Source: Fluviicola sp. (GTDB lineage Bacteria; Bacteroidota; Bacteroidia; Flavobacteriales_D; Crocinitomicaceae). Taken from it: DNA of 64,000 nucleotides. Within the stretch, counting starts at the first letter, position 1, and every line of letters begins with the position of its first letter. The translations under genes were made by a program, and so were the position numbers. The DNA lies in assembly GCA_002734065.2 (NCBI GenBank), contig NVXU02000054.1, forward strand, positions 62,001-126,000, given 5' to 3'. The notes under the pieces were generated by a model. It was not told the DNA's origin, searched no databases, and worked only from the letters and a program-made list of their open reading frames with translations. This document shows, one piece after another, positions 1 through 64,000 of the stretch.

Positions 1-328
1 TTGAATCTAGATCCAGTAAAAACCGCATCGTTTTCATGAAATCAGCGAATTCATTTACACGGTCAGTCATTGTAACTTTTCCTTGATCTGTGAGAATGTA
101 ATATTTGCGAACGCGTTTCCCAATATAGACTTTCTCAGTAATCAAATCTCCTTGCTTCTCGAGTGCATGAAGAGTTGGATACAATGCTCCTTCCGTAATC
201 TGAATTTTATCACTGGTCATCTTTTTGACCTCCTGTGTGATTTCATAACCATACATTTTCCTATTGTCTTTCAATAAGTTGAGGACGATGGTTTTTAATG
301 TCCCTTTTATAAGTTCTGATGAATACAT
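1..328 (-). CDS. PadR family transcriptional regulator (partial at window edge)
   Basis: Reading the minus strand from the ATG at 328 gives an open frame of 109 codons that runs off the start of the window. The product begins MYSSELIKGTLKTIVLNLL and contains KMYGYEITQEV and EGALYPTLHALEKQG, the winged-helix signature of PadR regulators, followed by the RKYYILTDQGK wing. PadR proteins of this size are usually about 105-115 residues, so only a few codons should be missing. They act as dimeric, often ligand-responsive repressors of neighbouring transport or stress genes. The presumed target lies outside the window. A promoter-like TATATTTG and a perfect inverted repeat sit immediately upstream, which suggests autoregulation (inference). 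Confidence 0.9.
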   Translation of the reverse strand, partial: MYSSELIKGTLKTIVLNLLKDNRKMYGYEITQEVKKMTSDKIQITEGALYPTLHALEKQGDLITEKVYIGKRVRKYYILTDQGKVTMTDRVNEFADFMKTMRFLLDLDS

Positions 329-332
329 AGAA

Positions 333-396
333 CAAATATACATTAGATACTTAGGTATTCCAAATTAATACATAAGAAAATTATGTATTAATTTGG
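333..396 (-). promoter_or_regulatory. padR promoter with overlapping inverted-repeat operator
   Basis: On the minus strand TATATTTG (340-333) matches the Bacteroidota -7 element TAnnTTTG, and a TTG lies 20 nt upstream, inside the right arm of the repeat. A perfect 16-bp inverted repeat (arms 360-375 and 381-396, 5-nt spacer) overlaps this -33 region. Its core TACAT...ATGTA resembles dyads bound by PadR proteins. Only 4 nt separate the -7 element from the start codon, so the transcript may be leaderless. Operator function is inferred. Confidence 0.55.
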
Positions 397-546
397 AAAT
401 AGCAAATAACCACCTGTAAAACAAGGTTTTAGTTATTAAAGTAAAAGTAAGTTTATTTCTGTAAATTAGTAAAACGGTAAAATAGTTTACATTTATCTAC
501 TAGAAGTTGGAAGTTTTGGAAGAGAAAAATTAATGTAATAAGTATC

Positions 547-2919
547 TTAACGTATGACATTTACCGTTCCGTGATACATTTTTCGCTCATCATTTCTGAG
601 CATTTTGAAGGATGTTTTCCATACGTAGCCCCCAACAGGAACAAGCTTTCCATTGTAGGTGCCATCCCATCCTATTTCAGGGTCATGGCTTTCCCAAACA
701 ACTTCTCCCCATCTGTTGAACACAAACAATTCAAAATCGTAGATGTCAATTCCTCGGATGAAAGGTCTCCATGTTTGGTTAAACTCATCACCATCAGGGG
801 TAAAGGTATTTGGAATAAAAATGGTGTAAATAGGTTTAATTTCGATGACTAGGAGTGTTGTGTCAACGCATCCTTCATTGTTGTAGGCAATTAGCATAAC
901 GCTATAATTTTGAGCTACATAATACACTGTTGAAGGATTTTCATAGGTAGAAGAAATACCATTCCCAAGATCCCAATAATAAGCATCGCCGCCAATAGAG
1001 TTGTTGTTAAAAAAGACTTGGCCTTCTTCTTCAAGGTTTCCACTTACTCCGAAGTTCGCATCCAATGGATTAATATATACAAAAATCGTATCCCATTTTT
1101 TTACATAACCACACCCATCTGAAATTTCTACAGTGTACATTGTAGGTGTACCAGGAGTAACCGTGATTGTTGAATCAGTTTCTCCAGTGTTCCATTGGTA
1201 TGTGAAGTTACCAAAACCACCGCTTGGTGTTACAAAGAGTTGAGTTGTATCCCATCGACAAATCGTTGGGTCTTCCGTGAGTTGCGTGAATATCTCAGGT
1301 TCTACAATCGTAATCATAGCAGAATTGATGGCTGTGTTTCCACATTCATCAGTAACTGATACAGAATAAGAATCTGTTTGACTGGCTGTAACTGTTAGTG
1401 TATTATTCTGTGAGCCATCAAACCATGTGAGAACATGTCCAGCGGCTCCACCATTCGATACTGCGGTTAAATCTACAACAGCATCAATACATGGAACAAT
1501 TGTATCACTCAATACATCTATTGTTAAGGGTGCATAATTGGTAATATTTACGGTTACAGAAGCATCAACGGTTTGACCACAGACATCCGTTACAGTAACG
1601 TTATAAGTAGTCGTTACGAGCGGAGTAACGTCAATTATCTCCGTTGTTTCTCCCGTAGCCCATAAATAGGTGTATCCAGGGTTTCCTCCAGTGACATTCA
1701 CAGAAACAGGAATAGCATCGCCAGGACAAACAACAATGGTATCGTTCGGAGTGAATTGCATCGTTTCAGTATCTTGAATGTAAATACGCAGACTGTCTGA
1801 GGTGTTTGTACCGCATGCATTTGGTAGTCTAACAAGAATTTGCAAGAATTCAAGTCCTTCAATATTTCCATCTAAAAATGCGTTAAAAGTAATGGAAACA
1901 GAATCTTCTCCTGGTAAAAAGTCAATACTGTTTGGAAGGTTATTAAAATCCACTCCTTCTATAGCAGAACCGGTAACAGTGATTGGTAAAGATTGATTAA
2001 AAGCAATAGAATCTGTTCTTACAAACCAGATTTCTGCCGCTCCACAACCTTCGATAAGCGTTGAATCATTCAAAACATTCCCTAAAGACGATAAATCAGA
2101 AGATATATCAACGCTTGGGCTTGTAAAACTTCCTTCTTCAATAAAAACGCCAGAATCCCAAACGCCATCACCAATGTCTGAAATTGCAATGATAATATGG
2201 TAAGTCTGTCCACAGATAACGGCTGAGTTCGCTGTCATGGAAACAGTCAATCCGTCGTATTGTATGTAGGTGTTTGAACCATTCTGTGGTGCAGAAGCGC
2301 CGTCTCCATTGTCAATATAGTAAGCAGCGTTTGTTGTAGAGTTTAGGTTATCAATGGTAACCGGTAGTACTGTGCCCGGAATAATGGCGATATTCTGATC
2401 CACAAAGTTTCCCCCTGCAGGGTTAGGACCTGAAATAAAGAAACCGAAGGCATCATTTACTCCCCCATTAACAAATTCTAGATATTCTTCAGAACCAAAA
2501 ACGAAATTAAAACTGATTGAGTCACTTTGCGGAACAAAATCAAACTCTAGTCTAGCCGCATTGAAGGAGCCGTTTCCTGCGGCCGCAGCCAAAAGAGGTT
2601 CTCCAGGTGCTCCATTATCAACTCCAGAACTTCCAGAATTGTTAGGGCCAAAAGGGCCATCAGCTGTGTTTAACACAGTTCCCGTCGTTAAAATTATCCC
2701 TGAATTAAGTCCAACATTACAATTTGACCCATCAAAATAACCTATTGCATTAGCATCTCCTGTAAAAACGATATTGGAAGCGTTAACTCCTGTTCCTATT
2801 AGAACATTTTGAACCAATTGTTGTGGTGTCTGCGCGGTAGATGTAACAAGTTGTGAACTTACATTTCCAGCGGAAACAACAAACAATAAAGTCAATATTT
2901 TAAGAAAATAATTTTTCAT
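547..2919 (-). CDS. secreted adhesin-like protein, choice-of-anchor L domain, T9SS type B C-terminal domain
   Basis: 790 aa. It begins with a signal peptide (MKNYFLKILTLLFVVSAGNV). Residues about 25-270 look like the choice-of-anchor L domain: TPQQLVQNVLIGTGVNASNI, then FVFGSEEYLEFV and the DAFGFFISGP motif. Calx-beta-like and Ig/PKD-like beta domains follow (GGNPGYTYLWATGET and similar repeats, and YYWDLGNG of a PKD fold). The end (IFIPNTFTPDGD... FNRWGEVVWES... GWDGTYNGK) is the gliding-motility-associated C-terminal domain, the type B signal for export and attachment through the type IX secretion system. Predicted location is the cell surface or outside the cell. It stands alone on the minus strand; the ligand is unknown. 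Confidence 0.9.
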   Translation of the reverse strand: MKNYFLKILTLLFVVSAGNVSSQLVTSTAQTPQQLVQNVLIGTGVNASNIVFTGDANAIGYFDGSNCNVGLNSGIILTTGTVLNTADGPFGPNNSGSSGVDNGAPGEPLLAAAAGNGSFNAARLEFDFVPQSDSISFNFVFGSEEYLEFVNGGVNDAFGFFISGPNPAGGNFVDQNIAIIPGTVLPVTIDNLNSTTNAAYYIDNGDGASAPQNGSNTYIQYDGLTVSMTANSAVICGQTYHIIIAISDIGDGVWDSGVFIEEGSFTSPSVDISSDLSSLGNVLNDSTLIEGCGAAEIWFVRTDSIAFNQSLPITVTGSAIEGVDFNNLPNSIDFLPGEDSVSITFNAFLDGNIEGLEFLQILVRLPNACGTNTSDSLRIYIQDTETMQFTPNDTIVVCPGDAIPVSVNVTGGNPGYTYLWATGETTEIIDVTPLVTTTYNVTVTDVCGQTVDASVTVNITNYAPLTIDVLSDTIVPCIDAVVDLTAVSNGGAAGHVLTWFDGSQNNTLTVTASQTDSYSVSVTDECGNTAINSAMITIVEPEIFTQLTEDPTICRWDTTQLFVTPSGGFGNFTYQWNTGETDSTITVTPGTPTMYTVEISDGCGYVKKWDTIFVYINPLDANFGVSGNLEEEGQVFFNNNSIGGDAYYWDLGNGISSTYENPSTVYYVAQNYSVMLIAYNNEGCVDTTLLVIEIKPIYTIFIPNTFTPDGDEFNQTWRPFIRGIDIYDFELFVFNRWGEVVWESHDPEIGWDGTYNGKLVPVGGYVWKTSFKMLRNDERKMYHGTVNVIR

Positions 2920-3014
2920 AAATGGGAATAATTTTAAATATCACTGCAATAACGGTTAAATATTAGAAATGGTTGCGTACTTAAGGGATTATTTTTTTAC
3001 TCCTTCTTGGATTC

Positions 3015-5495
3015 CTAAAAATTCCACTTCATGCTTCTATTGTCTAAAATGGCAAAGGATATCTTAAATGAGGGGGTAGGTTGAATTTTATTTCCACCAG
3101 ATAGAACACCATAAACTCCAATTCTCAACCTTCTTTTCGAGAATTTAAAATTACGTTCTAACCCAGCCAAAATTTCGTAATGCAACCAATCGTATTCTGG
3201 AATATATAGAGAACCACCTCCAAAAACCAATCCGATTCTTGTCTTTTTCATGAATGGAAGTTTGTTGAGAATAGCTCCGTTATCGTGGTGAACAAAATGA
3301 GCTTCGTAGGTTATTCTTCGAGTAGGTAGAGTTGAATCTAAACCCTGAAAAGAATACAAAGGGTTGGAAAACCAAAAAGGGTCACTTCTTCTCTGAAATT
3401 TTTCATCCGCATTCTTCAATGATTTCGTATTGATAAATTTCCCTGTTCTTAAATGGTAACTTGATGTGCCAATTGTACCAATTTTAAAGGTTTGAAGGAT
3501 GCCAAAAGCAACATAATCATGATTCACATCGCTTCCAAATATTTTAGGAAATCCTTTCTCGTATTCGAGATAAAAAGTGGGCCATTTTGAACCTAAAACA
3601 ACTTTTCTGTTCGGTTCCTTCATGTATTTTTGATTCGGGGTGTAATCCAAAGTGGCAGACCCTATGAATGCCTGGTAAGACTCAAATTCTGTTGGTTCGT
3701 TATTGGGCAGAATGTCATCTGTATTTAAGAATTTGTAATCCTTCAGACTTCGACGTTCGGCCATGCTAAAATCAGTCTGTAAATACAAGCCATTGAGTAT
3801 TTCAAAATAGTGGCCGATGGTTAAATCTGTCGTCTCGATGAAGTTATCCCGCTTATATATTTGCGTAATTGCATCGTAGTCACGAATAACATCAAAAGAA
3901 TGGGAGAAAGAATAACTAATCGTTCCAAAACGAAACGGATCGTAAACGAACTTCCCCCATGTTGCCCCTTTTATATCAGCATTCAGGATTCCAATCGAAA
4001 CTTGCGAGTAAGTGTCGAGCGTTTTTTCGTTGTCCCATTTTTTAAAGAAAAAGAAGCCTGGAGCAATCCTCGGTCCTGCAATATAAATGGGTCTTAGTAC
4101 GGCAGCGAAAGAATTGATTGTCCATTGCGTTTTTTTTGCACGATTACGATGGTCAATGCCCCACCAAAGCACTTTTAGAACGGTCACTTTGTTAAAAGCG
4201 ACATCAATAGAATCTAAAAAGTCTTTTCTATGCTCCATTTCATAGATGCTGTCTTTGACTTTGATGTATTTTATTTCTTCTGCAGTTAAGTCATTTGCTC
4301 TTTTTTCTTGCCAGAAAGTAGAATCTTTGTCGTAAGCTTCTTTTTCAGTTACAGAGAGCTCATTATTGAAGAATTTTGGAGGGAAATTAGGTTCAAAATT
4401 GTATTCTCGATAAGTCGAAATAGTTGAACAAGTTGAAGTTTCTTCGTTGTATTTTACACCGTAATTTAACTCTTGACGAACAAGAACACACATCGTGTCC
4501 CCAGGATGTTCGTAGGTCTGAGAAATAGAAAAGTAATCATAGATTAACAGATTTCCCTTTTTCATTGTTAATTCTAACTTTTGCACCAGCCAAAGAGAAT
4601 CAATGATGTAAATGTATCCTTCTAAGGTCGTTGTAGCGATGCTTCTGGGGATGATTTTTATTTTACTAATCTGGCGTCCATTTTCTTCGTATTGTTTTTC
4701 TAGGCGGTATTTATAGGATAAAATTCCAGGTGCAGAAATGGGAGAACTTACTGGAGTTTGGTGCAAATCATCCAGATGCATCAAGTTCTGGAAAAAATTA
4801 AAATTGGACTTCACCGTTGTTGTGTAGTATAAATTATTGCGTTTAGAACCTCTTAATTCGTAGGCATTTCTAATTTCTTTCACTTTGTTTCGTCCACCAT
4901 AGTGACGTGTGAAATCAACTTCTAGCAGGTTCATGTCGTTAGCCAATTTTTTAGCGGCTTTCTCCTCCTCGGTTGCTGAGCTAGTTGAAGTTTCCTTCTT
5001 TTTCTTCCTCTTGCTTTTTTCTTTTTCTTCTTTTCTGTCGATTTTCTCAGTCGCTTTGATATAGCCATTAACAGAATGAGGATAATTCCACGGGTTAATT
5101 TGATCTCGTTTAGCCACCACTTTTAGCATAATATCACGACCTGGATTGCCCTTCTTTGCAGAAACAGACATATTCTCAAGGTCTTGAATTTTTATCGGTT
5201 CTAAAGAGAAATTTTGAGTTACTTCATGGTCGTCAACGGTAATATAAGCTTCTTTGTTGATGTATCCAGACGAACTAATCACCAGGTAATATTCTCCCTG
5301 ATAGAGTCTCATTTCATAGCGACCTTCTAAATCGGCGATTGTTCTTAAATCGGAAGAATTCTTAACAAAAACTTTTGCTGATGGTATGGGAATACCATTC
5401 TCATCGGAAATCACTCCTGTCACTAAATATTGTCCGAAAATGGAGAAGTTTAGGCTTGCAAACACAAAAAGCAGTATGAACTTCGTCCATTTCAT
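3015..5495 (-). CDS. DUF5686 / carboxypeptidase-regulatory-like outer membrane protein
   Basis: 826 aa. A signal peptide (MKWTKFILLFVFASLNFSIFG) is followed by a carboxypeptidase D regulatory-like beta sandwich (residues about 20-105: VTGVISDENGIPIPSAKVFV, then YEMRLYQGEYYLVISSSGY). A lysine/glutamate-rich linker follows (KEEKEKSKRKKKKE). The long remainder, rich in aromatic beta strands and ending in SMKWNF with a terminal aromatic residue, fits the DUF5686 family of Bacteroidota outer-membrane barrels. These resemble TonB-dependent transporters in their N-terminal domain but lack a plug. The molecular function of DUF5686 is not established; a role at the outer membrane is inferred. It lies 95 bp upstream of the type B secreted protein on the same strand. 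Confidence 0.85.
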   Translation of the reverse strand: MKWTKFILLFVFASLNFSIFGQYLVTGVISDENGIPIPSAKVFVKNSSDLRTIADLEGRYEMRLYQGEYYLVISSSGYINKEAYITVDDHEVTQNFSLEPIKIQDLENMSVSAKKGNPGRDIMLKVVAKRDQINPWNYPHSVNGYIKATEKIDRKEEKEKSKRKKKKETSTSSATEEEKAAKKLANDMNLLEVDFTRHYGGRNKVKEIRNAYELRGSKRNNLYYTTTVKSNFNFFQNLMHLDDLHQTPVSSPISAPGILSYKYRLEKQYEENGRQISKIKIIPRSIATTTLEGYIYIIDSLWLVQKLELTMKKGNLLIYDYFSISQTYEHPGDTMCVLVRQELNYGVKYNEETSTCSTISTYREYNFEPNFPPKFFNNELSVTEKEAYDKDSTFWQEKRANDLTAEEIKYIKVKDSIYEMEHRKDFLDSIDVAFNKVTVLKVLWWGIDHRNRAKKTQWTINSFAAVLRPIYIAGPRIAPGFFFFKKWDNEKTLDTYSQVSIGILNADIKGATWGKFVYDPFRFGTISYSFSHSFDVIRDYDAITQIYKRDNFIETTDLTIGHYFEILNGLYLQTDFSMAERRSLKDYKFLNTDDILPNNEPTEFESYQAFIGSATLDYTPNQKYMKEPNRKVVLGSKWPTFYLEYEKGFPKIFGSDVNHDYVAFGILQTFKIGTIGTSSYHLRTGKFINTKSLKNADEKFQRRSDPFWFSNPLYSFQGLDSTLPTRRITYEAHFVHHDNGAILNKLPFMKKTRIGLVFGGGSLYIPEYDWLHYEILAGLERNFKFSKRRLRIGVYGVLSGGNKIQPTPSFKISFAILDNRSMKWNF

Positions 5496-5638
5496 TATTG
5501 GTAAGACAATTTAAGGGTTAAAATGTTACAGTTTTGTAAAAATGATTCCCGCGAAAATAACGAATAGGAACATTTTAGGCAAGAATAAAAGGTTGAACAG
5601 CTATAACTTAGGGATAAATTAACTGTTTTTAGGATAAA

Positions 5639-5866
5639 CTACGAATTGTTCTCTTTTTTCTGCTCTTCCAAAAATGCTTCGTGACGTGTTTGTCTTTTCA
5701 TCATCCATTGTCTCATGAAATACATAATAAATGCTAAAAGGGCAATAAAATAGTAAGAACCCCATCTCTTAAAGCCTTCGGTAAAACCAAGGTAGGTGAT
5801 GGCGATGAAAATAAAAATGGAAGTTACCAACCAGAAGTAAAGCATGATTTTGTTATAAGTCTTCAT
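5639..5866 (-). CDS. small two-helix membrane protein, function unknown
   Basis: 75 aa. Two hydrophobic segments are visible: residues about 8-27 (LYFWLVTSIFIFIAITYLGF) and 36-52 (SYYFIALLAFIMYFMRQ). They are followed by a charged cytoplasmic tail rich in K, R and E (MKRQTRHEAFLEEQKKENNS). I do not recognise a named family, but small proteins of this form are common in Flavobacteriia. The frame is supported by its sensible topology and by a -7-like TATCTTTA (minus strand, 5895-5888) about 20 nt before the ATG. It sits between the DUF5686 gene and an inverted-repeat element. Confidence 0.7.
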   Translation of the reverse strand: MKTYNKIMLYFWLVTSIFIFIAITYLGFTEGFKRWGSYYFIALLAFIMYFMRQWMMKRQTRHEAFLEEQKKENNS

Positions 5867-5947
5867 CTTGAGTTTATTTTGAAGGTGTAAAGATAGAAAG
5901 ATTTTAAGATTGCTGTGATTTTAGATTCATTCGCTGAGCTCATTATT

Positions 5948-6188
5948 AGACCGCTGCGCTTTTAGATACGGAAGCACATTTCGACAGGCTCAATGGCCGC
6001 TTCCTTTAGACACGCTCCCTCGTCGCTCTTAGACTTGGTCTCGGTAAAAACTCTAATTGTTGTTTTGATTTCTCAATTTTTGGGAAAGTGAACAATCAAA
6101 GTAACAACTAATCTCGCCGAAGCAAGACCAAGTCTAATAGCGAAGCGTGTCTAAAGGACGAAGTCCGTATCTAAAAGCGCAGCGGTCT
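5948..6188. repeat. intergenic inverted-repeat element (MITE/REP-like)
   Basis: The 348-bp gap 5867-6214 is mostly occupied by an imperfect palindrome. Its outer 25-bp arms are perfect (5948-5972 and 6164-6188). Inner paired blocks lie at 6002-6016/6144-6158 and 6031-6041/6125-6135. The centre is AT-rich and still partly self-complementary. The left arm contains TTTCGACAGGCTCAATG (5979-5995), a common Bacteroidota dispersed motif, placed in what would otherwise be a small GGA...TCC hairpin. It has no coding capacity. Related modules lie between ftsZ and ftsA. Confidence 0.7.
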
Positions 6189-6214
6189 TTTGTCTCAATT
6201 GTCTTTTTCTATCT

Positions 6215-6778
6215 CTACTCCAATTCCATTTTCCCAACCGGGTTTTGTATCACATAATGATCAAAAGATTGTGTTGTTTTCAAGCCTTTTCCACGCCCTG
6301 TTACACCTTTTCCGTCTTTTTTTATTACGACATTTTTTTCTGTGTAAATGGTGCTGTCTTTTTGGTTCCAAAAAAGTTCTTCTGTCTCTAACTGTTGTTT
6401 TGTTTCAAAGTTTCGGAGAATAACAGAGTCTCTAGCGACAAATAATCCCGTTTCGTAATTTACTTCTCCGTAAAGTGCCGTTAATTGTGAAACGACTTCT
6501 CCCGTCTCTGAGAAAAATTCTACGCGCAACCCGTCTTTTATCTTTGTGATATGCTTAGGAACGCGATAAGTCTCTGCCAAGGTGGCGAATATTCTCACGC
6601 GCGCATAACCAGAGTCATTGTAGAACACTTCAAGGTTCCGTGTTACTTCACTCGGAGCATTGGGGTCAGAAGATACTCTTTGAATAGCATCTAAATCATT
6701 CACACATGAAAAAAGAATACCTGCGATCAATGCGAACGCAGGTATTTTCCAAATATTATTGAATGATTGATTTTCCAT
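6215..6778 (-). CDS. lptC: LptC family LPS-export protein (lipoprotein form)
   Basis: 187 aa. The N-terminal hydrophobic segment ends in a lipobox (ILFSC, Cys about 25), so it is predicted to be a lipoprotein. The rest is a single LptC/OstA-like beta domain: FYNDSGYARVRIFA, then DGLRVEFFSETGEVVSQLTA, YGEVNYETGLFVARDSV and ETEELFWNQKDSTIYTEKNV. The latter is typical of LptC, where unfinished substrates are described as pre- and post-conversion strands. LptC links the inner-membrane LptBFG ABC exporter to the periplasmic LptA bridge that carries lipopolysaccharide to the outer membrane. It is the last gene of the coaX operon, with 1 nt between it and the preceding stop codon. The assignment rests on fold motifs and gene order. 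Confidence 0.82.
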   Translation of the reverse strand: MENQSFNNIWKIPAFALIAGILFSCVNDLDAIQRVSSDPNAPSEVTRNLEVFYNDSGYARVRIFATLAETYRVPKHITKIKDGLRVEFFSETGEVVSQLTALYGEVNYETGLFVARDSVILRNFETKQQLETEELFWNQKDSTIYTEKNVVIKKDGKGVTGRGKGLKTTQSFDHYVIQNPVGKMELE

Positions 6779-6779
6779 T

Positions 6780-8045
6780 CTAGTTACATGGTTTTACCGT
6801 TACTCCATAACAGCTTAATGTTACAGAACCTGGATTTCCATTCTGAAAACAGTCATCAGCTGTTGGGAAACGACTCTTGTAAGAAGAAATTGAATTTCCA
6901 GTATCAGCTCCTGCTGCTCTTGCTCGTTCTAACAGTTGAACAGCATAAATATAGTTGCACTTTCTGTCAAAAGTACTGGAACCACAGTTGTTTGCATTTG
7001 AACCCACTGATTTTCCAGCGATAGATAATGCTTCCCCTTTGTGTTCTCCTGTAACCGTCATCGCCGTGTTGTATGCCGCTTTGTAAGAATGAGATTTAAA
7101 CTGTTCAACAGCAATCATGTAATTGATTTCTTGCTTTTGCGCATCATCCGTTGACACTTCTTTCGCTTTTCTCAAGATTTTTACCGCTTCAGAATGCTTT
7201 CCGTGGGAAGAATAGTGTTTTGCTTCCATTAGTTGGGCTTCAACTGATGTTGGATCAGCCTCTACGAACTTGTGAATTAATTCTCCGTATTCATCAGCAT
7301 CCGTACATTTTTTCTTTTCTAAAAGTGTGATGAAATTCATCAACGCCATTTTTCTCAATTCCACATCCTCCGGTAAATTGTGCATATAGTCGTGCAATTC
7401 TGGTAGAATGTCATCACAGTCTTTTACAACAGCATTAAAATACCCAGTAATTGTTTCTTGTGTTTTGGCAGACATTTTTGCTTCACTGATCAAAGCAGAC
7501 AAAGAGAAATAATCCGTTATCATTCGCTTTTTTAGGCCTGGTTTATCATCAACTGGCGCTGCAGCGAACATTGCATAGGTGTTGTAATAGTAATACGAAA
7601 CATATCCTTCTGCGGTTTTGACACCTTGTAACGCTATTCCTCTTTGAAACAATTCATCCGCTTTTTTTCTGTCTGGGTTAGAAGATTGCAGAATTTTAGC
7701 TGCTCTAATAAGATCATCTTTTTTGTCGTAAAAACCAGCAGCCTCGCATCTGTTGTATGTAGCCACAAGAGTGTCTATGTATGTTTTTTTCTCATCAGGA
7801 TCTGTAATTCCATTCACTGCATTACGAAGAGAGCCAATTAAACGCTTGTAATTGGCAGCGTCGTAACCGTTGCATAATTTTTCTCCCATAATGTAATACA
7901 TTACGGCACCTTTATAGTTTTTAATTTTGTTCTCATCCTGAGCAAACAATCGCATTCGTTTACATTCTAATGCAGCATCCTCTTGCGCAAAGGTTGAAGT
8001 TCCGATGAGTAAAAAAGCTGCGAGTATTAAGTTTCCTAGTTTCAT
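6780..8045 (-). CDS. periplasmic TPR-like repeat protein
   Basis: 421 aa when started at the ATG at 8045, which opens the signal peptide MKLGNLILAAFLLIGTSTFA. An upstream in-frame start at 8081 would lie inside the preceding gene and add a charged extension before the signal, so it is disfavoured. The mature part is mostly helical with tetratricopeptide-like repeats (EAKHYSSHGKHSEAVKILRKA, EQFKSHSYKAAYNTAM). The C-terminus is cysteine-containing (NNCGSSTFDRKCNYIYAVQL, VTLSCYGVTVKPCN). I know no specific function. Its place between an outer-membrane barrel and lptC suggests a periplasmic partner in envelope assembly (inference). Confidence 0.78.
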   Translation of the reverse strand: MKLGNLILAAFLLIGTSTFAQEDAALECKRMRLFAQDENKIKNYKGAVMYYIMGEKLCNGYDAANYKRLIGSLRNAVNGITDPDEKKTYIDTLVATYNRCEAAGFYDKKDDLIRAAKILQSSNPDRKKADELFQRGIALQGVKTAEGYVSYYYYNTYAMFAAAPVDDKPGLKKRMITDYFSLSALISEAKMSAKTQETITGYFNAVVKDCDDILPELHDYMHNLPEDVELRKMALMNFITLLEKKKCTDADEYGELIHKFVEADPTSVEAQLMEAKHYSSHGKHSEAVKILRKAKEVSTDDAQKQEINYMIAVEQFKSHSYKAAYNTAMTVTGEHKGEALSIAGKSVGSNANNCGSSTFDRKCNYIYAVQLLERARAAGADTGNSISSYKSRFPTADDCFQNGNPGSVTLSCYGVTVKPCN

Positions 8046-8053
8046 TTTAGTAA

Positions 8054-9394
8054 TTAATTTAATTTTCGTTTTACGAACCAACGGTCAGAACCTGGTGCTA
8101 TTGATATACCTATGTTAAAACCGTAGTATCGTTCTTTTAATGCATTGCCATCCGAGATTCCTCTGTTCCCAATTGAGAATCCAAAATTCACGGAAGAAAG
8201 AGAGTTCTGAATGACAACCGGTATACCAAATCCAAAAGTTGTGCCAAAATCGCTGACTTGTTCACCATTTGTGACATAAGGCATATTAACTTGGTAAACA
8301 CCAGCACGATAGCGTATTCTGTGATGAAACTTCGACATGGAGATATCAGTGTCTGGCAGGTACTGAATCCCAAAAGTCATTTTGGTAGAATTTAAGAAGG
8401 TATTGGTGAAATTTGGGTCAAAAGTATTCTCATAGCGCTTCCATTCTGCAGTAGAGTAGGAGAGATGAAAAGCAATTTTAGAGTCTAACTCATTAGTCTT
8501 GTTTTTTCTTGCTTTAAAGCTTAATTCGTAGCTCAAACCGTAGGTCAAAGTTGGAATAGTACTCAAGTTTCCTGAAAGGGTGTCGTTAACGGTGAGTGTA
8601 TCGTAAGCATTCACATTATCAATGTTTGAAGAAAAGAAAAGAGCATCCTCATATTCTGCCTTAATTTTCTGAAAAGGGTCGTAAACAACGGAGACACCGA
8701 ACAAGTGATTTTTCTTTAGAACTTGCGAGTAGTTAAACCCCAATGTATAGCGAAAAGCTTTTGCTTGAACCTGCTTTGTGCTAACTCCACCAGAATAAAC
8801 GGTTGTTCCAGATGTAATTAACCCGCTTTTTCTGGTGTTGGTCAATCGTCCAAAAACATAGCCGAGGTTTGCTCCAAAAGAAAGCTTTGCTCCTTTATAA
8901 TCAATGGCTCTTACAGAGAGTCCAGCGAAGACCTCATTCAGGCTGCCCGTTCCTTCATAGACATAGTTAATGGAGTCGGTTCCTACTTTTATTCTTGAAC
9001 TGAATTCATACCCTCGGCTTGAAAAAGGTTTTAAACCAAAAGCAAGACCAAATCTTTTTGCAAAAGAGAAGGCGAGTGCAAAATGTTGAATGGAGGTGAC
9101 ACTTCCTGTTGAAGAAAGCCCATTTTCTGCGTATTGGGATAATTTAGAAGACACGCCCAAAGAAAATAAAGGTTGATGTTTCGATAAATTGGAATACGAA
9201 GAAGGGTTGTAGAAGTTCAATGTCGTAGAATCGAGCATGGTGATGGTCGAATTCCCAATTCCGATGAATGCTGCGTGGTCGAGACCTCCAATTTCCCCTA
9301 AACCATAAGAACTGAAGGGAGAATTAGAACTTTTCTGCGCGAAAGAACCCGTTGCAATAAGCAAAGCAAAAAAGGACAAAAAGACCTTACGCAT
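8054..9394 (-). CDS. outer membrane beta-barrel protein (OMPP1/FadL-like)
   Basis: 446 aa from the ATG at 9394 (MRKVFLSFFALLIATGSFAQ, a clear signal peptide). ATGs at 9412 and 9403 and a TTG at 9421 are alternative starts deeper inside coaX. The mature start SSNSPFSSYGLGEIGGL and STTLNFYNPSSYSNL, followed by alternating beta-strand sequence and glycine/aromatic-rich turns, fits the FadL/OMPP1-like barrels found next to coaX and lptC in Flavobacteriia. The start overlaps the coaX stop, implying translational coupling. The transported substrate cannot be read from sequence. Confidence 0.8.
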   Translation of the reverse strand: MRKVFLSFFALLIATGSFAQKSSNSPFSSYGLGEIGGLDHAAFIGIGNSTITMLDSTTLNFYNPSSYSNLSKHQPLFSLGVSSKLSQYAENGLSSTGSVTSIQHFALAFSFAKRFGLAFGLKPFSSRGYEFSSRIKVGTDSINYVYEGTGSLNEVFAGLSVRAIDYKGAKLSFGANLGYVFGRLTNTRKSGLITSGTTVYSGGVSTKQVQAKAFRYTLGFNYSQVLKKNHLFGVSVVYDPFQKIKAEYEDALFFSSNIDNVNAYDTLTVNDTLSGNLSTIPTLTYGLSYELSFKARKNKTNELDSKIAFHLSYSTAEWKRYENTFDPNFTNTFLNSTKMTFGIQYLPDTDISMSKFHHRIRYRAGVYQVNMPYVTNGEQVSDFGTTFGFGIPVVIQNSLSSVNFGFSIGNRGISDGNALKERYYGFNIGISIAPGSDRWFVKRKLN

Positions 9395-10109
9395 TAAAAA
9401 CATATATTTCATATAACCCAAGGAGCGTTAAATTTTCAACTGCAAAGATGTCATTTTTTGAATGGATATCAAAGCATCTTGCGTCTCCACCTGTCACAAA
9501 AAAAGTTAAGTCCTCAAACTGAGCTGAATATTGCTCCATTAAACGGTAAATTTCTGCATTTATTCCATTGATAACTCCAGAATGAATGCTGGAGTTGGTG
9601 TCCTTGCCAAGTAGCTCTGTTTTTGATTTCTCAGAAATCAATGGCAACTCGCTAGTGTAGTCGTGTAGTGACTTGTAGCGCAGAGCAAGGCCTGGAGAGA
9701 TAGATCCTCCGAGGTATTCTCCATTGGCTTTTACAAGGTCAAACTTGATGCAAGTCCCAATATCTATCGTTAAAGCAAAACCTTTTTCTATTTGTTTGCT
9801 CGCATATACGGCGTTGCAAATTCTATCGATTCCTAAGGTCTCTGGAGAATGATAATTCAAAGAAATCGGTAACTTTGATTGATTGCTAACCAGTAAAGGC
9901 GATTTGAAATATTGAGTAATGGTTGCGGTTTCTTTTTCTGACAAAACAGAAGAAATGACAGCTTCAGAAATTTCGTTTTCTTTGATGAAATTTTCGAATT
10001 CTGGCAAAGTAGTGCGTTCTACAGTTGCCAAAACACCATTTATAAAACGAGCAATCTTGATAATTGTATTTCCGGCGTCTATGACAAGAACTTGATTTTC
10101 AATACTCAT
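9387..10109 (-). CDS. coaX: type III pantothenate kinase
   Basis: 240 aa, the usual length for CoaX. It phosphorylates pantothenate in the first step of coenzyme A synthesis; type III enzymes belong to the ASKHA fold. The phosphate-1-like motif VIDAGNTIIKIA is at the N-terminus, LGIDRICNAVYA and LTIDIGTCIKFDLV follow in the middle, then GGSISPGLALRYKSLHDYT, and FFVTGGDA near the C-terminus. All match the family. It heads a four-gene operon (coaX, barrel protein, TPR protein, lptC). A TATCTTTG -7 element (minus strand, 10122-10115) ends 5 nt before the ATG, suggesting a leaderless or nearly leaderless message. Confidence 0.95.
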   Translation of the reverse strand: MSIENQVLVIDAGNTIIKIARFINGVLATVERTTLPEFENFIKENEISEAVISSVLSEKETATITQYFKSPLLVSNQSKLPISLNYHSPETLGIDRICNAVYASKQIEKGFALTIDIGTCIKFDLVKANGEYLGGSISPGLALRYKSLHDYTSELPLISEKSKTELLGKDTNSSIHSGVINGINAEIYRLMEQYSAQFEDLTFFVTGGDARCFDIHSKNDIFAVENLTLLGLYEIYVFNA

Positions 10110-10114
10110 GTTGG

Positions 10115-10122
10115 CAAAGATA
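10115..10122 (-). promoter_or_regulatory. -7 promoter element of the coaX operon
   Basis: TATCTTTG on the minus strand matches TAnnTTTG and ends 5 nt before the coaX ATG. No good TTG -33 element is present, so the call is partial. Confidence 0.5.
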
Positions 10123-10152
10123 CAAGAGATTTAAAAAAAACGAAGGGGATTG

Positions 10153-10181
10153 TTTGAAAATAGAAAAAGTTATTATCTTTG
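10153..10181 (+). promoter_or_regulatory. tRNA-Phe promoter
   Basis: TTTG at 10153-10156 and TATCTTTG at 10174-10181, separated by 17 nt, match the Bacteroidota sigma-A promoter. The predicted start falls about 10 nt before the tRNA. It is arranged back to back with the coaX promoter. Confidence 0.65.
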
Positions 10182-10198
10182 CCCTCACAAAATAGGCT

Positions 10199-10271
10199 GG
10201 TGCCTTAGCTCAGTTGGTAGAGCAATGGACTGAAAATCCATGTGTCCCTGGTTCGATCCCTGGAGGCACCA
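10199..10271 (+). tRNA. tRNA-Phe (GAA)
   Basis: 73 nt cloverleaf. The acceptor stem GGTGCCT pairs with AGGCACC and the discriminator is A. The D arm contains AGCTCAGTTGGTAGAGC. The anticodon stem ATGGA/TCCAT encloses the loop CTGAAAA with anticodon GAA at 10232-10234. The T arm contains CCTGGTTCGATCCCTGG. A CCA end is not encoded. Confidence 0.97.
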
Positions 10272-10278
10272 CATAGAA

Positions 10279-10314
10279 AACGTTAACTTTAATTAGTTAG
10301 CGTTTTTTGTTTTT
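10279..10314 (+). terminator. rho-independent terminator after tRNA-Phe
   Basis: AACGTTAAC (10279-10287) pairs with GTTAGCGTT (10296-10304) with one G-U pair, followed by a run of T up to 10314. It begins 8 nt after the tRNA. Confidence 0.75.
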
Positions 10315-10620
10315 ATATGATTTTGAGAACACCGCTGGTTCGAGATTACATCTCGGACCCGGGCCACACGTTTTGATTGATAATTAATTAAATCCTTCCC
10401 GTCTTTATTTGCAATGCTCCGATTTATTTTTAATCTCCGCATTTTTTGCGGTGAATAATGAGCAGTTTTAAAAATAGTTTTTTTTGTATATTTGGTTGCG
10501 AAAGCCTTGACCACGCGAAAGATTCACGCTGTAGCTTGGGAATTTAAGATAGATTTAGAAACGGAGACTTATTTTGATCTTCGTATTAGTGGAATCTAAC
10601 ATTATTGATACAATACCCAA
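10315..10620. other. intergenic region with one stem-loop, no convincing gene
   Basis: About 300 bp between the tRNA terminator and the terminator of the dcw cluster. It contains a GC-richer hairpin, GGTTCGAGA (10337-10345) with TCTCGGACC (10351-10359), and possible long-range pairing of CACCGC (10330-10335) with GCGGTG (10448-10453). A TATATTTG-like promoter motif lies at 10487-10494. Open frames here are short and have no recognisable protein features. Confidence 0.4.
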
Positions 10621-10621
10621 C

Positions 10622-10652
10622 AAAAAAGCCACTTCCTGTAAAAAGTGGCTTT
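10622..10652 (-). terminator. terminator at the end of the dcw cluster
   Basis: Stem AAAGCCACTT (10625-10634) with AAGTGGCTTT (10643-10652). Read on the minus strand it is followed by a T run (10627-10622). It lies about 40 bp after the yqeY-like stop codon, so it probably ends the long ftsZ transcript. Confidence 0.75.
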
Positions 10653-10692
10653 CCTATTTGTGATTCTTGTCAGAATCGGGTAGAATACTTAA

Positions 10693-11139
10693 TTATTTCA
10701 GTAATGCTTGTTTTACCAACGTTGCGATTATTTTACCATCGGCTTTTCCTGCGAGTTTTCCAGAGAGAAGTCCCATTACTTTGCCCATATCTTGAGGTCC
10801 GCTTGCACCTGTGGATGCAACTGCAGCATCGACTTCTTGTTGGATAGCTTCTTCTGACATCATTTCTGGCATATATTCGTTGATGACGTTTGCTTGGAAT
10901 TTTTCGTCTGCAGCCAAATCTTCACGACCTTCTTTGATGTACAAATCGTAGGTTTCAACGCGTTGCTTGTAGAGTTTCATCACAATTTTCATTGCGTCGG
11001 CATCAGAAACTTCTCCGTTACCGGATGTTGCTTCCAAAAGAATTTTAGATTTGATGTCGCGCAATGGCGCTAATCTCTCCTTGTCTCTTGCCAACATCGC
11101 TTTCTTGATGTCCGCGTTAATTTGTTCTATAAAACTCAT
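10693..11139 (-). CDS. GatB/YqeY domain-containing protein
   Basis: 148 aa. It matches the YqeY family in full: LIEQINADIKKAMLARDKER-like start, LRDIKSKILLEATS, YKQRVETYDLYIKEGREDLA, EYMPEMMSEEAIQQEVDAAV and MGKVMGLLSGKLAGKADGK. YqeY resembles the tail domain of the GatB subunit of the tRNA-dependent amidotransferase, but its own role is poorly defined. Its ATG overlaps the ftsZ stop (TAATG), so translation is coupled to ftsZ. A terminator follows. The combination with ftsZ is common in Bacteroidota. Confidence 0.92.
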   Translation of the reverse strand: MSFIEQINADIKKAMLARDKERLAPLRDIKSKILLEATSGNGEVSDADAMKIVMKLYKQRVETYDLYIKEGREDLAADEKFQANVINEYMPEMMSEEAIQQEVDAAVASTGASGPQDMGKVMGLLSGKLAGKADGKIIATLVKQALLK

Positions 11140-12680
11140 TAGTCAACGTTATCGTGTAAGAAAGAATTATTGCTGTTCAATGAGCTTCCGTTCTCATCTT
11201 TAGAGACACTAAAACGACTTGTTTTGTCCTCATTGCTAGGAGAAGATTCATCCAATTGAACATTTCGACGCACATAAGCTGGCTCGTCTTCAAATTCCTG
11301 AATTCCGTCCGCTTTTTTAAGCTTGTTGGTGTATTCTTGAATTCTTGACAACCTGTCTTGCGTTCTTTTTTGTAATTCTTCTGGAGAAAGAGATTCTTTA
11401 CTTTTAGAAGAATTTTCTACATCTAAATTCGCTTCTTTTTCGTCATTTAACACATAGCGAGTAACGATTTCGTCTTCTGAAGTATCGACAGTCGTTTCTT
11501 CTTTCTTTTCCTTTGAAGCATTCCAGCTGAACTGCATTTCTTTTTGCTCTTCTACGTCTTTTGTTTTTAAGAAAGGCGAATCTTGCGTGCTTGCAATTTC
11601 CTTTGCTCCGCTCCACGTGTTATGTTGTGTGGGCGATTCAAGAGGTGCTGTGATTTCTTTTTTCGGTTCTTCCTTCAACGTTGTTACTTGCTTCTTAGGT
11701 GCTGTTTCAAAGCCTGTGATAGGTGAAGAATCAAATCCAGTAGCAATTAAAGTAACGCTCAATTTTTCTCCCAAAGAAGAATCCTTTGCATGTCCAAAAA
11801 TAACATCTGCCGTTGAACCAGCAGCATCTTGAATGTAGTCCGTAATCTCAGTGATTTCGTCCATTAAGACTTCTTTGTCACCGTAAGTGATGTTCAAAAG
11901 AACGTATTCTGCACCGCTGATGTCATTGTCATTCAATAAAGGAGATTCCAATGCCTTTTCAACCGCTTTCATTGCTCTGTTGTCGCCTTCCGCTTCTGCG
12001 CTACCCATAATGGCAACGCCGCTGTCTTTCATCACTGTGCTAACATCGTTAAAATCGACATTGATTGCTCCAGTCACTGCAATTACCTCTGCAATTCCTT
12101 TGGCTGCTGTTGCCAAGACATCATCGGCTTGTGCAAATGCTTCTCCAATAGAAAGATTGCCAGAAATTTCCCGCAAACGCTCATTGTTGATGACCAATAA
12201 AGTATCAACATTCTCGCGCATTGCTTCTAATCCTGCTTCAGCTTGTATTCTTCTTTTACGACCTTCAAAATTGAAAGGTACCGTTACAATACCCACAGTT
12301 AAAATGCCCATTTCTTTTGCGACTTGCGCAATAACGGGTGCGGCACCTGTACCTGTTCCACCACCCATTCCGGCAGTTACAAAGACCATTTTAGTATCTT
12401 TGGAAAGGTACTCTCTAATTTCTTCTATGTTCTCAACAGCTGCATTCTTCCCAATTTCTGGAATAGAACCGGCACCACGTCCTTCTGTTAAAGAAGGTCC
12501 TAGTTGTATCTTAAAAGGAACAGGAGAAATGTCCAATGCTTGCAAATCTGTATTGCAAACAACAAAATCAACCCCTTTAATACCTTGACTGAACATGTGG
12601 TTCACGGCGTTTCCACCACCACCACCAACACCAATTACTTTGATGATTGATACTTCGTCTCTTTGAATTTCAAATTCCAT
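11139..12680 (-). CDS. ftsZ: cell division protein FtsZ
   Basis: 513 aa tubulin-like GTPase that forms the division ring. The N-terminal GTP-binding region contains VIGVGGGGGNAVNHM and the tubulin signature GMGGGTGTGAAPVIA; NNERLREISG and the catalytic T7-type segment NVDFNDVSTVMKDSGVAIMG follow. After about residue 320 comes a long charged, low-complexity linker. Near the end is IQEFEDEPAYVRRNVQL, the conserved peptide of Bacteroidota FtsZ thought to bind FtsA and other partners. A further approximately 35 residues follow it, so the peptide is not at the extreme C-terminus. Separated from ftsA by a 231-bp repeat-bearing gap, it may have its own promoter, which I could not identify. Confidence 0.98.
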   Translation of the reverse strand: MEFEIQRDEVSIIKVIGVGGGGGNAVNHMFSQGIKGVDFVVCNTDLQALDISPVPFKIQLGPSLTEGRGAGSIPEIGKNAAVENIEEIREYLSKDTKMVFVTAGMGGGTGTGAAPVIAQVAKEMGILTVGIVTVPFNFEGRKRRIQAEAGLEAMRENVDTLLVINNERLREISGNLSIGEAFAQADDVLATAAKGIAEVIAVTGAINVDFNDVSTVMKDSGVAIMGSAEAEGDNRAMKAVEKALESPLLNDNDISGAEYVLLNITYGDKEVLMDEITEITDYIQDAAGSTADVIFGHAKDSSLGEKLSVTLIATGFDSSPITGFETAPKKQVTTLKEEPKKEITAPLESPTQHNTWSGAKEIASTQDSPFLKTKDVEEQKEMQFSWNASKEKKEETTVDTSEDEIVTRYVLNDEKEANLDVENSSKSKESLSPEELQKRTQDRLSRIQEYTNKLKKADGIQEFEDEPAYVRRNVQLDESSPSNEDKTSRFSVSKDENGSSLNSNNSFLHDNVD

Positions 12681-12697
12681 ATTTTTTATTTTATAAT

Positions 12698-12780
12698 TAG
12701 AAACGGACTATCGTCCTCTTAGAGAGTTAGAAAGTTCCGCTTCGCAGCACTTTTAGAAACGGACTGTCGTCCTCTTAGAT
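12698..12780. repeat. two REP-like modules between ftsA and ftsZ
   Basis: Two near-identical modules at 12698-12724 and 12752-12780 share TTAGAAACGGACT then TCGTCCTCTTAGA. Each has a GGAC...GTCC mini hairpin bounded by TTTAGA/TCTTAGA. On the opposite strand the same consensus occurs at 6151-6177. The intervening DNA includes CCGCTTCGCAGC, also seen in the 6.1-kb element as GCGCAGCGG. Confidence 0.6.
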
Positions 12781-12865
12781 TTAGTTTCGCTTCGTGTTTT
12801 TAATTCATTATTTTATTTCACTTCTCAGGAAAGGTCACGACCATTTCCCTACATTCTTACTTCGT

Positions 12866-12901
12866 TCCGCACTCATCACTCATCACTCCAAACTCCTCAC
12901 T
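12866..12901. repeat. CTCATCA-type heptanucleotide satellite downstream of ftsA
   Basis: Short copies of ACTCATC/CTCATCA followed by CTCCTCACTC directly after the ftsA stop. The same heptamer follows ftsW and ftsL in this cluster. Confidence 0.5.
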
Positions 12902-12911
12902 CTAATAAGTA

Positions 12912-14210
12912 TCAACTTCCCTCTTCTTCCTCCACTTCATCAAACCAACCAATCCCTTTCTTGATAATTTTATCGAAAAACGAACCTCTTGTTTTTTCAG
13001 AATGTGTTTTCACCGAACCAGTACTTGCTGCTTCGGGTTCTGCTGCTTCAACTTTTGCTAAATCTTCAAAACCTTTTAACACCAAACCAACTCCAGTTGC
13101 ATACATTGGGCTTTTTATGGCTTCATTGTTTGTGTTCGCCAAATGTTCAGTTGGATATCCTAATCGTGTATCTTTTCCTGTTACGTATTCAAACAACTGT
13201 GAAATATGATCCAATTGAGAACCACCACCTGTAACAACAATTCCACCAATTAATTTCTTTTCGTAGCCAGAATTTTTTATTTCGAAATGAACCAATTCAA
13301 TGATTTCTTCCATTCTTGCTTGGATAATACTTGCTAAGTTGCGCAAGGTAATTTCTCTTGCAGGTCTTCCTTTTAATCCAGGAATTGCCACGACAACATT
13401 CTCTTGACTTTCACTTGCAATTGCAGAACCGAATTGTTGCTTCACTTGTTCTGCTTTGCTTCTCATAATGGTGCAACCTTCCTTGATGTCCTCCGTAATT
13501 GCGTTTCCTCCAAATGGAATAACGGCAGTGTGACGGATGATTCCCTCGTGGAAAATAGCAACGTCAGTCGTGCCACCACCTATATCAACCAAAACAACAC
13601 CTGCTTCTTTTTCTTCGTCCGTTAAGACTGCATCAGCAGAAGCAATTGGTTCCAAAATGATGTTTTTCACAGACAAACCAGCTCTTTCGACGCATTTGTG
13701 AATGTTCATAGAAGCACCAATGTTTCCAGTGATTATGTGAAAATTTGCTTCCAAACGAACACCTGCCATCCCGATAGGGTCTTTGATGCCTTGCTCATTG
13801 TCAATAATGTATTCTTGCGGAAGTACAGTGATGATTTTCTCCCCTGGAGGCATCGCCAATTTGTACATGTCCTCAATGAGTTTATCAATGTCTTTCTGAG
13901 AAATTTCAGTATCAATATTGTCTCGTGTTAGAATTCCTCGGTGTTGAATGCTTTTGATATGTTGACCAGCAATTCCAACATTGACCGTGTCGATTTTTAA
14001 AGTACCGTCAATTCTTTCTTCCGCTTCGATGATTGCTCCTTTTATCGACTCTACTGTTTTGTCAATATTAGAAACCATCCCTCGCATCACGCCAAAAGAT
14101 TCCGTTTTACCCATGGAAAGAACCTCAATTTTACCGTGTTCGTTCTTTTTACCGACGAAACAGGCAATTTTTGTTGTTCCAATATCTAATCCTACAATTA
14201 TCTTACTCAT
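12912..14210 (-). CDS. ftsA: cell division protein FtsA
   Basis: 432 aa actin-like ATPase that anchors FtsZ to the membrane. Phosphate-1 motif IVGLDIGTTKIACFVG is at the N-terminus, followed by the FtsA-specific 1C region (GTLKIDTVNVGIAGQHIKS). VVLVDIGGGTTDVAIF (phosphate-2) and GGIVVTGGGSQLDHI (adenosine motif) follow. The C-terminus ends in an amphipathic-looking GSFFDKIIKKGIGWFDEV, the likely membrane-targeting helix, after a linker of about 25 variable residues. Its start overlaps the ftsQ stop by 8 nt, so the two are co-translated. Confidence 0.97.
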   Translation of the reverse strand: MSKIIVGLDIGTTKIACFVGKKNEHGKIEVLSMGKTESFGVMRGMVSNIDKTVESIKGAIIEAEERIDGTLKIDTVNVGIAGQHIKSIQHRGILTRDNIDTEISQKDIDKLIEDMYKLAMPPGEKIITVLPQEYIIDNEQGIKDPIGMAGVRLEANFHIITGNIGASMNIHKCVERAGLSVKNIILEPIASADAVLTDEEKEAGVVLVDIGGGTTDVAIFHEGIIRHTAVIPFGGNAITEDIKEGCTIMRSKAEQVKQQFGSAIASESQENVVVAIPGLKGRPAREITLRNLASIIQARMEEIIELVHFEIKNSGYEKKLIGGIVVTGGGSQLDHISQLFEYVTGKDTRLGYPTEHLANTNNEAIKSPMYATGVGLVLKGFEDLAKVEAAEPEAASTGSVKTHSEKTRGSFFDKIIKKGIGWFDEVEEEEGS

Positions 14211-15009
14211 TCTCTATTTTTTTCTTGCAAACAATTTGATCTTCAAACTTGAGGTTGATTTCTGAATATGTATCCCAACCTTCAAATGGAATCGCTTCGT
14301 TGTAAAATATCTTCAATTTATTAAATTTAGACTGCACTTCTTCGTCAGAATGAGCAGTTCCAAATACAATTTGTTGATCCCCAACCAGCGGAACTAGTAT
14401 AAAATCGCCATTCTTTTGGATGTGAACTTGTCCTATTAGAGAATGGAATAATGGATCATCACAAACATAACTCGAAATACGATAGATATCATCTAACTTT
14501 CGAATAGTTATTAAAGAATCATTGTTAATAATTATAGGGACGGAAATGGAGTTTTGTCGATCTTTAATTTCTCCCGTAAAAATCAAGGTTCGAGAGGTGT
14601 GGGTCGGTGTCGTTAGAAAAGTATTTCCATCCTCATCTAAATAGAAGTTTTCACCAGCTAGGTTGTAAATTCGTGCAATTGCCTTGCGCAATTCAATATT
14701 TATCTTCCAGGTGCCATTTAATTTCTGAAAAACATCGACTGATTTCACTTGTGAAATATTGGCAATGAATTTTTCAATCTCTTCGATTTCTAATTCGGAT
14801 CTTTTTTGATTGTCAAAAATGAAATCTTTGCGTTTTAACTTGTCTAAAAGTTCTTGTTTTGTGATAAATGTGTTGTCTCCATCAGAAGGAATATTGATTT
14901 CGGGGTCTGGTAATTGTTTTGCATCCAAGGTTTGCTTCACGAAGAATCCTAAAGCGACTAATGCAATGAAGAACAGTGTCCAGAGTGCTATTTTAATCCA
15001 TTTTTTCAT
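14203..15009 (-). CDS. ftsQ: cell division protein FtsQ/DivIB
   Basis: 268 aa. One N-terminal transmembrane helix (residues about 5-23, IALWTLFFIALVALGFFV) is followed by a periplasmic part with a POTRA-like start (ITKQELLDKLKRKDFIF) and FtsQ domain strands (VKSVDVFQKLNGTWKINIEL, IARIYNLAGENFYLDEDGN). FtsQ links early and late division proteins. Sequence conservation of FtsQ is low, so the call also leans on its position between murC and ftsA. Its ATG overlaps the stop codon of a repeat-derived open frame (ATGA at 15006-15009). Confidence 0.9.
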   Translation of the reverse strand: MKKWIKIALWTLFFIALVALGFFVKQTLDAKQLPDPEINIPSDGDNTFITKQELLDKLKRKDFIFDNQKRSELEIEEIEKFIANISQVKSVDVFQKLNGTWKINIELRKAIARIYNLAGENFYLDEDGNTFLTTPTHTSRTLIFTGEIKDRQNSISVPIIINNDSLITIRKLDDIYRISSYVCDDPLFHSLIGQVHIQKNGDFILVPLVGDQQIVFGTAHSDEEVQSKFNKLKIFYNEAIPFEGWDTYSEINLKFEDQIVCKKKIENE

Positions 15010-15292
15010 TTTTGAAGAGGAGTTAAGGAGTTAAGGAGAAGTCGTTGTTTGTTAGGGGAAGTTAAGAAGACAGGAGTTAAGGAGTTAAGGAGAAGTCGAT
15101 TCTTGTTAAGGGAAGTGAAGAAGACAGAAGTTAAGGAGTTAAGAAGAAGTTGAGGCTTATTTGGGGGAATGAAGAAGACAGAAGTTAAGGAGGCAAAAAG
15201 ACGGATCCCTTCTAACTTCTTAACTTCTAACATTCTTAACTTCTTAACTCCTAACATTCTTAACTTCTTAACTTCTTAACTAACGCTCTCTT
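15010..15292. repeat. 54-bp tandem repeat and TTAACTTC arrays between murC and ftsQ
   Basis: Four copies (the last partial) of a 54-bp unit containing GGAGTTAAGGAGTTAAGGAG start at about 15019, 15073, 15127 and 15181. They are followed at 15206-15292 by the reverse-complement motif CTTCTTAACTTCTTAAC in several copies, which reaches into the last codons of murC (VKKLRS). The two halves can pair as a large hairpin. Because 54 is a multiple of three, the minus strand is open from 15257 to 15006 as an 83-codon frame with an 18-aa repeat. I treat it as a repeat-derived frame, not a proven gene. Confidence 0.75.
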
Positions 15293-16645
15293 CAACGGTT
15301 CAATAATTCTATCAATGTCGCCTGCTCCAATCGTTAAATAAATATCAGAATCATTCTTTGCACAATAGTTTACAGCATCTTCAGGAGAAAGAACTTGTTT
15401 ATTCTCACAGGTGATCTTCTCCAGCAAGGCTTCACTTGTAATTCCTGAAATCGGTTCTTCTCTTGCAGGATAAATAGGCAATAAAATAAGATCATCTAAA
15501 CGACTTAACTGCTTAGCGAAGTCCTCAAAAAAATCTCTTGTTCGAGAGAATAAGTGAGGCTGAAAAACACCTGTAACTTTCTTGTTTGGATACAACAATT
15601 GTATCGAAGAAATCAATGCGTTTAGTTCTGTCGGATGATGTGCATAATCGTCGATGTAAACGATATTTTCTGTACGAATGTGGTACTCAAAGCGACGTTT
15701 TATTCCTTCAAAAGATTGCAATGCCATTCTCACAGCACCTTCTGAAAGTCCGAGCTGTATTGATGTAGCGACGCAAGCAACTGCATTTTCTGCGTTATGG
15801 ATGCCAGGAATCCCTAATTCTACATTCTGCCACTTGCTTGTTGGTGTTTGCACATCAAATAAGAATTTCCCATCCGAGAATCGCAAATTTGATCCAACAT
15901 AATCTGCTTCACAATCGATGCCATAAGTGATGGCGTTTTCCCGTTCTACTTTTGCATTAATATGCTTTATGAGAAAGCCGTCTTTTGCGATTAAATCAAC
16001 GTAAGATTGAAAGCCTTCTAAGAATTCATTTTCATTCCCGTAAATGTCTAAATGGTCGGCGTCTGTTGAGGTAACTATCGATGCAAAAGGTGTCAACTGT
16101 AAGAATGAACGGTCGAATTCATCGGCTTCAATAACGGTCAACTCACTGGTTTTGGAGCTGACAAAATTCGATTGAAAATTCGTTGCGATTCCTCCTAAAA
16201 AAGCGTTGCATTCTAACTCTGAAGAATGAAGAATATACGCCAGCATCGTACTTGTCGTCGTTTTTCCATGTGTGCCTGCAACACCAATTGCTTTTGAATT
16301 TCGAGTAATCATTCCCAGAATTTCTGCGCGTTTATGCAAAGCATATCCTTTGTGTTGCACGTGTAATAGTTCTCCCAAGTTTTTAGGAATGGCAGGCGTG
16401 TAAATTACCAAAGTTTTTGCCACGTCTTGAAAATATTCTGGAATGGATGGACCAAAATCTTCAAAATGAATGGAAATTCCTTCTTTTTGCAACTGGTCGG
16501 TGAGTGAGGTCTGCGTTTTGTCGTAACCTGCAACTTGCCAACCTAAATTGTTGAAATACCTGGACAATGCGGACATACCGATTCCTCCAATTCCTATGAA
16601 ATAGGCTCTGTCAAATTGGGCGATATGTGGAATATTTTTTTTCAC
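15260..16645 (-). CDS. murC: UDP-N-acetylmuramate--L-alanine ligase
   Basis: 461 aa. MurC adds L-alanine to UDP-MurNAc, the first peptide step of peptidoglycan synthesis, in the cytoplasm. Motifs: the N-terminal Rossmann FIGIGGIGMSALSRY; P-loop VAGTHGKTTTSTMLA; EADEFDRSFL and DADHLDIYGN of the central ligase domain; and DDYAHHPTELNALI plus FQPHLFSRTRDF of the C-terminal domain. All catalytic regions appear intact. Its start overlaps the murG stop by 4 nt. The final codons are composed of the TTAACTTC repeat that continues downstream. Confidence 0.98.
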   Translation of the reverse strand: MKKNIPHIAQFDRAYFIGIGGIGMSALSRYFNNLGWQVAGYDKTQTSLTDQLQKEGISIHFEDFGPSIPEYFQDVAKTLVIYTPAIPKNLGELLHVQHKGYALHKRAEILGMITRNSKAIGVAGTHGKTTTSTMLAYILHSSELECNAFLGGIATNFQSNFVSSKTSELTVIEADEFDRSFLQLTPFASIVTSTDADHLDIYGNENEFLEGFQSYVDLIAKDGFLIKHINAKVERENAITYGIDCEADYVGSNLRFSDGKFLFDVQTPTSKWQNVELGIPGIHNAENAVACVATSIQLGLSEGAVRMALQSFEGIKRRFEYHIRTENIVYIDDYAHHPTELNALISSIQLLYPNKKVTGVFQPHLFSRTRDFFEDFAKQLSRLDDLILLPIYPAREEPISGITSEALLEKITCENKQVLSPEDAVNYCAKNDSDIYLTIGAGDIDRIIEPLKRALVKKLRS

Positions 16646-17742
16646 TTAATCAATGCTTCTAGTTGGTCAACGATTTCTTGCGTAGCATTTGGTTTGCCTA
16701 ATTCTGCAATGTTTTTTGTCAATTCTGAACATTGCGAAGAGTCAGAAAGTAAACGCAGTGCTTCGGGAATTAAATTTTCTTTCGCTTCGATATCTTTCAC
16801 CATTATTGCGGCATTTTTGTTCACCAACGCCATCGCATTCTTCGTTTGATGATCTTCCGAAACATTGGGAGAAGGAACTAGAATGACAGGTTTCTTCACT
16901 AAACACAATTCCGAAACGGAGATGGCTCCAGCACGAGAAATTACAACATCTGCTACTGCGTAAGCGAGGTCCATTCGATGGATGAATTGCACCATTTTAA
17001 CAGAGCCTAAATCCGTGTTTTTCAATTCTTCGGTTAATTTTTCATGGTATAATTTTCCGCATTGCCAAAGAACATTGACGCCTGCATTTTTTAATTCTTC
17101 AAGCTTATTGAGAACGCTTTCGTTTAATGTTCTTGCGCCTAAACTTCCACCAATGATGAGGATTGTCTTCTTATTCGCATCAAATTCGTAGAATTCATAT
17201 CCTTCTTTTTCTTTGCCAGAAATATCGACCATATTCTTACGAGTTGGATTTCCTGTCAAGACAATTTTCTCTTTTGGGAAGAATCTTTCTAAGCCATCGT
17301 AAGCCACGCAAATCTTCTGTACACTTTTAGAGAGAATCTTATTGGTCTTACCTGGAAACGAATTTTGCTCTTGCACCATCGACGGGATTCTTAGCATGGT
17401 CGCTGCTTTCAGTGTTGGTCCACTTGCGTAACCTCCGACGCCTATTGCAACCTGTGGTTTAAATTCTTTGACAATCTTCCGTGCTTTTAGTAAACTTTTG
17501 ATGATTTTAAACGGCAGAATAAAGTTTGACAACGCCAATTTTCTTTTGAAACCAACTATCTGTAAACCTTTGATATCATACCCCGCTTCTGGAACTTTTT
17601 CCATTTCCATTTTACCTTCTGCACCAACGAAAAGAATTTCAACATCTGGATTTCGACGTTTTATTTCATCGGCAATCGCAATCGCAGGAAAAATATGTCC
17701 TCCTGTTCCGCCACCTGATATTATTGCTCTTTTTATTTTCAT
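16642..17742 (-). CDS. murG: UDP-GlcNAc:undecaprenyl-PP-MurNAc-pentapeptide transferase
   Basis: 366 aa from the ATG at 17742 (MKIKRAIISGGGTGGHIFPA). The frame stays open to 17781, but that 13-residue extension precedes the GGGTGGH motif by too much and is repeat-like. MurG makes lipid II from lipid I at the inner membrane face. Recognised motifs are GGGTGGHIFPAIAIA (N-terminal G loop), GVGGYASGP (second loop), IIGGSLGARTLNESV (third) and ISRAGAISVSELCLVKKPVILVP (nucleotide-sugar site). A 91-bp gap separates it from ftsW. Confidence 0.97.
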   Translation of the reverse strand: MKIKRAIISGGGTGGHIFPAIAIADEIKRRNPDVEILFVGAEGKMEMEKVPEAGYDIKGLQIVGFKRKLALSNFILPFKIIKSLLKARKIVKEFKPQVAIGVGGYASGPTLKAATMLRIPSMVQEQNSFPGKTNKILSKSVQKICVAYDGLERFFPKEKIVLTGNPTRKNMVDISGKEKEGYEFYEFDANKKTILIIGGSLGARTLNESVLNKLEELKNAGVNVLWQCGKLYHEKLTEELKNTDLGSVKMVQFIHRMDLAYAVADVVISRAGAISVSELCLVKKPVILVPSPNVSEDHQTKNAMALVNKNAAIMVKDIEAKENLIPEALRLLSDSSQCSELTKNIAELGKPNATQEIVDQLEALIK

Positions 17743-17817
17743 TTTTTTGTTAACAACGTCTATAATCCATAATTCTAACACCCATCAACTTCATTATACA
17801 CTATCCGTTATACATTA

Positions 17818-17845
17818 CATCACTCATCACTCATCACTCATCACT
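17818..17845. repeat. ATCACTC heptanucleotide satellite at the 3' end of ftsW
   Basis: About four copies of the 7-nt unit ATCACTC, overlapping the final codons and stop of ftsW. Same unit as at 12866 and 25691. Confidence 0.6.
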
Positions 17846-19000
17846 TTTCTTCCCTTGTTTCACCGCTATTGCTTGCACCATTCCCAACGCAAATGTCGTC
17901 GTTATCATTGCTGAACCTCCCATCGCCAACAAAGGCATATTCTGACCTGTTACTGGGAAAATCCCCGTGCATACCAGCATATTGACACTTGCCTGAACCA
18001 ATATTAACACGCCAACTCCAATGCAAACATAGGTATCGAAAAGGTTGTCTGATGCCAAGCCAATGCGCATGATTCTGAACAGTAAAATGAGGTACAATAA
18101 AATCAAAACAAAAGACCAGAACGGGCCCATCTCTTCCACAAAACTGGCGTAGTAAAAATCTGCGTAGGCTTCTGGTAAATATCCTTTCAGTTGACCCTTG
18201 CCTATTCCTTTTCCAACTATTCCAAAATTCTCCGTTGTTATTCTGCCATTATAAATTGCCAACTTTGCGTTCATTGCTTGGGCGTTTGCAATCACGTTAT
18301 TGTCATCGTCAATTCTATTTAGAATTCTATTCTCCCATGTTTCGTAGCGAGGCAATAGGTTTAGGTCTGGAATGGCTTTGTGAATTAGCACGACAAATAG
18401 CAACAAAGCAATTCCACCGCCAATGAGGCTTGCTATTTTTAAAAACGGTACTTTTCCGATGAAAAGCATGACCAAACCTATTCCAAATACGATTCCAGCT
18501 GTTGAAAAATTATCCTTAAAAATCAATCCACTAATAATAAGGATAGGAATTATAACTGGCCAAAAACCTTCTTTCCAGTTGTCTAATAATTTTTTCTTCT
18601 TGACAAGCAAGCGTGAAACGTAAATAATCATTGCCAGTTTTGCGAAGTCAGAAGATTGGAAAGTCAACCCAACAAACGGCACTTTTAACCAACGGCCTGC
18701 ACCGTTTACTTTCGCTCCGAACAGTAAAGTAAAAAGTAATAAAGCCACTGCTAAATAAAAGGCAAATTTCGAAAGTTGCGAAAAATACTTTGGGTCTTTT
18801 AAATGCACCCAATACATGGCTCCGAAACTTAGTCCTATATATATGGCATGCTTAAACAAGTATTTGAAAGGGGTTCCACCTTCTGTTTTTACTAAAATAT
18901 CAACGAAACTGTAAACGCTGACCAAAGAAAACGCCAGCATAATGAGTGTAATCACCCAGATGACTTTGTCTCCTTTTAAATATTTTAGTAATTCTTGCAT
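17834..19000 (-). CDS. ftsW: lipid II polymerase FtsW (SEDS family)
   Basis: 388 aa multi-spanning membrane protein with about 10 hydrophobic helices. SEDS signatures are present: GRWLKVPFVGLTFQSSDFAKLAMI early (the FtsW/RodA PS00428-like region lies later), and ASVNMLVCTGIFPVTGQNMPLLAMGGSAM near the C-terminus, which is diagnostic. FtsW polymerises lipid II into glycan strands with FtsI. It follows the unknown 157-aa gene with only 3 nt between them. FtsW rather than RodA is chosen because of its place in the dcw cluster. Confidence 0.95.
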   Translation of the reverse strand: MQELLKYLKGDKVIWVITLIMLAFSLVSVYSFVDILVKTEGGTPFKYLFKHAIYIGLSFGAMYWVHLKDPKYFSQLSKFAFYLAVALLLFTLLFGAKVNGAGRWLKVPFVGLTFQSSDFAKLAMIIYVSRLLVKKKKLLDNWKEGFWPVIIPILIISGLIFKDNFSTAGIVFGIGLVMLFIGKVPFLKIASLIGGGIALLLFVVLIHKAIPDLNLLPRYETWENRILNRIDDDNNVIANAQAMNAKLAIYNGRITTENFGIVGKGIGKGQLKGYLPEAYADFYYASFVEEMGPFWSFVLILLYLILLFRIMRIGLASDNLFDTYVCIGVGVLILVQASVNMLVCTGIFPVTGQNMPLLAMGGSAMITTTFALGMVQAIAVKQGKKSDE

Positions 19001-19003
19001 TCT

Positions 19004-19477
19004 TTAAAACAGCGAAATATAGTGTTCAAATTCTTCTTTGTCTTTCTTAGCATTTGCTCCCATTGTCGTAAACAAAAAAGCGCATTTCTCTTTTTTCATG
19101 GCTTTGATTAATTCCAAAGCATGAGATACACCTTCTAAACAGACGATGTTTTTAATCTTATCTAATGTTTCTTTTTTGAGGTTGAGAATTGGGTTGTCGT
19201 GCACAATGATAGTTTCAATCGACTTTGCCAATTCTGGTTGAATGTCCAAGCAATTGATAATTTGCTCGTGATTTCCCACCCAGACGATATCGAAAGGCAA
19301 TGATTGCAAAGCAGAACTCAGCGCATCCATTTGCGGATTGATCCAAGAAAATGTATCCATCCCAAGAATTTTCCCATGCGCGCACATAGCGTTGACTTGC
19401 AACGCATCTTGCAATCCTTCTTCTCGCGAGCGCAGTAATTGCTCTTCAGTCGTAATTTTAGAAACCTTCTGACTCAT
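19004..19477 (-). CDS. uncharacterised dcw protein, possible stand-alone Mur ligase C-like domain
   Basis: 157 aa; I recognise no named family. It lies between murD and ftsW, with its ATG overlapping the murD stop (TAATG) and 3 nt before ftsW, so it is clearly part of the operon. By eye, the part from PFDIVWVGNHEQIINCL to the end parallels the MurD C-terminal domain encoded just upstream: KPCVWIVGG, then KAIICLGK matching ETIIVHDN, EIIVEADSALEAVAYG matching NIVCLEGVSHALELIK, DETVLLSPACAS matching KCAFLFTTMGAN, and GNEFKKAVKSL matching KEEFEHYISLF. The MurD loop between the last two blocks is largely missing, so ligase activity is not expected. N-terminal residues 1-60 look helical and are unlike MurD. 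It may be a domain-duplication derivative used as a regulator or scaffold (inference). Confidence 0.75.
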   Translation of the reverse strand: MSQKVSKITTEEQLLRSREEGLQDALQVNAMCAHGKILGMDTFSWINPQMDALSSALQSLPFDIVWVGNHEQIINCLDIQPELAKSIETIIVHDNPILNLKKETLDKIKNIVCLEGVSHALELIKAMKKEKCAFLFTTMGANAKKDKEEFEHYISLF

Positions 19478-20829
19478 TACAGTGATTTTACTGCTTTCTT
19501 GAACTCGTTTCCTCTTTCTTCGTAATTCTCATACAAATCAAAACTTGCACAAGCAGGAGAAAGTAAAACCGTTTCATCCTTGCTTGCTAATCGGTATCCG
19601 TAAGCAACAGCTTCCAATGCAGAGTCTGCCTCAACGATTATTTCTACGTCGTTTTGGAATGCTTCAATGATTTTCTTATTGTCTTTTCCTAAACAAATGA
19701 TTGCCTTTACCTTATCGGTAACGAGGTTGGATAATTCAGAATAATCATTCCCTTTATCGACACCGCCAACGATCCAAACGCAAGGTTTATCCATGCTTTC
19801 TAATGCAAACCAAGTTGAATTGATGTTGGTTGCTTTTGAGTCGTTAATGAACTCGATTCCGTGCACCTTTGCAACGAATTCTAATCGATGTTCTACATTG
19901 ACGAAGTCAGTTAAGCTTTCTCTAACTGATTCTTTTCTAATCTCTAAAATTCGAGAAGCAATACCTGATGCTAATGAATTTTGGGCGTTGTGTTTACCCT
20001 TAAGCGCTAAATCGTGGATTGACATAGTGAATTGTTGTTTGTTGTTTATATTAATTATTATTTGTTCTTGTTTATTGATAAAACCGCCTTGTTCAAGCTC
20101 TTCATTCATGGAGAATGGTGCAACTTTCGATAGCAGATTTCTTTTTTCTAATTCTTTGCGTATAATTGGGTCGTCGTAATTATAAATTGCCCAATCATCG
20201 GCTGTTTGGTTTTGCAGAATGCGAAATTTCGATTCTGTGTATTTCTGCATGTCGTTGTCGTATCGGTCCAAATGGTCGGGAGTGATGTTGAGCAACATCG
20301 CGATATCTGCTTTGAAGTCAAACATTCCGTCGAGTTGAAAAGAACTGAGTTCTAAAACATACCAATCGTAATTTTCTCTTGCCACTTGCTTGGCAAAACT
20401 TTCTCCGATGTTTCCTGCTAATCCAACATTGACTCCTGCATTTTTGAGAATGTGATGCATTAGTAAAGCGGTGGTTGTTTTACCATTGCTCCCGGTGATG
20501 CAAATTGTTTTTGCAGTGTTGTAGTAACCTGCAAATTCAATTTCAGAGACAACCTTTATTCCATTCTCTTTAATTGTGAGAATATTCTTTGCATCATCTG
20601 GAATTCCGGGGGACTTCACTACTAAGCCTGCTTGAAGAATGCGTTGCATCGAGTGCGTTCCTTCTTCCCATTCAACGGCCAATTTATCGAGCGTGGTTTT
20701 ATAGTCCGCACCGATTTTACCAAAGTCAGAAACAAAGACATTCCAACCTTCTTTCTGCGCAAGAATAGCTGCTCCGACACCGCTTTCTCCGGCACCTAAA
20801 ATGGCGATATGTTGACCTTTTGTAATCAA
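19477..20829 (-). CDS. murD: UDP-N-acetylmuramoylalanine--D-glutamate ligase
   Basis: 450 aa, normal for MurD, which adds D-glutamate to UDP-MurNAc-L-Ala. Motifs: ILGAGESGVGAAILAQ (N-terminal Rossmann), CITGSNGKTTTALLMHHIL (P-loop), ELSSFQLDG and NITPDHLDRYDN in the central domain, and FINDSKATNINSTWFAL with IVGGVDKGNDY and SPACASFDLYENYEERG in the C-terminal domain. All key regions are present. It begins 1 nt after the mraY stop and ends overlapping the unknown 157-aa gene. Confidence 0.98.
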   Translation of the reverse strand: MITKGQHIAILGAGESGVGAAILAQKEGWNVFVSDFGKIGADYKTTLDKLAVEWEEGTHSMQRILQAGLVVKSPGIPDDAKNILTIKENGIKVVSEIEFAGYYNTAKTICITGSNGKTTTALLMHHILKNAGVNVGLAGNIGESFAKQVARENYDWYVLELSSFQLDGMFDFKADIAMLLNITPDHLDRYDNDMQKYTESKFRILQNQTADDWAIYNYDDPIIRKELEKRNLLSKVAPFSMNEELEQGGFINKQEQIIININNKQQFTMSIHDLALKGKHNAQNSLASGIASRILEIRKESVRESLTDFVNVEHRLEFVAKVHGIEFINDSKATNINSTWFALESMDKPCVWIVGGVDKGNDYSELSNLVTDKVKAIICLGKDNKKIIEAFQNDVEIIVEADSALEAVAYGYRLASKDETVLLSPACASFDLYENYEERGNEFKKAVKSL

Positions 20830-22077
20830 TTATCTAACTTTCAATGTTACAATTGTGATGACGGCAAGAAGCACCGCAACAATCCAAAAACGAGCAACGA
20901 TTTTTGCTTCGTGCATTCCTTTCTTTTGATAATGATGATGCAGTGGCGCCATGAGAAATATCCTTCGACCCTCGCCATACCGTCGCTTGGTTATCTTAAA
21001 CCACCCGACTTGTATGATGACGGATAAATTCTCCATCAAAAACACGCCACAAAGCACAGGAATTAGTAACTCTTTTCTAATTGCAATCGCAAATACGGCA
21101 ATGATACCGCCCAATGCGAGACTGCCTGTGTCTCCCATGAAAATTTGAGCAGGGAAGGAATTGAACCATAAAAAGCCGATGCACGCACCGACAAATGCTG
21201 CAATAAAAATCACCAATTCTTCCGCCATTGGTATATACATTACGTCTAAATAATCGGCAAATTTCACGTTGGAACTGACATAAGCAAGAACCGCCAAAGC
21301 GATACCGACAATTGCGGAAGTTCCGGTTGCTAATCCGTCTAAACCATCGGTCATGTTGGCTCCGTTTGAAACAGCAATCACGATGAAAATCACAATTGGA
21401 ATAAAGAGTAACCATCCCCAATTTTTACCTGCTTCTCCGAGAATCCAGTTGTAATTGAATTCATTCCCTTTAATAAAAGGAATAGTGGTCGTCATGTCGT
21501 CTGTTTTAATCCATTTTGAATTGTCATCGGACGTGAAGTCTGCATGCAAATGTGTTACGACTTCTTCGTCTGCGGAGAGAACATAAGATGCATCAACTTT
21601 TTTGTGGACTTGCACGTCATTGTGAAAATATAAGATGCTTCCGACGATGATACCGACTCCAATCTGACCGACAATTTTGAATTTTCCAGCGAGTCCTTTC
21701 TTATTCTTCTTGAATACCTTGATGTAATCATCTATGAATCCGATTGCGCCCAACCAAACAGTTGCAATGAGCATCGTAATGATGTAAATATTGTCCAGTT
21801 TTGCAAACAATAAAGTGGGAATCATAATCGCTGCGAGAATAATTAGCCCTCCCATGGTTGGTGTTCCAGTCTTTGCTAACTGCCCTTCTAAACCGAGGTC
21901 ACGAACGGTTTCTCCAATCTGTTGCTTCTGCAATAATCGAATGATTTTCTTCCCAAAGACAATGGAGATTATCAATGAGGTAATCATTGCCATTGCCGCT
22001 CTGAAAGAGATGTACTCGAACAGTCCCGCTCCTGGGAAGTTCATTTCGTTGAGGTAATTGAATAAATATGTCAGCAT
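20830..22077 (-). CDS. mraY: phospho-MurNAc-pentapeptide transferase
   Basis: 415 aa, long for MraY. It makes lipid I by transferring phospho-MurNAc-pentapeptide to undecaprenyl phosphate in the inner membrane. Diagnostic motifs: [32 protein letters not shown] region, [20 protein letters not shown], and the C-terminal [10 protein letters not shown]. Between the DDYIKV and NMTDGLDG segments there is an extra-loop insertion of roughly 60 residues ([20 protein letters not shown] onwards), which is characteristic of Bacteroidota MraY. The ATG overlaps the murE stop by one base. Confidence 0.97.
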
Positions 22078-23537
22078 TATTTATTGAGTTTTATGAATAG
22101 TTCCTTTACTGTTGCCATGTCGTCAAAATCGTGACGAACGCCTTTAATTTCTTGGTATTTCTCGTGTCCTTTTCCAGCAATGAGAATGATGTCATCTTTC
22201 TCCGCCATTGCCACCGCTGTTTTTATTGCTTGTTCTCTGTCAACAATAGAAAGCGTCTTTTTAAAATGCACACCATCTACACCGGCCATCATTTCTTCGA
22301 TGATAGTATTTGGATCTTCTGAACGAGGGTTGTCAGAGGTTAGAATAACCTTGTCCGAAAGTTCGCAAGCAATGGATGCCATCTCAGGACGCTTCGTTTT
22401 GTCTCTATCGCCGCCGCAACCAACAATCGTGAAAACAGTCTCGTTTTTGGTGCGAATATTCTCTATGGTATGCAAGACATTATCGAGTGCATCAGGCGTG
22501 TGTGCGTAGTCAATAATTGCGGTAATTCCAGAATCACTACGAATGTACTCGAACCTTCCATCTACTGACTCCAGTTGACTTATAACGGTAAGCGCATCCG
22601 TAGCATCGATTTCTAATTCTTGCGAAACACCAAAAACAGCGAGTAAATTATAAGCGTTAAAATCACCGATAAGCTTCGTCCATAATTCTTGGTTATCGAT
22701 ACTTAAAACCAAGCCTGAAAATTCATTCTCCAAGACTTTTACCTTGTAATCAGACATAGATTTCAAGGAATAAGTTTTGATTTTTGCAGCGGTGTTTTGC
22801 ACCATTACCATTCCATTTTTATCGTCAGAATTGGTCAAAGCAAAAGCTGTTTTTGGAAGAATATCAAAGAATGCTTTCTTTACATTGATGTATTCTTTAA
22901 AGGTCTTGTGATAATCTAAATGATCGTGTGTGATGTTGGTGAAAACACCTCCGTTGAAATGCAGTCCTGCTATTCTGTCTTGATGAATTGCGTGAGAACT
23001 AACCTCCATAAAGCAATGAGAACAACCTTCTTCCACCATGTCTCTGAACAAAGCGTTCAATCTAATTGGGTCAGGTGTTGTGTGCGTAGAAGGAATGTCT
23101 TTATCACAAATTTTATTGACAACGGTAGAAATAAGTCCCGTTTGGAAGCCCATTTTACTGAACAACTGATACAATAAAGTTGCGATAGTCGTTTTGCCAT
23201 TCGTTCCAGTGATTCCAATGAGTTTTAAGTCTTTGGAAGGTTGCCCGTAGAAGTTGCTCGCAACAATTGCTAATGCTTTGTTGGTGTTCTCCACCAGAAT
23301 TACGTGGCAATCTTCTGGCACTTCAATTTCTTTAGAAACAAGTAGTATTTTACAACCTGCATCGACAACTTGCTTGATGTAATCGTGACCGTCATTTACA
23401 GAACCGACGATTGCAAAGAAGACAGAATTTTCTTTCGCCGTTCTGGAGTCAAAAGTCAAATGGTTAACCATCTGCTTGGTAGAACCCTTCACCGCTAAGA
23501 TGTTTACTCCGTACAATATGTCCTTTAATTCTTGCAT
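22077..23537 (-). CDS. murE: UDP-MurNAc-L-Ala-D-Glu--meso-diaminopimelate ligase
   Basis: 486 aa. MurE adds the third residue of the stem peptide. Motifs: [17 protein letters not shown] (P-loop), [15 protein letters not shown], and [16 protein letters not shown] in the central domain; [13 protein letters not shown] and [11 protein letters not shown] in the C-terminal domain. The DNPR motif indicates meso-diaminopimelate rather than lysine as substrate. It starts 1 nt after the ftsI stop (23539) and overlaps mraY. Confidence 0.97.
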
Positions 23538-23538
23538 T

Positions 23539-25650
23539 CTATTCTAATGTAATTTCAATTCGTTTTCCGTATTCAATGGATGTTTCTGGCGCGATAGATT
23601 GCAGAACCACTCGTCCGAATCCTTTTATTTTCACTGCTAAACCTGCATTTTCTAATAAGAAAACAGCATCCCTTGCTGTCATCCCTCTGACATCTGGAAC
23701 TGTTTCTTTTTTGATGCTGATTTTGCTCGTTTTTACTTTCGCTCCTCTGCTATCTGTTTTTATCCATTCTGCATCTGTTGTAGAAGAGAATGGAATGTTG
23801 AGCAATCTGTAAATGGAGAGAATGTCATAGCGATTACCATCTTTAGAAATTGGCAATTTTTTCTTCACCTCATTGCCTGCGTTGACTGCTTTGTGATATT
23901 GCAAACTGGATGCGTAAACCTTGTTGGCAATGGCGGTAAAAACTGTTCCCGAAACCTTTGCTCCGTAGATGTCTTCTTGCGGACCAGATACCACAACAAT
24001 GCAAGAATAAAGAGGGTCTTGAGCAGGAAAATAACCGCAGAATGATGCTTGGTATTTCTTATTTCCTGCCTCGCCGTAACTTCTGTCATCGTTGAGAACA
24101 AGAGCTGTCCCTGTTTTGCCTGCTATATCGAAGAATGCGGATTTTAATGCAGAACCCGTTCCTCTTTTTACGACACCTTCGAGGCAAATTTTAAGGTCTG
24201 CCAATGTTTTGTCTGAGCAAATTTTATCCTTGATAATTTGCGGAGGGTAAGTTTCAATGACCTCATTCTCACGAATAATTTCTTTCACAAATTGCGGACG
24301 AACCAGAGTTCCGTTATTGGCAACAGCATTGTAGAATGCTAAAGTTTGCAAGGGTGTTTGTTGCACTTCGTAACCGATTGCCATCCATGGCAAAGAAATT
24401 CCCGACCAGTTTTTCATTCCCGGCTCGTAAAGTGTTGGTGTTGGTTCACCTTTTAAAGCAATGCCTAAACTGTCTCCCAAACCAAAACTTTTTAAGCGGT
24501 CAATGTATGTTTGAGGTTCTCTTTTATAGGCGTCATTAACTATTTGCGAGAACACATTTGACGACTTCTCAAAAGCTTGTTGAACGGTAATCATTCCGTA
24601 ACCACCGTAGTGAGAATCTTTGAGTTTTGCATCGTAGAATTTATAGACTCCTTTTGCATTGACAATGTCAGAAAGTTTCACTTTTCCATCTTCGAGCAAT
24701 GCCATTAAGGATGCCAACTTAAAGGTTGATCCGGGGACTTCTTTCGTTCCAATTGCTTGATTGTATGCTTCGTGATAATTTCCTTTGCTGTCACGTTTTA
24801 AGTTAACGATTGCTTTGATGTAGCCCGTTTTCACATCCATTACGATGACACATCCGTTCTTTGCTTCTTGGTTTTTAAGTTGCCTAAGCAGCTCAGTGTG
24901 AGCAACTTCCTGTATTTCTTTATCGATGGTAGTGATTACGCTTGCACCTTCGACTGCTTCTTTCGTAATAGGACCGATTTTCTTCCAGCCGGTAGAGATT
25001 TTTTGTTCAACTTGCTCACCTTCTTCCCCTTTTAAGAACTCATTGAATGCCCCTTCGATTCCAACTTTTGAGACTTTACCATCTCTTTGTCGAACATAGC
25101 CCAAGGTTCTTTTCATCAATTCTCCATGCGGTCTTTTGCGAATAATTGTTTCTTCGTTGTCGATCAACCCCCCTTTAAAACGACCTTCTTTGAAGATAGG
25201 GAGAGTGTGTAATTTCTTACGCTCAATGTTCGACGCTTTTTTCTTTAGAAGAAGATACCTTTTCTTTGCTTTTCTGCCTTTGCGAATATATACTTCATAT
25301 TCTCGTGCTGTTTTCGCAGGAAATAATTTTGCCAATTCTTCAGAAAGGTTAGAAATTTCCTCATTGAATAATTTCTCTTTGATTACGGTTGGGTCTATAT
25401 GGATGTCGTAAAAAGAAACAGAAGTTACAAGCGGTGTGTAGTTGGCATCGAGAATTTGACCACGACGAGGAGCTCTTTTTGTGATGCGCGTCGGCATTTT
25501 TGAATTGATTTCAGACGAAGAATTAAGTTCCGGAGTGCCATTGCCAAATTGAATGCTCACAGTTTTGATAAAAACCACCAACATCAAGATAACAAACCCG
25601 AAATAAATCAGGTAAGCTCTTAGGTATATGTCTTTTTTTTCTGTTGTCAT
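23539..25650 (-). CDS. ftsI: penicillin-binding protein FtsI/PBP3 with C-terminal PASTA domain
   Basis: 703 aa division transpeptidase. One N-terminal membrane helix (residues about 10-30) is followed by the PBP dimer domain (APRRGQILDANYTPLVTSVS) and the transpeptidase domain. Catalytic motifs: SxxK at Ser308 (PGSTFKLAS), SxN in KSSNVFSQI, and KTG in IAGKTGTALVLND. A single PASTA-like domain closes the protein (VPDVRGMTARDAVFLLENAG, then GRVVLQSIAPETSI). FtsI cross-links septal peptidoglycan made by FtsW. It is 82 bp downstream of ftsL, the gap being filled by the heptanucleotide satellite. Confidence 0.97.
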   Translation of the reverse strand: MTTEKKDIYLRAYLIYFGFVILMLVVFIKTVSIQFGNGTPELNSSSEINSKMPTRITKRAPRRGQILDANYTPLVTSVSFYDIHIDPTVIKEKLFNEEISNLSEELAKLFPAKTAREYEVYIRKGRKAKKRYLLLKKKASNIERKKLHTLPIFKEGRFKGGLIDNEETIIRKRPHGELMKRTLGYVRQRDGKVSKVGIEGAFNEFLKGEEGEQVEQKISTGWKKIGPITKEAVEGASVITTIDKEIQEVAHTELLRQLKNQEAKNGCVIVMDVKTGYIKAIVNLKRDSKGNYHEAYNQAIGTKEVPGSTFKLASLMALLEDGKVKLSDIVNAKGVYKFYDAKLKDSHYGGYGMITVQQAFEKSSNVFSQIVNDAYKREPQTYIDRLKSFGLGDSLGIALKGEPTPTLYEPGMKNWSGISLPWMAIGYEVQQTPLQTLAFYNAVANNGTLVRPQFVKEIIRENEVIETYPPQIIKDKICSDKTLADLKICLEGVVKRGTGSALKSAFFDIAGKTGTALVLNDDRSYGEAGNKKYQASFCGYFPAQDPLYSCIVVVSGPQEDIYGAKVSGTVFTAIANKVYASSLQYHKAVNAGNEVKKKLPISKDGNRYDILSIYRLLNIPFSSTTDAEWIKTDSRGAKVKTSKISIKKETVPDVRGMTARDAVFLLENAGLAVKIKGFGRVVLQSIAPETSIEYGKRIEITLE

Positions 25651-25690
25651 TTTAATCTCTATCTTCCTTAACTCTTAACTTCCATACTAT

Positions 25691-25747
25691 ACACTCATCA
25701 CTCATCACTCATCACTCATCACTCATCACTCATCACTCCTCACTCTT
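25691..25747. repeat. ATCACTC heptanucleotide satellite between ftsL and ftsI
   Basis: About seven tandem copies of ATCACTC. On the minus strand the array begins within the last codons of ftsL and fills most of the gap before ftsI. Confidence 0.75.
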
Positions 25748-26182
25748 GCTCTCGACTCTAATCACCTTTGTGGGATTCACCGTCTCCTTTAATCCTGTTT
25801 CTTTTAATTTTTCAACCAACTCCGTTCTTCTCGTTTTCTCTTCTAACAGTGCTTTTGCTTCGAAATAATCTGAAGTTGCTTCGTCCAGTTCTTTCTGTGT
25901 ATTTTGCACATCTGCCGACAATTGCTTGCCGTAATATCCTTTTCCAACTATCAATAGTAGGAGTAACATGATGAAGAAAATGAAGTTCAAATTCTTCAAC
26001 ATAAATTCTTTCGTTAAGAAGTCGCCATTAAGAATTTGCACAAAAGCGCTCGGTCCTTTGCTCTTCTTTTTGGAAGACTTCTTGAGCATTTTTTTTCTGG
26101 CTGCAGAGCCTGTCGAAGCAATCTTTTCCGCTTCGGTATCTTTTGCATCTTGCATTGCTCTATCGATGAATTCATTCTCCAT
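25733..26182 (-). CDS. ftsL: FtsL-like cell division protein (Bacteroidota type)
   Basis: 149 aa. A charged cytoplasmic part of about 60 residues is followed by one transmembrane helix (LNFIFFIMLLLLLIVGKGYYG) and a predicted coiled coil (ADVQNTQKELDEATSDYFEAKALLEEKTRRTEL region). This is the architecture of Bacteroidota FtsL-like proteins, which with FtsQ and the (not visible here) FtsB support FtsWI activation. Sequence conservation is weak and the call rests on topology and position between rsmH and ftsI. The cytoplasmic part contains ASTGSAARKK, encoded by a copy of the dispersed TTCGACAGGCTC repeat. Overlaps rsmH by 11 nt. Confidence 0.85.
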   Translation of the reverse strand: MENEFIDRAMQDAKDTEAEKIASTGSAARKKMLKKSSKKKSKGPSAFVQILNGDFLTKEFMLKNLNFIFFIMLLLLLIVGKGYYGKQLSADVQNTQKELDEATSDYFEAKALLEEKTRRTELVEKLKETGLKETVNPTKVIRVESKSEE

Positions 26183-27089
26183 TTCGCTCTGCTATTCTTA
26201 ATTTTGCACTACGCGCTCTATTGTTGCGCTCTATTTCTTCTTCGTTGGGAATGATTGGTTTTCTCACAACCTCCGTAAAAGGCTTTAATACATTTCCGTA
26301 AAAATCTTTGGTTATTTCTCCAGAAAGAGAACCTCGTTTCATGTAATTCTTAACCAGTCTATCCTCTAATGAATGGTAGGACATCACAACTAATTTACCG
26401 CCTGGTTTGATGATGCTTTCGCACTGCGTTAAGAAAGATTCTAGTGCTCTCATCTCACTATTGACTTCTATTCTGATTGCTTGAAAAACTTGCGCGAAGT
26501 ATTTATGCTCTTTGTATTTTGGAGCGCAATGCTCAATGACAGCTGTGAATTCTCCTGTTGTTTTTATTTTCTTGGAAAGACGTGCAGTCACAATAGTTGA
26601 CGCTAATTTTCGTGAGTTTTTAACTTCTCCGTAACTACTAAAGACACGCACGAGTTCTGATTCTTTGTAAGAATTAATGAGTTCTTCAGCAGAAAGTTCA
26701 GCATTCTGATTCATTCGCATATCCAGCTTTGCGTCTCCTCTAAAAGAGAATCCACGAGCGATTTCATCAAATTGATGTGAAGAAACGCCTAGATCAGCCA
26801 AAATTCCATCGACTTGCTTGATGCCGAGCATTCTTAAATGATTGCTAATGTGCTCAAAGTTTGCCGCAACAAAATGAAAGTTTGGAGCTTCCCATGCGTT
26901 TTTTGCAGCGTCTTGGTCTTGGTCGAATGCGATGAGCGTGCCGTTTTCTGAAAGAAGCTTGAAAATCTCTTGAGAATGTCCGCCACCGCCAAAGGTCACG
27001 TCAATATAAGTTCCGTTTGGATCAATGTTTAGTCCATCGATGCAATCTTTTAATAATACCGGTATGTGATAGTTGTGATTATTCTCCAT
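26172..27089 (-). CDS. rsmH: 16S rRNA (cytosine1402-N4)-methyltransferase
   Basis: 305 aa, full length. SAM-binding motif YIDVTFGGGGHSQEI near the N-terminus, then LIAFDQDQDAAKNA, GILADLGVSSHQFD and GFSFRGDAKLDMRMN. The C-terminal part contains FQAIRIEVNSEM and GKLVVMSYHSLEDRLVK, all typical of RsmH (MraW). It modifies C1402 in the decoding centre of 16S rRNA. Second gene of the dcw cluster, overlapping mraZ by 11 nt and ftsL by 11 nt. Confidence 0.97.
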   Translation of the reverse strand: MENNHNYHIPVLLKDCIDGLNIDPNGTYIDVTFGGGGHSQEIFKLLSENGTLIAFDQDQDAAKNAWEAPNFHFVAANFEHISNHLRMLGIKQVDGILADLGVSSHQFDEIARGFSFRGDAKLDMRMNQNAELSAEELINSYKESELVRVFSSYGEVKNSRKLASTIVTARLSKKIKTTGEFTAVIEHCAPKYKEHKYFAQVFQAIRIEVNSEMRALESFLTQCESIIKPGGKLVVMSYHSLEDRLVKNYMKRGSLSGEITKDFYGNVLKPFTEVVRKPIIPNEEEIERNNRARSAKLRIAERNGE

Positions 27090-27537
27090 CTTCCAAATCT
27101 CCCATTACTTCATCTGCTAAATCAGCAAAATCCGCCATGGAGCCTTCGATCATTTCGAAGTACTTAGACTTGTCCCAGATTTCAATTCTGTCGTTGTATG
27201 CAATAAGCATCACTTCTTGTTTCAAACCAACTCGTTCCGTATGTCCAACAGGAACTAAAACACGACCTGCTTTGTCTAAGCTAATCAGTTTTGCGCCTTG
27301 ATGGAACAGCCTGTAGAACATTCTGTTTTTTGGTTTGAACAGGTTCATTTTAGAGAGCTTTGCACTGATTTTTTCCCATTCTGTTAGCGGAAAAAGTGTC
27401 AAGCAATCCTCAAAACCTTTATTCAACATGAAATCTCGTTGACACGCAGGCGGAAGCTGCTTCCGTAACCCGGAAGGGAACATGAAACGCCCTTTAGCGT
27501 CCAGTTTAACTTCAAATTCACCTACTAATCCTGCCAT
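27079..27537 (-). CDS. mraZ: MraZ, dcw cluster transcriptional regulator
   Basis: 152 aa with two SpoVT/AbrB-like halves: GEFEVKLDAKGRFMFPSGL at the N-terminus and KLISLDKAGRVLVPVGHTE in the second half. Each half has the DxKGR-type signature of MraZ. MraZ forms a ring and binds GTG-containing direct repeats in its own promoter. It is the first gene of the cluster. Matching repeats (AGTGGTAA, 10-bp period) lie directly upstream. Confidence 0.96.
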   Translation of the reverse strand: MAGLVGEFEVKLDAKGRFMFPSGLRKQLPPACQRDFMLNKGFEDCLTLFPLTEWEKISAKLSKMNLFKPKNRMFYRLFHQGAKLISLDKAGRVLVPVGHTERVGLKQEVMLIAYNDRIEIWDKSKYFEMIEGSMADFADLADEVMGDLEDGE

Positions 27538-27549
27538 AACGATTATAAT

Positions 27550-27588
27550 AGTGGTAAAAATAGTAGTTATTTACCACTTTTTACCACT
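27550..27588. promoter_or_regulatory. proximal MraZ-box cluster
   Basis: One AGTGGTAAA box on the plus strand (27550-27558) faces two on the minus strand (27570-27578 and 27580-27588, 10-bp period). They lie 12-51 bp upstream of the mraZ ATG. Direct GTGG-type repeats with about 10-bp spacing are the known MraZ binding pattern; the inverted copy is unusual. Confidence 0.6.
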
Positions 27589-27649
27589 AGATTTCACATT
27601 GTTGATAAGTATAGACGTTGTTAATAACGAAAGGTTACACTTATGACGG

Positions 27650-27681
27650 TAAAAGTATCAATAATAAAGGGCTTTTGCAAA
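27650..27681 (-). promoter_or_regulatory. putative mraZ/dcw promoter
   Basis: TTTG (27681-27678), 20 nt, then TACTTTTA (27657-27650) on the minus strand, one mismatch from TAnnTTTG. The same TACTTTTA variant precedes the SAM riboswitch. It lies between the two MraZ-box clusters. Confidence 0.4.
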
Positions 27682-27690
27682 TAAAATTGA

Positions 27691-27708
27691 AGTGGTAAAA
27701 AGTGGTAG
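27691..27708 (+). promoter_or_regulatory. distal MraZ-box cluster
   Basis: Two AGTGGTA boxes (27691-27697 and 27701-27707) in direct repeat with a 10-bp period on the plus strand. They sit about 10 bp upstream of the putative -33 element and about 155 bp from the mraZ start. Confidence 0.5.
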
Positions 27709-27875
27709 TTTTTATTTTAAATGTTGAAAACTTTACAATTACTCCTGCTTTTGCCTTCTCCTCTCTTTTGCTTCACTTCATTCTCTAACAAGCTAACTAC
27801 GTCAATAATTCATAATTCATAATTTTGACAGGTGCTTACTTCATTTACTCTTGCTCAAGACTCAACTCTATTGAC

Positions 27876-27883
27876 TACTTTTG
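27876..27883 (+). promoter_or_regulatory. -7 element of the EamA gene
   Basis: TACTTTTG matches TAnnTTTG, with a TTG 22 nt upstream (27851-27853). It ends 6 nt before the ATG at 27890, and it overlaps the alternative TTG start at 27881, which argues that translation begins at 27890. Confidence 0.55.
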
Positions 27884-27889
27884 CCTCCG

Positions 27890-28801
27890 ATGTCGAAAGA
27901 AAGCAAAGCTTGGATGTACTTAATTGTTCTCTCATTAATTTGGGGAAGCTCTTTTATTCTTATGAAAAGAGGAATGCATACTCTTTCCGGTGATGCAATT
28001 TTTTCTGATGCTCAAGTGGCTTCAATAAGGTTAGTGATTGCGAGTTTGGTCTTGTTTCCTTGGGCAATAAAGGCGATAAAAAGGTTAAAAAACATCAAGT
28101 CTCTATTGTTTTTAGCAATTGTAGGTCTTTGTGGTAACTTTCTACCGGCTTATTTGTTCACCTACGCTGAAACAGGAGTTTCTTCAGGTCTGGCTGGGAT
28201 GATGAATAGTTTTACGCCTATTTTTGCATTGACTATCGGTTTTTTGATCTTCAAAGAACGATTGAATAAAGTTCAAATGCTAGGCGTTTCAATTGGTGTT
28301 GTGGGAGTTGTTTTATTGATGGTAGCCAGTAAGAATTTTGAGATAATAGGTGAATGGTCGCATATTATTGCAGTGGTTATTGCGACTTTGTGTTATGCGA
28401 TTAGTGTCAACACAATAAAATACAAATTACCTCACCTGAAAAGTATAGAATTAGCCGCCTTAGCATTTTTGTTAATCCTTATTCCAAGTGCTATTATAGG
28501 CTTGAACAGTGGAGTGATTGAGACTATTCAGAACAATGAGTTTGCTATGGAAGGCTTGCTTTACATTGCCATTTTAAGTGTTGTCGGCACGGCTTTCGCA
28601 TTGATTCTGTTCAATAAAATGATTGCCATTTCATCCGTTTTGTTTGCGACCAGTGTAACGTATCTTATCCCAATTGTGGCTGTTTTGATAGGCTTATATT
28701 TCGGAGAAAGAATAGGATGGTATCAGGTTTTTGCAATGTTACTTGTTCTTTTTGGTGTTTTTGTTGCGAATTATTTAGGGAGAAAGCAAAATCAACTTTG
28801 A
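27890..28801 (+). CDS. EamA/DMT family permease
   Basis: 303 aa with ten hydrophobic segments and two EamA halves: WMYLIVLSLIWGSSFILMKRG (first) and IIAVVIATLCYAISVNTIKYKL (second). Proteins of this drug/metabolite transporter superfamily export small metabolites; the substrate cannot be predicted. I start at the ATG at 27890, because the earlier TTG at 27881 is inside the promoter -7 element. It is the first plus-strand gene after the dcw cluster, divergent from mraZ across a 352-bp gap that holds MraZ boxes and AT-rich repeats. Confidence 0.92.
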   Translation: MSKESKAWMYLIVLSLIWGSSFILMKRGMHTLSGDAIFSDAQVASIRLVIASLVLFPWAIKAIKRLKNIKSLLFLAIVGLCGNFLPAYLFTYAETGVSSGLAGMMNSFTPIFALTIGFLIFKERLNKVQMLGVSIGVVGVVLLMVASKNFEIIGEWSHIIAVVIATLCYAISVNTIKYKLPHLKSIELAALAFLLILIPSAIIGLNSGVIETIQNNEFAMEGLLYIAILSVVGTAFALILFNKMIAISSVLFATSVTYLIPIVAVLIGLYFGERIGWYQVFAMLLVLFGVFVANYLGRKQNQL

Positions 28802-28859
28802 AATGTATAAATTAAAGTAATTTTGATTTTATCGACTAAAAGCAGAGTTGTTTTTACTG

Positions 28860-28867
28860 TACCTTTG
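28860..28867 (+). promoter_or_regulatory. -7 element of the following secreted-protein gene
   Basis: TACCTTTG, a TAnnTTTG match, ends 4 nt before the ATG at 28872. No good -33 element is seen. Confidence 0.45.
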
Positions 28868-28871
28868 TTTC

Positions 28872-29366
28872 ATGAAAACTCTCTTTATAATTCTATTTCT
28901 TTGCATTTCAATGTCCTCTTTTTCTCAAGTTGATTCGCTAATTTATTCCAACACCCCAACTTGGGCTCGACCTGTTGTTTTTGAGTCCGAACTGATGAAA
29001 AATTATGTATTGGATTATTCTCGGAATCCTTTTTATCTAGAGGCTGATTTTAATGGCGACGGTCTGATTGATATCGCGTTCTTTGTGAAAAGTAAACTAG
29101 AAGGCAAAACGGGCATTCTTATTGTGAATCAAGGAAAAAATGTTGGTTTTGTTCTAGGAGCTGGGAAAGACATGGGAATGGGGTCTGATATTTTTTGGTG
29201 TAAAACGTGGTATGTTTATCGCGAGAAATTCATTTTCAACTTTAAAGACAAGAAAAAGAAGTTTTTAATTTATTACCCGGCAATCGAATTGGTTAAAACC
29301 GATGACACCTCTTTGGTCATCTACTGGGATAAAAAAAGGTATAAAACACACATTAAGAATTTGTAA
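28872..29366 (+). CDS. secreted protein of unknown function with FG-GAP-like calcium motif
   Basis: 164 aa from the ATG at 28872 (MKTLFIILFLCISMSSFSQ, a signal peptide). A longer frame to 28848 would put translation upstream of the promoter. The mature part includes EADFNGDGLIDIAFFV, a DxNxDxxxD calcium-binding loop as in FG-GAP/dockerin-like repeats. The rest (GILIVNQGKNVGFVLGAGKD, WDKKRYKTHIKNL) is not a family I recognise. It is probably periplasmic or extracellular. It is separate from the L21/L27 operon that follows. Confidence 0.75.
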   Translation: MKTLFIILFLCISMSSFSQVDSLIYSNTPTWARPVVFESELMKNYVLDYSRNPFYLEADFNGDGLIDIAFFVKSKLEGKTGILIVNQGKNVGFVLGAGKDMGMGSDIFWCKTWYVYREKFIFNFKDKKKKFLIYYPAIELVKTDDTSLVIYWDKKRYKTHIKNL

Positions 29367-29399
29367 TTTTCATATACGGTTAATAATTGTGTCTTAACA

Positions 29400-29429
29400 T
29401 TGCTTTCTTCACTAAAAACACTATCTTTG
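29400..29429 (+). promoter_or_regulatory. rplU-rpmA promoter
   Basis: TTG (29400-29402), 19 nt, TATCTTTG (29422-29429): a textbook Bacteroidota promoter. The predicted leader is about 35 nt. Confidence 0.75.
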
Positions 29430-29470
29430 TCCTCCATTTTGGATTAATAATAATAAAAAACAATAGCTAT

Positions 29471-29788
29471 ATGTACGCAATAGTGGAGATAGCAGGGCAG
29501 CAATTTAAGGTGCAAAAAGACCAAAAGATCTTTGTTCACCGTTTGGATGCAGAAGCAGGAAAGAAAATTTCTTTCGATAAAGTGCTTTTAGTTGATGACG
29601 GAGGGAAAGTTCAATTAGGCGCCCCAGCTATAAAAGGTGCAACAGTTTCTGCAAAAGTAGAAGAGCACGTAAAAGGAGACAAAGTAATCGTATTCAGAAA
29701 GAATAGAAGAAAAGGTTACAAGAAGAAAAATGGACATCGTCAGAGCTTTACAGCAATTACGATTACAGATATTAAAGTTAAAGCGTAA
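29471..29788 (+). CDS. rplU: 50S ribosomal protein L21
   Basis: 105 aa from the ATG at 29471 ([20 protein letters not shown]). The frame extends upstream to 29387, but that part covers the promoter and is not L21-like. L21 motifs: [46 protein letters not shown] and [11 protein letters not shown]21 binds 23S rRNA in the large subunit. It is followed 35 bp later by rpmA, the usual pair. Confidence 0.97.
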
Positions 29789-29823
29789 TTATTCGATTTA
29801 TTCGAAAATAAAATTTTAAGAAA

Positions 29824-30093
29824 ATGGCACATAAGAAAGGAGCAGGTAGTTCTAAAAATGGTCGTGAATCAGAATCAAAACGATTAGGAGTTAAGATTTT
29901 TGGTGGACAAGCAGCGATTGCTGGAAACATTATCGTTCGTCAAAGAGGAACACAGCATCACCCAGGAGTGAATGTAGGTATTGGTAAAGACCATACTTTA
30001 TTCGCGTTGACTGATGGTACCGTAGAATTTCGTAAGAAAAGAAACAATCGTTCATTTGTATCGGTAGTCCCATTTGAGACTACGGAAGCGTAA
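29824..30093 (+). CDS. rpmA: 50S ribosomal protein L27
   Basis: 89 aa. It starts [20 protein letters not shown], the conserved N-terminal tail that reaches the peptidyl transferase centre, and continues [54 protein letters not shown]. There is no N-terminal extension requiring cleavage, unlike in Firmicutes. Cotranscribed with rplU and followed by a strong terminator. Confidence 0.98.
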
Positions 30094-30113
30094 TTAGAAC
30101 GTCAAATTATTTT

Positions 30114-30169
30114 AAAAGGCGAATTTCGCCCCGATGATTATCGGGATGGAGTTCGCCTTTTTTTGTTTT
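30114..30169 (+). terminator. terminator of the rplU-rpmA operon
   Basis: Outer stem AAAGGCGAA (30115-30123) with TTCGCCTTT (30152-30160), an inner CCCGAT/ATCGGG stem, then a T-rich run to 30169. Confidence 0.85.
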
Positions 30170-30211
30170 TTGATTAAATAATCGTATCTTCAAGTAATAA
30201 TTACAAGAATT

Positions 30212-30436
30212 ATGGATTTGTATTCAAGAAAGTTAGATTTAATTCAAGAGTTTTTGCATTTGCAAAGCGAAGATGCTGTTTCAAGAATTGAAAAATTTTT
30301 GAAGTTGGAAAAAGAGTATAACGTAAGTCCAATGTCACTAGAAGAACTTGAAAATAGAATTGACCAATCAGAAAGTGATTTCAACAATGGTCGAATAATC
30401 AGTAATTCTGAAATGAAAAAAAAGTTTGACTTGTGA
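30212..30436 (+). CDS. antitoxin of a RelE/ParE-type toxin-antitoxin module
   Basis: 74 aa, acidic, with a helical N-terminus (LDLIQEFLHLQSEDAVSRIE) and a C-terminal segment typical of small RelB/ParD-like antitoxins of Bacteroidota (SPMSLEELENRIDQSESDFN, then NGRIISNSEMKKKF). It would bind and neutralise the downstream toxin and repress the operon. The overlap of GTGA with the toxin start (30433-30436) supports translational coupling. The family is inferred from context more than from a distinct DNA-binding motif. Confidence 0.82.
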   Translation: MDLYSRKLDLIQEFLHLQSEDAVSRIEKFLKLEKEYNVSPMSLEELENRIDQSESDFNNGRIISNSEMKKKFDL

Positions 30437-30747
30437 TTTACCAAGTAGTTTGGTCTTCTTTTGCCTCGTCGCAACTCGAAGATGTCTTTGACTATTATTC
30501 TCAAATAAGTCAAAATGTTGCAAAACAGATAATTCTCCAAATTCTTTCTGATACAGAAAAACTAAAGTTAAACGCAAATCTCGGACAAATGGAAGAGTTA
30601 CTTGCTAACAGAAAAACAGCATACAGGTATTTGATTAGTGGAAACTACAGGATAATTTACACCATCAAAAGTGAACACAATTCTATCCTGATTGCAGATG
30701 TTTTTGACTCACGACAGAATCCTGTAAAAATTAGCAGAAGCAAGTAA
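30433..30747 (+). CDS. RelE/ParE superfamily toxin
   Basis: 104 aa starting with GTG at 30433. The sequence VVWSSFASSQLEDVFDYYSQ, followed by a helical region, KTAYRYLISGNYRIIYTIKS and ILIADVFDSRQNP, is the canonical ParE/RelE fold: N-terminal helical hairpin then a beta sheet ending in DVFDSRQNP. RelE-type toxins cut ribosome-bound mRNA and ParE types poison DNA gyrase; which applies cannot be decided here. It overlaps the antitoxin by 4 nt and lies between ribosomal genes and serS. Confidence 0.9.
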   Translation: MIYQVVWSSFASSQLEDVFDYYSQISQNVAKQIILQILSDTEKLKLNANLGQMEELLANRKTAYRYLISGNYRIIYTIKSEHNSILIADVFDSRQNPVKISRSK

Positions 30748-30815
30748 AAGCGATCTGATTTAGATGAAAAATCGAATAAAATCTAAGTTTTCTGGACTTA
30801 TAACTATCTTTCAGT

Positions 30816-30823
30816 TAAATTTG
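30816..30823 (+). promoter_or_regulatory. -7 element of serS
   Basis: TAAATTTG matches TAnnTTTG and lies 17 nt before the serS ATG. The -33 element is not clear. Confidence 0.4.
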
Positions 30824-30840
30824 CCAAAAAACAAAACCAA

Positions 30841-32109
30841 ATGTTAGAGATTCAACGTTTAAGAACGGACAAAGAAAGTGTAATTGAAGGATTGAAGAAA
30901 CGTCATTTTGATGCTTCAGAAATTGTTGCCAATATACTTTCCAAAGACGAGCAATGGCGTGGAGAAAAAGCAAAATTGGAAGATGTTGCTTCTAAAATGA
31001 ACAAAATCTCTAAGCAAATTGGTTTTCTCTTTAAGGAAGGGAAACAGCAAGAAGCCAACGAAGCAAAAGCGCAAACAACTGTTCTAAAAGCCGAAGAAAA
31101 TGAGCTGAAAGAAAAAGTGGATGCTTTGCAAGCTGAAATCACTGAGTTGATGTATCAATTGCCGAACGTTCCAAATGAGCAAGTGCCGTCTGGGAAAAGT
31201 GAAGCGGATAATGAAACTATTTTTGAAGCAGGCGAAGAACCGAACTTCGATTTTAAACCAATGCCTCACTGGGATATTGCAAGTAAATTCAACCTCATTG
31301 ATTTTGAGTTAGGCGTGAAAATCACAGGCGCTGGTTTTCCAATGTACATCGGCAAAGGAGCAAAATTGCAACGCGCATTGATTTCTTTCTTCCTCGATGA
31401 AGCGGACAAAGCGGGTTATGTTGAGCATCAAGCACCGTTGCTTGTGAACGAAGATTCGGCAATGGGTACGGGGCAACTTCCAGACAAGGAAGGACAAATG
31501 TATTACATGCCGGTTGATGATTTATACCTCATTCCGACGGGAGAAGTTCCGCTCACCAACATTTATCGCAATGTTATTCTTCCAAACGATGATTTTTCGA
31601 TTAAAATCACAGGTTATACGCCTTGTTTTCGTCGGGAAGCAGGTTCTTACGGCAAAGATGTTCGTGGATTGAATCGCTTGCATCAGTTTGATAAAGTTGA
31701 AATCGTTCGCATTGAGCATCCAGATAATTCTGAAAAAGCACTCAACGAAATGATTGATCACGTGAAAGGATTGCTGGAGAAATTAGGCTTGCAATACAGA
31801 ATTTTGCGTCTTTGCGGAGGAGACACAGGTTTTGCCGCTGCAATGACTTATGATTTTGAAGTTTATTCTGCCGCACAAGAAAAATGGTTAGAGGTGAGTT
31901 CTGTTTCTCGCTTCGATACTTTCCAAACGACGCGTCTGAAGTTGCGCTTTAAAAATACCGATAAGAAAACGCAATTGTGCCATACATTGAACGGTTCTGC
32001 ATTGGCTTTACCGAGAATTGTAGCAGCATTGTTAGAGAATCATCAGACAGAGAATGGCGTAGAAATGCCTAGTTGTTTGCATGGGTATTTGGGGTTTGAG
32101 AAGGTGTAG
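30841..32109 (+). CDS. serS: seryl-tRNA synthetase
   Basis: 422 aa class II aminoacyl-tRNA synthetase. N-terminal coiled-coil arm (residues about 25-105; KLEDVASKMNKISKQIGFLF) binds the tRNA-Ser extra arm. Catalytic core: motif 2 in TPCFRREAGSYGKDVRGLNR, the HQFDKVEIV segment, and motif 3 in LNGSALALPRIVAALLENHQ, with LCGGDTGFAAAMTYDFEVYS. It is the single standard serS and has its own promoter, separate from the toxin-antitoxin pair. Confidence 0.97.
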   Translation: MLEIQRLRTDKESVIEGLKKRHFDASEIVANILSKDEQWRGEKAKLEDVASKMNKISKQIGFLFKEGKQQEANEAKAQTTVLKAEENELKEKVDALQAEITELMYQLPNVPNEQVPSGKSEADNETIFEAGEEPNFDFKPMPHWDIASKFNLIDFELGVKITGAGFPMYIGKGAKLQRALISFFLDEADKAGYVEHQAPLLVNEDSAMGTGQLPDKEGQMYYMPVDDLYLIPTGEVPLTNIYRNVILPNDDFSIKITGYTPCFRREAGSYGKDVRGLNRLHQFDKVEIVRIEHPDNSEKALNEMIDHVKGLLEKLGLQYRILRLCGGDTGFAAAMTYDFEVYSAAQEKWLEVSSVSRFDTFQTTRLKLRFKNTDKKTQLCHTLNGSALALPRIVAALLENHQTENGVEMPSCLHGYLGFEKV

Positions 32110-32161
32110 AGATTGGGATTTCGAGAACCTCAATGACCAATCTTAAAATCTTCAATCATTA

Positions 32162-32184
32162 GAAAATTCAATCATTGAATTTTC
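32162..32184. terminator. hairpin downstream of serS
   Basis: Perfect 11-bp arms GAAAATTCAAT (32162-32172) and ATTGAATTTTC (32174-32184). There is only a short T run, so it is a weak terminator candidate for serS. Confidence 0.4.
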
Positions 32185-32250
32185 ACTATCTTCATCCTGT
32201 GAAACCTGATTATATCGGCAATGTTAAACTTGAAGTAAAACTTTAGTCTT

Positions 32251-32844
32251 ATGTTAAAAAAAACGAATAAAAATCAAAATGTATTCCTCCGTTTTAAAAC
32301 AGCATTTTTTGTTTTCACGCTATTTTTGTGTTTGAGTGGAGGGGCGTTTTCTCAAGTGAAATACAAAAGTTATAATTGGCTCTATGGCTCGGATGGTAAA
32401 TTAATTGCCGATACGAGTTACCATATAGATGACAGAATCTCAGAATGCGTGAGTAGCGAGGCAGAATTGTCATGGCATTTAGCGAGTAGGGTTGATATTT
32501 TAAACAGATTGAATCCTAGAGTTGATATGATTGAAATGGGGTGTGCCCCTAAATTTATATTAAAGATTAACTACATTAAAAATAATGATTCTAATTATTT
32601 GGTAGACAAAATTTCCCTTGTAGGTCCATATCAACTAGACTCTAGCCTTGTCCCTTATTTTAAGAACCTTTTTAATGACTTCTTTCCACGTCAACATTGT
32701 ATTGAAGATAACTACTTTTTCCACATTCCAATTAAATTTGAGTTCACTATCGTTGCTAATAAAGAGGATATTGGAATTGAAAAAGTAATGGAAAATGGGT
32801 GGTTTGTTTTTAAGATGAACTTTTTTCCAGTGTCAAATAATTAA
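32251..32844 (+). CDS. secreted hypothetical protein
   Basis: 197 aa. An N-terminal signal peptide (FKTAFFVFTLFLCLSGGAFS) follows a basic start. No family is recognised. The mature part has EAELSWHLASRVDILNRL and two cysteines that might pair (ISECVSSE, MGCAPKF), plus a third in RQHCIEDN. The C-terminal half alternates strands with aromatic residues (YFFHIPIKFEFTIVANK). The shape is reminiscent of small periplasmic TonB-C-like domains (VVNVSFVVNKDG-type ending), but I cannot confirm this. A short upstream frame (GTG at 32199) is probably not translated. Confidence 0.6.
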   Translation: MLKKTNKNQNVFLRFKTAFFVFTLFLCLSGGAFSQVKYKSYNWLYGSDGKLIADTSYHIDDRISECVSSEAELSWHLASRVDILNRLNPRVDMIEMGCAPKFILKINYIKNNDSNYLVDKISLVGPYQLDSSLVPYFKNLFNDFFPRQHCIEDNYFFHIPIKFEFTIVANKEDIGIEKVMENGWFVFKMNFFPVSNN

Positions 32845-32915
32845 CCAATCTCCGAATCTCCAAATCTCTCCACAACAGACTTCAATCTCCCAATCTTTTT
32901 CACTATCTTCATCCT

Positions 32916-33467
32916 GTGAAATCAATTATCATCCTTCTCGGTATTCTATTTCTATCCTCCTGTTCTGACCTGCAAAAACCAGAACATTTAGAAAAATTAA
33001 AAAGCCTATCCTCTGACATAAAGGCAATACGGGTAACGAGAAAAAACATAAACGTTGATTCTATGTTTTTGATTATCAACAAGATAGAAACGTTAGAAAA
33101 GAGGATGAAAGAAAATTTTCAAGACGACACGTTGGATTTGCTCCTCATTGAGAACCTCGATTCTTACAAGAGAATACGTCCCGTTTTGAGCATGATCAAG
33201 CAGTCTTTTCCTATGATGGACGATGCTATTCTATTGCGAGAGAACAGTCTTGAAACCTTAAAATTAGACATCGAAAACGGAGCCGGAAACAGATCGAAAT
33301 ACGGAGAATACATCAGTTTAGAAAGAATAGAAATCGAAGAATTAAAATCCTTTGTGAATTATTGTGACTCCGCAACAAGGCAATCTTTTAAAACATTTAA
33401 TAACTTGCATCCGGATTTGGAAAAGTTCGCTTTAGAGTTGGAATTAAAAAATAGGAACGAAAATTGA
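32916..33467 (+). CDS. lipoprotein of unknown function
   Basis: 183 aa starting with GTG at 32916. The signal MKSIIILLGILFLSSCSDLQ carries a lipobox (LSSC), so it is predicted to be lipid-anchored. The rest is almost entirely helical and charged (LEKLKSLSSDIKAIRVTRKN, LETLKLDIENGAGNRSKYGE) with no recognised domain. The sequence around the start (32898-32921) is an exact copy of a stretch 717 bp upstream (32181-32204), where it would start a 15-codon frame. The GTG start is supported by the clean lipoprotein signal. Cellular role unknown. Confidence 0.68.
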   Translation: MKSIIILLGILFLSSCSDLQKPEHLEKLKSLSSDIKAIRVTRKNINVDSMFLIINKIETLEKRMKENFQDDTLDLLLIENLDSYKRIRPVLSMIKQSFPMMDDAILLRENSLETLKLDIENGAGNRSKYGEYISLERIEIEELKSFVNYCDSATRQSFKTFNNLHPDLEKFALELELKNRNEN

Positions 33468-33483
33468 TATGGAAATAGAAGTT

Positions 33484-33560
33484 AAGAAGTCAGGAGTTAA
33501 GAAGTATTACACAAATCTACTTCCTTCTTAACTCCTTAATTCCTTAACTCCTGACTTCTT
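33484..33560. repeat. TTAACTCCTGACTTCT-family hairpin
   Basis: Perfect 18-bp arms AAGAAGTCAGGAGTTAAG (33484-33501) and its complement (33543-33560), with further TTAACTCC copies in the loop. A 17-bp block of the same sequence recurs at 49976-49992, and related sequence occurs at 15067-15090. Confidence 0.7.
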
Positions 33561-33581
33561 GCCCACATCTTAAAAAAACAA

Positions 33582-35408
33582 ATGAAAAATTTAATAATCA
33601 TAGCGCTTTTATTCTTTCCGCTCTTCGGGTTCTCCCAAGGGACTGACCAACAATTGGCGCAGCATTATTATAACAACGGTGAGTTCGATAAAGCACTCGT
33701 TTATTATGAACGACTGTACGAAACGGATCATTCTAAATTCAATTTCAAAAGATATTACGAATGCCTTGCAGAAACGGGAGACGATAAAGCGGCTGAGAAA
33801 TTATTAAAGAAATCAGCATCAAAAAATCGATACGATAATGAATATGCCATCTTGCTGGCGAAATTCTACGAAGAAAGAGACCAAAAACCAAAAGCGGATA
33901 AAATTTACAATGATTTGATTGATAATTTGCAACCAAGTTCTCGAAATGTCATCGCGCTGTATAATTTGTTCAAGTCGCAAGGCAAACCGGAGATGTCCTA
34001 CAGAACATTGATGAAGGGGAGAAAGGTTTTGAAGAAGTCTTACCCGCTTAATTTTCAGTTTGCCGAATACTACGGTACGCAAGGAGAAACGGAGAAAATG
34101 ATCAACGAATATTTAGACATGATTGACTATCATTCGTCCTATCAAAGCAGTATTCAGCGGGTGCTTTCTGCGCAAATAGACTTCTCCAAAGAGGATTCTA
34201 AAGAATATGATTTATTGCGAACGGCCTTGATTTCTCGCACACAGAAAAATCCAGAAAACGTGCAATATGCGCAAATGTTGACTTGGTTATTTATTCAGCG
34301 GCAGAATTTTCCAGCAGCTTTGGTGCATGTAAAAGCAATCGATAAGCGAACAAGATCAGAAGGTAGAATGGTCTATGATTTTGGAAATATTTGCATTGAA
34401 AACAAGGACTTTTCAACGGCGAGAAAAGCGTTTAAATACATCGTTGATATGGGAGAAGAGAGCATGTACTTTATGCGCGCTCAAAATTCTTTGCTCAATG
34501 TTAGTTTTTTAGAGGTTACCACTCGACGAGATTTTACAAAGGAAGAATTAGAGGTTATAACAGCTGATTATCAAATAGTTATCGATAAGTACGGCAAGAG
34601 CAGAAAATCGCTTCCAGTGATTCTTGAGTTGGCGCATATTCAGGCATTCTATGCAAATAAGGGACAAGAAGCCATCAAATTATTGGACAATGCTTTGCTC
34701 ATTTCTGGACTTACAGACATGGAAAAAGCGGAGGTTAAAATGGAACTGGCGGACATTCACGTTTTGCATGGTGATATTTGGGAAGCGTCCTTATTCTATA
34801 TGCAAATCGATAAATCTTTTAAGTACGAACCCATTGGTCATGAGGCAAAATTCAAAAATGCACGTATTTTTTACTACGACGGAGAATTTGATTTTGCACA
34901 ATCACAACTGGACATTCTCAAGCAATCAACCACAAAATTAATTGCTAATGATGCCATTCAACTATCCTTATTAATCACCGACAACTTTGGTTTGGATAGT
35001 AATTATACAGTGATGAATTGGTTTGCGAGTGCAGATTTACTCATCGAGCAACATCGTTACGAAGAAGCATTTGTCTTATTCGATAGTATTCTAAATGAGT
35101 TTCCTGCGCACAGTTTGGGCGATGAAATTCTCCTGAAAAAAGCGCACGCCATGCAATTAAAAGGAAAATGGAACGCTGCTGTTACCAATCTCGAAGAAAT
35201 CATTAAATATTGGGGAGAAGACATCCTGGCAGATGACGCTCTTTTTCAGTTAGGCGACATTTATCAAAATCACTTGTTTGACAACGAAAAAGCATCAGAA
35301 TACTACCGCAAAATTCTCTTCGACCATAAAGGAAGTCTCTACTCTGTTGAAGCAAGAAAACGTTTTCAAGCGATTCGAAAAAAGACAGATCTGAAAGAAG
35401 AGTTGTGA
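33582..35408 (+). CDS. large TPR-repeat protein, secreted
   Basis: 608 aa. Signal peptide MKNLIIIALLFFPLFGFSQ, then a nearly continuous array of tetratricopeptide-like helical hairpins: QQLAQHYYNNGEFDKALVYY, YAILLAKFYEERDQKPKADK, EAFVLFDSILNEFPAHSLGD, ADDALFQLGDIYQNHLFDNE and KASEYYRKILFDHKGSLYSV. The last hairpins resemble BamD/YbgF-type outer-membrane assembly TPRs. TPR arrays are protein-interaction scaffolds; the partner is unknown. It stands alone behind a hairpin repeat and is followed by a 276-bp gap. Confidence 0.85.
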   Translation: MKNLIIIALLFFPLFGFSQGTDQQLAQHYYNNGEFDKALVYYERLYETDHSKFNFKRYYECLAETGDDKAAEKLLKKSASKNRYDNEYAILLAKFYEERDQKPKADKIYNDLIDNLQPSSRNVIALYNLFKSQGKPEMSYRTLMKGRKVLKKSYPLNFQFAEYYGTQGETEKMINEYLDMIDYHSSYQSSIQRVLSAQIDFSKEDSKEYDLLRTALISRTQKNPENVQYAQMLTWLFIQRQNFPAALVHVKAIDKRTRSEGRMVYDFGNICIENKDFSTARKAFKYIVDMGEESMYFMRAQNSLLNVSFLEVTTRRDFTKEELEVITADYQIVIDKYGKSRKSLPVILELAHIQAFYANKGQEAIKLLDNALLISGLTDMEKAEVKMELADIHVLHGDIWEASLFYMQIDKSFKYEPIGHEAKFKNARIFYYDGEFDFAQSQLDILKQSTTKLIANDAIQLSLLITDNFGLDSNYTVMNWFASADLLIEQHRYEEAFVLFDSILNEFPAHSLGDEILLKKAHAMQLKGKWNAAVTNLEEIIKYWGEDILADDALFQLGDIYQNHLFDNEKASEYYRKILFDHKGSLYSVEARKRFQAIRKKTDLKEEL

Positions 35409-35565
35409 TTTTTTTTATAGTGGCATTCAGTTATGAATGAGAAAATCAAAATGAAATACGCGAATATTGGAGGAGGCTTTGAGACACGAAAAGACCCCCG
35501 ACAATATCGAATTTCATGAAGTTTTTAGAAATGATTAACTGTAGCCACGAGCTTTTTCTTTGCGA

Positions 35566-35594
35566 ACTTTCTTTTTTGCGGAAAAAAAGAAAGT
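35566..35594. terminator. A/T-rich hairpin between the TPR gene and msrA
   Basis: ACTTTCTTTTTT (35566-35577) and AAAAAAAGAAAGT (35582-35594) flank GCGG. It may act as a bidirectional terminator but lies 158 bp after the TPR stop. The rest of the 276-bp gap shows no gene. Confidence 0.4.
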
Positions 35595-35684
35595 GGATAG
35601 GCTTTTTTAAGATTTCTTAACATTCTTCATGTAAGCAATCAACAAACACTCCGTTTATAGTAGCGTACTCTAATTACTAAATTT

Positions 35685-36341
35685 ATGAAAAACGTACTCT
35701 TAATACTAACAACATTCTTCGCTTTGCAATCTTGTGCGAGAATCAATGACCCCTCCGAAAGCACTGACAACAAAGGCTCACAAGAGTTTGTAAAGATTCC
35801 TATTGATAAATCTCAAACAGATACCGCTTACTTCGCAGCAGGTTGTTTCTGGTGTGTGGAAGCTATTTACGAATCCGTTCGAGGGGTCATAGAAGTTGAA
35901 TCAGGTTATTCTGGAGGTGTTATCAAAAATCCGACTTATGAGCAAATTTGCACTGGAAAGCTGAAACACGCTGAAGCCGTAAAAGTCATTTACGATCCAA
36001 AAAAAGTGAGTTTTTCAACTTTAGTCGATGTGTTTTTTAATTCTCACGACCCCTCAACACTTAACAGGCAAGGTCCAGATAGCGGACCTCAATATCGATC
36101 AATTGCTTTTTATCAAACAGATGAAGAAAAAGTGATTGTTAATGACAAAATAAAAGCACTCAAAGAGGCAGGAACATTCTCAAAAATCACCACAGAAGTG
36201 AAAGCGTTTGAAGTGTTCTACAAAGCAGAAGAATATCATCAAGATTATGAAAAAAACAACCCGAATCAGGGTTATATTCGAGCGGTTTCAATTCCAAGGT
36301 TGAACAAATTCAAAGAAAAGATGCCTGAAGTGCTAAAATAG
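35685..36341 (+). CDS. msrA: peptide-methionine (S)-S-oxide reductase, lipoprotein form
   Basis: 218 aa. A lipoprotein-like signal (MKNVLLILTTFFALQSC) precedes a standard MsrA domain. Catalytic motif AAGCFWCVEAIYESV contains the essential Cys, followed by VEVESGYSGGVIKNPTYEQI region, FFNSHDPSTLNRQGPDSGPQ and the end EYHQDYEKNNPNQGYI. It reduces methionine S-sulfoxide in oxidised proteins, here most likely in the periplasm or at a membrane surface. Full length. Followed by an AACGGGAA/TTCCCGTT hairpin. Confidence 0.95.
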   Translation: MKNVLLILTTFFALQSCARINDPSESTDNKGSQEFVKIPIDKSQTDTAYFAAGCFWCVEAIYESVRGVIEVESGYSGGVIKNPTYEQICTGKLKHAEAVKVIYDPKKVSFSTLVDVFFNSHDPSTLNRQGPDSGPQYRSIAFYQTDEEKVIVNDKIKALKEAGTFSKITTEVKAFEVFYKAEEYHQDYEKNNPNQGYIRAVSIPRLNKFKEKMPEVLK

Positions 36342-36351
36342 GGGTAAAAAA

Positions 36352-36374
36352 AACGGGAACTATTAATTCCCGTT
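36352..36374. terminator. hairpin after msrA
   Basis: AACGGGAA (36352-36359) pairs with TTCCCGTT (36367-36374). On the minus strand it is followed by seven T; on the plus strand there is no clear T run, so its terminator direction is uncertain. The remaining 260 bp up to the response regulator hold no gene. Confidence 0.5.
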
Positions 36375-36634
36375 ATCGATAAATATCCAGGCAAGCTGGA
36401 CGGTAGAATGTAAACGTGTTTTCATAAAGTGCAGTTTTATACGTTAATATCTAGGACTAAATTACGAAGCCTTCTTGGATTAATTCAAAAAAAAACTTAA
36501 AGGGTAGGGTGAATTGAGTTATCTGTTCTGATTAAAGAACGAAATGTCTTATTCAGCTAAAAAATACTTGCAAATAGAAAAGTTGTTGCGAATTTAAGTT
36601 GTATATTGACTTACGTTTAAGTAAAAGCAAGAAT

Positions 36635-37414
36635 ATGAAGTTAAGAGCACTAGTAGTAGATGATGAAGAATTTGCAAGAAAGAACCTTTCGATGATGCTT
36701 CAAGACCATTGCCCAGAAATAGAGGTGATAGGGGAGGCATCCAACAAGAATCAAGCGAGAGAAATCATAGAAGCAGAAAGTCCAGACGTTGTTTTTTTGG
36801 ATATTAGAATGCCTTCGGGAGCAGAAGGATTTGAACTTTTGGATGAAATTGACAAGAAAGATTTCTTTGTCGTTTTCGTTACTGCATTTAAAGACTACGC
36901 AATTCGTGCTTTTAACGCAAGTGCCGTTTACTACATTCTAAAACCAATTGATGTTGAAGAATTGCAACTCTCGGTTAAAAGATTGGTAGAAACGAAAGAA
37001 TTTTACAATTCTGAACCGGAGAATTACACTACTTATTTTGAGTCTTTGAAAGATTTGTCATCCAACTTATTGAACAACAAGCAAAGTTCAAGAATTGCCA
37101 TTAGCCATACCAAAGGGTTAAAAATTGTGGAAGACAGCACAATTACGCATTTGGAGGCGAACGGGAATTGTACTACGATATATTTCAACGATGGCTCCCG
37201 TTATTTGGACACAAGAACCCTAAAAGTCTATGAAAACATCTTGAATCCAAACAAGTTTTGTCGTGTGCATAAATCGCATATCATCAATTTGGGTATTCTA
37301 AAAGAATACATCAACGAAGACGGTCATTTTGCTGTTCTAGAGGGTGATTTAAGAATCCCTGTGGCGAGAAACAGAGTTTCAGAATTTGTAAAAATGCTAA
37401 AAGGAGTAAAATGA
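36635..37414 (+). CDS. LytTR family response regulator
   Basis: 259 aa from the ATG at 36635 (MKLRALVVDDEEFARKNL); a TTG start at 36599 would add a non-domain extension. Receiver domain residues 1-120: acidic pair Asp9/Asp10, phosphoacceptor Asp56 in DVVFLDIRMP, Thr in FVTAFKDYAIRAFNASA and Lys in YYILKPIDVEEL. The C-terminal LytTR DNA-binding domain includes THLEANGNCTTIYFNDGSRY and FCRVHKSHIINL. It overlaps the following sensor kinase by 4 nt (ATGA), forming a classical pair. Confidence 0.95.
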   Translation: MKLRALVVDDEEFARKNLSMMLQDHCPEIEVIGEASNKNQAREIIEAESPDVVFLDIRMPSGAEGFELLDEIDKKDFFVVFVTAFKDYAIRAFNASAVYYILKPIDVEELQLSVKRLVETKEFYNSEPENYTTYFESLKDLSSNLLNNKQSSRIAISHTKGLKIVEDSTITHLEANGNCTTIYFNDGSRYLDTRTLKVYENILNPNKFCRVHKSHIINLGILKEYINEDGHFAVLEGDLRIPVARNRVSEFVKMLKGVK

Positions 37415-40359
37415 TTAAAGCGCTATTAATTAGCCTATTTATTACAGTAAATCTTGGTGTTTTTGGGCAGAAGTACTCTTTTGTGACCTACAGCACCGAA
37501 CAAGGATTGCCACAGTCGCAAGTAACAGCGGTCAATCAAGACAGTAAAGGTTATTTATGGGTTGGAACGCTAGGCGGCCTGGCAAAATTTAACGGCAGTA
37601 ACTTCACTACTTTTTCATCCAATGAAGGTCTGCTAAATAACAGGATTACTTCTCTTTCTATTTTTGACAATACCTTGTGGGTAGGTCATGATGGCGGTAT
37701 TTCCATTTTGAAGAATGACAGTGTTAAAAGCATCGAGTTTTCAGGAGACGGAAACGATAAATCAAGAGGCGTTTCTAAAATCATCGAATTTAAAGGTCAC
37801 TTACTTATTTGCTCTAACGGAGGAGGTTTGTTTGTGAAAAAAAAGGATCAACTTGTTAAAGTAAAGCTGGAGAATTCTGACTTTGAAAGAATTCGTGATG
37901 CAGTCATTTACAATAATCAATTGTATCTCGCAACACGAGGTGGCATCTTGGTTTCAAGCGATGGCAAAGAATTTAATCGACTGAGTGAGTTCGGAGAAAA
38001 CAGCTTTTCAGGCATCTGTAAGAAGAATGATAGGATGATTTTTACAACCTATCAAAAAGGCGTTTTTGTTAAGAATTTAAAATCTGGAAAAACGCGTCAT
38101 ATTTCTGCAGACAAACTAAAACATAGTGTTTATGGTTGCTACATAGACGACGATGAAATTATTTGGCTGAATACATTGAATGGAATTGTTCAAATTCACC
38201 CATCCGATAGCCTGTCTTTTATTGACGAGTCGAATGGCTTACCTTTTAATATGATCAGTTGTTTTTTCAATGACAGTGAAGGCAATTTTTGGATGGGATC
38301 TCAAGGAAAAGGGCTTTTTCGCTACCCAGGAACTGATTTCCGCTATTACGACCAAACAACAGGCTTTCCAACAGATTTATTTGTCACTGGTTTTCAAGAC
38401 AAACAGGGTGATTATTACTTTGGAACTTTCGACAAAGGGATTGTAAAAAAAGCAGCTTCAGGAAAAATCAGCACAGTGGAAACTTCAGAGTCGACTATTT
38501 GGGCTTCTTTGTACGATGTAGGGGGAAGTAATTGGTTCGGAACAGGAAGTTCTTTGATAGAAATCACAAAGTCAGGAGGCGTTATTGAGCATTTTATGGA
38601 AAACAATCCTGAAATTCCAGGAAGTAAAATCACAGCATTGTATAAATTATCGGACTCCAGAATGTACATTGGAGGCAACAGAGGAGCCGCAGAATACAAA
38701 AATGGAAAATTCAAGCGCTTAGGGCGAAAACAGGAGGAAATAGGAACAGTCAGGGACTTCGAAGTAGTTAACGGGCAACTTTATTGCGTGACCAATCTTG
38801 GATTGATGATTTTTAAGAATAATCGCTTTGAAATGGTTCAAAACATCACTCAAGTAGCCTATAACATCGAAAAAGATGCGAGCGGTACCTTGTGGTACGG
38901 AACTGAGGAGGGACTTTTTCGCTTGAAAGATGGAACTATCGATCAGGTTAAACTGCTAAATGACCCCGCTTCTAATTTCATTGCTTTTATGAATTACAAG
39001 GACAATCGTTTGTTTGTGGGGACGAATAACGGATTGTTTATTCTTTCAGAATTAGAGAAAAATGAGGTGTCAATAACTCGATTTGGTATCAGTGACGGTA
39101 TTTTGGATCTAGAATCTAATCTAAATTCGGGTTTTTTCGATAATGATAACTCTTTCTGGTTTGGAACGGCATCTAGCTTAATCTGTTATCATATTTCGGG
39201 TAAAGCAAAAACGAAACCCAAGCCAAAAATTAACTTAATTTCCATTCTGCTCAACTATGAGAGTTTTGACTACAACAGGTATTCTCAAGGAAGTAACCCT
39301 GAAGGGCTTCCTATGGATTTGAGTTTACCCTTTTCTAAAAACAACCTCACTTTTGAGCTAGATGGAATCTCTTTGGTCTATCACAAAGGCATATCTTTTC
39401 AATTTTGGATGGAAGGCTTGCGCGATTCATGGTCCAGCGCATCTAAAAATTCAACCATATCATTTTCGAGTTTGCCTGCCGGAGAATATACATTGCACCT
39501 TCGTTCTGTAGATCTTGAGGGCAGAATGTCTGAAGAAATAACCTTTCCCTTCTCAATTAATGCAGCATTTTACAATACATGGTGGTTTTACTTGCTAATC
39601 ATCTTGTTTGTTGGTGGTTTGACCTACGCTTTTCTCCTATTTAGATTAAAAAGAGTAGCAGAAAGCAATGAGAAAGACAAATTACGTTATAAATCACGTC
39701 TATTAACTCTGGAGCAGCAATCAATGAACGCAAGTATGAATAGACACTTCATTTTTAATTCGCTCAATTCCATTCAGTATTTCATCAATACACAGGATAG
39801 ATTCTCCGCAAATAAATACCTGACAAGTTTTGCGAAATTAATTCGGAAAAACCTCGATTCTGCAACAAGTCCTGGAAATGTGATTTCTTTAGAAGATGAA
39901 CTGGAGAGAATTCGCTTGTATTTATCCTTAGAATCGATGCGTTTTAAAGATCGATTTGACTATGAAATCAATGTGAAAAATGTGGATATTGAGTCAGAAT
40001 TTATACCCGCAATGATTATGCAACCCTTTATAGAAAATAGTATCATACACGGTATTCTGCCTAACGAGGCGAAAAAAGGACTCATTAAGATAGATATTGA
40101 AATTAAGAACGATTATATCGAGATTCTCATAGAAGACAATGGCATAGGAATCAAAAATAGCCTCTCGCAAAAGACGAGGATGGACGGAGATCATAAATCA
40201 CAGGGGATGGAAATAACCTCTAAAAGGATAGAATTGATTCAGAAAATATCAGAAAACGATATTTCGCTAATTGGACCCGAAGAAATCATTGATAACAACC
40301 GTTTAATCAATGGAACGAGGGTTTTAATCAAAATACCGTGTGATAATTTGGTAGATTGA
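37411..40359 (+). CDS. LytS-like sensor histidine kinase with beta-propeller sensor
   Basis: 982 aa. Signal peptide, then about 600 residues of two-component-regulator propeller repeats (YSTEQGLPQSQVTAVNQDSK, GYLWVGTLGGLAKF, NFWMGSQGKGLFR, TLWYGTEEGLFRL), as in the hybrid sensors of Bacteroidota. A Y_Y_Y-type beta sandwich (YSQGSNPEGLP to LHLRSVDLEGR) follows, then a transmembrane helix at about residues 723-743. The cytoplasmic part carries a His_kinase domain with the phospho-accepting His779 (MNRHFIFNSLNSIQYFI), MIMQPFIENSIIHG (N box) and EDNGIGI (G box). It differs from the usual hybrid two-component proteins because the regulator is a separate upstream gene. Signal unknown. Confidence 0.95.
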   Translation: MIKALLISLFITVNLGVFGQKYSFVTYSTEQGLPQSQVTAVNQDSKGYLWVGTLGGLAKFNGSNFTTFSSNEGLLNNRITSLSIFDNTLWVGHDGGISILKNDSVKSIEFSGDGNDKSRGVSKIIEFKGHLLICSNGGGLFVKKKDQLVKVKLENSDFERIRDAVIYNNQLYLATRGGILVSSDGKEFNRLSEFGENSFSGICKKNDRMIFTTYQKGVFVKNLKSGKTRHISADKLKHSVYGCYIDDDEIIWLNTLNGIVQIHPSDSLSFIDESNGLPFNMISCFFNDSEGNFWMGSQGKGLFRYPGTDFRYYDQTTGFPTDLFVTGFQDKQGDYYFGTFDKGIVKKAASGKISTVETSESTIWASLYDVGGSNWFGTGSSLIEITKSGGVIEHFMENNPEIPGSKITALYKLSDSRMYIGGNRGAAEYKNGKFKRLGRKQEEIGTVRDFEVVNGQLYCVTNLGLMIFKNNRFEMVQNITQVAYNIEKDASGTLWYGTEEGLFRLKDGTIDQVKLLNDPASNFIAFMNYKDNRLFVGTNNGLFILSELEKNEVSITRFGISDGILDLESNLNSGFFDNDNSFWFGTASSLICYHISGKAKTKPKPKINLISILLNYESFDYNRYSQGSNPEGLPMDLSLPFSKNNLTFELDGISLVYHKGISFQFWMEGLRDSWSSASKNSTISFSSLPAGEYTLHLRSVDLEGRMSEEITFPFSINAAFYNTWWFYLLIILFVGGLTYAFLLFRLKRVAESNEKDKLRYKSRLLTLEQQSMNASMNRHFIFNSLNSIQYFINTQDRFSANKYLTSFAKLIRKNLDSATSPGNVISLEDELERIRLYLSLESMRFKDRFDYEINVKNVDIESEFIPAMIMQPFIENSIIHGILPNEAKKGLIKIDIEIKNDYIEILIEDNGIGIKNSLSQKTRMDGDHKSQGMEITSKRIELIQKISENDISLIGPEEIIDNNRLINGTRVLIKIPCDNLVD

Positions 40360-40378
40360 TACTAAATTCCTATATTTG
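40347..40378 (+). promoter_or_regulatory. promoter of the small acidic lipoprotein gene
   Basis: TTTG (40347-40350), 20 nt, TATATTTG (40371-40378). It overlaps the last codons of the kinase gene, so the lipoprotein has its own promoter. Confidence 0.7.
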
Positions 40379-40398
40379 TTAGTAATAAGACGTTTATA

Positions 40399-40647
40399 AT
40401 GAACAAATTAATCTACATATCTGCAATCATCTTAGGCTTGGCATTCGTGTCATGTACTAAACAAGAGATTGTACCTGTGAGTGATAACACTCAAGATGTT
40501 CCAGTATGGGAGGTTCAGCAAACGATTTTGCACGATGATGGTGATACTCATAACATAGACGGTAGCGTTTCTCCTGCAGATGACGGTTCTCGTAATGGAG
40601 ACATCACAGATCCAAACAATGACCCTGATGGGAAAGCACAAAATTAA
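40399..40647 (+). CDS. small acidic lipoprotein
   Basis: 82 aa. Lipoprotein signal MNKLIYISAIILGLAFVSC, then a very acidic, glycine/asparagine-rich mature part (DGDTHNIDGSVSPADDGSRN, GDITDPNNDPDGKAQN) without predicted structure. DxNxDPDG resembles calcium-binding loops, so calcium or surface adhesion roles are possible but unproven. A good promoter precedes it and a strong terminator follows, so it is a monocistronic unit. I know no matching family. Immediately downstream of the sensor kinase, it could be a signal or output of that system (inference). Confidence 0.72.
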   Translation: MNKLIYISAIILGLAFVSCTKQEIVPVSDNTQDVPVWEVQQTILHDDGDTHNIDGSVSPADDGSRNGDITDPNNDPDGKAQN

Positions 40648-40668
40648 TAGCTAAATATATTTAACACC

Positions 40669-40694
40669 AAGCTCGTTTTAAACGAGCTTTTTTT
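40669..40694 (+). terminator. terminator of the small lipoprotein gene
   Basis: AAGCTCGTTT (40669-40678) and AAACGAGCTT (40680-40689) followed by a T run. Confidence 0.85.
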
Positions 40695-40799
40695 ATGCCC
40701 GTTAAATAAATAAATTATACACTTCAGGTTTTAATTATTTATGGCGTTTATACTCTTCGTATATTAGTTTCATTGAACTTATGAAATTAATAATTATAC

Positions 40800-42356
40800 A
40801 TGTCTAACAGGGTAAATGAAGGCTTATTTGAATTGATAAAATCAATGAACAGATCAGAGAAGCGCTACTTTAAAGTAGTATCTTCTCGGCACTCTATCGG
40901 GGGTAAAAATAATTATACCCGGCTTTTTGATGCCATTGACAAACAATCAGTTTATGATGAGGAGCGCTTGTTCAAATTATTTGAGGGAGAATCATTTCTG
41001 AAACTCTTTTCGATAACGAAAAAACGTTTGTATGACCATATTCTTTCTGCCTTAGACTCTTTCCATACAAGTAATTGTACAGAAGCCCAACTCTATAAAA
41101 TGCTTCATTCTGTTGATATATTATACGATAAATCCTTGTATGAGCAGAGTAAGAAAATTTTAAGAAGTGCGGAGAAATTGGCAATAAAGCATGAAAAAAA
41201 TGAGATTTTGTTGATTATTTGCAATAAAAACAAGAGATTATTAGAAACACAAGGTCATTTATTGGTTTCAGATGAAATAATTGATGAAGTGCATGTGAAA
41301 GTAGGTGCGTTCCAAAATGAAATTGAACTAAGAAATAAGTTATGGACTATCAAAGCAAAACTTTTTGTAAGGCTTTCTCAGAAAGGAATTTCTCGCTCTG
41401 AAGAAGATTCTGAAACTTATGGAGAGATATGCAAAGATGCTCTGACATTGGAAACGGACAATGACCATTCATTGGAAGTTAAATATTTGTTAGAACACAT
41501 TAAAAGTGCCTACCACTATGCTGTTGGTGACCTTAAAAGTACCTTGAAGAGTTTACAAGGCAATATAGAATTATTCAGTTCCGACACATTGAATACCGTT
41601 TCTCTCAACAAGCAGATTTCGGTTGTATCTAATGCCATTTATGTGGCTGATAAACTGGGTCTGCACAAAGAATCGAATCAATATCTTGAGAAATTAAAGC
41701 AATTGGAGGTTGATACGGAGTCAAACGAAGACATGGCCATTAAGTTATTTTCAAGTATTTCTAGCATAGAATTAGATCTCCATTTAAGGAAAGGAGATTT
41801 TGAAAGGGCTTCTGAAATTGCTCAATCTGTTGAAGATAAACTGCTAAAATTTGACGGAAAAATAATCCCAATTCGAAAAGCATTTTTGTCCTTTAAAATG
41901 GCCGTAATACACATGGGAATGGGGGATTTTAACAAAGCATTGAATTGGATTAATGTAATTCTCAATGATTCTAGGCTTGACAAAACGGAAGATATTGTCG
42001 GATATGCGCAATTGCTCGATTTGTTAATACATGTAGAATTGGACAATCAGAAATTACTTCCCTATTCTCTGAAAAATACAATGCGCTTTTTTAAAACGCG
42101 CAATAGATTGTACGGTTTTGAGACGATATTTTTACAATTCATACAAAAATTGATTAATTGTGACGACAGATTCGAAATTGAAAGCATCTGGGAAGAATTG
42201 AACAATGAGTTAGCCAATATTTCTGACGATTCTTTTGAAAGTGTTGCCTTAGAGTATTTTGATTTTAAATCCTGGGCAGAGGCAAAACTACAAAACAAGT
42301 CTTTCGATAGTATTGTAAAAGAGAAATATTACGAAACAATTAGAGCGGCTTCCTAA
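40800..42356 (+). CDS. uncharacterised helical-repeat protein (cytoplasmic)
   Basis: 518 aa without signal peptide or membrane helices. The N-terminus (LFELIKSMNRSEKRYFKVVS, then NYTRLFDAIDKQSVYDEERL) looks like a conserved module seen in Flavobacteriia proteins of unknown function; the rest is an all-helical repeat region resembling TPR or SEL1-type arrays (LYEQSKKILRSAEKLAIKHE, KGDFERASEIAQSVEDKLLK, MGDFNKALNWINVILNDSRL). Such all-helical proteins often bind other proteins. It stands alone, convergent with thiL; a TATATTAG -7-like element lies at 40760-40767. No function can be assigned. Confidence 0.75.
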   Translation: MSNRVNEGLFELIKSMNRSEKRYFKVVSSRHSIGGKNNYTRLFDAIDKQSVYDEERLFKLFEGESFLKLFSITKKRLYDHILSALDSFHTSNCTEAQLYKMLHSVDILYDKSLYEQSKKILRSAEKLAIKHEKNEILLIICNKNKRLLETQGHLLVSDEIIDEVHVKVGAFQNEIELRNKLWTIKAKLFVRLSQKGISRSEEDSETYGEICKDALTLETDNDHSLEVKYLLEHIKSAYHYAVGDLKSTLKSLQGNIELFSSDTLNTVSLNKQISVVSNAIYVADKLGLHKESNQYLEKLKQLEVDTESNEDMAIKLFSSISSIELDLHLRKGDFERASEIAQSVEDKLLKFDGKIIPIRKAFLSFKMAVIHMGMGDFNKALNWINVILNDSRLDKTEDIVGYAQLLDLLIHVELDNQKLLPYSLKNTMRFFKTRNRLYGFETIFLQFIQKLINCDDRFEIESIWEELNNELANISDDSFESVALEYFDFKSWAEAKLQNKSFDSIVKEKYYETIRAAS

Positions 42357-42363
42357 GAGTTAT

Positions 42364-43401
42364 TCAGTCTTCAAAATGATTCCAACCTTGTGCCGTTAAT
42401 TCTATAGCAGCACCGTTTTTATCTACGTAGTAACGACCAGCTTTCTCGTCTGTTATATGCCCAATCACAGTCATGTGAGGGTTGCCCTTAATTTTTTCAT
42501 AATCAGATTGAGAAATCGTGAAAAGCAATTCGTAATCCTCGCCACCATTCATTGCGCAGGTATTTGGGTCCAAGTTGAACTCAATCGCTGTCATAGAAGT
42601 CTGACCATCGATGGGTAGTTTCTCATCGTAGATGTGGCAACCGACTTTACTCGACTTACAAATATGCAAGACTTCAGATGCTAATCCATCAGAAATATCA
42701 ATCATTGCCGTTGGTTTTACATCTAATTCTTTCAAAAACTTGACAACATCAACCCTTGCTTCTGGCTTTAATTGACGCTCGATAATGTAATCATGTCCGT
42801 CTAAATCAGGTTGAATGTTAGGATTTGTATTGTAAACCTCTTTTTCTCTCTCCAAGACTTGCAAACCAACATAAGCTGCACCTAAATCACCTGTTACGAC
42901 CAATAAATCATGCTCTTTTGCTCCAGATCGGTAAGTAATCGCATCTTTTTTCACTCGACCGATGGCTGTGATGCTAATTGTCAACCCAGAAAGCGATGAT
43001 GAGGTGTCTCCACCAATTAAATCAACATTGTACACTTTACAAGCGGTGTGAATTCCGTCATACAATTCTTCAAGCGCTTCCACCGGAAAACGATTGGAAA
43101 CGGCAATGGAAACCGTAATCTGTTCTGCAACGCCGTTCATTGCACAGATGTCAGACACATTAACCGCAACAGCCTTGTAACCGAGGTGCTTTAACGGCAT
43201 GTACATCAGGTTAAAGTGAACGCCTTCTATCAACATATCTGTTGATATCAATTGGGATTGGCTCTTAGAAATAGACAACACAGCAGCATCGTCTCCAATG
43301 CCGAGTCTTGTAGAGCTTTGGGTATTCTTAAAATTCTTTGTGAGATGTTCTATGAGTCCAAACTCTCCCAATTTGTCTAATTCTGTGCGTTGCTCACTCA
43401 T
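42364..43401 (-). CDS. thiL: thiamine-monophosphate kinase
   Basis: 345 aa AIR synthase-like ATPase that makes thiamine diphosphate from thiamine monophosphate. Motifs: LGIGDDAAVLSISKSQ and STDMLIEGVHFNLMYMP at the N-terminus, KAVAVNVSDICAMNG, DLIGGDTSSSLSGLTISITA, LLVVTGDLGAAYVGLQ, MIDISDGLASEVLHICK and GGEDYELLFTI. All metal-binding acidic clusters appear present. It is the only thiamine gene in the window. A TAGTTTTG -7 element (minus strand, 43424-43417) lies about 15 nt before the ATG. Confidence 0.97.
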   Translation of the reverse strand: MSEQRTELDKLGEFGLIEHLTKNFKNTQSSTRLGIGDDAAVLSISKSQSQLISTDMLIEGVHFNLMYMPLKHLGYKAVAVNVSDICAMNGVAEQITVSIAVSNRFPVEALEELYDGIHTACKVYNVDLIGGDTSSSLSGLTISITAIGRVKKDAITYRSGAKEHDLLVVTGDLGAAYVGLQVLEREKEVYNTNPNIQPDLDGHDYIIERQLKPEARVDVVKFLKELDVKPTAMIDISDGLASEVLHICKSSKVGCHIYDEKLPIDGQTSMTAIEFNLDPNTCAMNGGEDYELLFTISQSDYEKIKGNPHMTVIGHITDEKAGRYYVDKNGAAIELTAQGWNHFED

Positions 43402-43822
43402 TCTTTATTTTTTATGCAAAACTATGAATATTCTTTGCCGAGAATACATGAATGATTATTTTTTTTGAATTCTTAAATTTGGACGTTTTTATCAATTTAT
43501 GACGATTCTCACTTATTTTCACTCATTTTTCATCAAAAAACATCAAAAACCAACCATTTTTGTCGTTTTTTATACTTTTTTGATAGAGAAATATTCATCC
43601 GTAGCATCGAAATGGTAAATAAAAGGAGTTAAATGTTCAAGCGTTGCGCAAAACTCTGTGTCAAATTAACCACAAATTAGCGCATAAAAGAGATAAAACA
43701 ACCGTTTAATAGGTGAAATTCATCGCTGAAAACTATTATGCGCGCATTGCAATGTAAAAAAATTAACTAGCAACCAAATCACTACTAAAACGTTTAGTAG
43801 ATGAACCCCAAAATTCTCGACT
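43402..43822. other. divergent intergenic region upstream of thiL and the 1312-aa gene
   Basis: 421 bp, strongly AT-rich. It holds the thiL -7 element TAGTTTTG (43417-43424, minus strand), an inverted repeat CTACTAAA (43782-43789)/TTTAGTAG (43793-43800) about 23 bp before the adhesin ATG, and a short palindrome ATGCGCGCAT (43738-43747). No promoter fitting the plus-strand gene was found and no gene is seen. Confidence 0.45.
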
Positions 43823-46800
43823 ATGAAAACTTCTACTACAATCAGTGCTATTTTTTGTGTTTTAACGTTCGGACTTTTCGGTCAACATACTCATGTAGGA
43901 ACGGAACATTTTTTTGAATCGAAATCGATTTCTCAATTCGAAATAGACTTGGATTTAGAGGAGGAGGATTTCTTGAATTCTGACCTTATCAATTTTGTCG
44001 ATTTCGAGTATCAATTATTTCATTCTGACATTGAAGCAAGAGTGAACAACCATGAAGATATTTCGGACACTCAATTTCAGAATGAATACAATGGTCTTTT
44101 GGCAAGAACAATTGCATCACTTGATTCGATTGCGCAAATCCCTGCAAGTCCAACTTCGCCATTTCCGCCGAAAGCAATAAATGGACCATGTGTGAACATG
44201 GATTTTGAACAAGGAGATTTATCTGGTTGGACCTTGACCCGAGGAAACGTGGATGGATCTGTTCCATTTTCTTACGTGGGAGAATTTCCAGTTGGTCCAG
44301 GTCCTTACCACACAATTTTTGGAGGTGGTCTTGACCCAGTTACAGGAATTTCTCGAGTGAATCCTCTCAATGGTAATTTCTCTGCTCGCCTCGGTAACGG
44401 AACAGGGGTAGGGGCCAGAGCGGCTCGTATGAGTCAAACATTCTTAGTAGATGCAACAAATTATATGTTCACCTACAGCTACGCAGTGATATTTCAATCG
44501 CCTGCTTGGCATACCTTAAATCAATTGCCTTACTTCACAGTTCGTGTTTTCGATTCTCTCGGAAATAGTGTTCCTTGTGGAGAATACACCGTTATTGCAG
44601 ATGCTGCGAATGCACCAAATTACCAGACAACAAATTGGGGTGGCTCCATCGTTCTTTATAGAGACTGGACAACCGTTTTTGCCAATTTAAGCGCATACAT
44701 TGGTCAGAATGTTACTGTAGAATTTACTTCTGGTGATTGTTCTCTTACAGGGCATTTTGGTTATGCATATATTGATGCGACATGCGGAAACAGCCAGATA
44801 ATTACCTCAACAGATATTATTTGTCAAGGTGACTCTGCTATTTTAACTGCTCCAGCAGGGGCAGCAAGTTACTTGTGGAACACTGGAGCAACAACTCAGA
44901 GCATTACAGTTACAACAGGCGGTGTATATTCGGCTACATTGACACCTTTTGCAGGTGGAGGTTGTTCCATTACTTTGGATGTAACAATTACAGAATACCC
45001 TTCTCCAATTGCGAATTACACCGCAAGTACTTTGGTTATTTGTGAGAATGATTCCGTTTACTTTAACGACTTCTCTACAATTCTTGCTCCGGGCGCAATC
45101 ATAGGCTACCGTTGGGATTTCGGAGATGGTGTGATTTCTCCAATTTCTTCAGGAGCCATTGTTGGAGTCACAAACACAACCGGAACTTACCTTTCTCCCG
45201 CTCATTTATACACAACTGCTGGAAATTATGTTACACAACTCTACGTAGAAACAGCCGATGGTTGTACAGATTCTATGACAATCAATGTTCAAGTAAATGC
45301 ATCACCAATTGTTGTTGCAGGACCTGACGTAACAGTTTGTCAAGGTTCAATGGTTACTCTTTCGGGAAGTGGCGCAAGTTCTTACGTTTGGGACAATGGA
45401 GTCATAGATAATGTTCCTTTCTTGCCACCAGTGGGTGCTACAACTTACACTGTGGTCGGGACAAACGCTAATGGCTGTTCAAATACGGACAATTTAGTCG
45501 TTACAGTGAACGCTTACCCAGGAATTCAAACCAACGCATCAAGCACAGTGGTTTGTGAAGGCGTTGGAATTACATTGACAGGATCAGGTGGTGTTTCTTA
45601 CCTCTGGAACAACGGAGTAACGGACGGAATTGGATTTATACCTCCTGTTGGAGTGACCAATTACATTGTCACTGGAACGGATGCAAACGGATGCCAAGGA
45701 ACAGACAATATTGATATCACAGTCAATGCTTTGCCAACTGTTGTTGCAGGACCGGATGTAGTTGTTTGTGATGGAGCAAGTGTTGCCTTATCTGGTGCAG
45801 GAGCTGTTTCTTATACTTGGAATAACGGAATAACGAATGGCGTTGCGTTTTACCCAGCAATTGGAACAGTAACATACACGGTTACAGGTACAGATGTCAA
45901 TGGATGTCAGAATACAGACAATGTTGATGTTACTGTGAATGCAAATCCTGTTATTCAGGCAAATGCAAGTAACACAAGTATTTGCTTGGGGCAATCAGTG
46001 ACACTTTATGGTGCTGGTGGAACTTCTTATTCGTGGGATAGCGGAGTGATAGACAATGTTGCATTCACACCTTCTGTAGGTGTTGTTACTTACACCGTTA
46101 TTGGAACAGATGCGAATGCTTGTTCTAACACAGATCAAATAAACGTTACGGTTTACGACTTGCCAGTAGTTGTTGCTGGCATCGATCAAGAAGTTTGTGA
46201 CGGAATCGCTGTAACATTGGTTGGAAATGGCGCAATAAGCTACGTTTGGGACAATGCAGTGATAAATGCAGTTGCATTCTACCCCCTGATTGGAACAACG
46301 ACTTACACTGTTATTGGAACGGATGCCAACGGTTGTACAAATTCAGACAATGTAGATGTGACTGTTAATCCTTTGCCAACTATTTCTGCTGGAGCAGATA
46401 ATCAGTTGTGTGATTTAAACAGTATCGTTTTGGCAGGCTCTGGAGCATCGACTTATACATGGACAAATGGAGTTATGGATAACGTTGCTTTCTACCCATC
46501 AATTGGAACGACAACTTACACCGTAACTGGAACGGATGCAAAAGGTTGTCAGAATACAGACGATGTTGATATCACTGTTTACGGCTTGCCAAATGTAGTT
46601 GGAGGTCCTGATCAAACTGTTTGTGAAGGTACAATGGTTACTTTGTCGGGTTCTGGGGCAAATTCTTATGCATGGACGGGTGGCATCACGAATGGTGTTC
46701 CATTCTTGCAGAATCCAGGACAGTTGCAATACATTGTTACAGGAACTGATGCGAATGCTTGTTCTAATTCTGATACAGTTATTGTTTTGGTGAATTCTAA

Positions 46801-47761
46801 TCCAGTGGTCAACGCAGGAGCTGACCAACAAGGTTGCGATGGGAATACAGTGACTCTCAATGCGCAAGGAACATCTAATCTTTATTGGAGTAACGGTGTA
46901 TTGAACAATGTACCCTTTACGCAGAATGTTGGATCGATGACTTACGTCGTTACAGATTCTCTAGCAACAGGTTGTACTTCGACAGATACGGTCGAGGTTA
47001 TTATTTACAACAATCCAATTGTTTCGGCAGAAGGTGCAGAAATTTGTGCGGGAGAAGAAGTAATACTAAGTGGACAAGGTGCAGATAATTACTCTTGGAC
47101 AGGTGGAGTGGTGGACGGTATTGGGTTTTACCCAACGGTAAGTTCAAGTTATACGGTAACGGGATACAATATCTATGGTTGTTCATCAGATGCAACAGTA
47201 CAAGTCATTGTGCACGAGTTACCAGTTGCGGACTTCAATATTCTACAATTGTCTTTAACAACTTTGGATCCGACTACTGGTTTTGACAATTTATCTACTG
47301 GTGCGGTGTCTTACATGTGGGATTTTGGTGATTATTCTCCGAACAGTTATGATTTTGAACCAGAGCATACTTTTCCAACCGAGAATAGCGGAGCTTATGC
47401 CATCACATTGACGGCTTATTCTTCTTACGGTTGCGAGGATGAAAGAACTAAATACGTGCATATATTCCAAGATTACACGATTTATGTTCCCAATGCGTTT
47501 ACGCCAGATTACAATGGAGTAAATGAGGTTTTTAAGCCAGAAATGGACGGTTTCGATCCTTATGAATACACTTTGTATATTTTCAACCGTTGGGGCAACC
47601 TTATTTTCGAATCGCACAACATGGAAATCGGTTGGGACGGAAGATTTGCAAACCAGAAAGACCAGTCGCAAGATGGAGTTTATACGTGGAAAATCGTTGC
47701 TGGATTGCTAGATTCTCCAGACACGAAGATCTTTGTTGGACATGTGTCGTTGTTGAAATAA
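43823..47761 (+). CDS. giant secreted adhesin-like protein with nine Ig-like repeats, T9SS type B
   Basis: 1312 aa. Signal peptide (MKTSTTISAIFCVLTFGLFG), a pro-like acidic stretch, then a jelly-roll domain (residues about 115-330: CVNMDFEQGDLSGWTLTRGN, GHFGYAYIDATC). An Ig-like unit and a PKD domain (GYRWDFGDGVI) follow. Residues about 494-1132 are nine tandem repeats of about 71 aa, each with a Cys near its start (PDVTVCQGSMVTLSGSGA), a YTW(N/D)NG centre and GTDANGC near its end. A second PKD (YMWDFGDYS) and the gliding-motility C-terminal domain (YVPNAFTPDYNGVNEVF, IFNRWGNLIFES, GWDGRF) finish it. It is exported by T9SS and anchored at the surface; adhesion is the likely role. Its stop codon lies inside a 60-bp palindrome. 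Confidence 0.93.
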   Translation: MKTSTTISAIFCVLTFGLFGQHTHVGTEHFFESKSISQFEIDLDLEEEDFLNSDLINFVDFEYQLFHSDIEARVNNHEDISDTQFQNEYNGLLARTIASLDSIAQIPASPTSPFPPKAINGPCVNMDFEQGDLSGWTLTRGNVDGSVPFSYVGEFPVGPGPYHTIFGGGLDPVTGISRVNPLNGNFSARLGNGTGVGARAARMSQTFLVDATNYMFTYSYAVIFQSPAWHTLNQLPYFTVRVFDSLGNSVPCGEYTVIADAANAPNYQTTNWGGSIVLYRDWTTVFANLSAYIGQNVTVEFTSGDCSLTGHFGYAYIDATCGNSQIITSTDIICQGDSAILTAPAGAASYLWNTGATTQSITVTTGGVYSATLTPFAGGGCSITLDVTITEYPSPIANYTASTLVICENDSVYFNDFSTILAPGAIIGYRWDFGDGVISPISSGAIVGVTNTTGTYLSPAHLYTTAGNYVTQLYVETADGCTDSMTINVQVNASPIVVAGPDVTVCQGSMVTLSGSGASSYVWDNGVIDNVPFLPPVGATTYTVVGTNANGCSNTDNLVVTVNAYPGIQTNASSTVVCEGVGITLTGSGGVSYLWNNGVTDGIGFIPPVGVTNYIVTGTDANGCQGTDNIDITVNALPTVVAGPDVVVCDGASVALSGAGAVSYTWNNGITNGVAFYPAIGTVTYTVTGTDVNGCQNTDNVDVTVNANPVIQANASNTSICLGQSVTLYGAGGTSYSWDSGVIDNVAFTPSVGVVTYTVIGTDANACSNTDQINVTVYDLPVVVAGIDQEVCDGIAVTLVGNGAISYVWDNAVINAVAFYPLIGTTTYTVIGTDANGCTNSDNVDVTVNPLPTISAGADNQLCDLNSIVLAGSGASTYTWTNGVMDNVAFYPSIGTTTYTVTGTDAKGCQNTDDVDITVYGLPNVVGGPDQTVCEGTMVTLSGSGANSYAWTGGITNGVPFLQNPGQLQYIVTGTDANACSNSDTVIVLVNSNPVVNAGADQQGCDGNTVTLNAQGTSNLYWSNGVLNNVPFTQNVGSMTYVVTDSLATGCTSTDTVEVIIYNNPIVSAEGAEICAGEEVILSGQGADNYSWTGGVVDGIGFYPTVSSSYTVTGYNIYGCSSDATVQVIVHELPVADFNILQLSLTTLDPTTGFDNLSTGAVSYMWDFGDYSPNSYDFEPEHTFPTENSGAYAITLTAYSSYGCEDERTKYVHIFQDYTIYVPNAFTPDYNGVNEVFKPEMDGFDPYEYTLYIFNRWGNLIFESHNMEIGWDGRFANQKDQSQDGVYTWKIVAGLLDSPDTKIFVGHVSLLK
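45303..47219 (+). repeat. nine tandem ~213-bp coding repeats
   Basis: Nine direct repeats in the 1312-aa gene, each about 71 codons and moderately diverged. Alternate units start with VVAGPD-type and IQANAS-type sequences, suggesting duplication in pairs. Confidence 0.85.
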
Positions 47762-47818
47762 CATATAATAAATAGTACGGGGTGGTCGCGACCACCCCGT
47801 ACTATTTATTATATGTTA
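47759..47818. terminator. 60-bp perfect palindrome between convergent genes
   Basis: Two 30-bp arms (47759-47788, 47789-47818) are exact reverse complements with no spacer. The centre is GGGGTGGTCG/CGACCACCCC and the flanks are AT-rich. It begins at the stop codon of the adhesin gene and ends 9 bp before the stop of the M16 peptidase gene. As RNA it would give a very stable hairpin from either direction, so it can serve as a bidirectional terminator; the absence of any loop is unusual. Confidence 0.7.
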
Positions 47819-47826
47819 AAAGAATT

Positions 47827-49917
47827 TTACTCAAACAAATCGTCACTCAACTTTTGATTCATCTCAATAGAAGTTACTTTCATATCCAATGATTGTGGAC
47901 CAAAACTAACTTTAATGCTGTGAGGAAGAACGATGCCATTCACCTCTTTGTAATCAGAAATATAAGTAATCACAGAGAACGATTCTTCTCCTTGTGTTTC
48001 GATTGACAATGTTTTCACCTTGAAACCTGAAGCAACATCGTACCATTCTGTTTCTGTTGCGCCACCAGGTTTTGTAACAAGAATTTTGTGAGCATCTTTT
48101 CCCTCGATTGGTTCAACACCTTTCAACTCGAAAGTGTATCCTAACTCTTTCAACTTCGTGTCAGCAAAAATCGTAGAACTAGCCTTCAATTCTTCCAAAT
48201 CACTCCCAGTGATGTCTTTGTCTCCTTGCATTCCACTTTTCTTACCAACAGTACCATTAAAAGTCTCTTTTTGGATAGTCATAGGTCCCATTGACATAAC
48301 GGAAGCGAATAAATTTGGAGCTTTCTGGTAACGCACCATGGTTAAAACCTGACCTTGAATAGACGCATCAAGCTTTGTTGTAACATCTTTAATCTTGCTT
48401 AGTTTTTTGTTCAGCTTCTTACCTGGCGCCATTAAGTAGGTTGCCGTAACAAATTTCTCAATAACAGATTCAGCAGTTACACCTTCAGCAGCAGCTTTGA
48501 TTTTATCTTTAGCTGGATTTCCTTGGTTGTTATAATAGTACACCTTATTTTCTGCGGAGAATAGTGCCGTTTTAGGAGCAATTTCTTTATCACCAACAAT
48601 CAAAATCAATGCTTTTTCTGGGTGAATGTATTTCTGTGCAACTCTTCTAACATCTGCGATGGTAACTGCTGCCACTTTCTTCAAGTATGTTGCGTAATAG
48701 TCTGCGGGTAAGTCATACTTCTGCGTGTTGATTGCAAAACGTGCAATTGTTTGCGGATTTTGCAAAGTGTAAGCGAAAGTTCCAGTCATGTAGTTTTTTA
48801 CATTCTGCAAATCTTCTTCCGACACATCTTCATTGATTATTCTTTTTAATTCTACGAAGAATTCTACCAAAGAACTATCTGTAACCTCATTTCTAACTTT
48901 TGCAGAAGCCGTAAAGTTTCCAATCAATTCGTCAGGGTGAATTCTTGAATAAGCTCCGTAAGTATAACCGTGACCTTCACGAAGATTCATGAAAAGTCTT
49001 GCCGTAGAACTACCGCCAAGGATAGAATTTAAGATTTTCATGGCAACAACATCAGGGTTGTTATTTGTCAAATCCATAGGATGCGTGATGTTTATAGAAG
49101 ACTGTGTAGAACCTTCTTTGTGAACAAATGCAACCGTTGTTTGCGTTCTGTCGTCTGGAGTTTCATATGCGTGAGAAGGAACGTTTCCTTTTTCCCAGGC
49201 ACCAAAATATTTCTCCATTTTGGCTTTCACTTCTTCAACAGTAATGTCTCCAACAACTGCCATGTATGCAATATTTGGTCGGAAGTAGGTCTTGTAATGC
49301 GATTTACACTTCTCCAAGGTGATGTTCTCAACAGTTTCTGCCGTTGTCAATTCTCCATAAGGATGCTCCTTGCCGTATAGTAAAACAGATTTTACATTAC
49401 CCGCGATTGCATCTGGGTTGGATTTTTCACTTTCCAATCCTGAGATTGTTTGCTTTTTGATTTTGTCTAGCTCATCCTGTTTGAAATCAGCATTCATCAA
49501 TACATCAGCCATAATTGCCAATAACTTATCTTGATGCTTTTTCAATGATGCAGCGTAAATTCCTGTAGAATAGGTACTCAAAGTTGCTCCAATAAAATCG
49601 ATTTCTTGATCAATTTCTTGCTTACTTCTGTTCGCAGTTCCACGACCTAACAATTCTCCTGTTGCACTGACATAACCTGCCATTTTTCCTTCTAAAATAG
49701 GATCCATGTCTAAAGTCATAGAATAAGCAACCTTTGGCAACTTATGATTCTCCACAACGAAAACTTTCAATCCATTTTCTAATGTAAAGGACTCGATGTC
49801 GCCCAGTTTAATTTCTGGAGCAGGACCTGCAGTAGGTTTAATACTTCTGTCCAATTTTTGCGCAAATGTCCCGAAGGAAACAGTGATTGCACAAACGATA
49901 GTTATTAATTTTTTCAT
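47827..49917 (-). CDS. M16 peptidase-like protein, catalytically degenerate partner
   Basis: 696 aa from the ATG at 49917 (MKKLITIVCAITVSFGTFAQ, signal peptide); the frame extends to a TTG at 49932. It has two M16 halves (FTLENGLKVFVVENHKLPKV; later GEHPYGELTTAETVENITLE). The N-terminal half lacks the HxxEH zinc motif (the equivalent place reads YVSATGELLGRGT), while the C-terminal substrate-binding region keeps RLFMNLREGHGYTYGAYSR. This is the pattern of the inactive subunit in two-subunit M16B enzymes (PqqL/MPP-like). A C-terminal extension of about 200 aa (residues about 480-696) has a beta-rich lipoprotein-carrier-like look. It follows the active partner by 95 bp. Confidence 0.92.
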   Translation of the reverse strand: MKKLITIVCAITVSFGTFAQKLDRSIKPTAGPAPEIKLGDIESFTLENGLKVFVVENHKLPKVAYSMTLDMDPILEGKMAGYVSATGELLGRGTANRSKQEIDQEIDFIGATLSTYSTGIYAASLKKHQDKLLAIMADVLMNADFKQDELDKIKKQTISGLESEKSNPDAIAGNVKSVLLYGKEHPYGELTTAETVENITLEKCKSHYKTYFRPNIAYMAVVGDITVEEVKAKMEKYFGAWEKGNVPSHAYETPDDRTQTTVAFVHKEGSTQSSINITHPMDLTNNNPDVVAMKILNSILGGSSTARLFMNLREGHGYTYGAYSRIHPDELIGNFTASAKVRNEVTDSSLVEFFVELKRIINEDVSEEDLQNVKNYMTGTFAYTLQNPQTIARFAINTQKYDLPADYYATYLKKVAAVTIADVRRVAQKYIHPEKALILIVGDKEIAPKTALFSAENKVYYYNNQGNPAKDKIKAAAEGVTAESVIEKFVTATYLMAPGKKLNKKLSKIKDVTTKLDASIQGQVLTMVRYQKAPNLFASVMSMGPMTIQKETFNGTVGKKSGMQGDKDITGSDLEELKASSTIFADTKLKELGYTFELKGVEPIEGKDAHKILVTKPGGATETEWYDVASGFKVKTLSIETQGEESFSVITYISDYKEVNGIVLPHSIKVSFGPQSLDMKVTSIEMNQKLSDDLFE

Positions 49918-49975
49918 CTTATTTTTTTTCAATAATTATTTTTAGTAGTTGATGGTAGAAGGAGGATGTTAATTT

Positions 49976-50004
49976 CTTAACTCCTGACTTCTCAACTTCT
50001 TAAC
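49976..50004. repeat. TTAACTCCTGACTTCT-family repeat between the M16 genes
   Basis: CTTAACTCCTGACTTCT (49976-49992), identical to the right arm at 33543-33559, followed by CAACTTCTTAACTCC. No paired left arm is seen. Confidence 0.6.
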
Positions 50005-50012
50005 TCCTTATC

Positions 50013-51341
50013 TTACTCTCCTTCTTCCTCTTCAGGCATTGGTAAGTAATACAATACAACTCTGTTATCCTTTCTGAAATATTCTTTCGCAACACGTTGA
50101 ATATCTTCCCGCGTTACCTTCATATATCTTTTCATTTCAGTATTGATTAAATTTGCGTCTCCATAATAAACGGAGTAATCAGCCAAACTTTCGGCAATAC
50201 CTTCTACCGTAGAATTACTTGAAATCATGTCATTTTCTATTTGATTCTGCAATTTTTGAAATTCTTCTTCAGAAATTAAGTTGTTTTGAAGGTCTTCTAC
50301 TTCTTTTTCCATGGCAGCTTCAAGGTCAGGCAATTCAACTCCCATATTTGGAATTCCAAACATGAGTGACAATCCTGGATCTTCTGTTGGGAAAGGAAAG
50401 GCACCTACAAACAATGCTTTTTCTTGTTCATCTACAATTCTTTTTTGCAAACGAGAACTTTTTCCTTGCGATAAAACTTGCGCCATCATATCCACAGCAT
50501 AAGCATCATGTGTTCCTTGCGCGGGAGTGTGATAACCCATCATTACCGCAGGAAGTTGAATATTGTCATAAACAGTGTCACGAATCTCTTTGCGCTTGAT
50601 TGGTTCAACAACTGTTGGTCGGTGCATCGGCTTCGTTCCCTTTGGAATGGTAGAAAAATACTTTTCAATCCATGCCTTCACCTCTTTTTTGTCAAAATCA
50701 CCCGCTATTGATAGCGTTGCGTTGTTTGGTACATAATAAGTTGCATAAAATTCTGCAAATTCTGCGATTGTCGCGTTATTGATATGATCTAACGAGCCAA
50801 TTGGCACCCAGTTGTATGAATGCTTTTCAAAAGCTCTACTGAACATTTCTCTTAAAAAAGAACCGTAAGGCTGGTTGTCAGATTGTCTGAATTCTTCCTT
50901 AACAACTTCTCTTTGCGTTTGCACTCCGATAGAATCAATTTTCAGGTGCAACATTCTCTCTGCTTCCATCCAAAGGCCTAATTCTGCTTGGTTAGAAGGT
51001 AGGATTTCATAGTAAAAAGTTCTGTCGAAAGAAGTATTTGCATTCAAAAGACCTCCGTTTGAAGAAACTGTTTTCATGTATTCTCCACGACCAATATTCT
51101 CCGAACCTTCGAACATTAGGTGCTCAAAAAAGTGAGCAAAACCTGTTCGCTCTTTTACTTCGTTTTTAGAACCGACGTGATACAGTACCGTAACTGCAAC
51201 AATTGGTGTAGAATGATCTTGATGAAGAATCACATTCATACCGTTCTTAAGCTTGTACTGTTCAAACTCAATTGAATTTGACTGCGCTTGCGTGGATGCA
51301 ACTCCAAGGCACAAGATGGCAGACATTAGGATTTTTTTCAT
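50013..51341 (-). CDS. M16 family zinc metallopeptidase (active subunit)
   Basis: 442 aa. Signal peptide (MKKILMSAILCLGVASTQAQ), then an M16B peptidase with the inverted zinc motif in GFAHFFEHLMFEGSENIGRG (HFFEH) and the downstream Glu region (EFRQSDNQPYGSFLREMFSR). NATLSIAGDFDKKEVKAWIE and RLQKRIVDEQEKALFVG mark the second half. It probably forms a heterodimer with the inactive protein encoded just downstream and degrades peptides in the periplasm. A 324-bp repeat-bearing gap separates it from the CotH-like gene upstream. Confidence 0.95.
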   Translation of the reverse strand: MKKILMSAILCLGVASTQAQSNSIEFEQYKLKNGMNVILHQDHSTPIVAVTVLYHVGSKNEVKERTGFAHFFEHLMFEGSENIGRGEYMKTVSSNGGLLNANTSFDRTFYYEILPSNQAELGLWMEAERMLHLKIDSIGVQTQREVVKEEFRQSDNQPYGSFLREMFSRAFEKHSYNWVPIGSLDHINNATIAEFAEFYATYYVPNNATLSIAGDFDKKEVKAWIEKYFSTIPKGTKPMHRPTVVEPIKRKEIRDTVYDNIQLPAVMMGYHTPAQGTHDAYAVDMMAQVLSQGKSSRLQKRIVDEQEKALFVGAFPFPTEDPGLSLMFGIPNMGVELPDLEAAMEKEVEDLQNNLISEEEFQKLQNQIENDMISSNSTVEGIAESLADYSVYYGDANLINTEMKRYMKVTREDIQRVAKEYFRKDNRVVLYYLPMPEEEEGE

Positions 51342-51665
51342 TGATGAATTTTTTAATTTGCGACAAGATAACGATTTGGCGCAAAAGAGTTACAAAAATT
51401 ACATGAAAGGTTGAAAATAGGGGTTCAAATTAAAAATGAAGAATGAAGAATGATGAGGTTCTTGCCTCGGGGAAGATAATTTTCTGCGGAAATCTGCGTT
51501 ATCTGCGTGAGAAAAAGAAGAAGTCAATTTAAAAATAAGAATCACTACTACCCCCCTTGCTCTGTGAATCTCTGTGCCTCCTCTCCCGAAAGGTCGGGAC
51601 AAGTTGTGGTTCTCTGTGTAAAAACCCACACAAGAAAATTTAAGAACTAAGAATCACTCCTCCCC
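51342..51665. repeat. composite intergenic region of dispersed repeats
   Basis: Contains ATCTGCGTTATCTGCGTGAG and CTCTGTGAATCTCTGTG-type repeats, and the hairpin TCCCGAAAGGTCGGGA (51596-51611). These word-like repeats are common between Bacteroidota genes. A 76-codon minus-strand frame here (51399-51629) consists of them and is not a credible gene. Confidence 0.5.
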
Positions 51666-53276
51666 CTAAAACCGCATTAACTTCCCACTATATATAAGCT
51701 CGTTATTCACTAAAACAGAATAAACATAACTGCCAGATTTCAAATTCAAATCACCCAAGTCAAAAGCGTGGGTGCCGATGTTGTATTCTCCTAAATTCTT
51801 CTTCGCAACGACCTTCCCAGTCATGTCATGCACAACAAACGCGACCTTTCCTTGTTGAAAAAGAGAGATCCCTAAATTGAGCTTTCCTGAAGTCGGGTTC
51901 GGCCAGATTTTATGGTATTCAGCCTCAAATTCATTCTCTGAAACAGATAAATCACAGATGCCAGGGAGATTGTTGTCTATCCAATTGGCGCGATTGGCAA
52001 CGTAGGTCTTTAGATAGTCCAAGTCCTCTTGGTAGGTCTGTCCAACAAAGCCGTTCCAGTTGACATATTGACCAATAATCGGCCATCGTTGAAAATTGCG
52101 AATTCTCCCTTCTTGAATGTAATTGGCAACAGAATCAATGAAGTTTTGCATGTTAGCTGTACTCAACGGCCCTGCTCTAAGCTCCTGCCATCGGCACTGT
52201 AAGCCGTTTGCATAGGTTGGAGACTGCAATAATTTTCCCCACCAAAAAGGAATGGAGGTTGAAAAATTACAGACATTATTGAAGTTGTACTGCCAACCTG
52301 TTGTCAAGTCGGCATCGCAATAATCGGCATTGCCATAAGACAGGTTAAAATCCCACATGGGACCGGCAACCAGCTTTGCATTCCACGCAAAACCGTCTTT
52401 GTCTTTGTGTAAGAATGAACTCGATCGGTAGCCATCCACCGTTCTTCCTAATTCTTGGAGAATAAAAAAGTCGTAAAATGATTGGGTCTCTATTAAACTC
52501 GGATAACCGAGGTTAGGATCGGCAAAATCGGGGCCGTTGATAGCATCTTCAAACTCAACGATTGCATTCTCCATGTAGCTGGCTTGCAAACTGTTCATTT
52601 CGTCAAATTCGGGGTCGTGAAATTGAAAAATAACCTCATTGTCGTAGTTGGAAATCCATGAGTAACCAACTTCTCCCGTGAGTTTATCGACCTTGACAAT
52701 GTAACCTCCCGTCAATGTATCGCTCCAGAGGTTGGGAACACTTAATTCGGCAATATTTACTCTGTTTAGATCTTGTTTGATGCGCTCCATCATGATGTAA
52801 ACACCGCGGTAGTCTCCGTCAATCACCAATTCACAAAAACGATAATCAGACGCATAATGCCCCATTTTTATCGCCAAATCAAAGGTCAGCGCGTTGCGAA
52901 TCATCGTTTTGTCAGGGTAAGGACCGTTAAGAATCCAATCGTTTTCTGGAGGCATGCCTAGAATGGCAACTTGCAAGTTAGCACCGAGAGAATCTTGCGT
53001 TTCAAAACCGTAACCTTTTTTGGGATACTGTTGAGAGGTTGAACCTCTGATTTCAATTTCAATTCTGCCATCGTAATTGGTAAAAGGGTCTGTCAGGTAG
53101 TTGCGAACGTTGAAACCATTGTCAATAATTCCCATGTTACAAATAATGCGAGGGTCATCTTGAATAGACTGACCAACGGGAGTTGTAATGACAACAATTG
53201 GCAAGTTAGAATCGGTCAATGTTTGAGAATGAATCTGAAACGAAGCCAAAAGTAGAATGAGTAAAAGTTTTTTCAT
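51666..53276 (-). CDS. CotH kinase-like secreted protein with T9SS type A sorting domain
   Basis: 536 aa. Signal peptide (MKKLLLILLLASFQIHSQ). Residues about 20-440 match the CotH family: EIEIRGSTSQQYPKKGYGFE, PPENDWILNGPYPDKTMIRN, RFCELVIDGDYRGVYIMMER and MWDFNLSYGNADYCD. CotH proteins are atypical kinases; spore-coat CotH phosphorylates partner proteins, but the substrate in Bacteroidota is unknown. The C-terminus (EYHKIWPNPTSGKLNLGI, YSVLVNNELIYSGKLMRF) is the T9SS type A sorting domain, cut off after export. Monocistronic, divergent from the SAM riboswitch-metH unit. Confidence 0.92.
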   Translation of the reverse strand: MKKLLLILLLASFQIHSQTLTDSNLPIVVITTPVGQSIQDDPRIICNMGIIDNGFNVRNYLTDPFTNYDGRIEIEIRGSTSQQYPKKGYGFETQDSLGANLQVAILGMPPENDWILNGPYPDKTMIRNALTFDLAIKMGHYASDYRFCELVIDGDYRGVYIMMERIKQDLNRVNIAELSVPNLWSDTLTGGYIVKVDKLTGEVGYSWISNYDNEVIFQFHDPEFDEMNSLQASYMENAIVEFEDAINGPDFADPNLGYPSLIETQSFYDFFILQELGRTVDGYRSSSFLHKDKDGFAWNAKLVAGPMWDFNLSYGNADYCDADLTTGWQYNFNNVCNFSTSIPFWWGKLLQSPTYANGLQCRWQELRAGPLSTANMQNFIDSVANYIQEGRIRNFQRWPIIGQYVNWNGFVGQTYQEDLDYLKTYVANRANWIDNNLPGICDLSVSENEFEAEYHKIWPNPTSGKLNLGISLFQQGKVAFVVHDMTGKVVAKKNLGEYNIGTHAFDLGDLNLKSGSYVYSVLVNNELIYSGKLMRF

Positions 53277-53397
53277 TGCAAGCCAAAAATACGATAGTTT
53301 AGTGAGATTGGGGTGGTTTTTTCTGTAAACTCTCCAAAGCTCGAATACTCTAAAACTCTAACGCTCTGCAAACTTCCATCAAATTTCTCACTTTTCC

Positions 53398-53428
53398 TTT
53401 GAAATCAACATAATTCCCTCTACTTTTA
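53398..53428 (+). promoter_or_regulatory. promoter of the SAM riboswitch-metH operon
   Basis: TTTG (53398-53401), 19 nt, TACTTTTA (53421-53428), one base from TAnnTTTG. The predicted start is about 5-10 nt before the riboswitch P1 stem. Confidence 0.65.
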
Positions 53429-53439
53429 CCGCACATTAT

Positions 53440-53541
53440 ACTTATAAAGAAAGGTGGAGGGACTGGCCCTGTGATACCTTGGCAACCTCTTCAACTAAGA
53501 AAAAGGTGCCAATTCCGATCTCAAATTGAGAAAAGATAAGT
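53440..53541 (+). ncRNA. SAM-I (S-box) riboswitch
   Basis: The conserved SAM-I core is complete: AAAGGTGGAGGGACTGGCCC, then CTGTGATACCTTGGCAACC, GGTGCCAATTCCGAT, and the 3' strand GAAAAGATAAGT. P1 pairs ACTTAT (53440-53445) with ATAAGT (53536-53541). It lies 44 nt before the ATG of the homocysteine methyltransferase subunit, consistent with SAM feedback on methionine synthesis. There is no intrinsic terminator between it and the gene, so control is probably translational or via an alternative helix. Confidence 0.93.
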
Positions 53542-53560
53542 GAAAGCTCGATTCTCCTTG

Positions 53561-53570
53561 CTTTGTAAGT
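53561..53570 (+). promoter_or_regulatory. candidate switching strand of the SAM riboswitch
   Basis: CTTTGTAAGT can form 10 pairs (one G-U) with ACTTATAAAG (53440-53449), the 5' strand of P1. Thus, without SAM, P1 could open and the alternative helix form, ending 15 nt before the ATG. This is inferred from complementarity only. Confidence 0.4.
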
Positions 53571-53584
53571 ATCAATAATGGAAT

Positions 53585-54592
53585 ATGATAGATATTAAAG
53601 TGATACTTAAAAATAGAATATTGGTCCTTGACGGCGCCATGGGAACCATGATTCAGCGACACACCCTAGAAGAGGAAGACTTCCGAAAAGGATGGTTTGA
53701 GGATCATCACAAGCCATTGAAAGGGAATAACGACCTTCTTTCTTTGACGCAACCAGAGATTATTAAAAGTATTCACCGAGAATATTTTGCCGCAGGTGCA
53801 GACATTGCAGAAACCAACACTTTTTCGGGAACAACCATTGCCCAAGCCGATTATGACTTGCAAGATGCTGTTTACGACATCAATTATCACAGCGCAAAAA
53901 TTGCACGGGAAGTTGCGGATGAATTCTCCCAAAAAGAACCTAATAAACCTCGTTTTGTGGCAGGCTCTATGGGACCAACCAACAGAACGGCATCCATTTC
54001 TCCAGATGTAAACGACCCCGGTTTTAGAGGAATTACTTTTGAAGAATTAAAAGTTGCCTACAAGCAACAAGCAGGTGCTTTAATGGATGGCGGAGTCGAT
54101 TTATTGCTCGTTGAAACCGTTTTTGACACCTTGAACGCAAAAGCAGCTCTTTTTGCCATTGATGAACTCTTTGAAGAAAGAAAAACGAAGTTGCCCATCA
54201 TGGTTTCGGGAACAATCACCGACCAGTCTGGAAGAACATTGACAGGACAGACAACAGACGCGTTTTTAATTTCTGTCGCACATATAGATTTGCTCACGAT
54301 TGGACTAAATTGCGCCTTGGGAGCTTCAATGATGCGTCCTTATTTGCAAGTTTTGAATAAAAACGCCCCTTTTGGAGTCAGTGCGCATCCAAACGCTGGT
54401 TTACCGAATGAATTTGGAGAATACGACGAAACCGCAGAAATGATGGCAGCGCAAATCAAAGATTATTTGGACGAAGGGTTGGTCAACATTATTGGAGGTT
54501 GCTGCGGCACGACTCCAGAACATATTTCAGCAATCGCAGAATTAGCGAAGAATTATTCACCTAGAAAATTTGGAGCAAATGTCGGAAAATAA
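53585..54592 (+). CDS. methionine synthase, homocysteine-binding subunit (MetH N-terminal part)
   Basis: 335 aa, corresponding to the first (Hcy-binding) domain of MetH. N-terminus [40 protein letters not shown] follows. Zinc-binding cysteines are in [13 protein letters not shown] and [14 protein letters not shown]. The protein transfers the cobalamin-bound methyl group to homocysteine together with the second subunit. In Escherichia coli these are one protein; here they are split in two genes with a 14-nt overlap to the likely ATG of the next gene (54579). Expression is controlled by the upstream SAM-I riboswitch. Confidence 0.95.
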
Positions 54593-57248
54593 ACGCATCC
54601 TAAAATTATCAGGTTTAGAACCCTTGATTGTTTCTTCAGAAAGCAATTTTGTGAATATTGGCGAAAGAACCAACGTAACAGGTTCTCGCAAATTCTTGCG
54701 CCTGATAAAAGAAGAATTATTTGACGAAGCATTGAGCGTTGCTCGTGAGCAGGTCGAAGGCGGAGCGCAAATCATTGACGTCAACATGGATGAAGGAATG
54801 ATTGATGGCAAAGAAGCCATGGTTCGTTTTTTGAACCTCATTGCCGCAGAACCTGATATCGCAAGAGTTCCCGTGATGATTGACAGTTCTAAATGGGAAA
54901 TCATTGAGGCAGGTTTGCAGTGCATTCAAGGCAAGGGCGTTGTTAATTCTATTTCGCTGAAAGAAGGAGAGCAAAAATTTAAAGAATACGCAAGCAAAAT
55001 AAAACGCTACGGTGCCGCAGTGATTGTCATGGCCTTTGACGAGGACGGACAAGCGGATAGTTACGAGAGAAGAATTGAAATTTGCGAACGTTCTTACCGA
55101 ATTTTGGTAGATGAATTGGGTTTTCCTTGCGACGACATCATTTTTGACCCCAATATTTTCCCCGTTGCAACAGGAATGGACGAACACAATAACAATGCGC
55201 TCGACTTTTTTAGAGCCACAAAATGGATCAGTGAGAATTTGCCCGGCGCACATATTTCAGGCGGAGTTTCCAATGTTTCCTTCTCTTTTAGGGGGAATAA
55301 TGTGGTGCGTGAAGCAATGCACGCGGCTTTTCTCTACCATGCCATTCAGAATGGAATGAACATGGGAATTGTGAATCCGTCTATGCTCGAAATCTATGAT
55401 AACGTAGAAAAAAACTTACTCGAAAGGGTAGAAGACGTTCTTTTAAACAAAAGAGAAGATGCAACCGACCGATTGCTTGAAATTGCAGAAAATTTTAAGG
55501 GAGAAAAAGGCAAACAACGAGTAGTTGACCTTTCTTGGCGAGAAAAAGAGGTGAAAGAACGCCTTTCTTATGCATTGGTTAAAGGAATTACCGATTTTAT
55601 TGATGAAGATACCGAAGAATGTCGCTTGGCATTTGCTCGACCGATAGAAGTCATCGAAGGACCATTAATGGACGGAATGAATGTCGTTGGCGACCTTTTT
55701 GGCAGCGGAAAAATGTTCTTGCCGCAAGTAGTGAAGTCAGCGAGAGTCATGAAAAAGGCCGTTGCTTATTTGCTGCCCTTTATTGAAGAAGAAAAAGGCG
55801 GCAAGCAAGAATTCTCCGGAAAAATACTCATGGCAACCGTAAAAGGAGACGTGCATGACATCGGAAAGAACATCGTCGGCGTTGTGCTAAGTTGCAATAA
55901 TTACGAAATCATTGATTTAGGAGTGATGGTCCCCTTTGAGAAAATCATTACTGAGGCGATTGAGCAAAAGGTCGATATAATAGGACTAAGCGGATTAATC
56001 ACCCCTTCTCTGGATGAAATGGTGACCGTTGCCAAAGAAATGGAGCGCGCAAAACTCGACATTCCATTGATGATTGGCGGTGCAACGACTTCTCGCGTGC
56101 ATACTGCCGTGAGAATTGACGAACATTTTAACTTGAATCAGACGGTGCATGTTTTGGATGCTTCCCGCTCGGTTACGGTCGTTGAAAGCTTGTTGGGAAG
56201 CAAGAAAGAAGCATTTCTAGAGAATATTGTGGCAGAATATGCCAAAGTACGAGAGCATCATCAGAAAAGTAGAAAAAGAAAGACCTTGTTGACAATAGAA
56301 GAGGCTAGAGAGAATAAATTTCAACTCGATTGGTCATCGCAAAGAATAGTGAAACCCAATCAGTTGGGAGTTACAGAGATTTCGGTTTCTTCAGAAGAAT
56401 TAGTCCCTTTTATTGATTGGACACCTTTCTTCAGAACGTGGGAATTACATGGAAAATATCCCGCAATTTTACAAGATAAATTGGTGGGAGAAGAAGCAAG
56501 AAATCTTTTCGAGGATGCCAAAAAAATGTTGAATCAAATCATTGCAGAATCTTGGATGACGCACAAAGGCGTGGTCGGGTTGTTTGCTGCTAATTCTGTT
56601 GGAGATGACATTGAAATCTACGATGAGAGCGGTAAATTGATTCTCACACAACATTCTCTACGCCAGCAGGGAAAGAAGGTTGCGAAGCTTGCAAATATTG
56701 CGTTGGCAGATTTCGTTGCTCCAAAAGAAACGGAAATTCGAGATTACATTGGTGGTTTTACGGTAACGTCAGGACTTGGTTTAGAAGATAGAATCAACGC
56801 TTTTGAAGCCGACCATGATGATTATAATTCGATTATGTTAAAAGCACTCGCTGACCGTTTTGCCGAAGCTTTTGCGGAATTTTTGCATAAAAAAGTGAGA
56901 ACTGAGTTGTGGGGCTATTCTTCTTCAGAAAAATTCACCAACGAAGCACTGATTAAGGAAGAATACAAGGGTATTCGACCTGCGCCGGGCTATCCTGCTT
57001 GTCCTGATCATACAGAAAAAACAGGCCTGTTTGAATTACTCAATGCAACTGCCTTAGCCGGCGTTTCTCTAACGGATTCATTGGCAATGTTACCTGCAGC
57101 AAGTGTTTCTGGTTGGTATTTTGGCAATGAGAATGCGAAGTATTTCGGTGTCGGTAAGATTGGAATTGATCAAGTGGAAGACATTGCAAAAAGAAAAGGA
57201 ATAGAGGTTGGTGAAATGAAAAAGTGGTTGAGTCCAAATATTCAATAG
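54579..57248 (+). CDS. metH: cobalamin-dependent methionine synthase, C-terminal subunit
   Basis: 889 aa from the ATG at 54579 ([18 protein letters not shown]); a TTG start at 54570 is possible. Domains in order: pterin (methyl-THF) binding ([37 protein letters not shown]), cobalamin-binding cap and Rossmann domain with [18 protein letters not shown] (His ligand in DxHxxG), [14 protein letters not shown] and [13 protein letters not shown], and the AdoMet-binding reactivation domain ([17 protein letters not shown]). It completes the split methionine synthase. A diverged copy of its last approximately 108 bp is found 3 kb downstream. Confidence 0.96.
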
Positions 57249-57346
57249 CTAATGAATAGTTGGGTAGGTTTTGTTCACTTCGAGTAAAAAACAACTACTT
57301 AAAATTCAATAGAATTAACGAGTTTTATTTTTTCGATTATAATACC

Positions 57347-57354
57347 TATCTTTG
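57347..57354 (+). promoter_or_regulatory. -7 element of the 903-aa secreted protein gene
   Basis: TATCTTTG (TAnnTTTG) 42 nt before the ATG. The -33 element is not clear. Confidence 0.5.
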
Positions 57355-57396
57355 ACGCACTAATTACACTAATTATTTAATTAACTTATATCTATT

Positions 57397-60108
57397 ATGA
57401 AAAAAATATTTTTTACGATTGCGTGTGTATCCGTTGGCTCAATGAGCTACGCACAGGTAATTAACAGTTTTCCGTTTGTGGAAGACTTCGAATCTCAAGC
57501 AACAGGTCCAACAGGATGTGGACCAACTTACGCTACAACAGGAAACACTTGGCGCAACGGTGATGATGCCGTACCAGCAATTGCTACACATTTTGTTGAT
57601 TGGACAAATAACATTGGTGGAACAAGTTCAAGTAATACAGGTCCTAGTATTGACCATACACTTGGAACAACTGTAGGTAAGTACATGTACTGTGAAACTT
57701 CTTGTAGTGGAACTGGATACACAAACTCTGAGTTTGATCTTGTAAGTCCGTACATGAACTTTACTACATTAACAGCACCAGTGCTTGATTTTTGGTATCA
57801 CGCTTTTGGAACAACGATGGGTAACCTTACAGTTAAGGTTCAAGTGGGTGCATTAGGTGTTTGGACAAATGTTGCAGGACCTAATACAGGCAACTTGGAT
57901 GCTTGGCAACAATCAACAATACCGTTAGTTGCTTATGCAGGGATGGATTCTGTTCGTATACAAATGAACTATATCTCAGGAACCAGTTTTGGAGGAGATT
58001 TCGCATTGGATGATATTTCTATATTCCAACCGTCACCTGTAGATATCGAAGCTGTATCAGTGGATAGTATCCCAGTAACAGGATGTGGTCTTGGATTCGA
58101 GAATGTTTGGGCAACGATCAGTCAAAATGGTGCAACTGGTCTTATAGCTGGAGATACAATTTTCGCAAATTACTCTGATGGAACAACTACAATTAACGAT
58201 ACAATTGTACTGGCTGGGGCATTAGGACCAGCAGCGATCTATAATCACATGTTCTCTTCACCTGTTGATTTCAGTGTTCCTGGAATTTACAACATTACTG
58301 TTTCTGTATTCAATTCTCTAGATGCAAGTAACGCTAATGACACTACATACGCTTCAGTAAATAACGTACCGATTATCAACACTTTCCCGTATGCTGAAGG
58401 TTTTGAAGCTGGAGCTGGAGGTTGGGCAATGACTAATGTTGCCAACAGTACTTGGGAGTTAACTACACCAAGTAACGCAATCATTAACTCTGCCGCAGCA
58501 GGTTCGATGTCATGGGTTACAAATGCAACGGGTTTATACAATTCAAATGAAGACGGATACGTTCAAGGGCCGTGTTTTGACTTTAGTGCATTAGACAGTA
58601 GTGCTGTAATTTCATTGGATGTTTGGTGGGAATCAGAATTCTCATGGGATGGTGCAAATATAACAGCTTCAACAGATGGAGGAGCAACATGGAATCTTGT
58701 AGGAAACAATGGAGATCCAACAAACTGGTACACAGACAATACAATTAACGGAAACCCTGGTGGATTTCAAGAAGGTTGGACAGGTAGAAACGGTGTAGGT
58801 TCAAATGGTTGGGTTACAGCTCACCTCCCAATTGGGAATGGACTTGCAGGTCAGTCAAGCGTTATGCTTCGAGTGAACTTTGGTTCTGATGGATCAGTTC
58901 AAGATGAAGGATTTGCATTTGATAACTTCCAAATTGGTTATCCAGTACCATTAGATACATTGATGGCAGATTACAACGGTTGTGGTCCTTTTATGACTGC
59001 TTATGGAAGTACAGGTACGTATGCATGGGCATCTCAGGATACAACAACATTAATTGTGACCCCTATTGATACTACAATGATAGGTATACGTCCATTTAAC
59101 AATACAGGATTGACAGTTACTACGTTCAATTTGATTGTGACATTTACAGATTACTTGGGATGTGAAACAATTGATACAACGCTAGTTACTATTGCTCCTA
59201 CTCCTTTGGTTACAATTGAAGTTGATACAACAATTTGTATCGGAGGAACTGCAATTTTCTCGGCTCAAGCTGGTGCCAACTACGCATACCTATGGTCAGG
59301 TGGTGCAACAACAATGTCGTCTACCTACTCAACAGCAGGAATGATTGGTGTAACAGTAACGGATATAATCTCTGGTTGTACCGTTTCAGATTCATCATTG
59401 ATCACATTTGCTACAGTAGTTGATCTTCCAATGACAACAGCAAATGTTTGTGCGGGTGATTCATTGGTACTTGATGCAGGATTGTTCACAACATATATGT
59501 GGTCAACAGGTGCTACTTCACAAGTTATAGCTGCTACTTCAGTTGGAACTTATGTGGTAACTGCAACAGATTCTATTGGTTGTGTATCTATGGATTCAAC
59601 AGTCATCACTACAAGTATGCCTACTCCTGCAATTACAGGATTAATAGATACGATCTGTGCTAACGGTTCAATGATGCTTGATGCTGGAGCTGGATTTAGT
59701 TCTTATTCTTGGACAACATCTGGAACAGCGCAAACTGAAATGATCAGTGGTGCTTCATTGCCGTTGGGTGATAATACAGTAACAGTAACGGTAACAGACG
59801 GAAACGGATGTTCTAACACTGATGCTGTTACATTTAATATTGATGGATGTGCTGGAATTGATGAGTTGAATGCGTTTGCAATGAGTATTTACCCGAACCC
59901 ATCTACTGGTGAGTTCAACTACTCAATTGACAACATGGCTGGATCAATCACTATGATGATTACTGATCTTTCTGGTAAAATCGTTGATGCAGGAACAATT
60001 ACTTCTGCAAGCGGGATATTTGACCTTTCGCGTTACCAAGCTGGCACTTACATCTTAAAACTTCAAGCTGGAGATACAGTTAGTATCGTTCGTTTAGTGA
60101 AGAACTAG
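57397..60108 (+). CDS. secreted protein with choice-of-anchor J domains, T9SS type A
   Basis: 903 aa. Signal peptide (MKKIFFTIACVSVGSMSYAQ). Two MAM/choice-of-anchor J-like jelly-roll domains: NSFPFVEDFESQATGPTGCG to GDFALDDISIFQPSP (residues about 24-210) and INTFPYAEGFEAGAGGWAMT to EGFAFDNFQIGYPVP (about 330-520), separated by a CARDB-like stretch. Ig-like segments (TTICIGGTAIFSAQAGANYA, SLVLDAGLFTTYMWSTGATS) follow. The end (AMSIYPNPSTGEFNYSIDNM, YILKLQAGDTVSIVRLVKN) is the T9SS type A sorting domain. It is probably an extracellular or surface adhesin; ligand unknown. It lies between metH and a remnant of the metH 3' end. Confidence 0.92.
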   Translation: MKKIFFTIACVSVGSMSYAQVINSFPFVEDFESQATGPTGCGPTYATTGNTWRNGDDAVPAIATHFVDWTNNIGGTSSSNTGPSIDHTLGTTVGKYMYCETSCSGTGYTNSEFDLVSPYMNFTTLTAPVLDFWYHAFGTTMGNLTVKVQVGALGVWTNVAGPNTGNLDAWQQSTIPLVAYAGMDSVRIQMNYISGTSFGGDFALDDISIFQPSPVDIEAVSVDSIPVTGCGLGFENVWATISQNGATGLIAGDTIFANYSDGTTTINDTIVLAGALGPAAIYNHMFSSPVDFSVPGIYNITVSVFNSLDASNANDTTYASVNNVPIINTFPYAEGFEAGAGGWAMTNVANSTWELTTPSNAIINSAAAGSMSWVTNATGLYNSNEDGYVQGPCFDFSALDSSAVISLDVWWESEFSWDGANITASTDGGATWNLVGNNGDPTNWYTDNTINGNPGGFQEGWTGRNGVGSNGWVTAHLPIGNGLAGQSSVMLRVNFGSDGSVQDEGFAFDNFQIGYPVPLDTLMADYNGCGPFMTAYGSTGTYAWASQDTTTLIVTPIDTTMIGIRPFNNTGLTVTTFNLIVTFTDYLGCETIDTTLVTIAPTPLVTIEVDTTICIGGTAIFSAQAGANYAYLWSGGATTMSSTYSTAGMIGVTVTDIISGCTVSDSSLITFATVVDLPMTTANVCAGDSLVLDAGLFTTYMWSTGATSQVIAATSVGTYVVTATDSIGCVSMDSTVITTSMPTPAITGLIDTICANGSMMLDAGAGFSSYSWTTSGTAQTEMISGASLPLGDNTVTVTVTDGNGCSNTDAVTFNIDGCAGIDELNAFAMSIYPNPSTGEFNYSIDNMAGSITMMITDLSGKIVDAGTITSASGIFDLSRYQAGTYILKLQAGDTVSIVRLVKN

Positions 60109-60133
60109 ATTACAGAGAATAATACAATCCTTG

Positions 60134-60170
60134 AAATGCCCTAACGATTATTGTTGGGGCATTTTTGTTT
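60134..60170 (+). terminator. terminator of the 903-aa secreted protein gene
   Basis: AAATGCCCTAAC (60134-60145) with GTTGGGGCATTT (60153-60164), one G-U pair, followed by a T run. Confidence 0.85.
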
Positions 60171-60226
60171 TAGTTAGATAAGGGATGGATAATCTATCTA
60201 TGGATTAAAAATCTGGTAATTTGGTG

Positions 60227-60334
60227 TTTCGGATTGGGTAAAATCAAAATAGATTAAGGAGCAGGTATTGCAAAAAAAGAAAAGGAATAGAGCTAGATGA
60301 AATGAAAAAGTGGTTGAGTCCAAATTTACAATGA
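60227..60334 (+). pseudogene. remnant copy of the metH 3' end
   Basis: This stretch aligns without gaps over its first 45 bp, and closely over the rest, to 57143-57251 (the last codons of metH). The best block is AATGAAAAAGTGGTTGAGTC, identical in both, encoding [10 protein letters not shown] 2-bp A-run expansion near 60272 breaks the frame, and there is no start codon. It is a decayed partial duplicate lying just after the secreted-protein gene and ending where the minus-strand lipoprotein gene stops. Confidence 0.75.
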
Positions 60335-60571
60335 TTATTGTTGCAAATCACAATTGATAATGATGATGTTGTTAGAGGTATAATAGTTGTCATCATATTT
60401 TGTCACCGCTCTAATACAGCTTTCTTCTGCTTTTTTTTCTGACCTTTCAGATACGACTTGTATGTCATTTGTGATCTGTGCTTGCGTGGAATATCCTTTG
60501 CATTCACACTGATAATCCTTTTTACAACTTAACATTATTAGTAGAAAGGCTAAGGTTGATATTGTTTTCAT
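60335..60571 (-). CDS. small lipoprotein of unknown function
   Basis: 78 aa. Lipoprotein signal MKTISTLAFLLIMLSC, then a cysteine-containing mature part (KKDYQCECKGYSTQAQIT, EESCIRAVTKYDD, IIINCDLQQ) with four cysteines that could form two disulfides. QCECKG is typical of many small Flavobacteriia lipoproteins with otherwise unknown roles. Its stop codon abuts the metH remnant. It is convergent with the secreted-protein gene and divergent from the membrane protein/XRE pair. Confidence 0.7.
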   Translation of the reverse strand: MKTISTLAFLLIMLSCKKDYQCECKGYSTQAQITNDIQVVSERSEKKAEESCIRAVTKYDDNYYTSNNIIIINCDLQQ

Positions 60572-60785
60572 AGCTTTTAGAACGAATAAAAAATGATATT
60601 ATTATTCGATAGACGTTCATTTATTATGCGCATTATTTTTAGAATGAGAATAGCGAATTGAAGAGCGCGAATACTTTTGAAAGACTGGATCGCGAGTAAG
60701 GTAAAGTGATAGCTTTTGAAGACCAAGCGTTAGCGCAGTGATAAAAAGTGGATAATAAGATTTTAAAGCAAAAAAAGCGTTAAAA

Positions 60786-60829
60786 ATGTAAGGTAAACAT
60801 TACTTTTTGACAATTAAACGTTACATTTG
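60786..60829 (+). promoter_or_regulatory. promoter/operator region of the membrane protein-XRE pair
   Basis: TACATTTG (60822-60829) fits TAnnTTTG, 25 nt before the ATG. ATGTAA (60786-60791) and TTACAT (60821-60826) form a dyad that covers the promoter and could be an operator for the XRE regulator encoded in the operon (inference). Confidence 0.4.
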
Positions 60830-60854
60830 TTGCGTAACCAATAAAATAATCATC

Positions 60855-61331
60855 ATGAAAACAAATTATTTATTCTCTCACAGATTCAAAAAAACAGGTT
60901 GGGCACTGTTCGGTTTAGGAGTTCTTTTGGGGTTTTTCGCTCTATTTGTTAACGAAACCCCTTCGTTCTTTGATTTAAAAGTTTTTGCCATTTCTTCTGA
61001 TGGTTTATTTGAATCAGAAGATACCTTTCGCATTATTAAGAACAACATTTTCAATGAGATTGTTGCAGTTTTAATTGTTATAGGAGGAATTTTGGCGGCA
61101 TTCTCAAAAGAAAAAAACGAAGATGAATTTATAGCAAAAATCAGATTAGAATCACTCGTTTGGGCTGTTTATGTTAATTATGGAGTGTTACTGTTTGCCG
61201 TTCTATTTATTTATGAATTCTCTTTTTTCAGTGTCATGATATTTAACATGTTTACCGTTCTCATTTTCTTCTTGATAAGGTACAATTGGATGTTGCGTAA
61301 ACTAAAAAGAATGACGCTAGATGAAAAATAA
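60855..61331 (+). CDS. four-helix membrane protein, partner of XRE regulator
   Basis: 158 aa from the ATG at 60855; the frame starts earlier at 60807, inside the promoter. Four hydrophobic helices: GWALFGLGVLLGFFALFV, NEIVAVLIVIGGILAAF, VYVNYGVLLFAVLFIYEF and VMIFNMFTVLIFFLIRY. No named family is recognised, but such membrane proteins regularly precede a small XRE regulator in Bacteroidota. The C-terminal 4 codons overlap the regulator gene by 11 nt, so the two are coupled. A membrane sensor that influences the regulator is a plausible but unproven model. Confidence 0.8.
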   Translation: MKTNYLFSHRFKKTGWALFGLGVLLGFFALFVNETPSFFDLKVFAISSDGLFESEDTFRIIKNNIFNEIVAVLIVIGGILAAFSKEKNEDEFIAKIRLESLVWAVYVNYGVLLFAVLFIYEFSFFSVMIFNMFTVLIFFLIRYNWMLRKLKRMTLDEK

Positions 61332-61533
61332 TATAAAAGTAGAGCGAGCAAAGAAAGATTTAACTCAGGCTGAGTTAGCAGAACGAGTTCAGGTTAGCAG
61401 ACAGACAATTAACGCAATTGAATTGGGAAAATATAATTTATCAACCATTCTTGCGCTGAAAATCGCCGCTATTTTTGAAACAGAGGTAAATTGCATTTTT
61501 GAATTAGAAAAAAATGACTGGGAGAGTAAGTAA
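61321..61533 (+). CDS. small XRE family HTH regulator
   Basis: 70 aa, essentially one Cro/C1-type helix-turn-helix: VERAKKDLTQAELAERVQVS, RQTINAIELGKYNLSTILAL and KIAAIFETEVNCIFEL. This YgzD-like architecture (single HTH, no effector domain) is common as the second gene after a small membrane protein. It likely represses its own operon. Overlaps the membrane protein gene by 11 nt. Confidence 0.95.
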   Translation: MKNNIKVERAKKDLTQAELAERVQVSRQTINAIELGKYNLSTILALKIAAIFETEVNCIFELEKNDWESK

Positions 61534-61910
61534 AAAAAGATAGAGCAACTCGGGAGAGCTGCTCTATCATAACCTAACCTAACCACTATTCACTGAAAAA
61601 GATATTTAACAGTAAGTAAAACTTACTTTATCTTTACAGAACAAATATACGAACTCTTTTGCGATTTTTAAAATGTTAAAACGCTTCAATTGAAGGTGAT
61701 AAACGTGTTTTTTGCATGCATAAAATTGATAATCTATGTTTAATACCCAAAAAAAGATTATTAATAGATAAAATAATTCAATTAGTAGAATTCAATTTCA
61801 AAAAGCGCAAATAATTTTTTATAGAAAAAAAAATCAACTATTCGACATAAGAGGGCATTTGTTCGATGAATTTGATCAGTTATCGAGTAATTTAGACGTT
61901 AATTTTAGAA
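61534..61910. other. gap between the XRE gene and the GH113-like gene
   Basis: 377 bp. A 9-bp hairpin GATAGAGCA (61539-61547)/TGCTCTATC (61560-61568) lies just after the XRE stop; it has a T run on the minus strand and none on the plus strand, so it could end transcripts from the right. CCTAACCTAACC follows. The rest is AT-rich, with no gene seen. Confidence 0.5.
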
Positions 61911-62981
61911 TTAATTGGATTTAGGAGAGATAATTTCTTCTTGTCCGTACCATTTTTTGATAATCTGCTCAGTTATTTTGCCTTGAGGGGTGTACCTCCT
62001 ATTTTCTTCTCCTCCAATTTCACCTCCCCCCATACGATGTAGGCGCCATTTCCAAAAGAAGCCTCCTGCCATCCAATCATTCTGCCAAACGGACTCAAAG
62101 AGTGCTTCATAGGCGGTGTTTTGATTGTTTTGATTCGTTAAAACCGTGTCTTCATCGTATTTCCAAAAGCCGGAGTTACTGTACTCTATGCTTTTGTACC
62201 CGTATTCAGTAAATAAAATTTTAGCGTCGTGTTTTTTACTTAATTTCTTTAATTTTTTCTCAACAACTCCCCAAGCTTGTTTTAGCTCTTCAAGCTGTGG
62301 TCGAGCCTTTGTCGAAAGAGGAAAATAAGCATCAATGCCAATAAAATCAACTTCGTCCCAAAATCCGACCTTCTCATAGTTGTCCCAGTTTGCAGCGTAA
62401 GTAATTTTTCCGTGATAAACTTTTCTTACTTTCTTTATCAAGTTTTCCCAGAATTGTGGGCGTTTTACTACGGCTTTTCTATATTCTGTACCAATACAAA
62501 AAAGATCTACTTCCATAGAATCGGAAAGTTTCGCAAAAGTTAAAATGTATTTTTCATAAGAATTCTCCCAAATTATCCAGTCTTCTTCACTGGATAAATC
62601 AAAATCTCCAGGCCAACCTTGTCCAATAACCCAAACATGAGGTTTCATCATTGTTTTGAGGTCATGTTCTTTAGCCATTTCTATGCATTCTACGACTCCA
62701 CCAATGCTCTCTCCCCACCATTTTTTGTTTTCAGAGTAGATGACCTCTGCCTTTCCTTGCAATGTATGTCCGTAGGGTATGAATGCCACCCAGTCAGCAT
62801 TCACTCGTTTTACCCCTCCAATCGATTCTTTGCTAACTGGAACTGACGGCATTTCAAAACTCACACCGTTAATTTTTTGACTCTTAATAGAAGGCTCAAT
62901 GTTCTCAGCGATTATATCACGGTTTTCTGAACATTGACAAAAAAGAGATACTATAAAAAGAAGAATGAAGGATTTTTGCAC
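61911..62981 (-). CDS. GH113-like glycoside hydrolase lipoprotein
   Basis: 356 aa. Lipoprotein signal (MQKSFILLFIVSLFCQCSEN, lipobox FCQC). The rest is a TIM-barrel with beta-mannanase-like GH113 features: RVNADWVAFIPYGHTLQGKA, LKTMMKPHVWVIGQGWPGDF, LFCIGTEYRKAV (acid/base Glu), VDFIGIDAYFPLS, LFTEYGYKS (nucleophile Glu) and GGFFWKWRLHRMGGGE. It would hydrolyse a beta-linked polysaccharide such as mannan at the cell surface. It is not part of a polysaccharide utilisation locus here. The family call is by motifs; GTA TIM-barrel-like proteins are related and an alternative. Confidence 0.82.
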   Translation of the reverse strand: MQKSFILLFIVSLFCQCSENRDIIAENIEPSIKSQKINGVSFEMPSVPVSKESIGGVKRVNADWVAFIPYGHTLQGKAEVIYSENKKWWGESIGGVVECIEMAKEHDLKTMMKPHVWVIGQGWPGDFDLSSEEDWIIWENSYEKYILTFAKLSDSMEVDLFCIGTEYRKAVVKRPQFWENLIKKVRKVYHGKITYAANWDNYEKVGFWDEVDFIGIDAYFPLSTKARPQLEELKQAWGVVEKKLKKLSKKHDAKILFTEYGYKSIEYSNSGFWKYDEDTVLTNQNNQNTAYEALFESVWQNDWMAGGFFWKWRLHRMGGGEIGGEENRRYTPQGKITEQIIKKWYGQEEIISPKSN

Positions 62982-63276
62982 AGTCTAAGTTAAGTTATTT
63001 TTTCTTTATTTTGAGTATTTAAGCCTTGTTTTAGAATATTTAAAACAATTTTGAGTGATTAGGCACTTGTATATTTTTAAAGTTAGTCGAATAAATTTAG
63101 AAACAATAGTAATCAATATGTTTTGACTGATTGACTTTTGAACCAACGATAAACCGTTTTAGATACTTTTCATCTTCTTAAGGCCTTATTTTATTCGTCT
63201 AAATGTTCTTCAAAACACTAGTGAATTGAATAAAAATAGTCTAAATTAGCAGGACTAAACAACTAAAACTACAAGT

Positions 63277-64000
63277 ATGAATACGCTACTAAAAACCATC
63301 AGTGTCTTTTTTCTAATGGCACTTTTGAACCTCTCTTTTTCTCAAATTACTGTGCATTATGAAGCTTTTGGCTCGGGGTTAGGTACTTGGACAGGAATTA
63401 GCGTAACAGATGCCTCTAATGTTTGGACTGGAGGTGGTGGTGTTGCATCTATGAACGGTTTTGGAGGCAGTGATGATGAAGATTGGTTAGTTTCTCCTGC
63501 CATTAATATGGATACACAAGGGGACGAGTATCTTATCTTTGAGTATGACGATTCGTTCAATGGTGCATTAATAGAAGTTTTGTATTCTACAGATTACAAC
63601 GGTGGAGGGAGTGTTGCTGATTTACAATTGGCGAATTGGATCGCTTTGCCGGATAGAGTGGTAGATGTGAATAGTCTGTCTTGTTTTGGGAACTCTTTAG
63701 AAAGGCATCCAGCAATTGATGTAAGTGCTATTGTGGGAACAAACGTTTATTATGCAATAAAATACACTGGTCTTGCGGCTAATTCAAAAAGTTATGTAAT
63801 CGATAACATTCATATTGAAGCAGATTACTATGGCGCCGTATATACGTTTTTAGCAAATGGGGGAAATTGTGCTCAATTAAAATCAGAGTTGTATCAATCT
63901 GTAAAAGGTATAATTAATGTCCCACGCTATACATCCAGTTTATATGATGTCTGGGATGCCTTAGTCGTTACGGATAGAAGATGGAACGATGCCAATAATG
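63277..64000 (+). CDS. secreted endonuclease I family protein (partial, cut by window end)
   Basis: 241 codons are visible from the ATG at 63277. Signal peptide MNTLLKTISVFFLMALLNLS, then a choice-of-anchor J-like jelly roll (residues about 22-190: YEAFGSGLGTWTGISVTDAS, DWLVSPAINMDTQGDEYL, SYVIDNIHIEADY). The final visible part (LKSELYQSVKGIINVPRYTS, SLYDVWDALVVTDRRWND) matches the start of the Endonuclease_1 domain (YDALWDAYKxTD-like), whose catalytic residues lie beyond the window. Such extracellular DNases release nucleotides from environmental DNA. A T9SS sorting domain is expected downstream. Confidence 0.82.
   Translation, partial: MNTLLKTISVFFLMALLNLSFSQITVHYEAFGSGLGTWTGISVTDASNVWTGGGGVASMNGFGGSDDEDWLVSPAINMDTQGDEYLIFEYDDSFNGALIEVLYSTDYNGGGSVADLQLANWIALPDRVVDVNSLSCFGNSLERHPAIDVSAIVGTNVYYAIKYTGLAANSKSYVIDNIHIEADYYGAVYTFLANGGNCAQLKSELYQSVKGIINVPRYTSSLYDVWDALVVTDRRWNDANN

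Follow-up and report, generated by a model that had tools for sequence, protein, structure and literature searches.

A probable stand-alone and degenerate paralogue of the MurD C-terminal domain encoded between murD and ftsW in Fluviicola

An open reading frame for 157 amino acids, here called X, lies between murD and ftsW in a contig of Fluviicola sp., and the question it raises is what this protein is and what it could do between these two genes. The window that we analysed, meaning the whole stretch of 64,000 nt, carries the order murD-X-ftsW on the minus strand (Table 1); the gene after X, which we take to be ftsW, has its ATG 3 nt beyond the X stop codon. The window MurD has a complete C-terminal domain of its own (about residues 314–450), in which every checked motif is present. 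Tandem arrays were also seen in the window: a 54-bp repeat of 3.2 copies (15021–15192) in the gap downstream of murC, a 24-bp array adjoining it (15209–15281) that reaches the murC 3′ end, a (CATCACT)4 heptamer array at the ftsW-murG junction (17818–17845) that reaches the ftsW 3′ end, and a (CACTCAT)7.7 heptamer array (25692–25745) just upstream of the ORF at 23539–25650.

Table 1. Features of the murD-X-ftsW locus, in window positions.
Feature	Position	Strand	Description
X, gene for a probable stand-alone, degenerate MurD C-terminal domain	19004..19477	-	ORF, 157 aa + stop, ATG start
murD	19477..20829	-	ORF, 450 aa; Pfam; TIGR01087, 396 bits; motif table
ftsW (presumed)	17834..19000	-	ORF, 388 aa; directly downstream of X
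TAATG junction, murD stop/X start	19475..19479	-	One shared base
X residues 10–28, N-terminal stretch	19394..19450	-	hhalign match to MurD from residue 290, before the hinge
X residues 35–45, GKILGMDTFSW	19343..19375	-	Most conserved motif of window-type copies
X residues 133–150	19028..19081	-	Remnant of MurD SPACAS...ENYEERG, middle gone (alignments)

Relatives of X were collected from the window's GTDB family, where 89 of 150 genomes held a match at E 0.0036 or below (counted from the matches listed). The 74 window-type genes came from 70 of these 89 genomes, from L002, and from three genomes without a match in which the gene was picked by position alone (L085, L086 and L089); at six loci with weak matches (L062–L067) the ORF was likewise chosen as the one in the gap. 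The alignment A1 holds 55 of the 74 sequences, similar ones and two cut short by the start rule being omitted. ftsW was the next gene downstream at all 74 loci, with a gap of at most 355 nt, and murD lay directly upstream at 71. Among the 61 genomes that fell short of the E threshold, 19 were inspected: murD abutted ftsW in 15 (gap −19 to 50 nt), in one the gap of 197 nt contained no ORF, and the other three had a diverged ORF at this place. Window-type copies share a conserved patch, GKLWGMDVFSW. Its counterpart in X is aligned where MurD has GIEFINDSKAT, D41 falling on the Asp of NDSKAT (Asp317, E. coli numbering), and G35, K36, D41, F43 and W45 are each at least 90% conserved in A1, as are R18 and L22 in the N-terminal stretch.

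Direct searches gave X no family, in agreement with a preliminary description of the sequence, which had recognized none. X matched nothing significantly in Pfam or NCBIfam, had no Mur match in Pfam at E 10 and did not reach the gathering cut-off of PF02875 (Mur_ligase_C); none of the 55 A1 members matched a Mur family in Pfam at E 0.1. The best piece found by BLASTP between X and the neighbouring MurD was only 9 residues long (E 0.11). Pairwise search thus finds nothing usable, and any likeness is invisible by pairwise sequence alone. When the genome was searched with TIGR01087, murD alone exceeded 211.95 bits, and X was absent from the 11 matches. The A1 profile reached MurD in PDB weakly (3lk7, E 0.41, rank 5); the plant homeodomain and ribosomal S2 chains placed above it were rejected as weak noise. 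TsaD (E 0.13) and MNNL (E 0.16) were likewise rejected as the Pfam family of X, their scores being at chance level, and so were PsaE and the other scattered Pfam matches of A1 members, which occurred in at most two of 55 sequences each and without consistency. A confident match to some other family, named in the preliminary description as a refuting result, was not found for X or A1 in Pfam, NCBIfam or PDB.

Profile-profile comparison, one of the checks that the preliminary description had proposed, related X to MurD. A1 matched the MurD C-terminal domain (MurD_C) with a probability of 96.5% (P 8.8e-10, score 60.4), and it matched MurD_C from 33 loci of other orders in the class at 96.8% (P 2.3e-10). 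With all 74 window-type rows against 86 MurD rows, the match was 85.6% (P 5.5e-6) and paired X 10–140 with MurD 290–428. As controls, 60 column shuffles gave at most 8.6% and a score of at most 23.1, reversed MurD_C gave 0.7% (score 15.6), FtsW 0.3% (15.6) and the other two domains of MurD 1.2% (19.7). Chance resemblance was rejected on the score of 60.4 against these shuffles. When nine diverged rows were removed, the match to MurD_C was 88–93% with a score of 41–47 (40 shuffles, at most 21.4), and the genus alone (16 rows) gave 39–40% with a score of 30.9 (40 shuffles, at most 22.3). Furthermore, the A1 HMM matched 126 of 154 full-length MurD proteins of the examined loci, with the best stretch in the last 165 residues in all 126, and the matches listed other than X across 299 genomes of the order were MurD (for example G142, G114 and G064; E 5e-6 to 7e-5).

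The preliminary description had paired five blocks of X with MurD. Four of the pairs (X/MurD: DIVWVGN/CVWIVGG, ETIIVHD/KAIICLG, SHALELIKA/SALEAVAYG and FLFTTMGA/VLLSPACA) were reproduced by the unsupervised profile-profile alignment; the fifth, EFEHYISLF/EFKKAVKSL, lies beyond the end of the local alignment and so was not confirmed by it. It had also confined the likeness to about the last 95 residues, which proved real but too short, as the likeness starts at residue 10. X and the C-terminal domain of MurD (PF02875; the C third of TIGR01087) align collinearly along about 130 columns, hinge region included, and have a core hydrophobic pattern in common, and their genes adjoin; X differs in being a separate gene without the N-terminal and central domains.

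Outside the window's family, genomes of the order encode between murD and ftsW what is plainly a MurD C-domain on its own; 37 of these less diverged proteins were aligned as A2, and further families of the class have the same kind of gene there. At E 0.01, which is not the gathering cut-off, 31 of the 37 matched Pfam Mur_ligase_C (best 4.5e-10), and L126 scored 32.3 bits against a cut-off of 28.4. The C third of TIGR01087 was matched by 36 of 37, L126 scoring 129 bits there, below the full-length 211.95. Searched against PDB, the A2 profile ranked 11 MurD sequences first, all with E of 3.3e-23 or better (best 5.7e-30). Next came five designed repeat proteins, whose E was 1.8e-6 at best and none of which had a stretch passing alone. 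A1 matched A2 at 98.9% (P 2.9e-17, 139 columns), and the genus alone (16 rows) matched A2 at 97.7% (P 1.6e-12). We regard these relatives, which form a graded series at one and the same locus, as decisive for homology, with the window copy as the degenerate end of the series. Taken together, these comparisons indicate that X is almost certainly a paralogue, by ancestry, of the C-terminal, D-glutamate-binding domain of MurD.

A survey of dcw clusters, also proposed beforehand, showed that a lone MurD C-domain gene between murD and ftsW recurs across the order and the class. In the class sample, 31 of 99 genomes held a lone copy (<260 aa, A2 match at E 1e-6), which is a lower bound because the A2 search misses the window's own X; 29 of these 31 copies directly follow murD, and 28 of the 31 loci were inspected. 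No lone copy was found in 68 of the 99 genomes, and in seven class genomes without X that were inspected, murD adjoined or overlapped ftsW in all seven. In the phylum sample, the A2 search found a lone copy in none of the 75 genomes outside the class, and none at its threshold in the 24 class members, the window genome included; the gene is therefore far from universal in the class. Two partial A2 matches in one genome of the phylum sample (G466) were taken as a MurD cut by contig ends. Eight families of the order have retained X between murD and ftsW, and 17 further families of the class have it next to murD.

Among 144 placed copies, 131, the window's included, lie between murD and ftsW, a count that takes in the first copies of tandem pairs and L125, where another ORF intervenes. 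Six of the rest are beside ftsW only, two beside murD only and five near neither. One of the murD-only pair, L184, is near a contig end, and the other, L180, does have ftsW, a limit of the placement rule; the five near neither gene are extra or lone copies (G361, G399, G403, G407 and G443). Lone copies with no murD or ftsW nearby were noted at L183, L185, L187, L188 and L189, in class families f16, f54 and f58. In six genomes of three genera (G013, G033, G048, G209, G251 and G399), murD is not directly adjacent and X still adjoins ftsW, while the reverse case, X beside murD with ftsW moved, had no clear example among the placed copies. In genus g14 (L046, L047 and L051), X is beside ftsW in all three genomes, but murD lies 6–9 kb off in two of them and on a separate contig in the other. 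In genus g54, L125 has an extra 375-aa ORF between murD and X, and in the L123 genome murD ends about 2 kb ahead of X; X adjoins ftsW in both. Two tandem lone C-domains occur between murD and ftsW in families f2, f4, f5 and f8 (L130–L136, L138 and L139). The second tandem copy in f2, f4 and f8 starts with a conserved tail like SFTIHKGKKSQ.

The age of the duplication was approached with a quick maximum-likelihood tree of 53 of the 70 non-window-type copies and 40 of 155 MurD C-domains; window-type copies were kept out because they are too diverged. One branch parted all 53 copies from all 40 MurD sequences, with moderate support (SH-aLRT 79) in a tree that has several long branches, and about 30 changes were needed when the copy/MurD labels were shuffled on it. 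The single branch favours one old duplication, neither recent nor local and spread over the class, over repeated recent ones, and the patchy distribution suggests many losses. These results suggest that X split off long ago between murD and ftsW in the window's class, presumably Bacteroidia, and has been inherited since, with many losses on the way.

We then compared the residues kept and lost, E. coli numbering being assigned through motif matching. MurD was nearly invariant over 14 checked sites (155 rows). Lys348 was kept in 154 of 155 MurD sequences versus 4 of 70 less diverged copies, being lost in 66. The same 70 copies kept Pro411 in 70, Asp317 in 63, Arg425 in 59, Thr321 in 50, Arg302 in 49, Ser415 in 44 and Lys319 in 41, and Asn316 and the SP loop were widely kept; Asp317, Lys319 and Arg425 are presumably MurD site residues. 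HRLE, NDS, SP and RG stay in the majority of less diverged copies, and most of the GGxDKGN loop is gone together with W340, N384, K386 and F430 (window MurD numbering). Window-type copies have lost HR, NDSKAT except for its Asp, SPACAS and ENYEERG, and both Lys348 and Ser415 are absent from the window protein in the A1/A2 alignment. The absence of the ENYEERG segment from X had been pointed out before and was borne out by the alignment; since relatives retain it, this is a loss within the window's own lineage. The roles of Lys348, Thr321, Ser415 and Phe422 in MurD, with Lys348 and Ser415 binding D-Glu, are given in the excerpted text of PMC3527612. The profiles, the intermediates and the loss of Lys348 agree with the preliminary picture of a ligase C-domain that was duplicated and disarmed and now stands by itself between murD and ftsW. 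As a lone C-domain would be unable to ligate and the D-Glu lysine is lost, X is most likely not an enzyme, and a binding role is the most likely one.

Less diverged copies keep the hinge and the nucleotide-facing motifs, so that they might dock on the ATP-loaded central domain of a Mur ligase as a dummy lid. X would then take the place of the enzyme's own C-domain on the central domain of MurD, or of a different Mur ligase, with ATP bound there, and slow or gate the reaction. In the less diverged copies the hinge HR, NDS, SP and RG positions are mostly intact but Lys348 and most of GGxDKGN are lost, and Arg302 is described as a handle for C-domain rotation that contacts ADP (excerpt of PMC4816537). 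However, the hinge HR and most such residues are gone from window-type copies, so a lid would not be the shared function unless the function has changed; a lid suits the less diverged copies more than it does the window copy, and as an account of X we consider it unlikely. X could instead be a ligand sensor that binds a nucleotide or precursor and signals the state of the pathway to FtsW or MurD. The wide retention of Asp317, Asn316 and the SP loop, and the conserved D41 of the window protein at the Asp317 position, would suit a sensor. The substrate loop is gone, however, and the nucleotide site is only partly present in a lone Mur ligase C-domain, which makes a sensor quite unlikely.

Selection was estimated against L002 (Bacteroidetes bacterium isolate Dive100_bin10.67), a relative at 82% identity. 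For X, dN was 0.106 and dS 1.85, compared to 0.039 and 0.78 for murD and 0.045 and 1.08 for ftsW (over the part present on the L002 contig). The dN of X is thus 2.7 times that of murD, and its dN/dS is about 0.06 with the frame intact, a rough value because it comes from one pair with dS near saturation. X is under strong purifying selection, yet it evolves faster than its neighbours. A pseudogene was rejected on the low dN/dS and the intact frame. A duplicate decaying without function, which the fast divergence and patchy presence might suggest, is very unlikely in view of the same dN/dS, of the new motif, at least 90% conserved across 55 sequences, and of the retention of the locus in so many families of the order and class. 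An unrelated alpha/beta protein with chance or convergent likeness would account for the missing pairwise similarity and family match, but profile scores far over the decoys and the intermediates at the same locus make it extremely improbable.

The preliminary description had suggested that X could regulate MurD or bring it to FtsW. Our preferred reading of the role, possible rather than probable, is that X is non-catalytic and serves the MurD-FtsW precursor machinery as an adaptor or regulator. X would be made in step with MurD through the stop/start overlap and would act through contact with some other protein of the precursor pathway, to which it binds. Co-production with MurD and the usual FtsW neighbour make an adaptor between the two the first choice. 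The window lineage has lost the docking residues and gained a new patch, so a plain adaptor is more likely there, and X may link MurD to the membrane-bound FtsW/MurG step. That X stays by ftsW when murD moves is a weak hint towards FtsW, from three independent events only, and distance correlations single out no partner (partial r: FtsW 0.36, MurD 0.33). The explanation as a whole, an old, freed MurD C-domain that is not an enzyme and serves as adaptor or regulator in the precursor pathway, is in our estimate a serious candidate, at somewhat less than an even chance.

Known systems offer partial parallels. MurT, which is related to the Mur ligases, works together with a partner; unlike the lone C-domain X, it is a multi-domain ligase relative. 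MurT/GatD is an amidotransferase according to the excerpt of PMC6085368. A MurE-MurF fusion and a MurG scaffold are described for Bordetella in the excerpted part of PMC6420597, and the likeness to X lies in an extra architecture that holds cytoplasmic Mur enzymes together; whole enzymes are fused in Bordetella, whereas in X one domain is doubled and freed. No description of such a lone MurD C-domain protein was found among the papers listed by searches of the open-licence PMC literature. In many lineages of the class, peptidoglycan precursor synthesis might include an undescribed subunit, non-catalytic and derived from the freed third domain of MurD, that docks on Mur ligases in trans, hands the pathway to FtsW and is doubled in some families, although we hold this broader proposal to be doubtful. 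It has long been asked whether the cytoplasmic Mur ligases assemble into a complex, and how such a complex connects with the membrane steps (excerpts of PMC4816537 and PMC6420597). A lone MurD domain that is encoded between murD and ftsW and has its substrate loop destroyed is a ready-made candidate for this link and gives it a direct test. The finding also cautions that a short fragment resembling MurD in genomes of this kind can prove to be a real, conserved gene.
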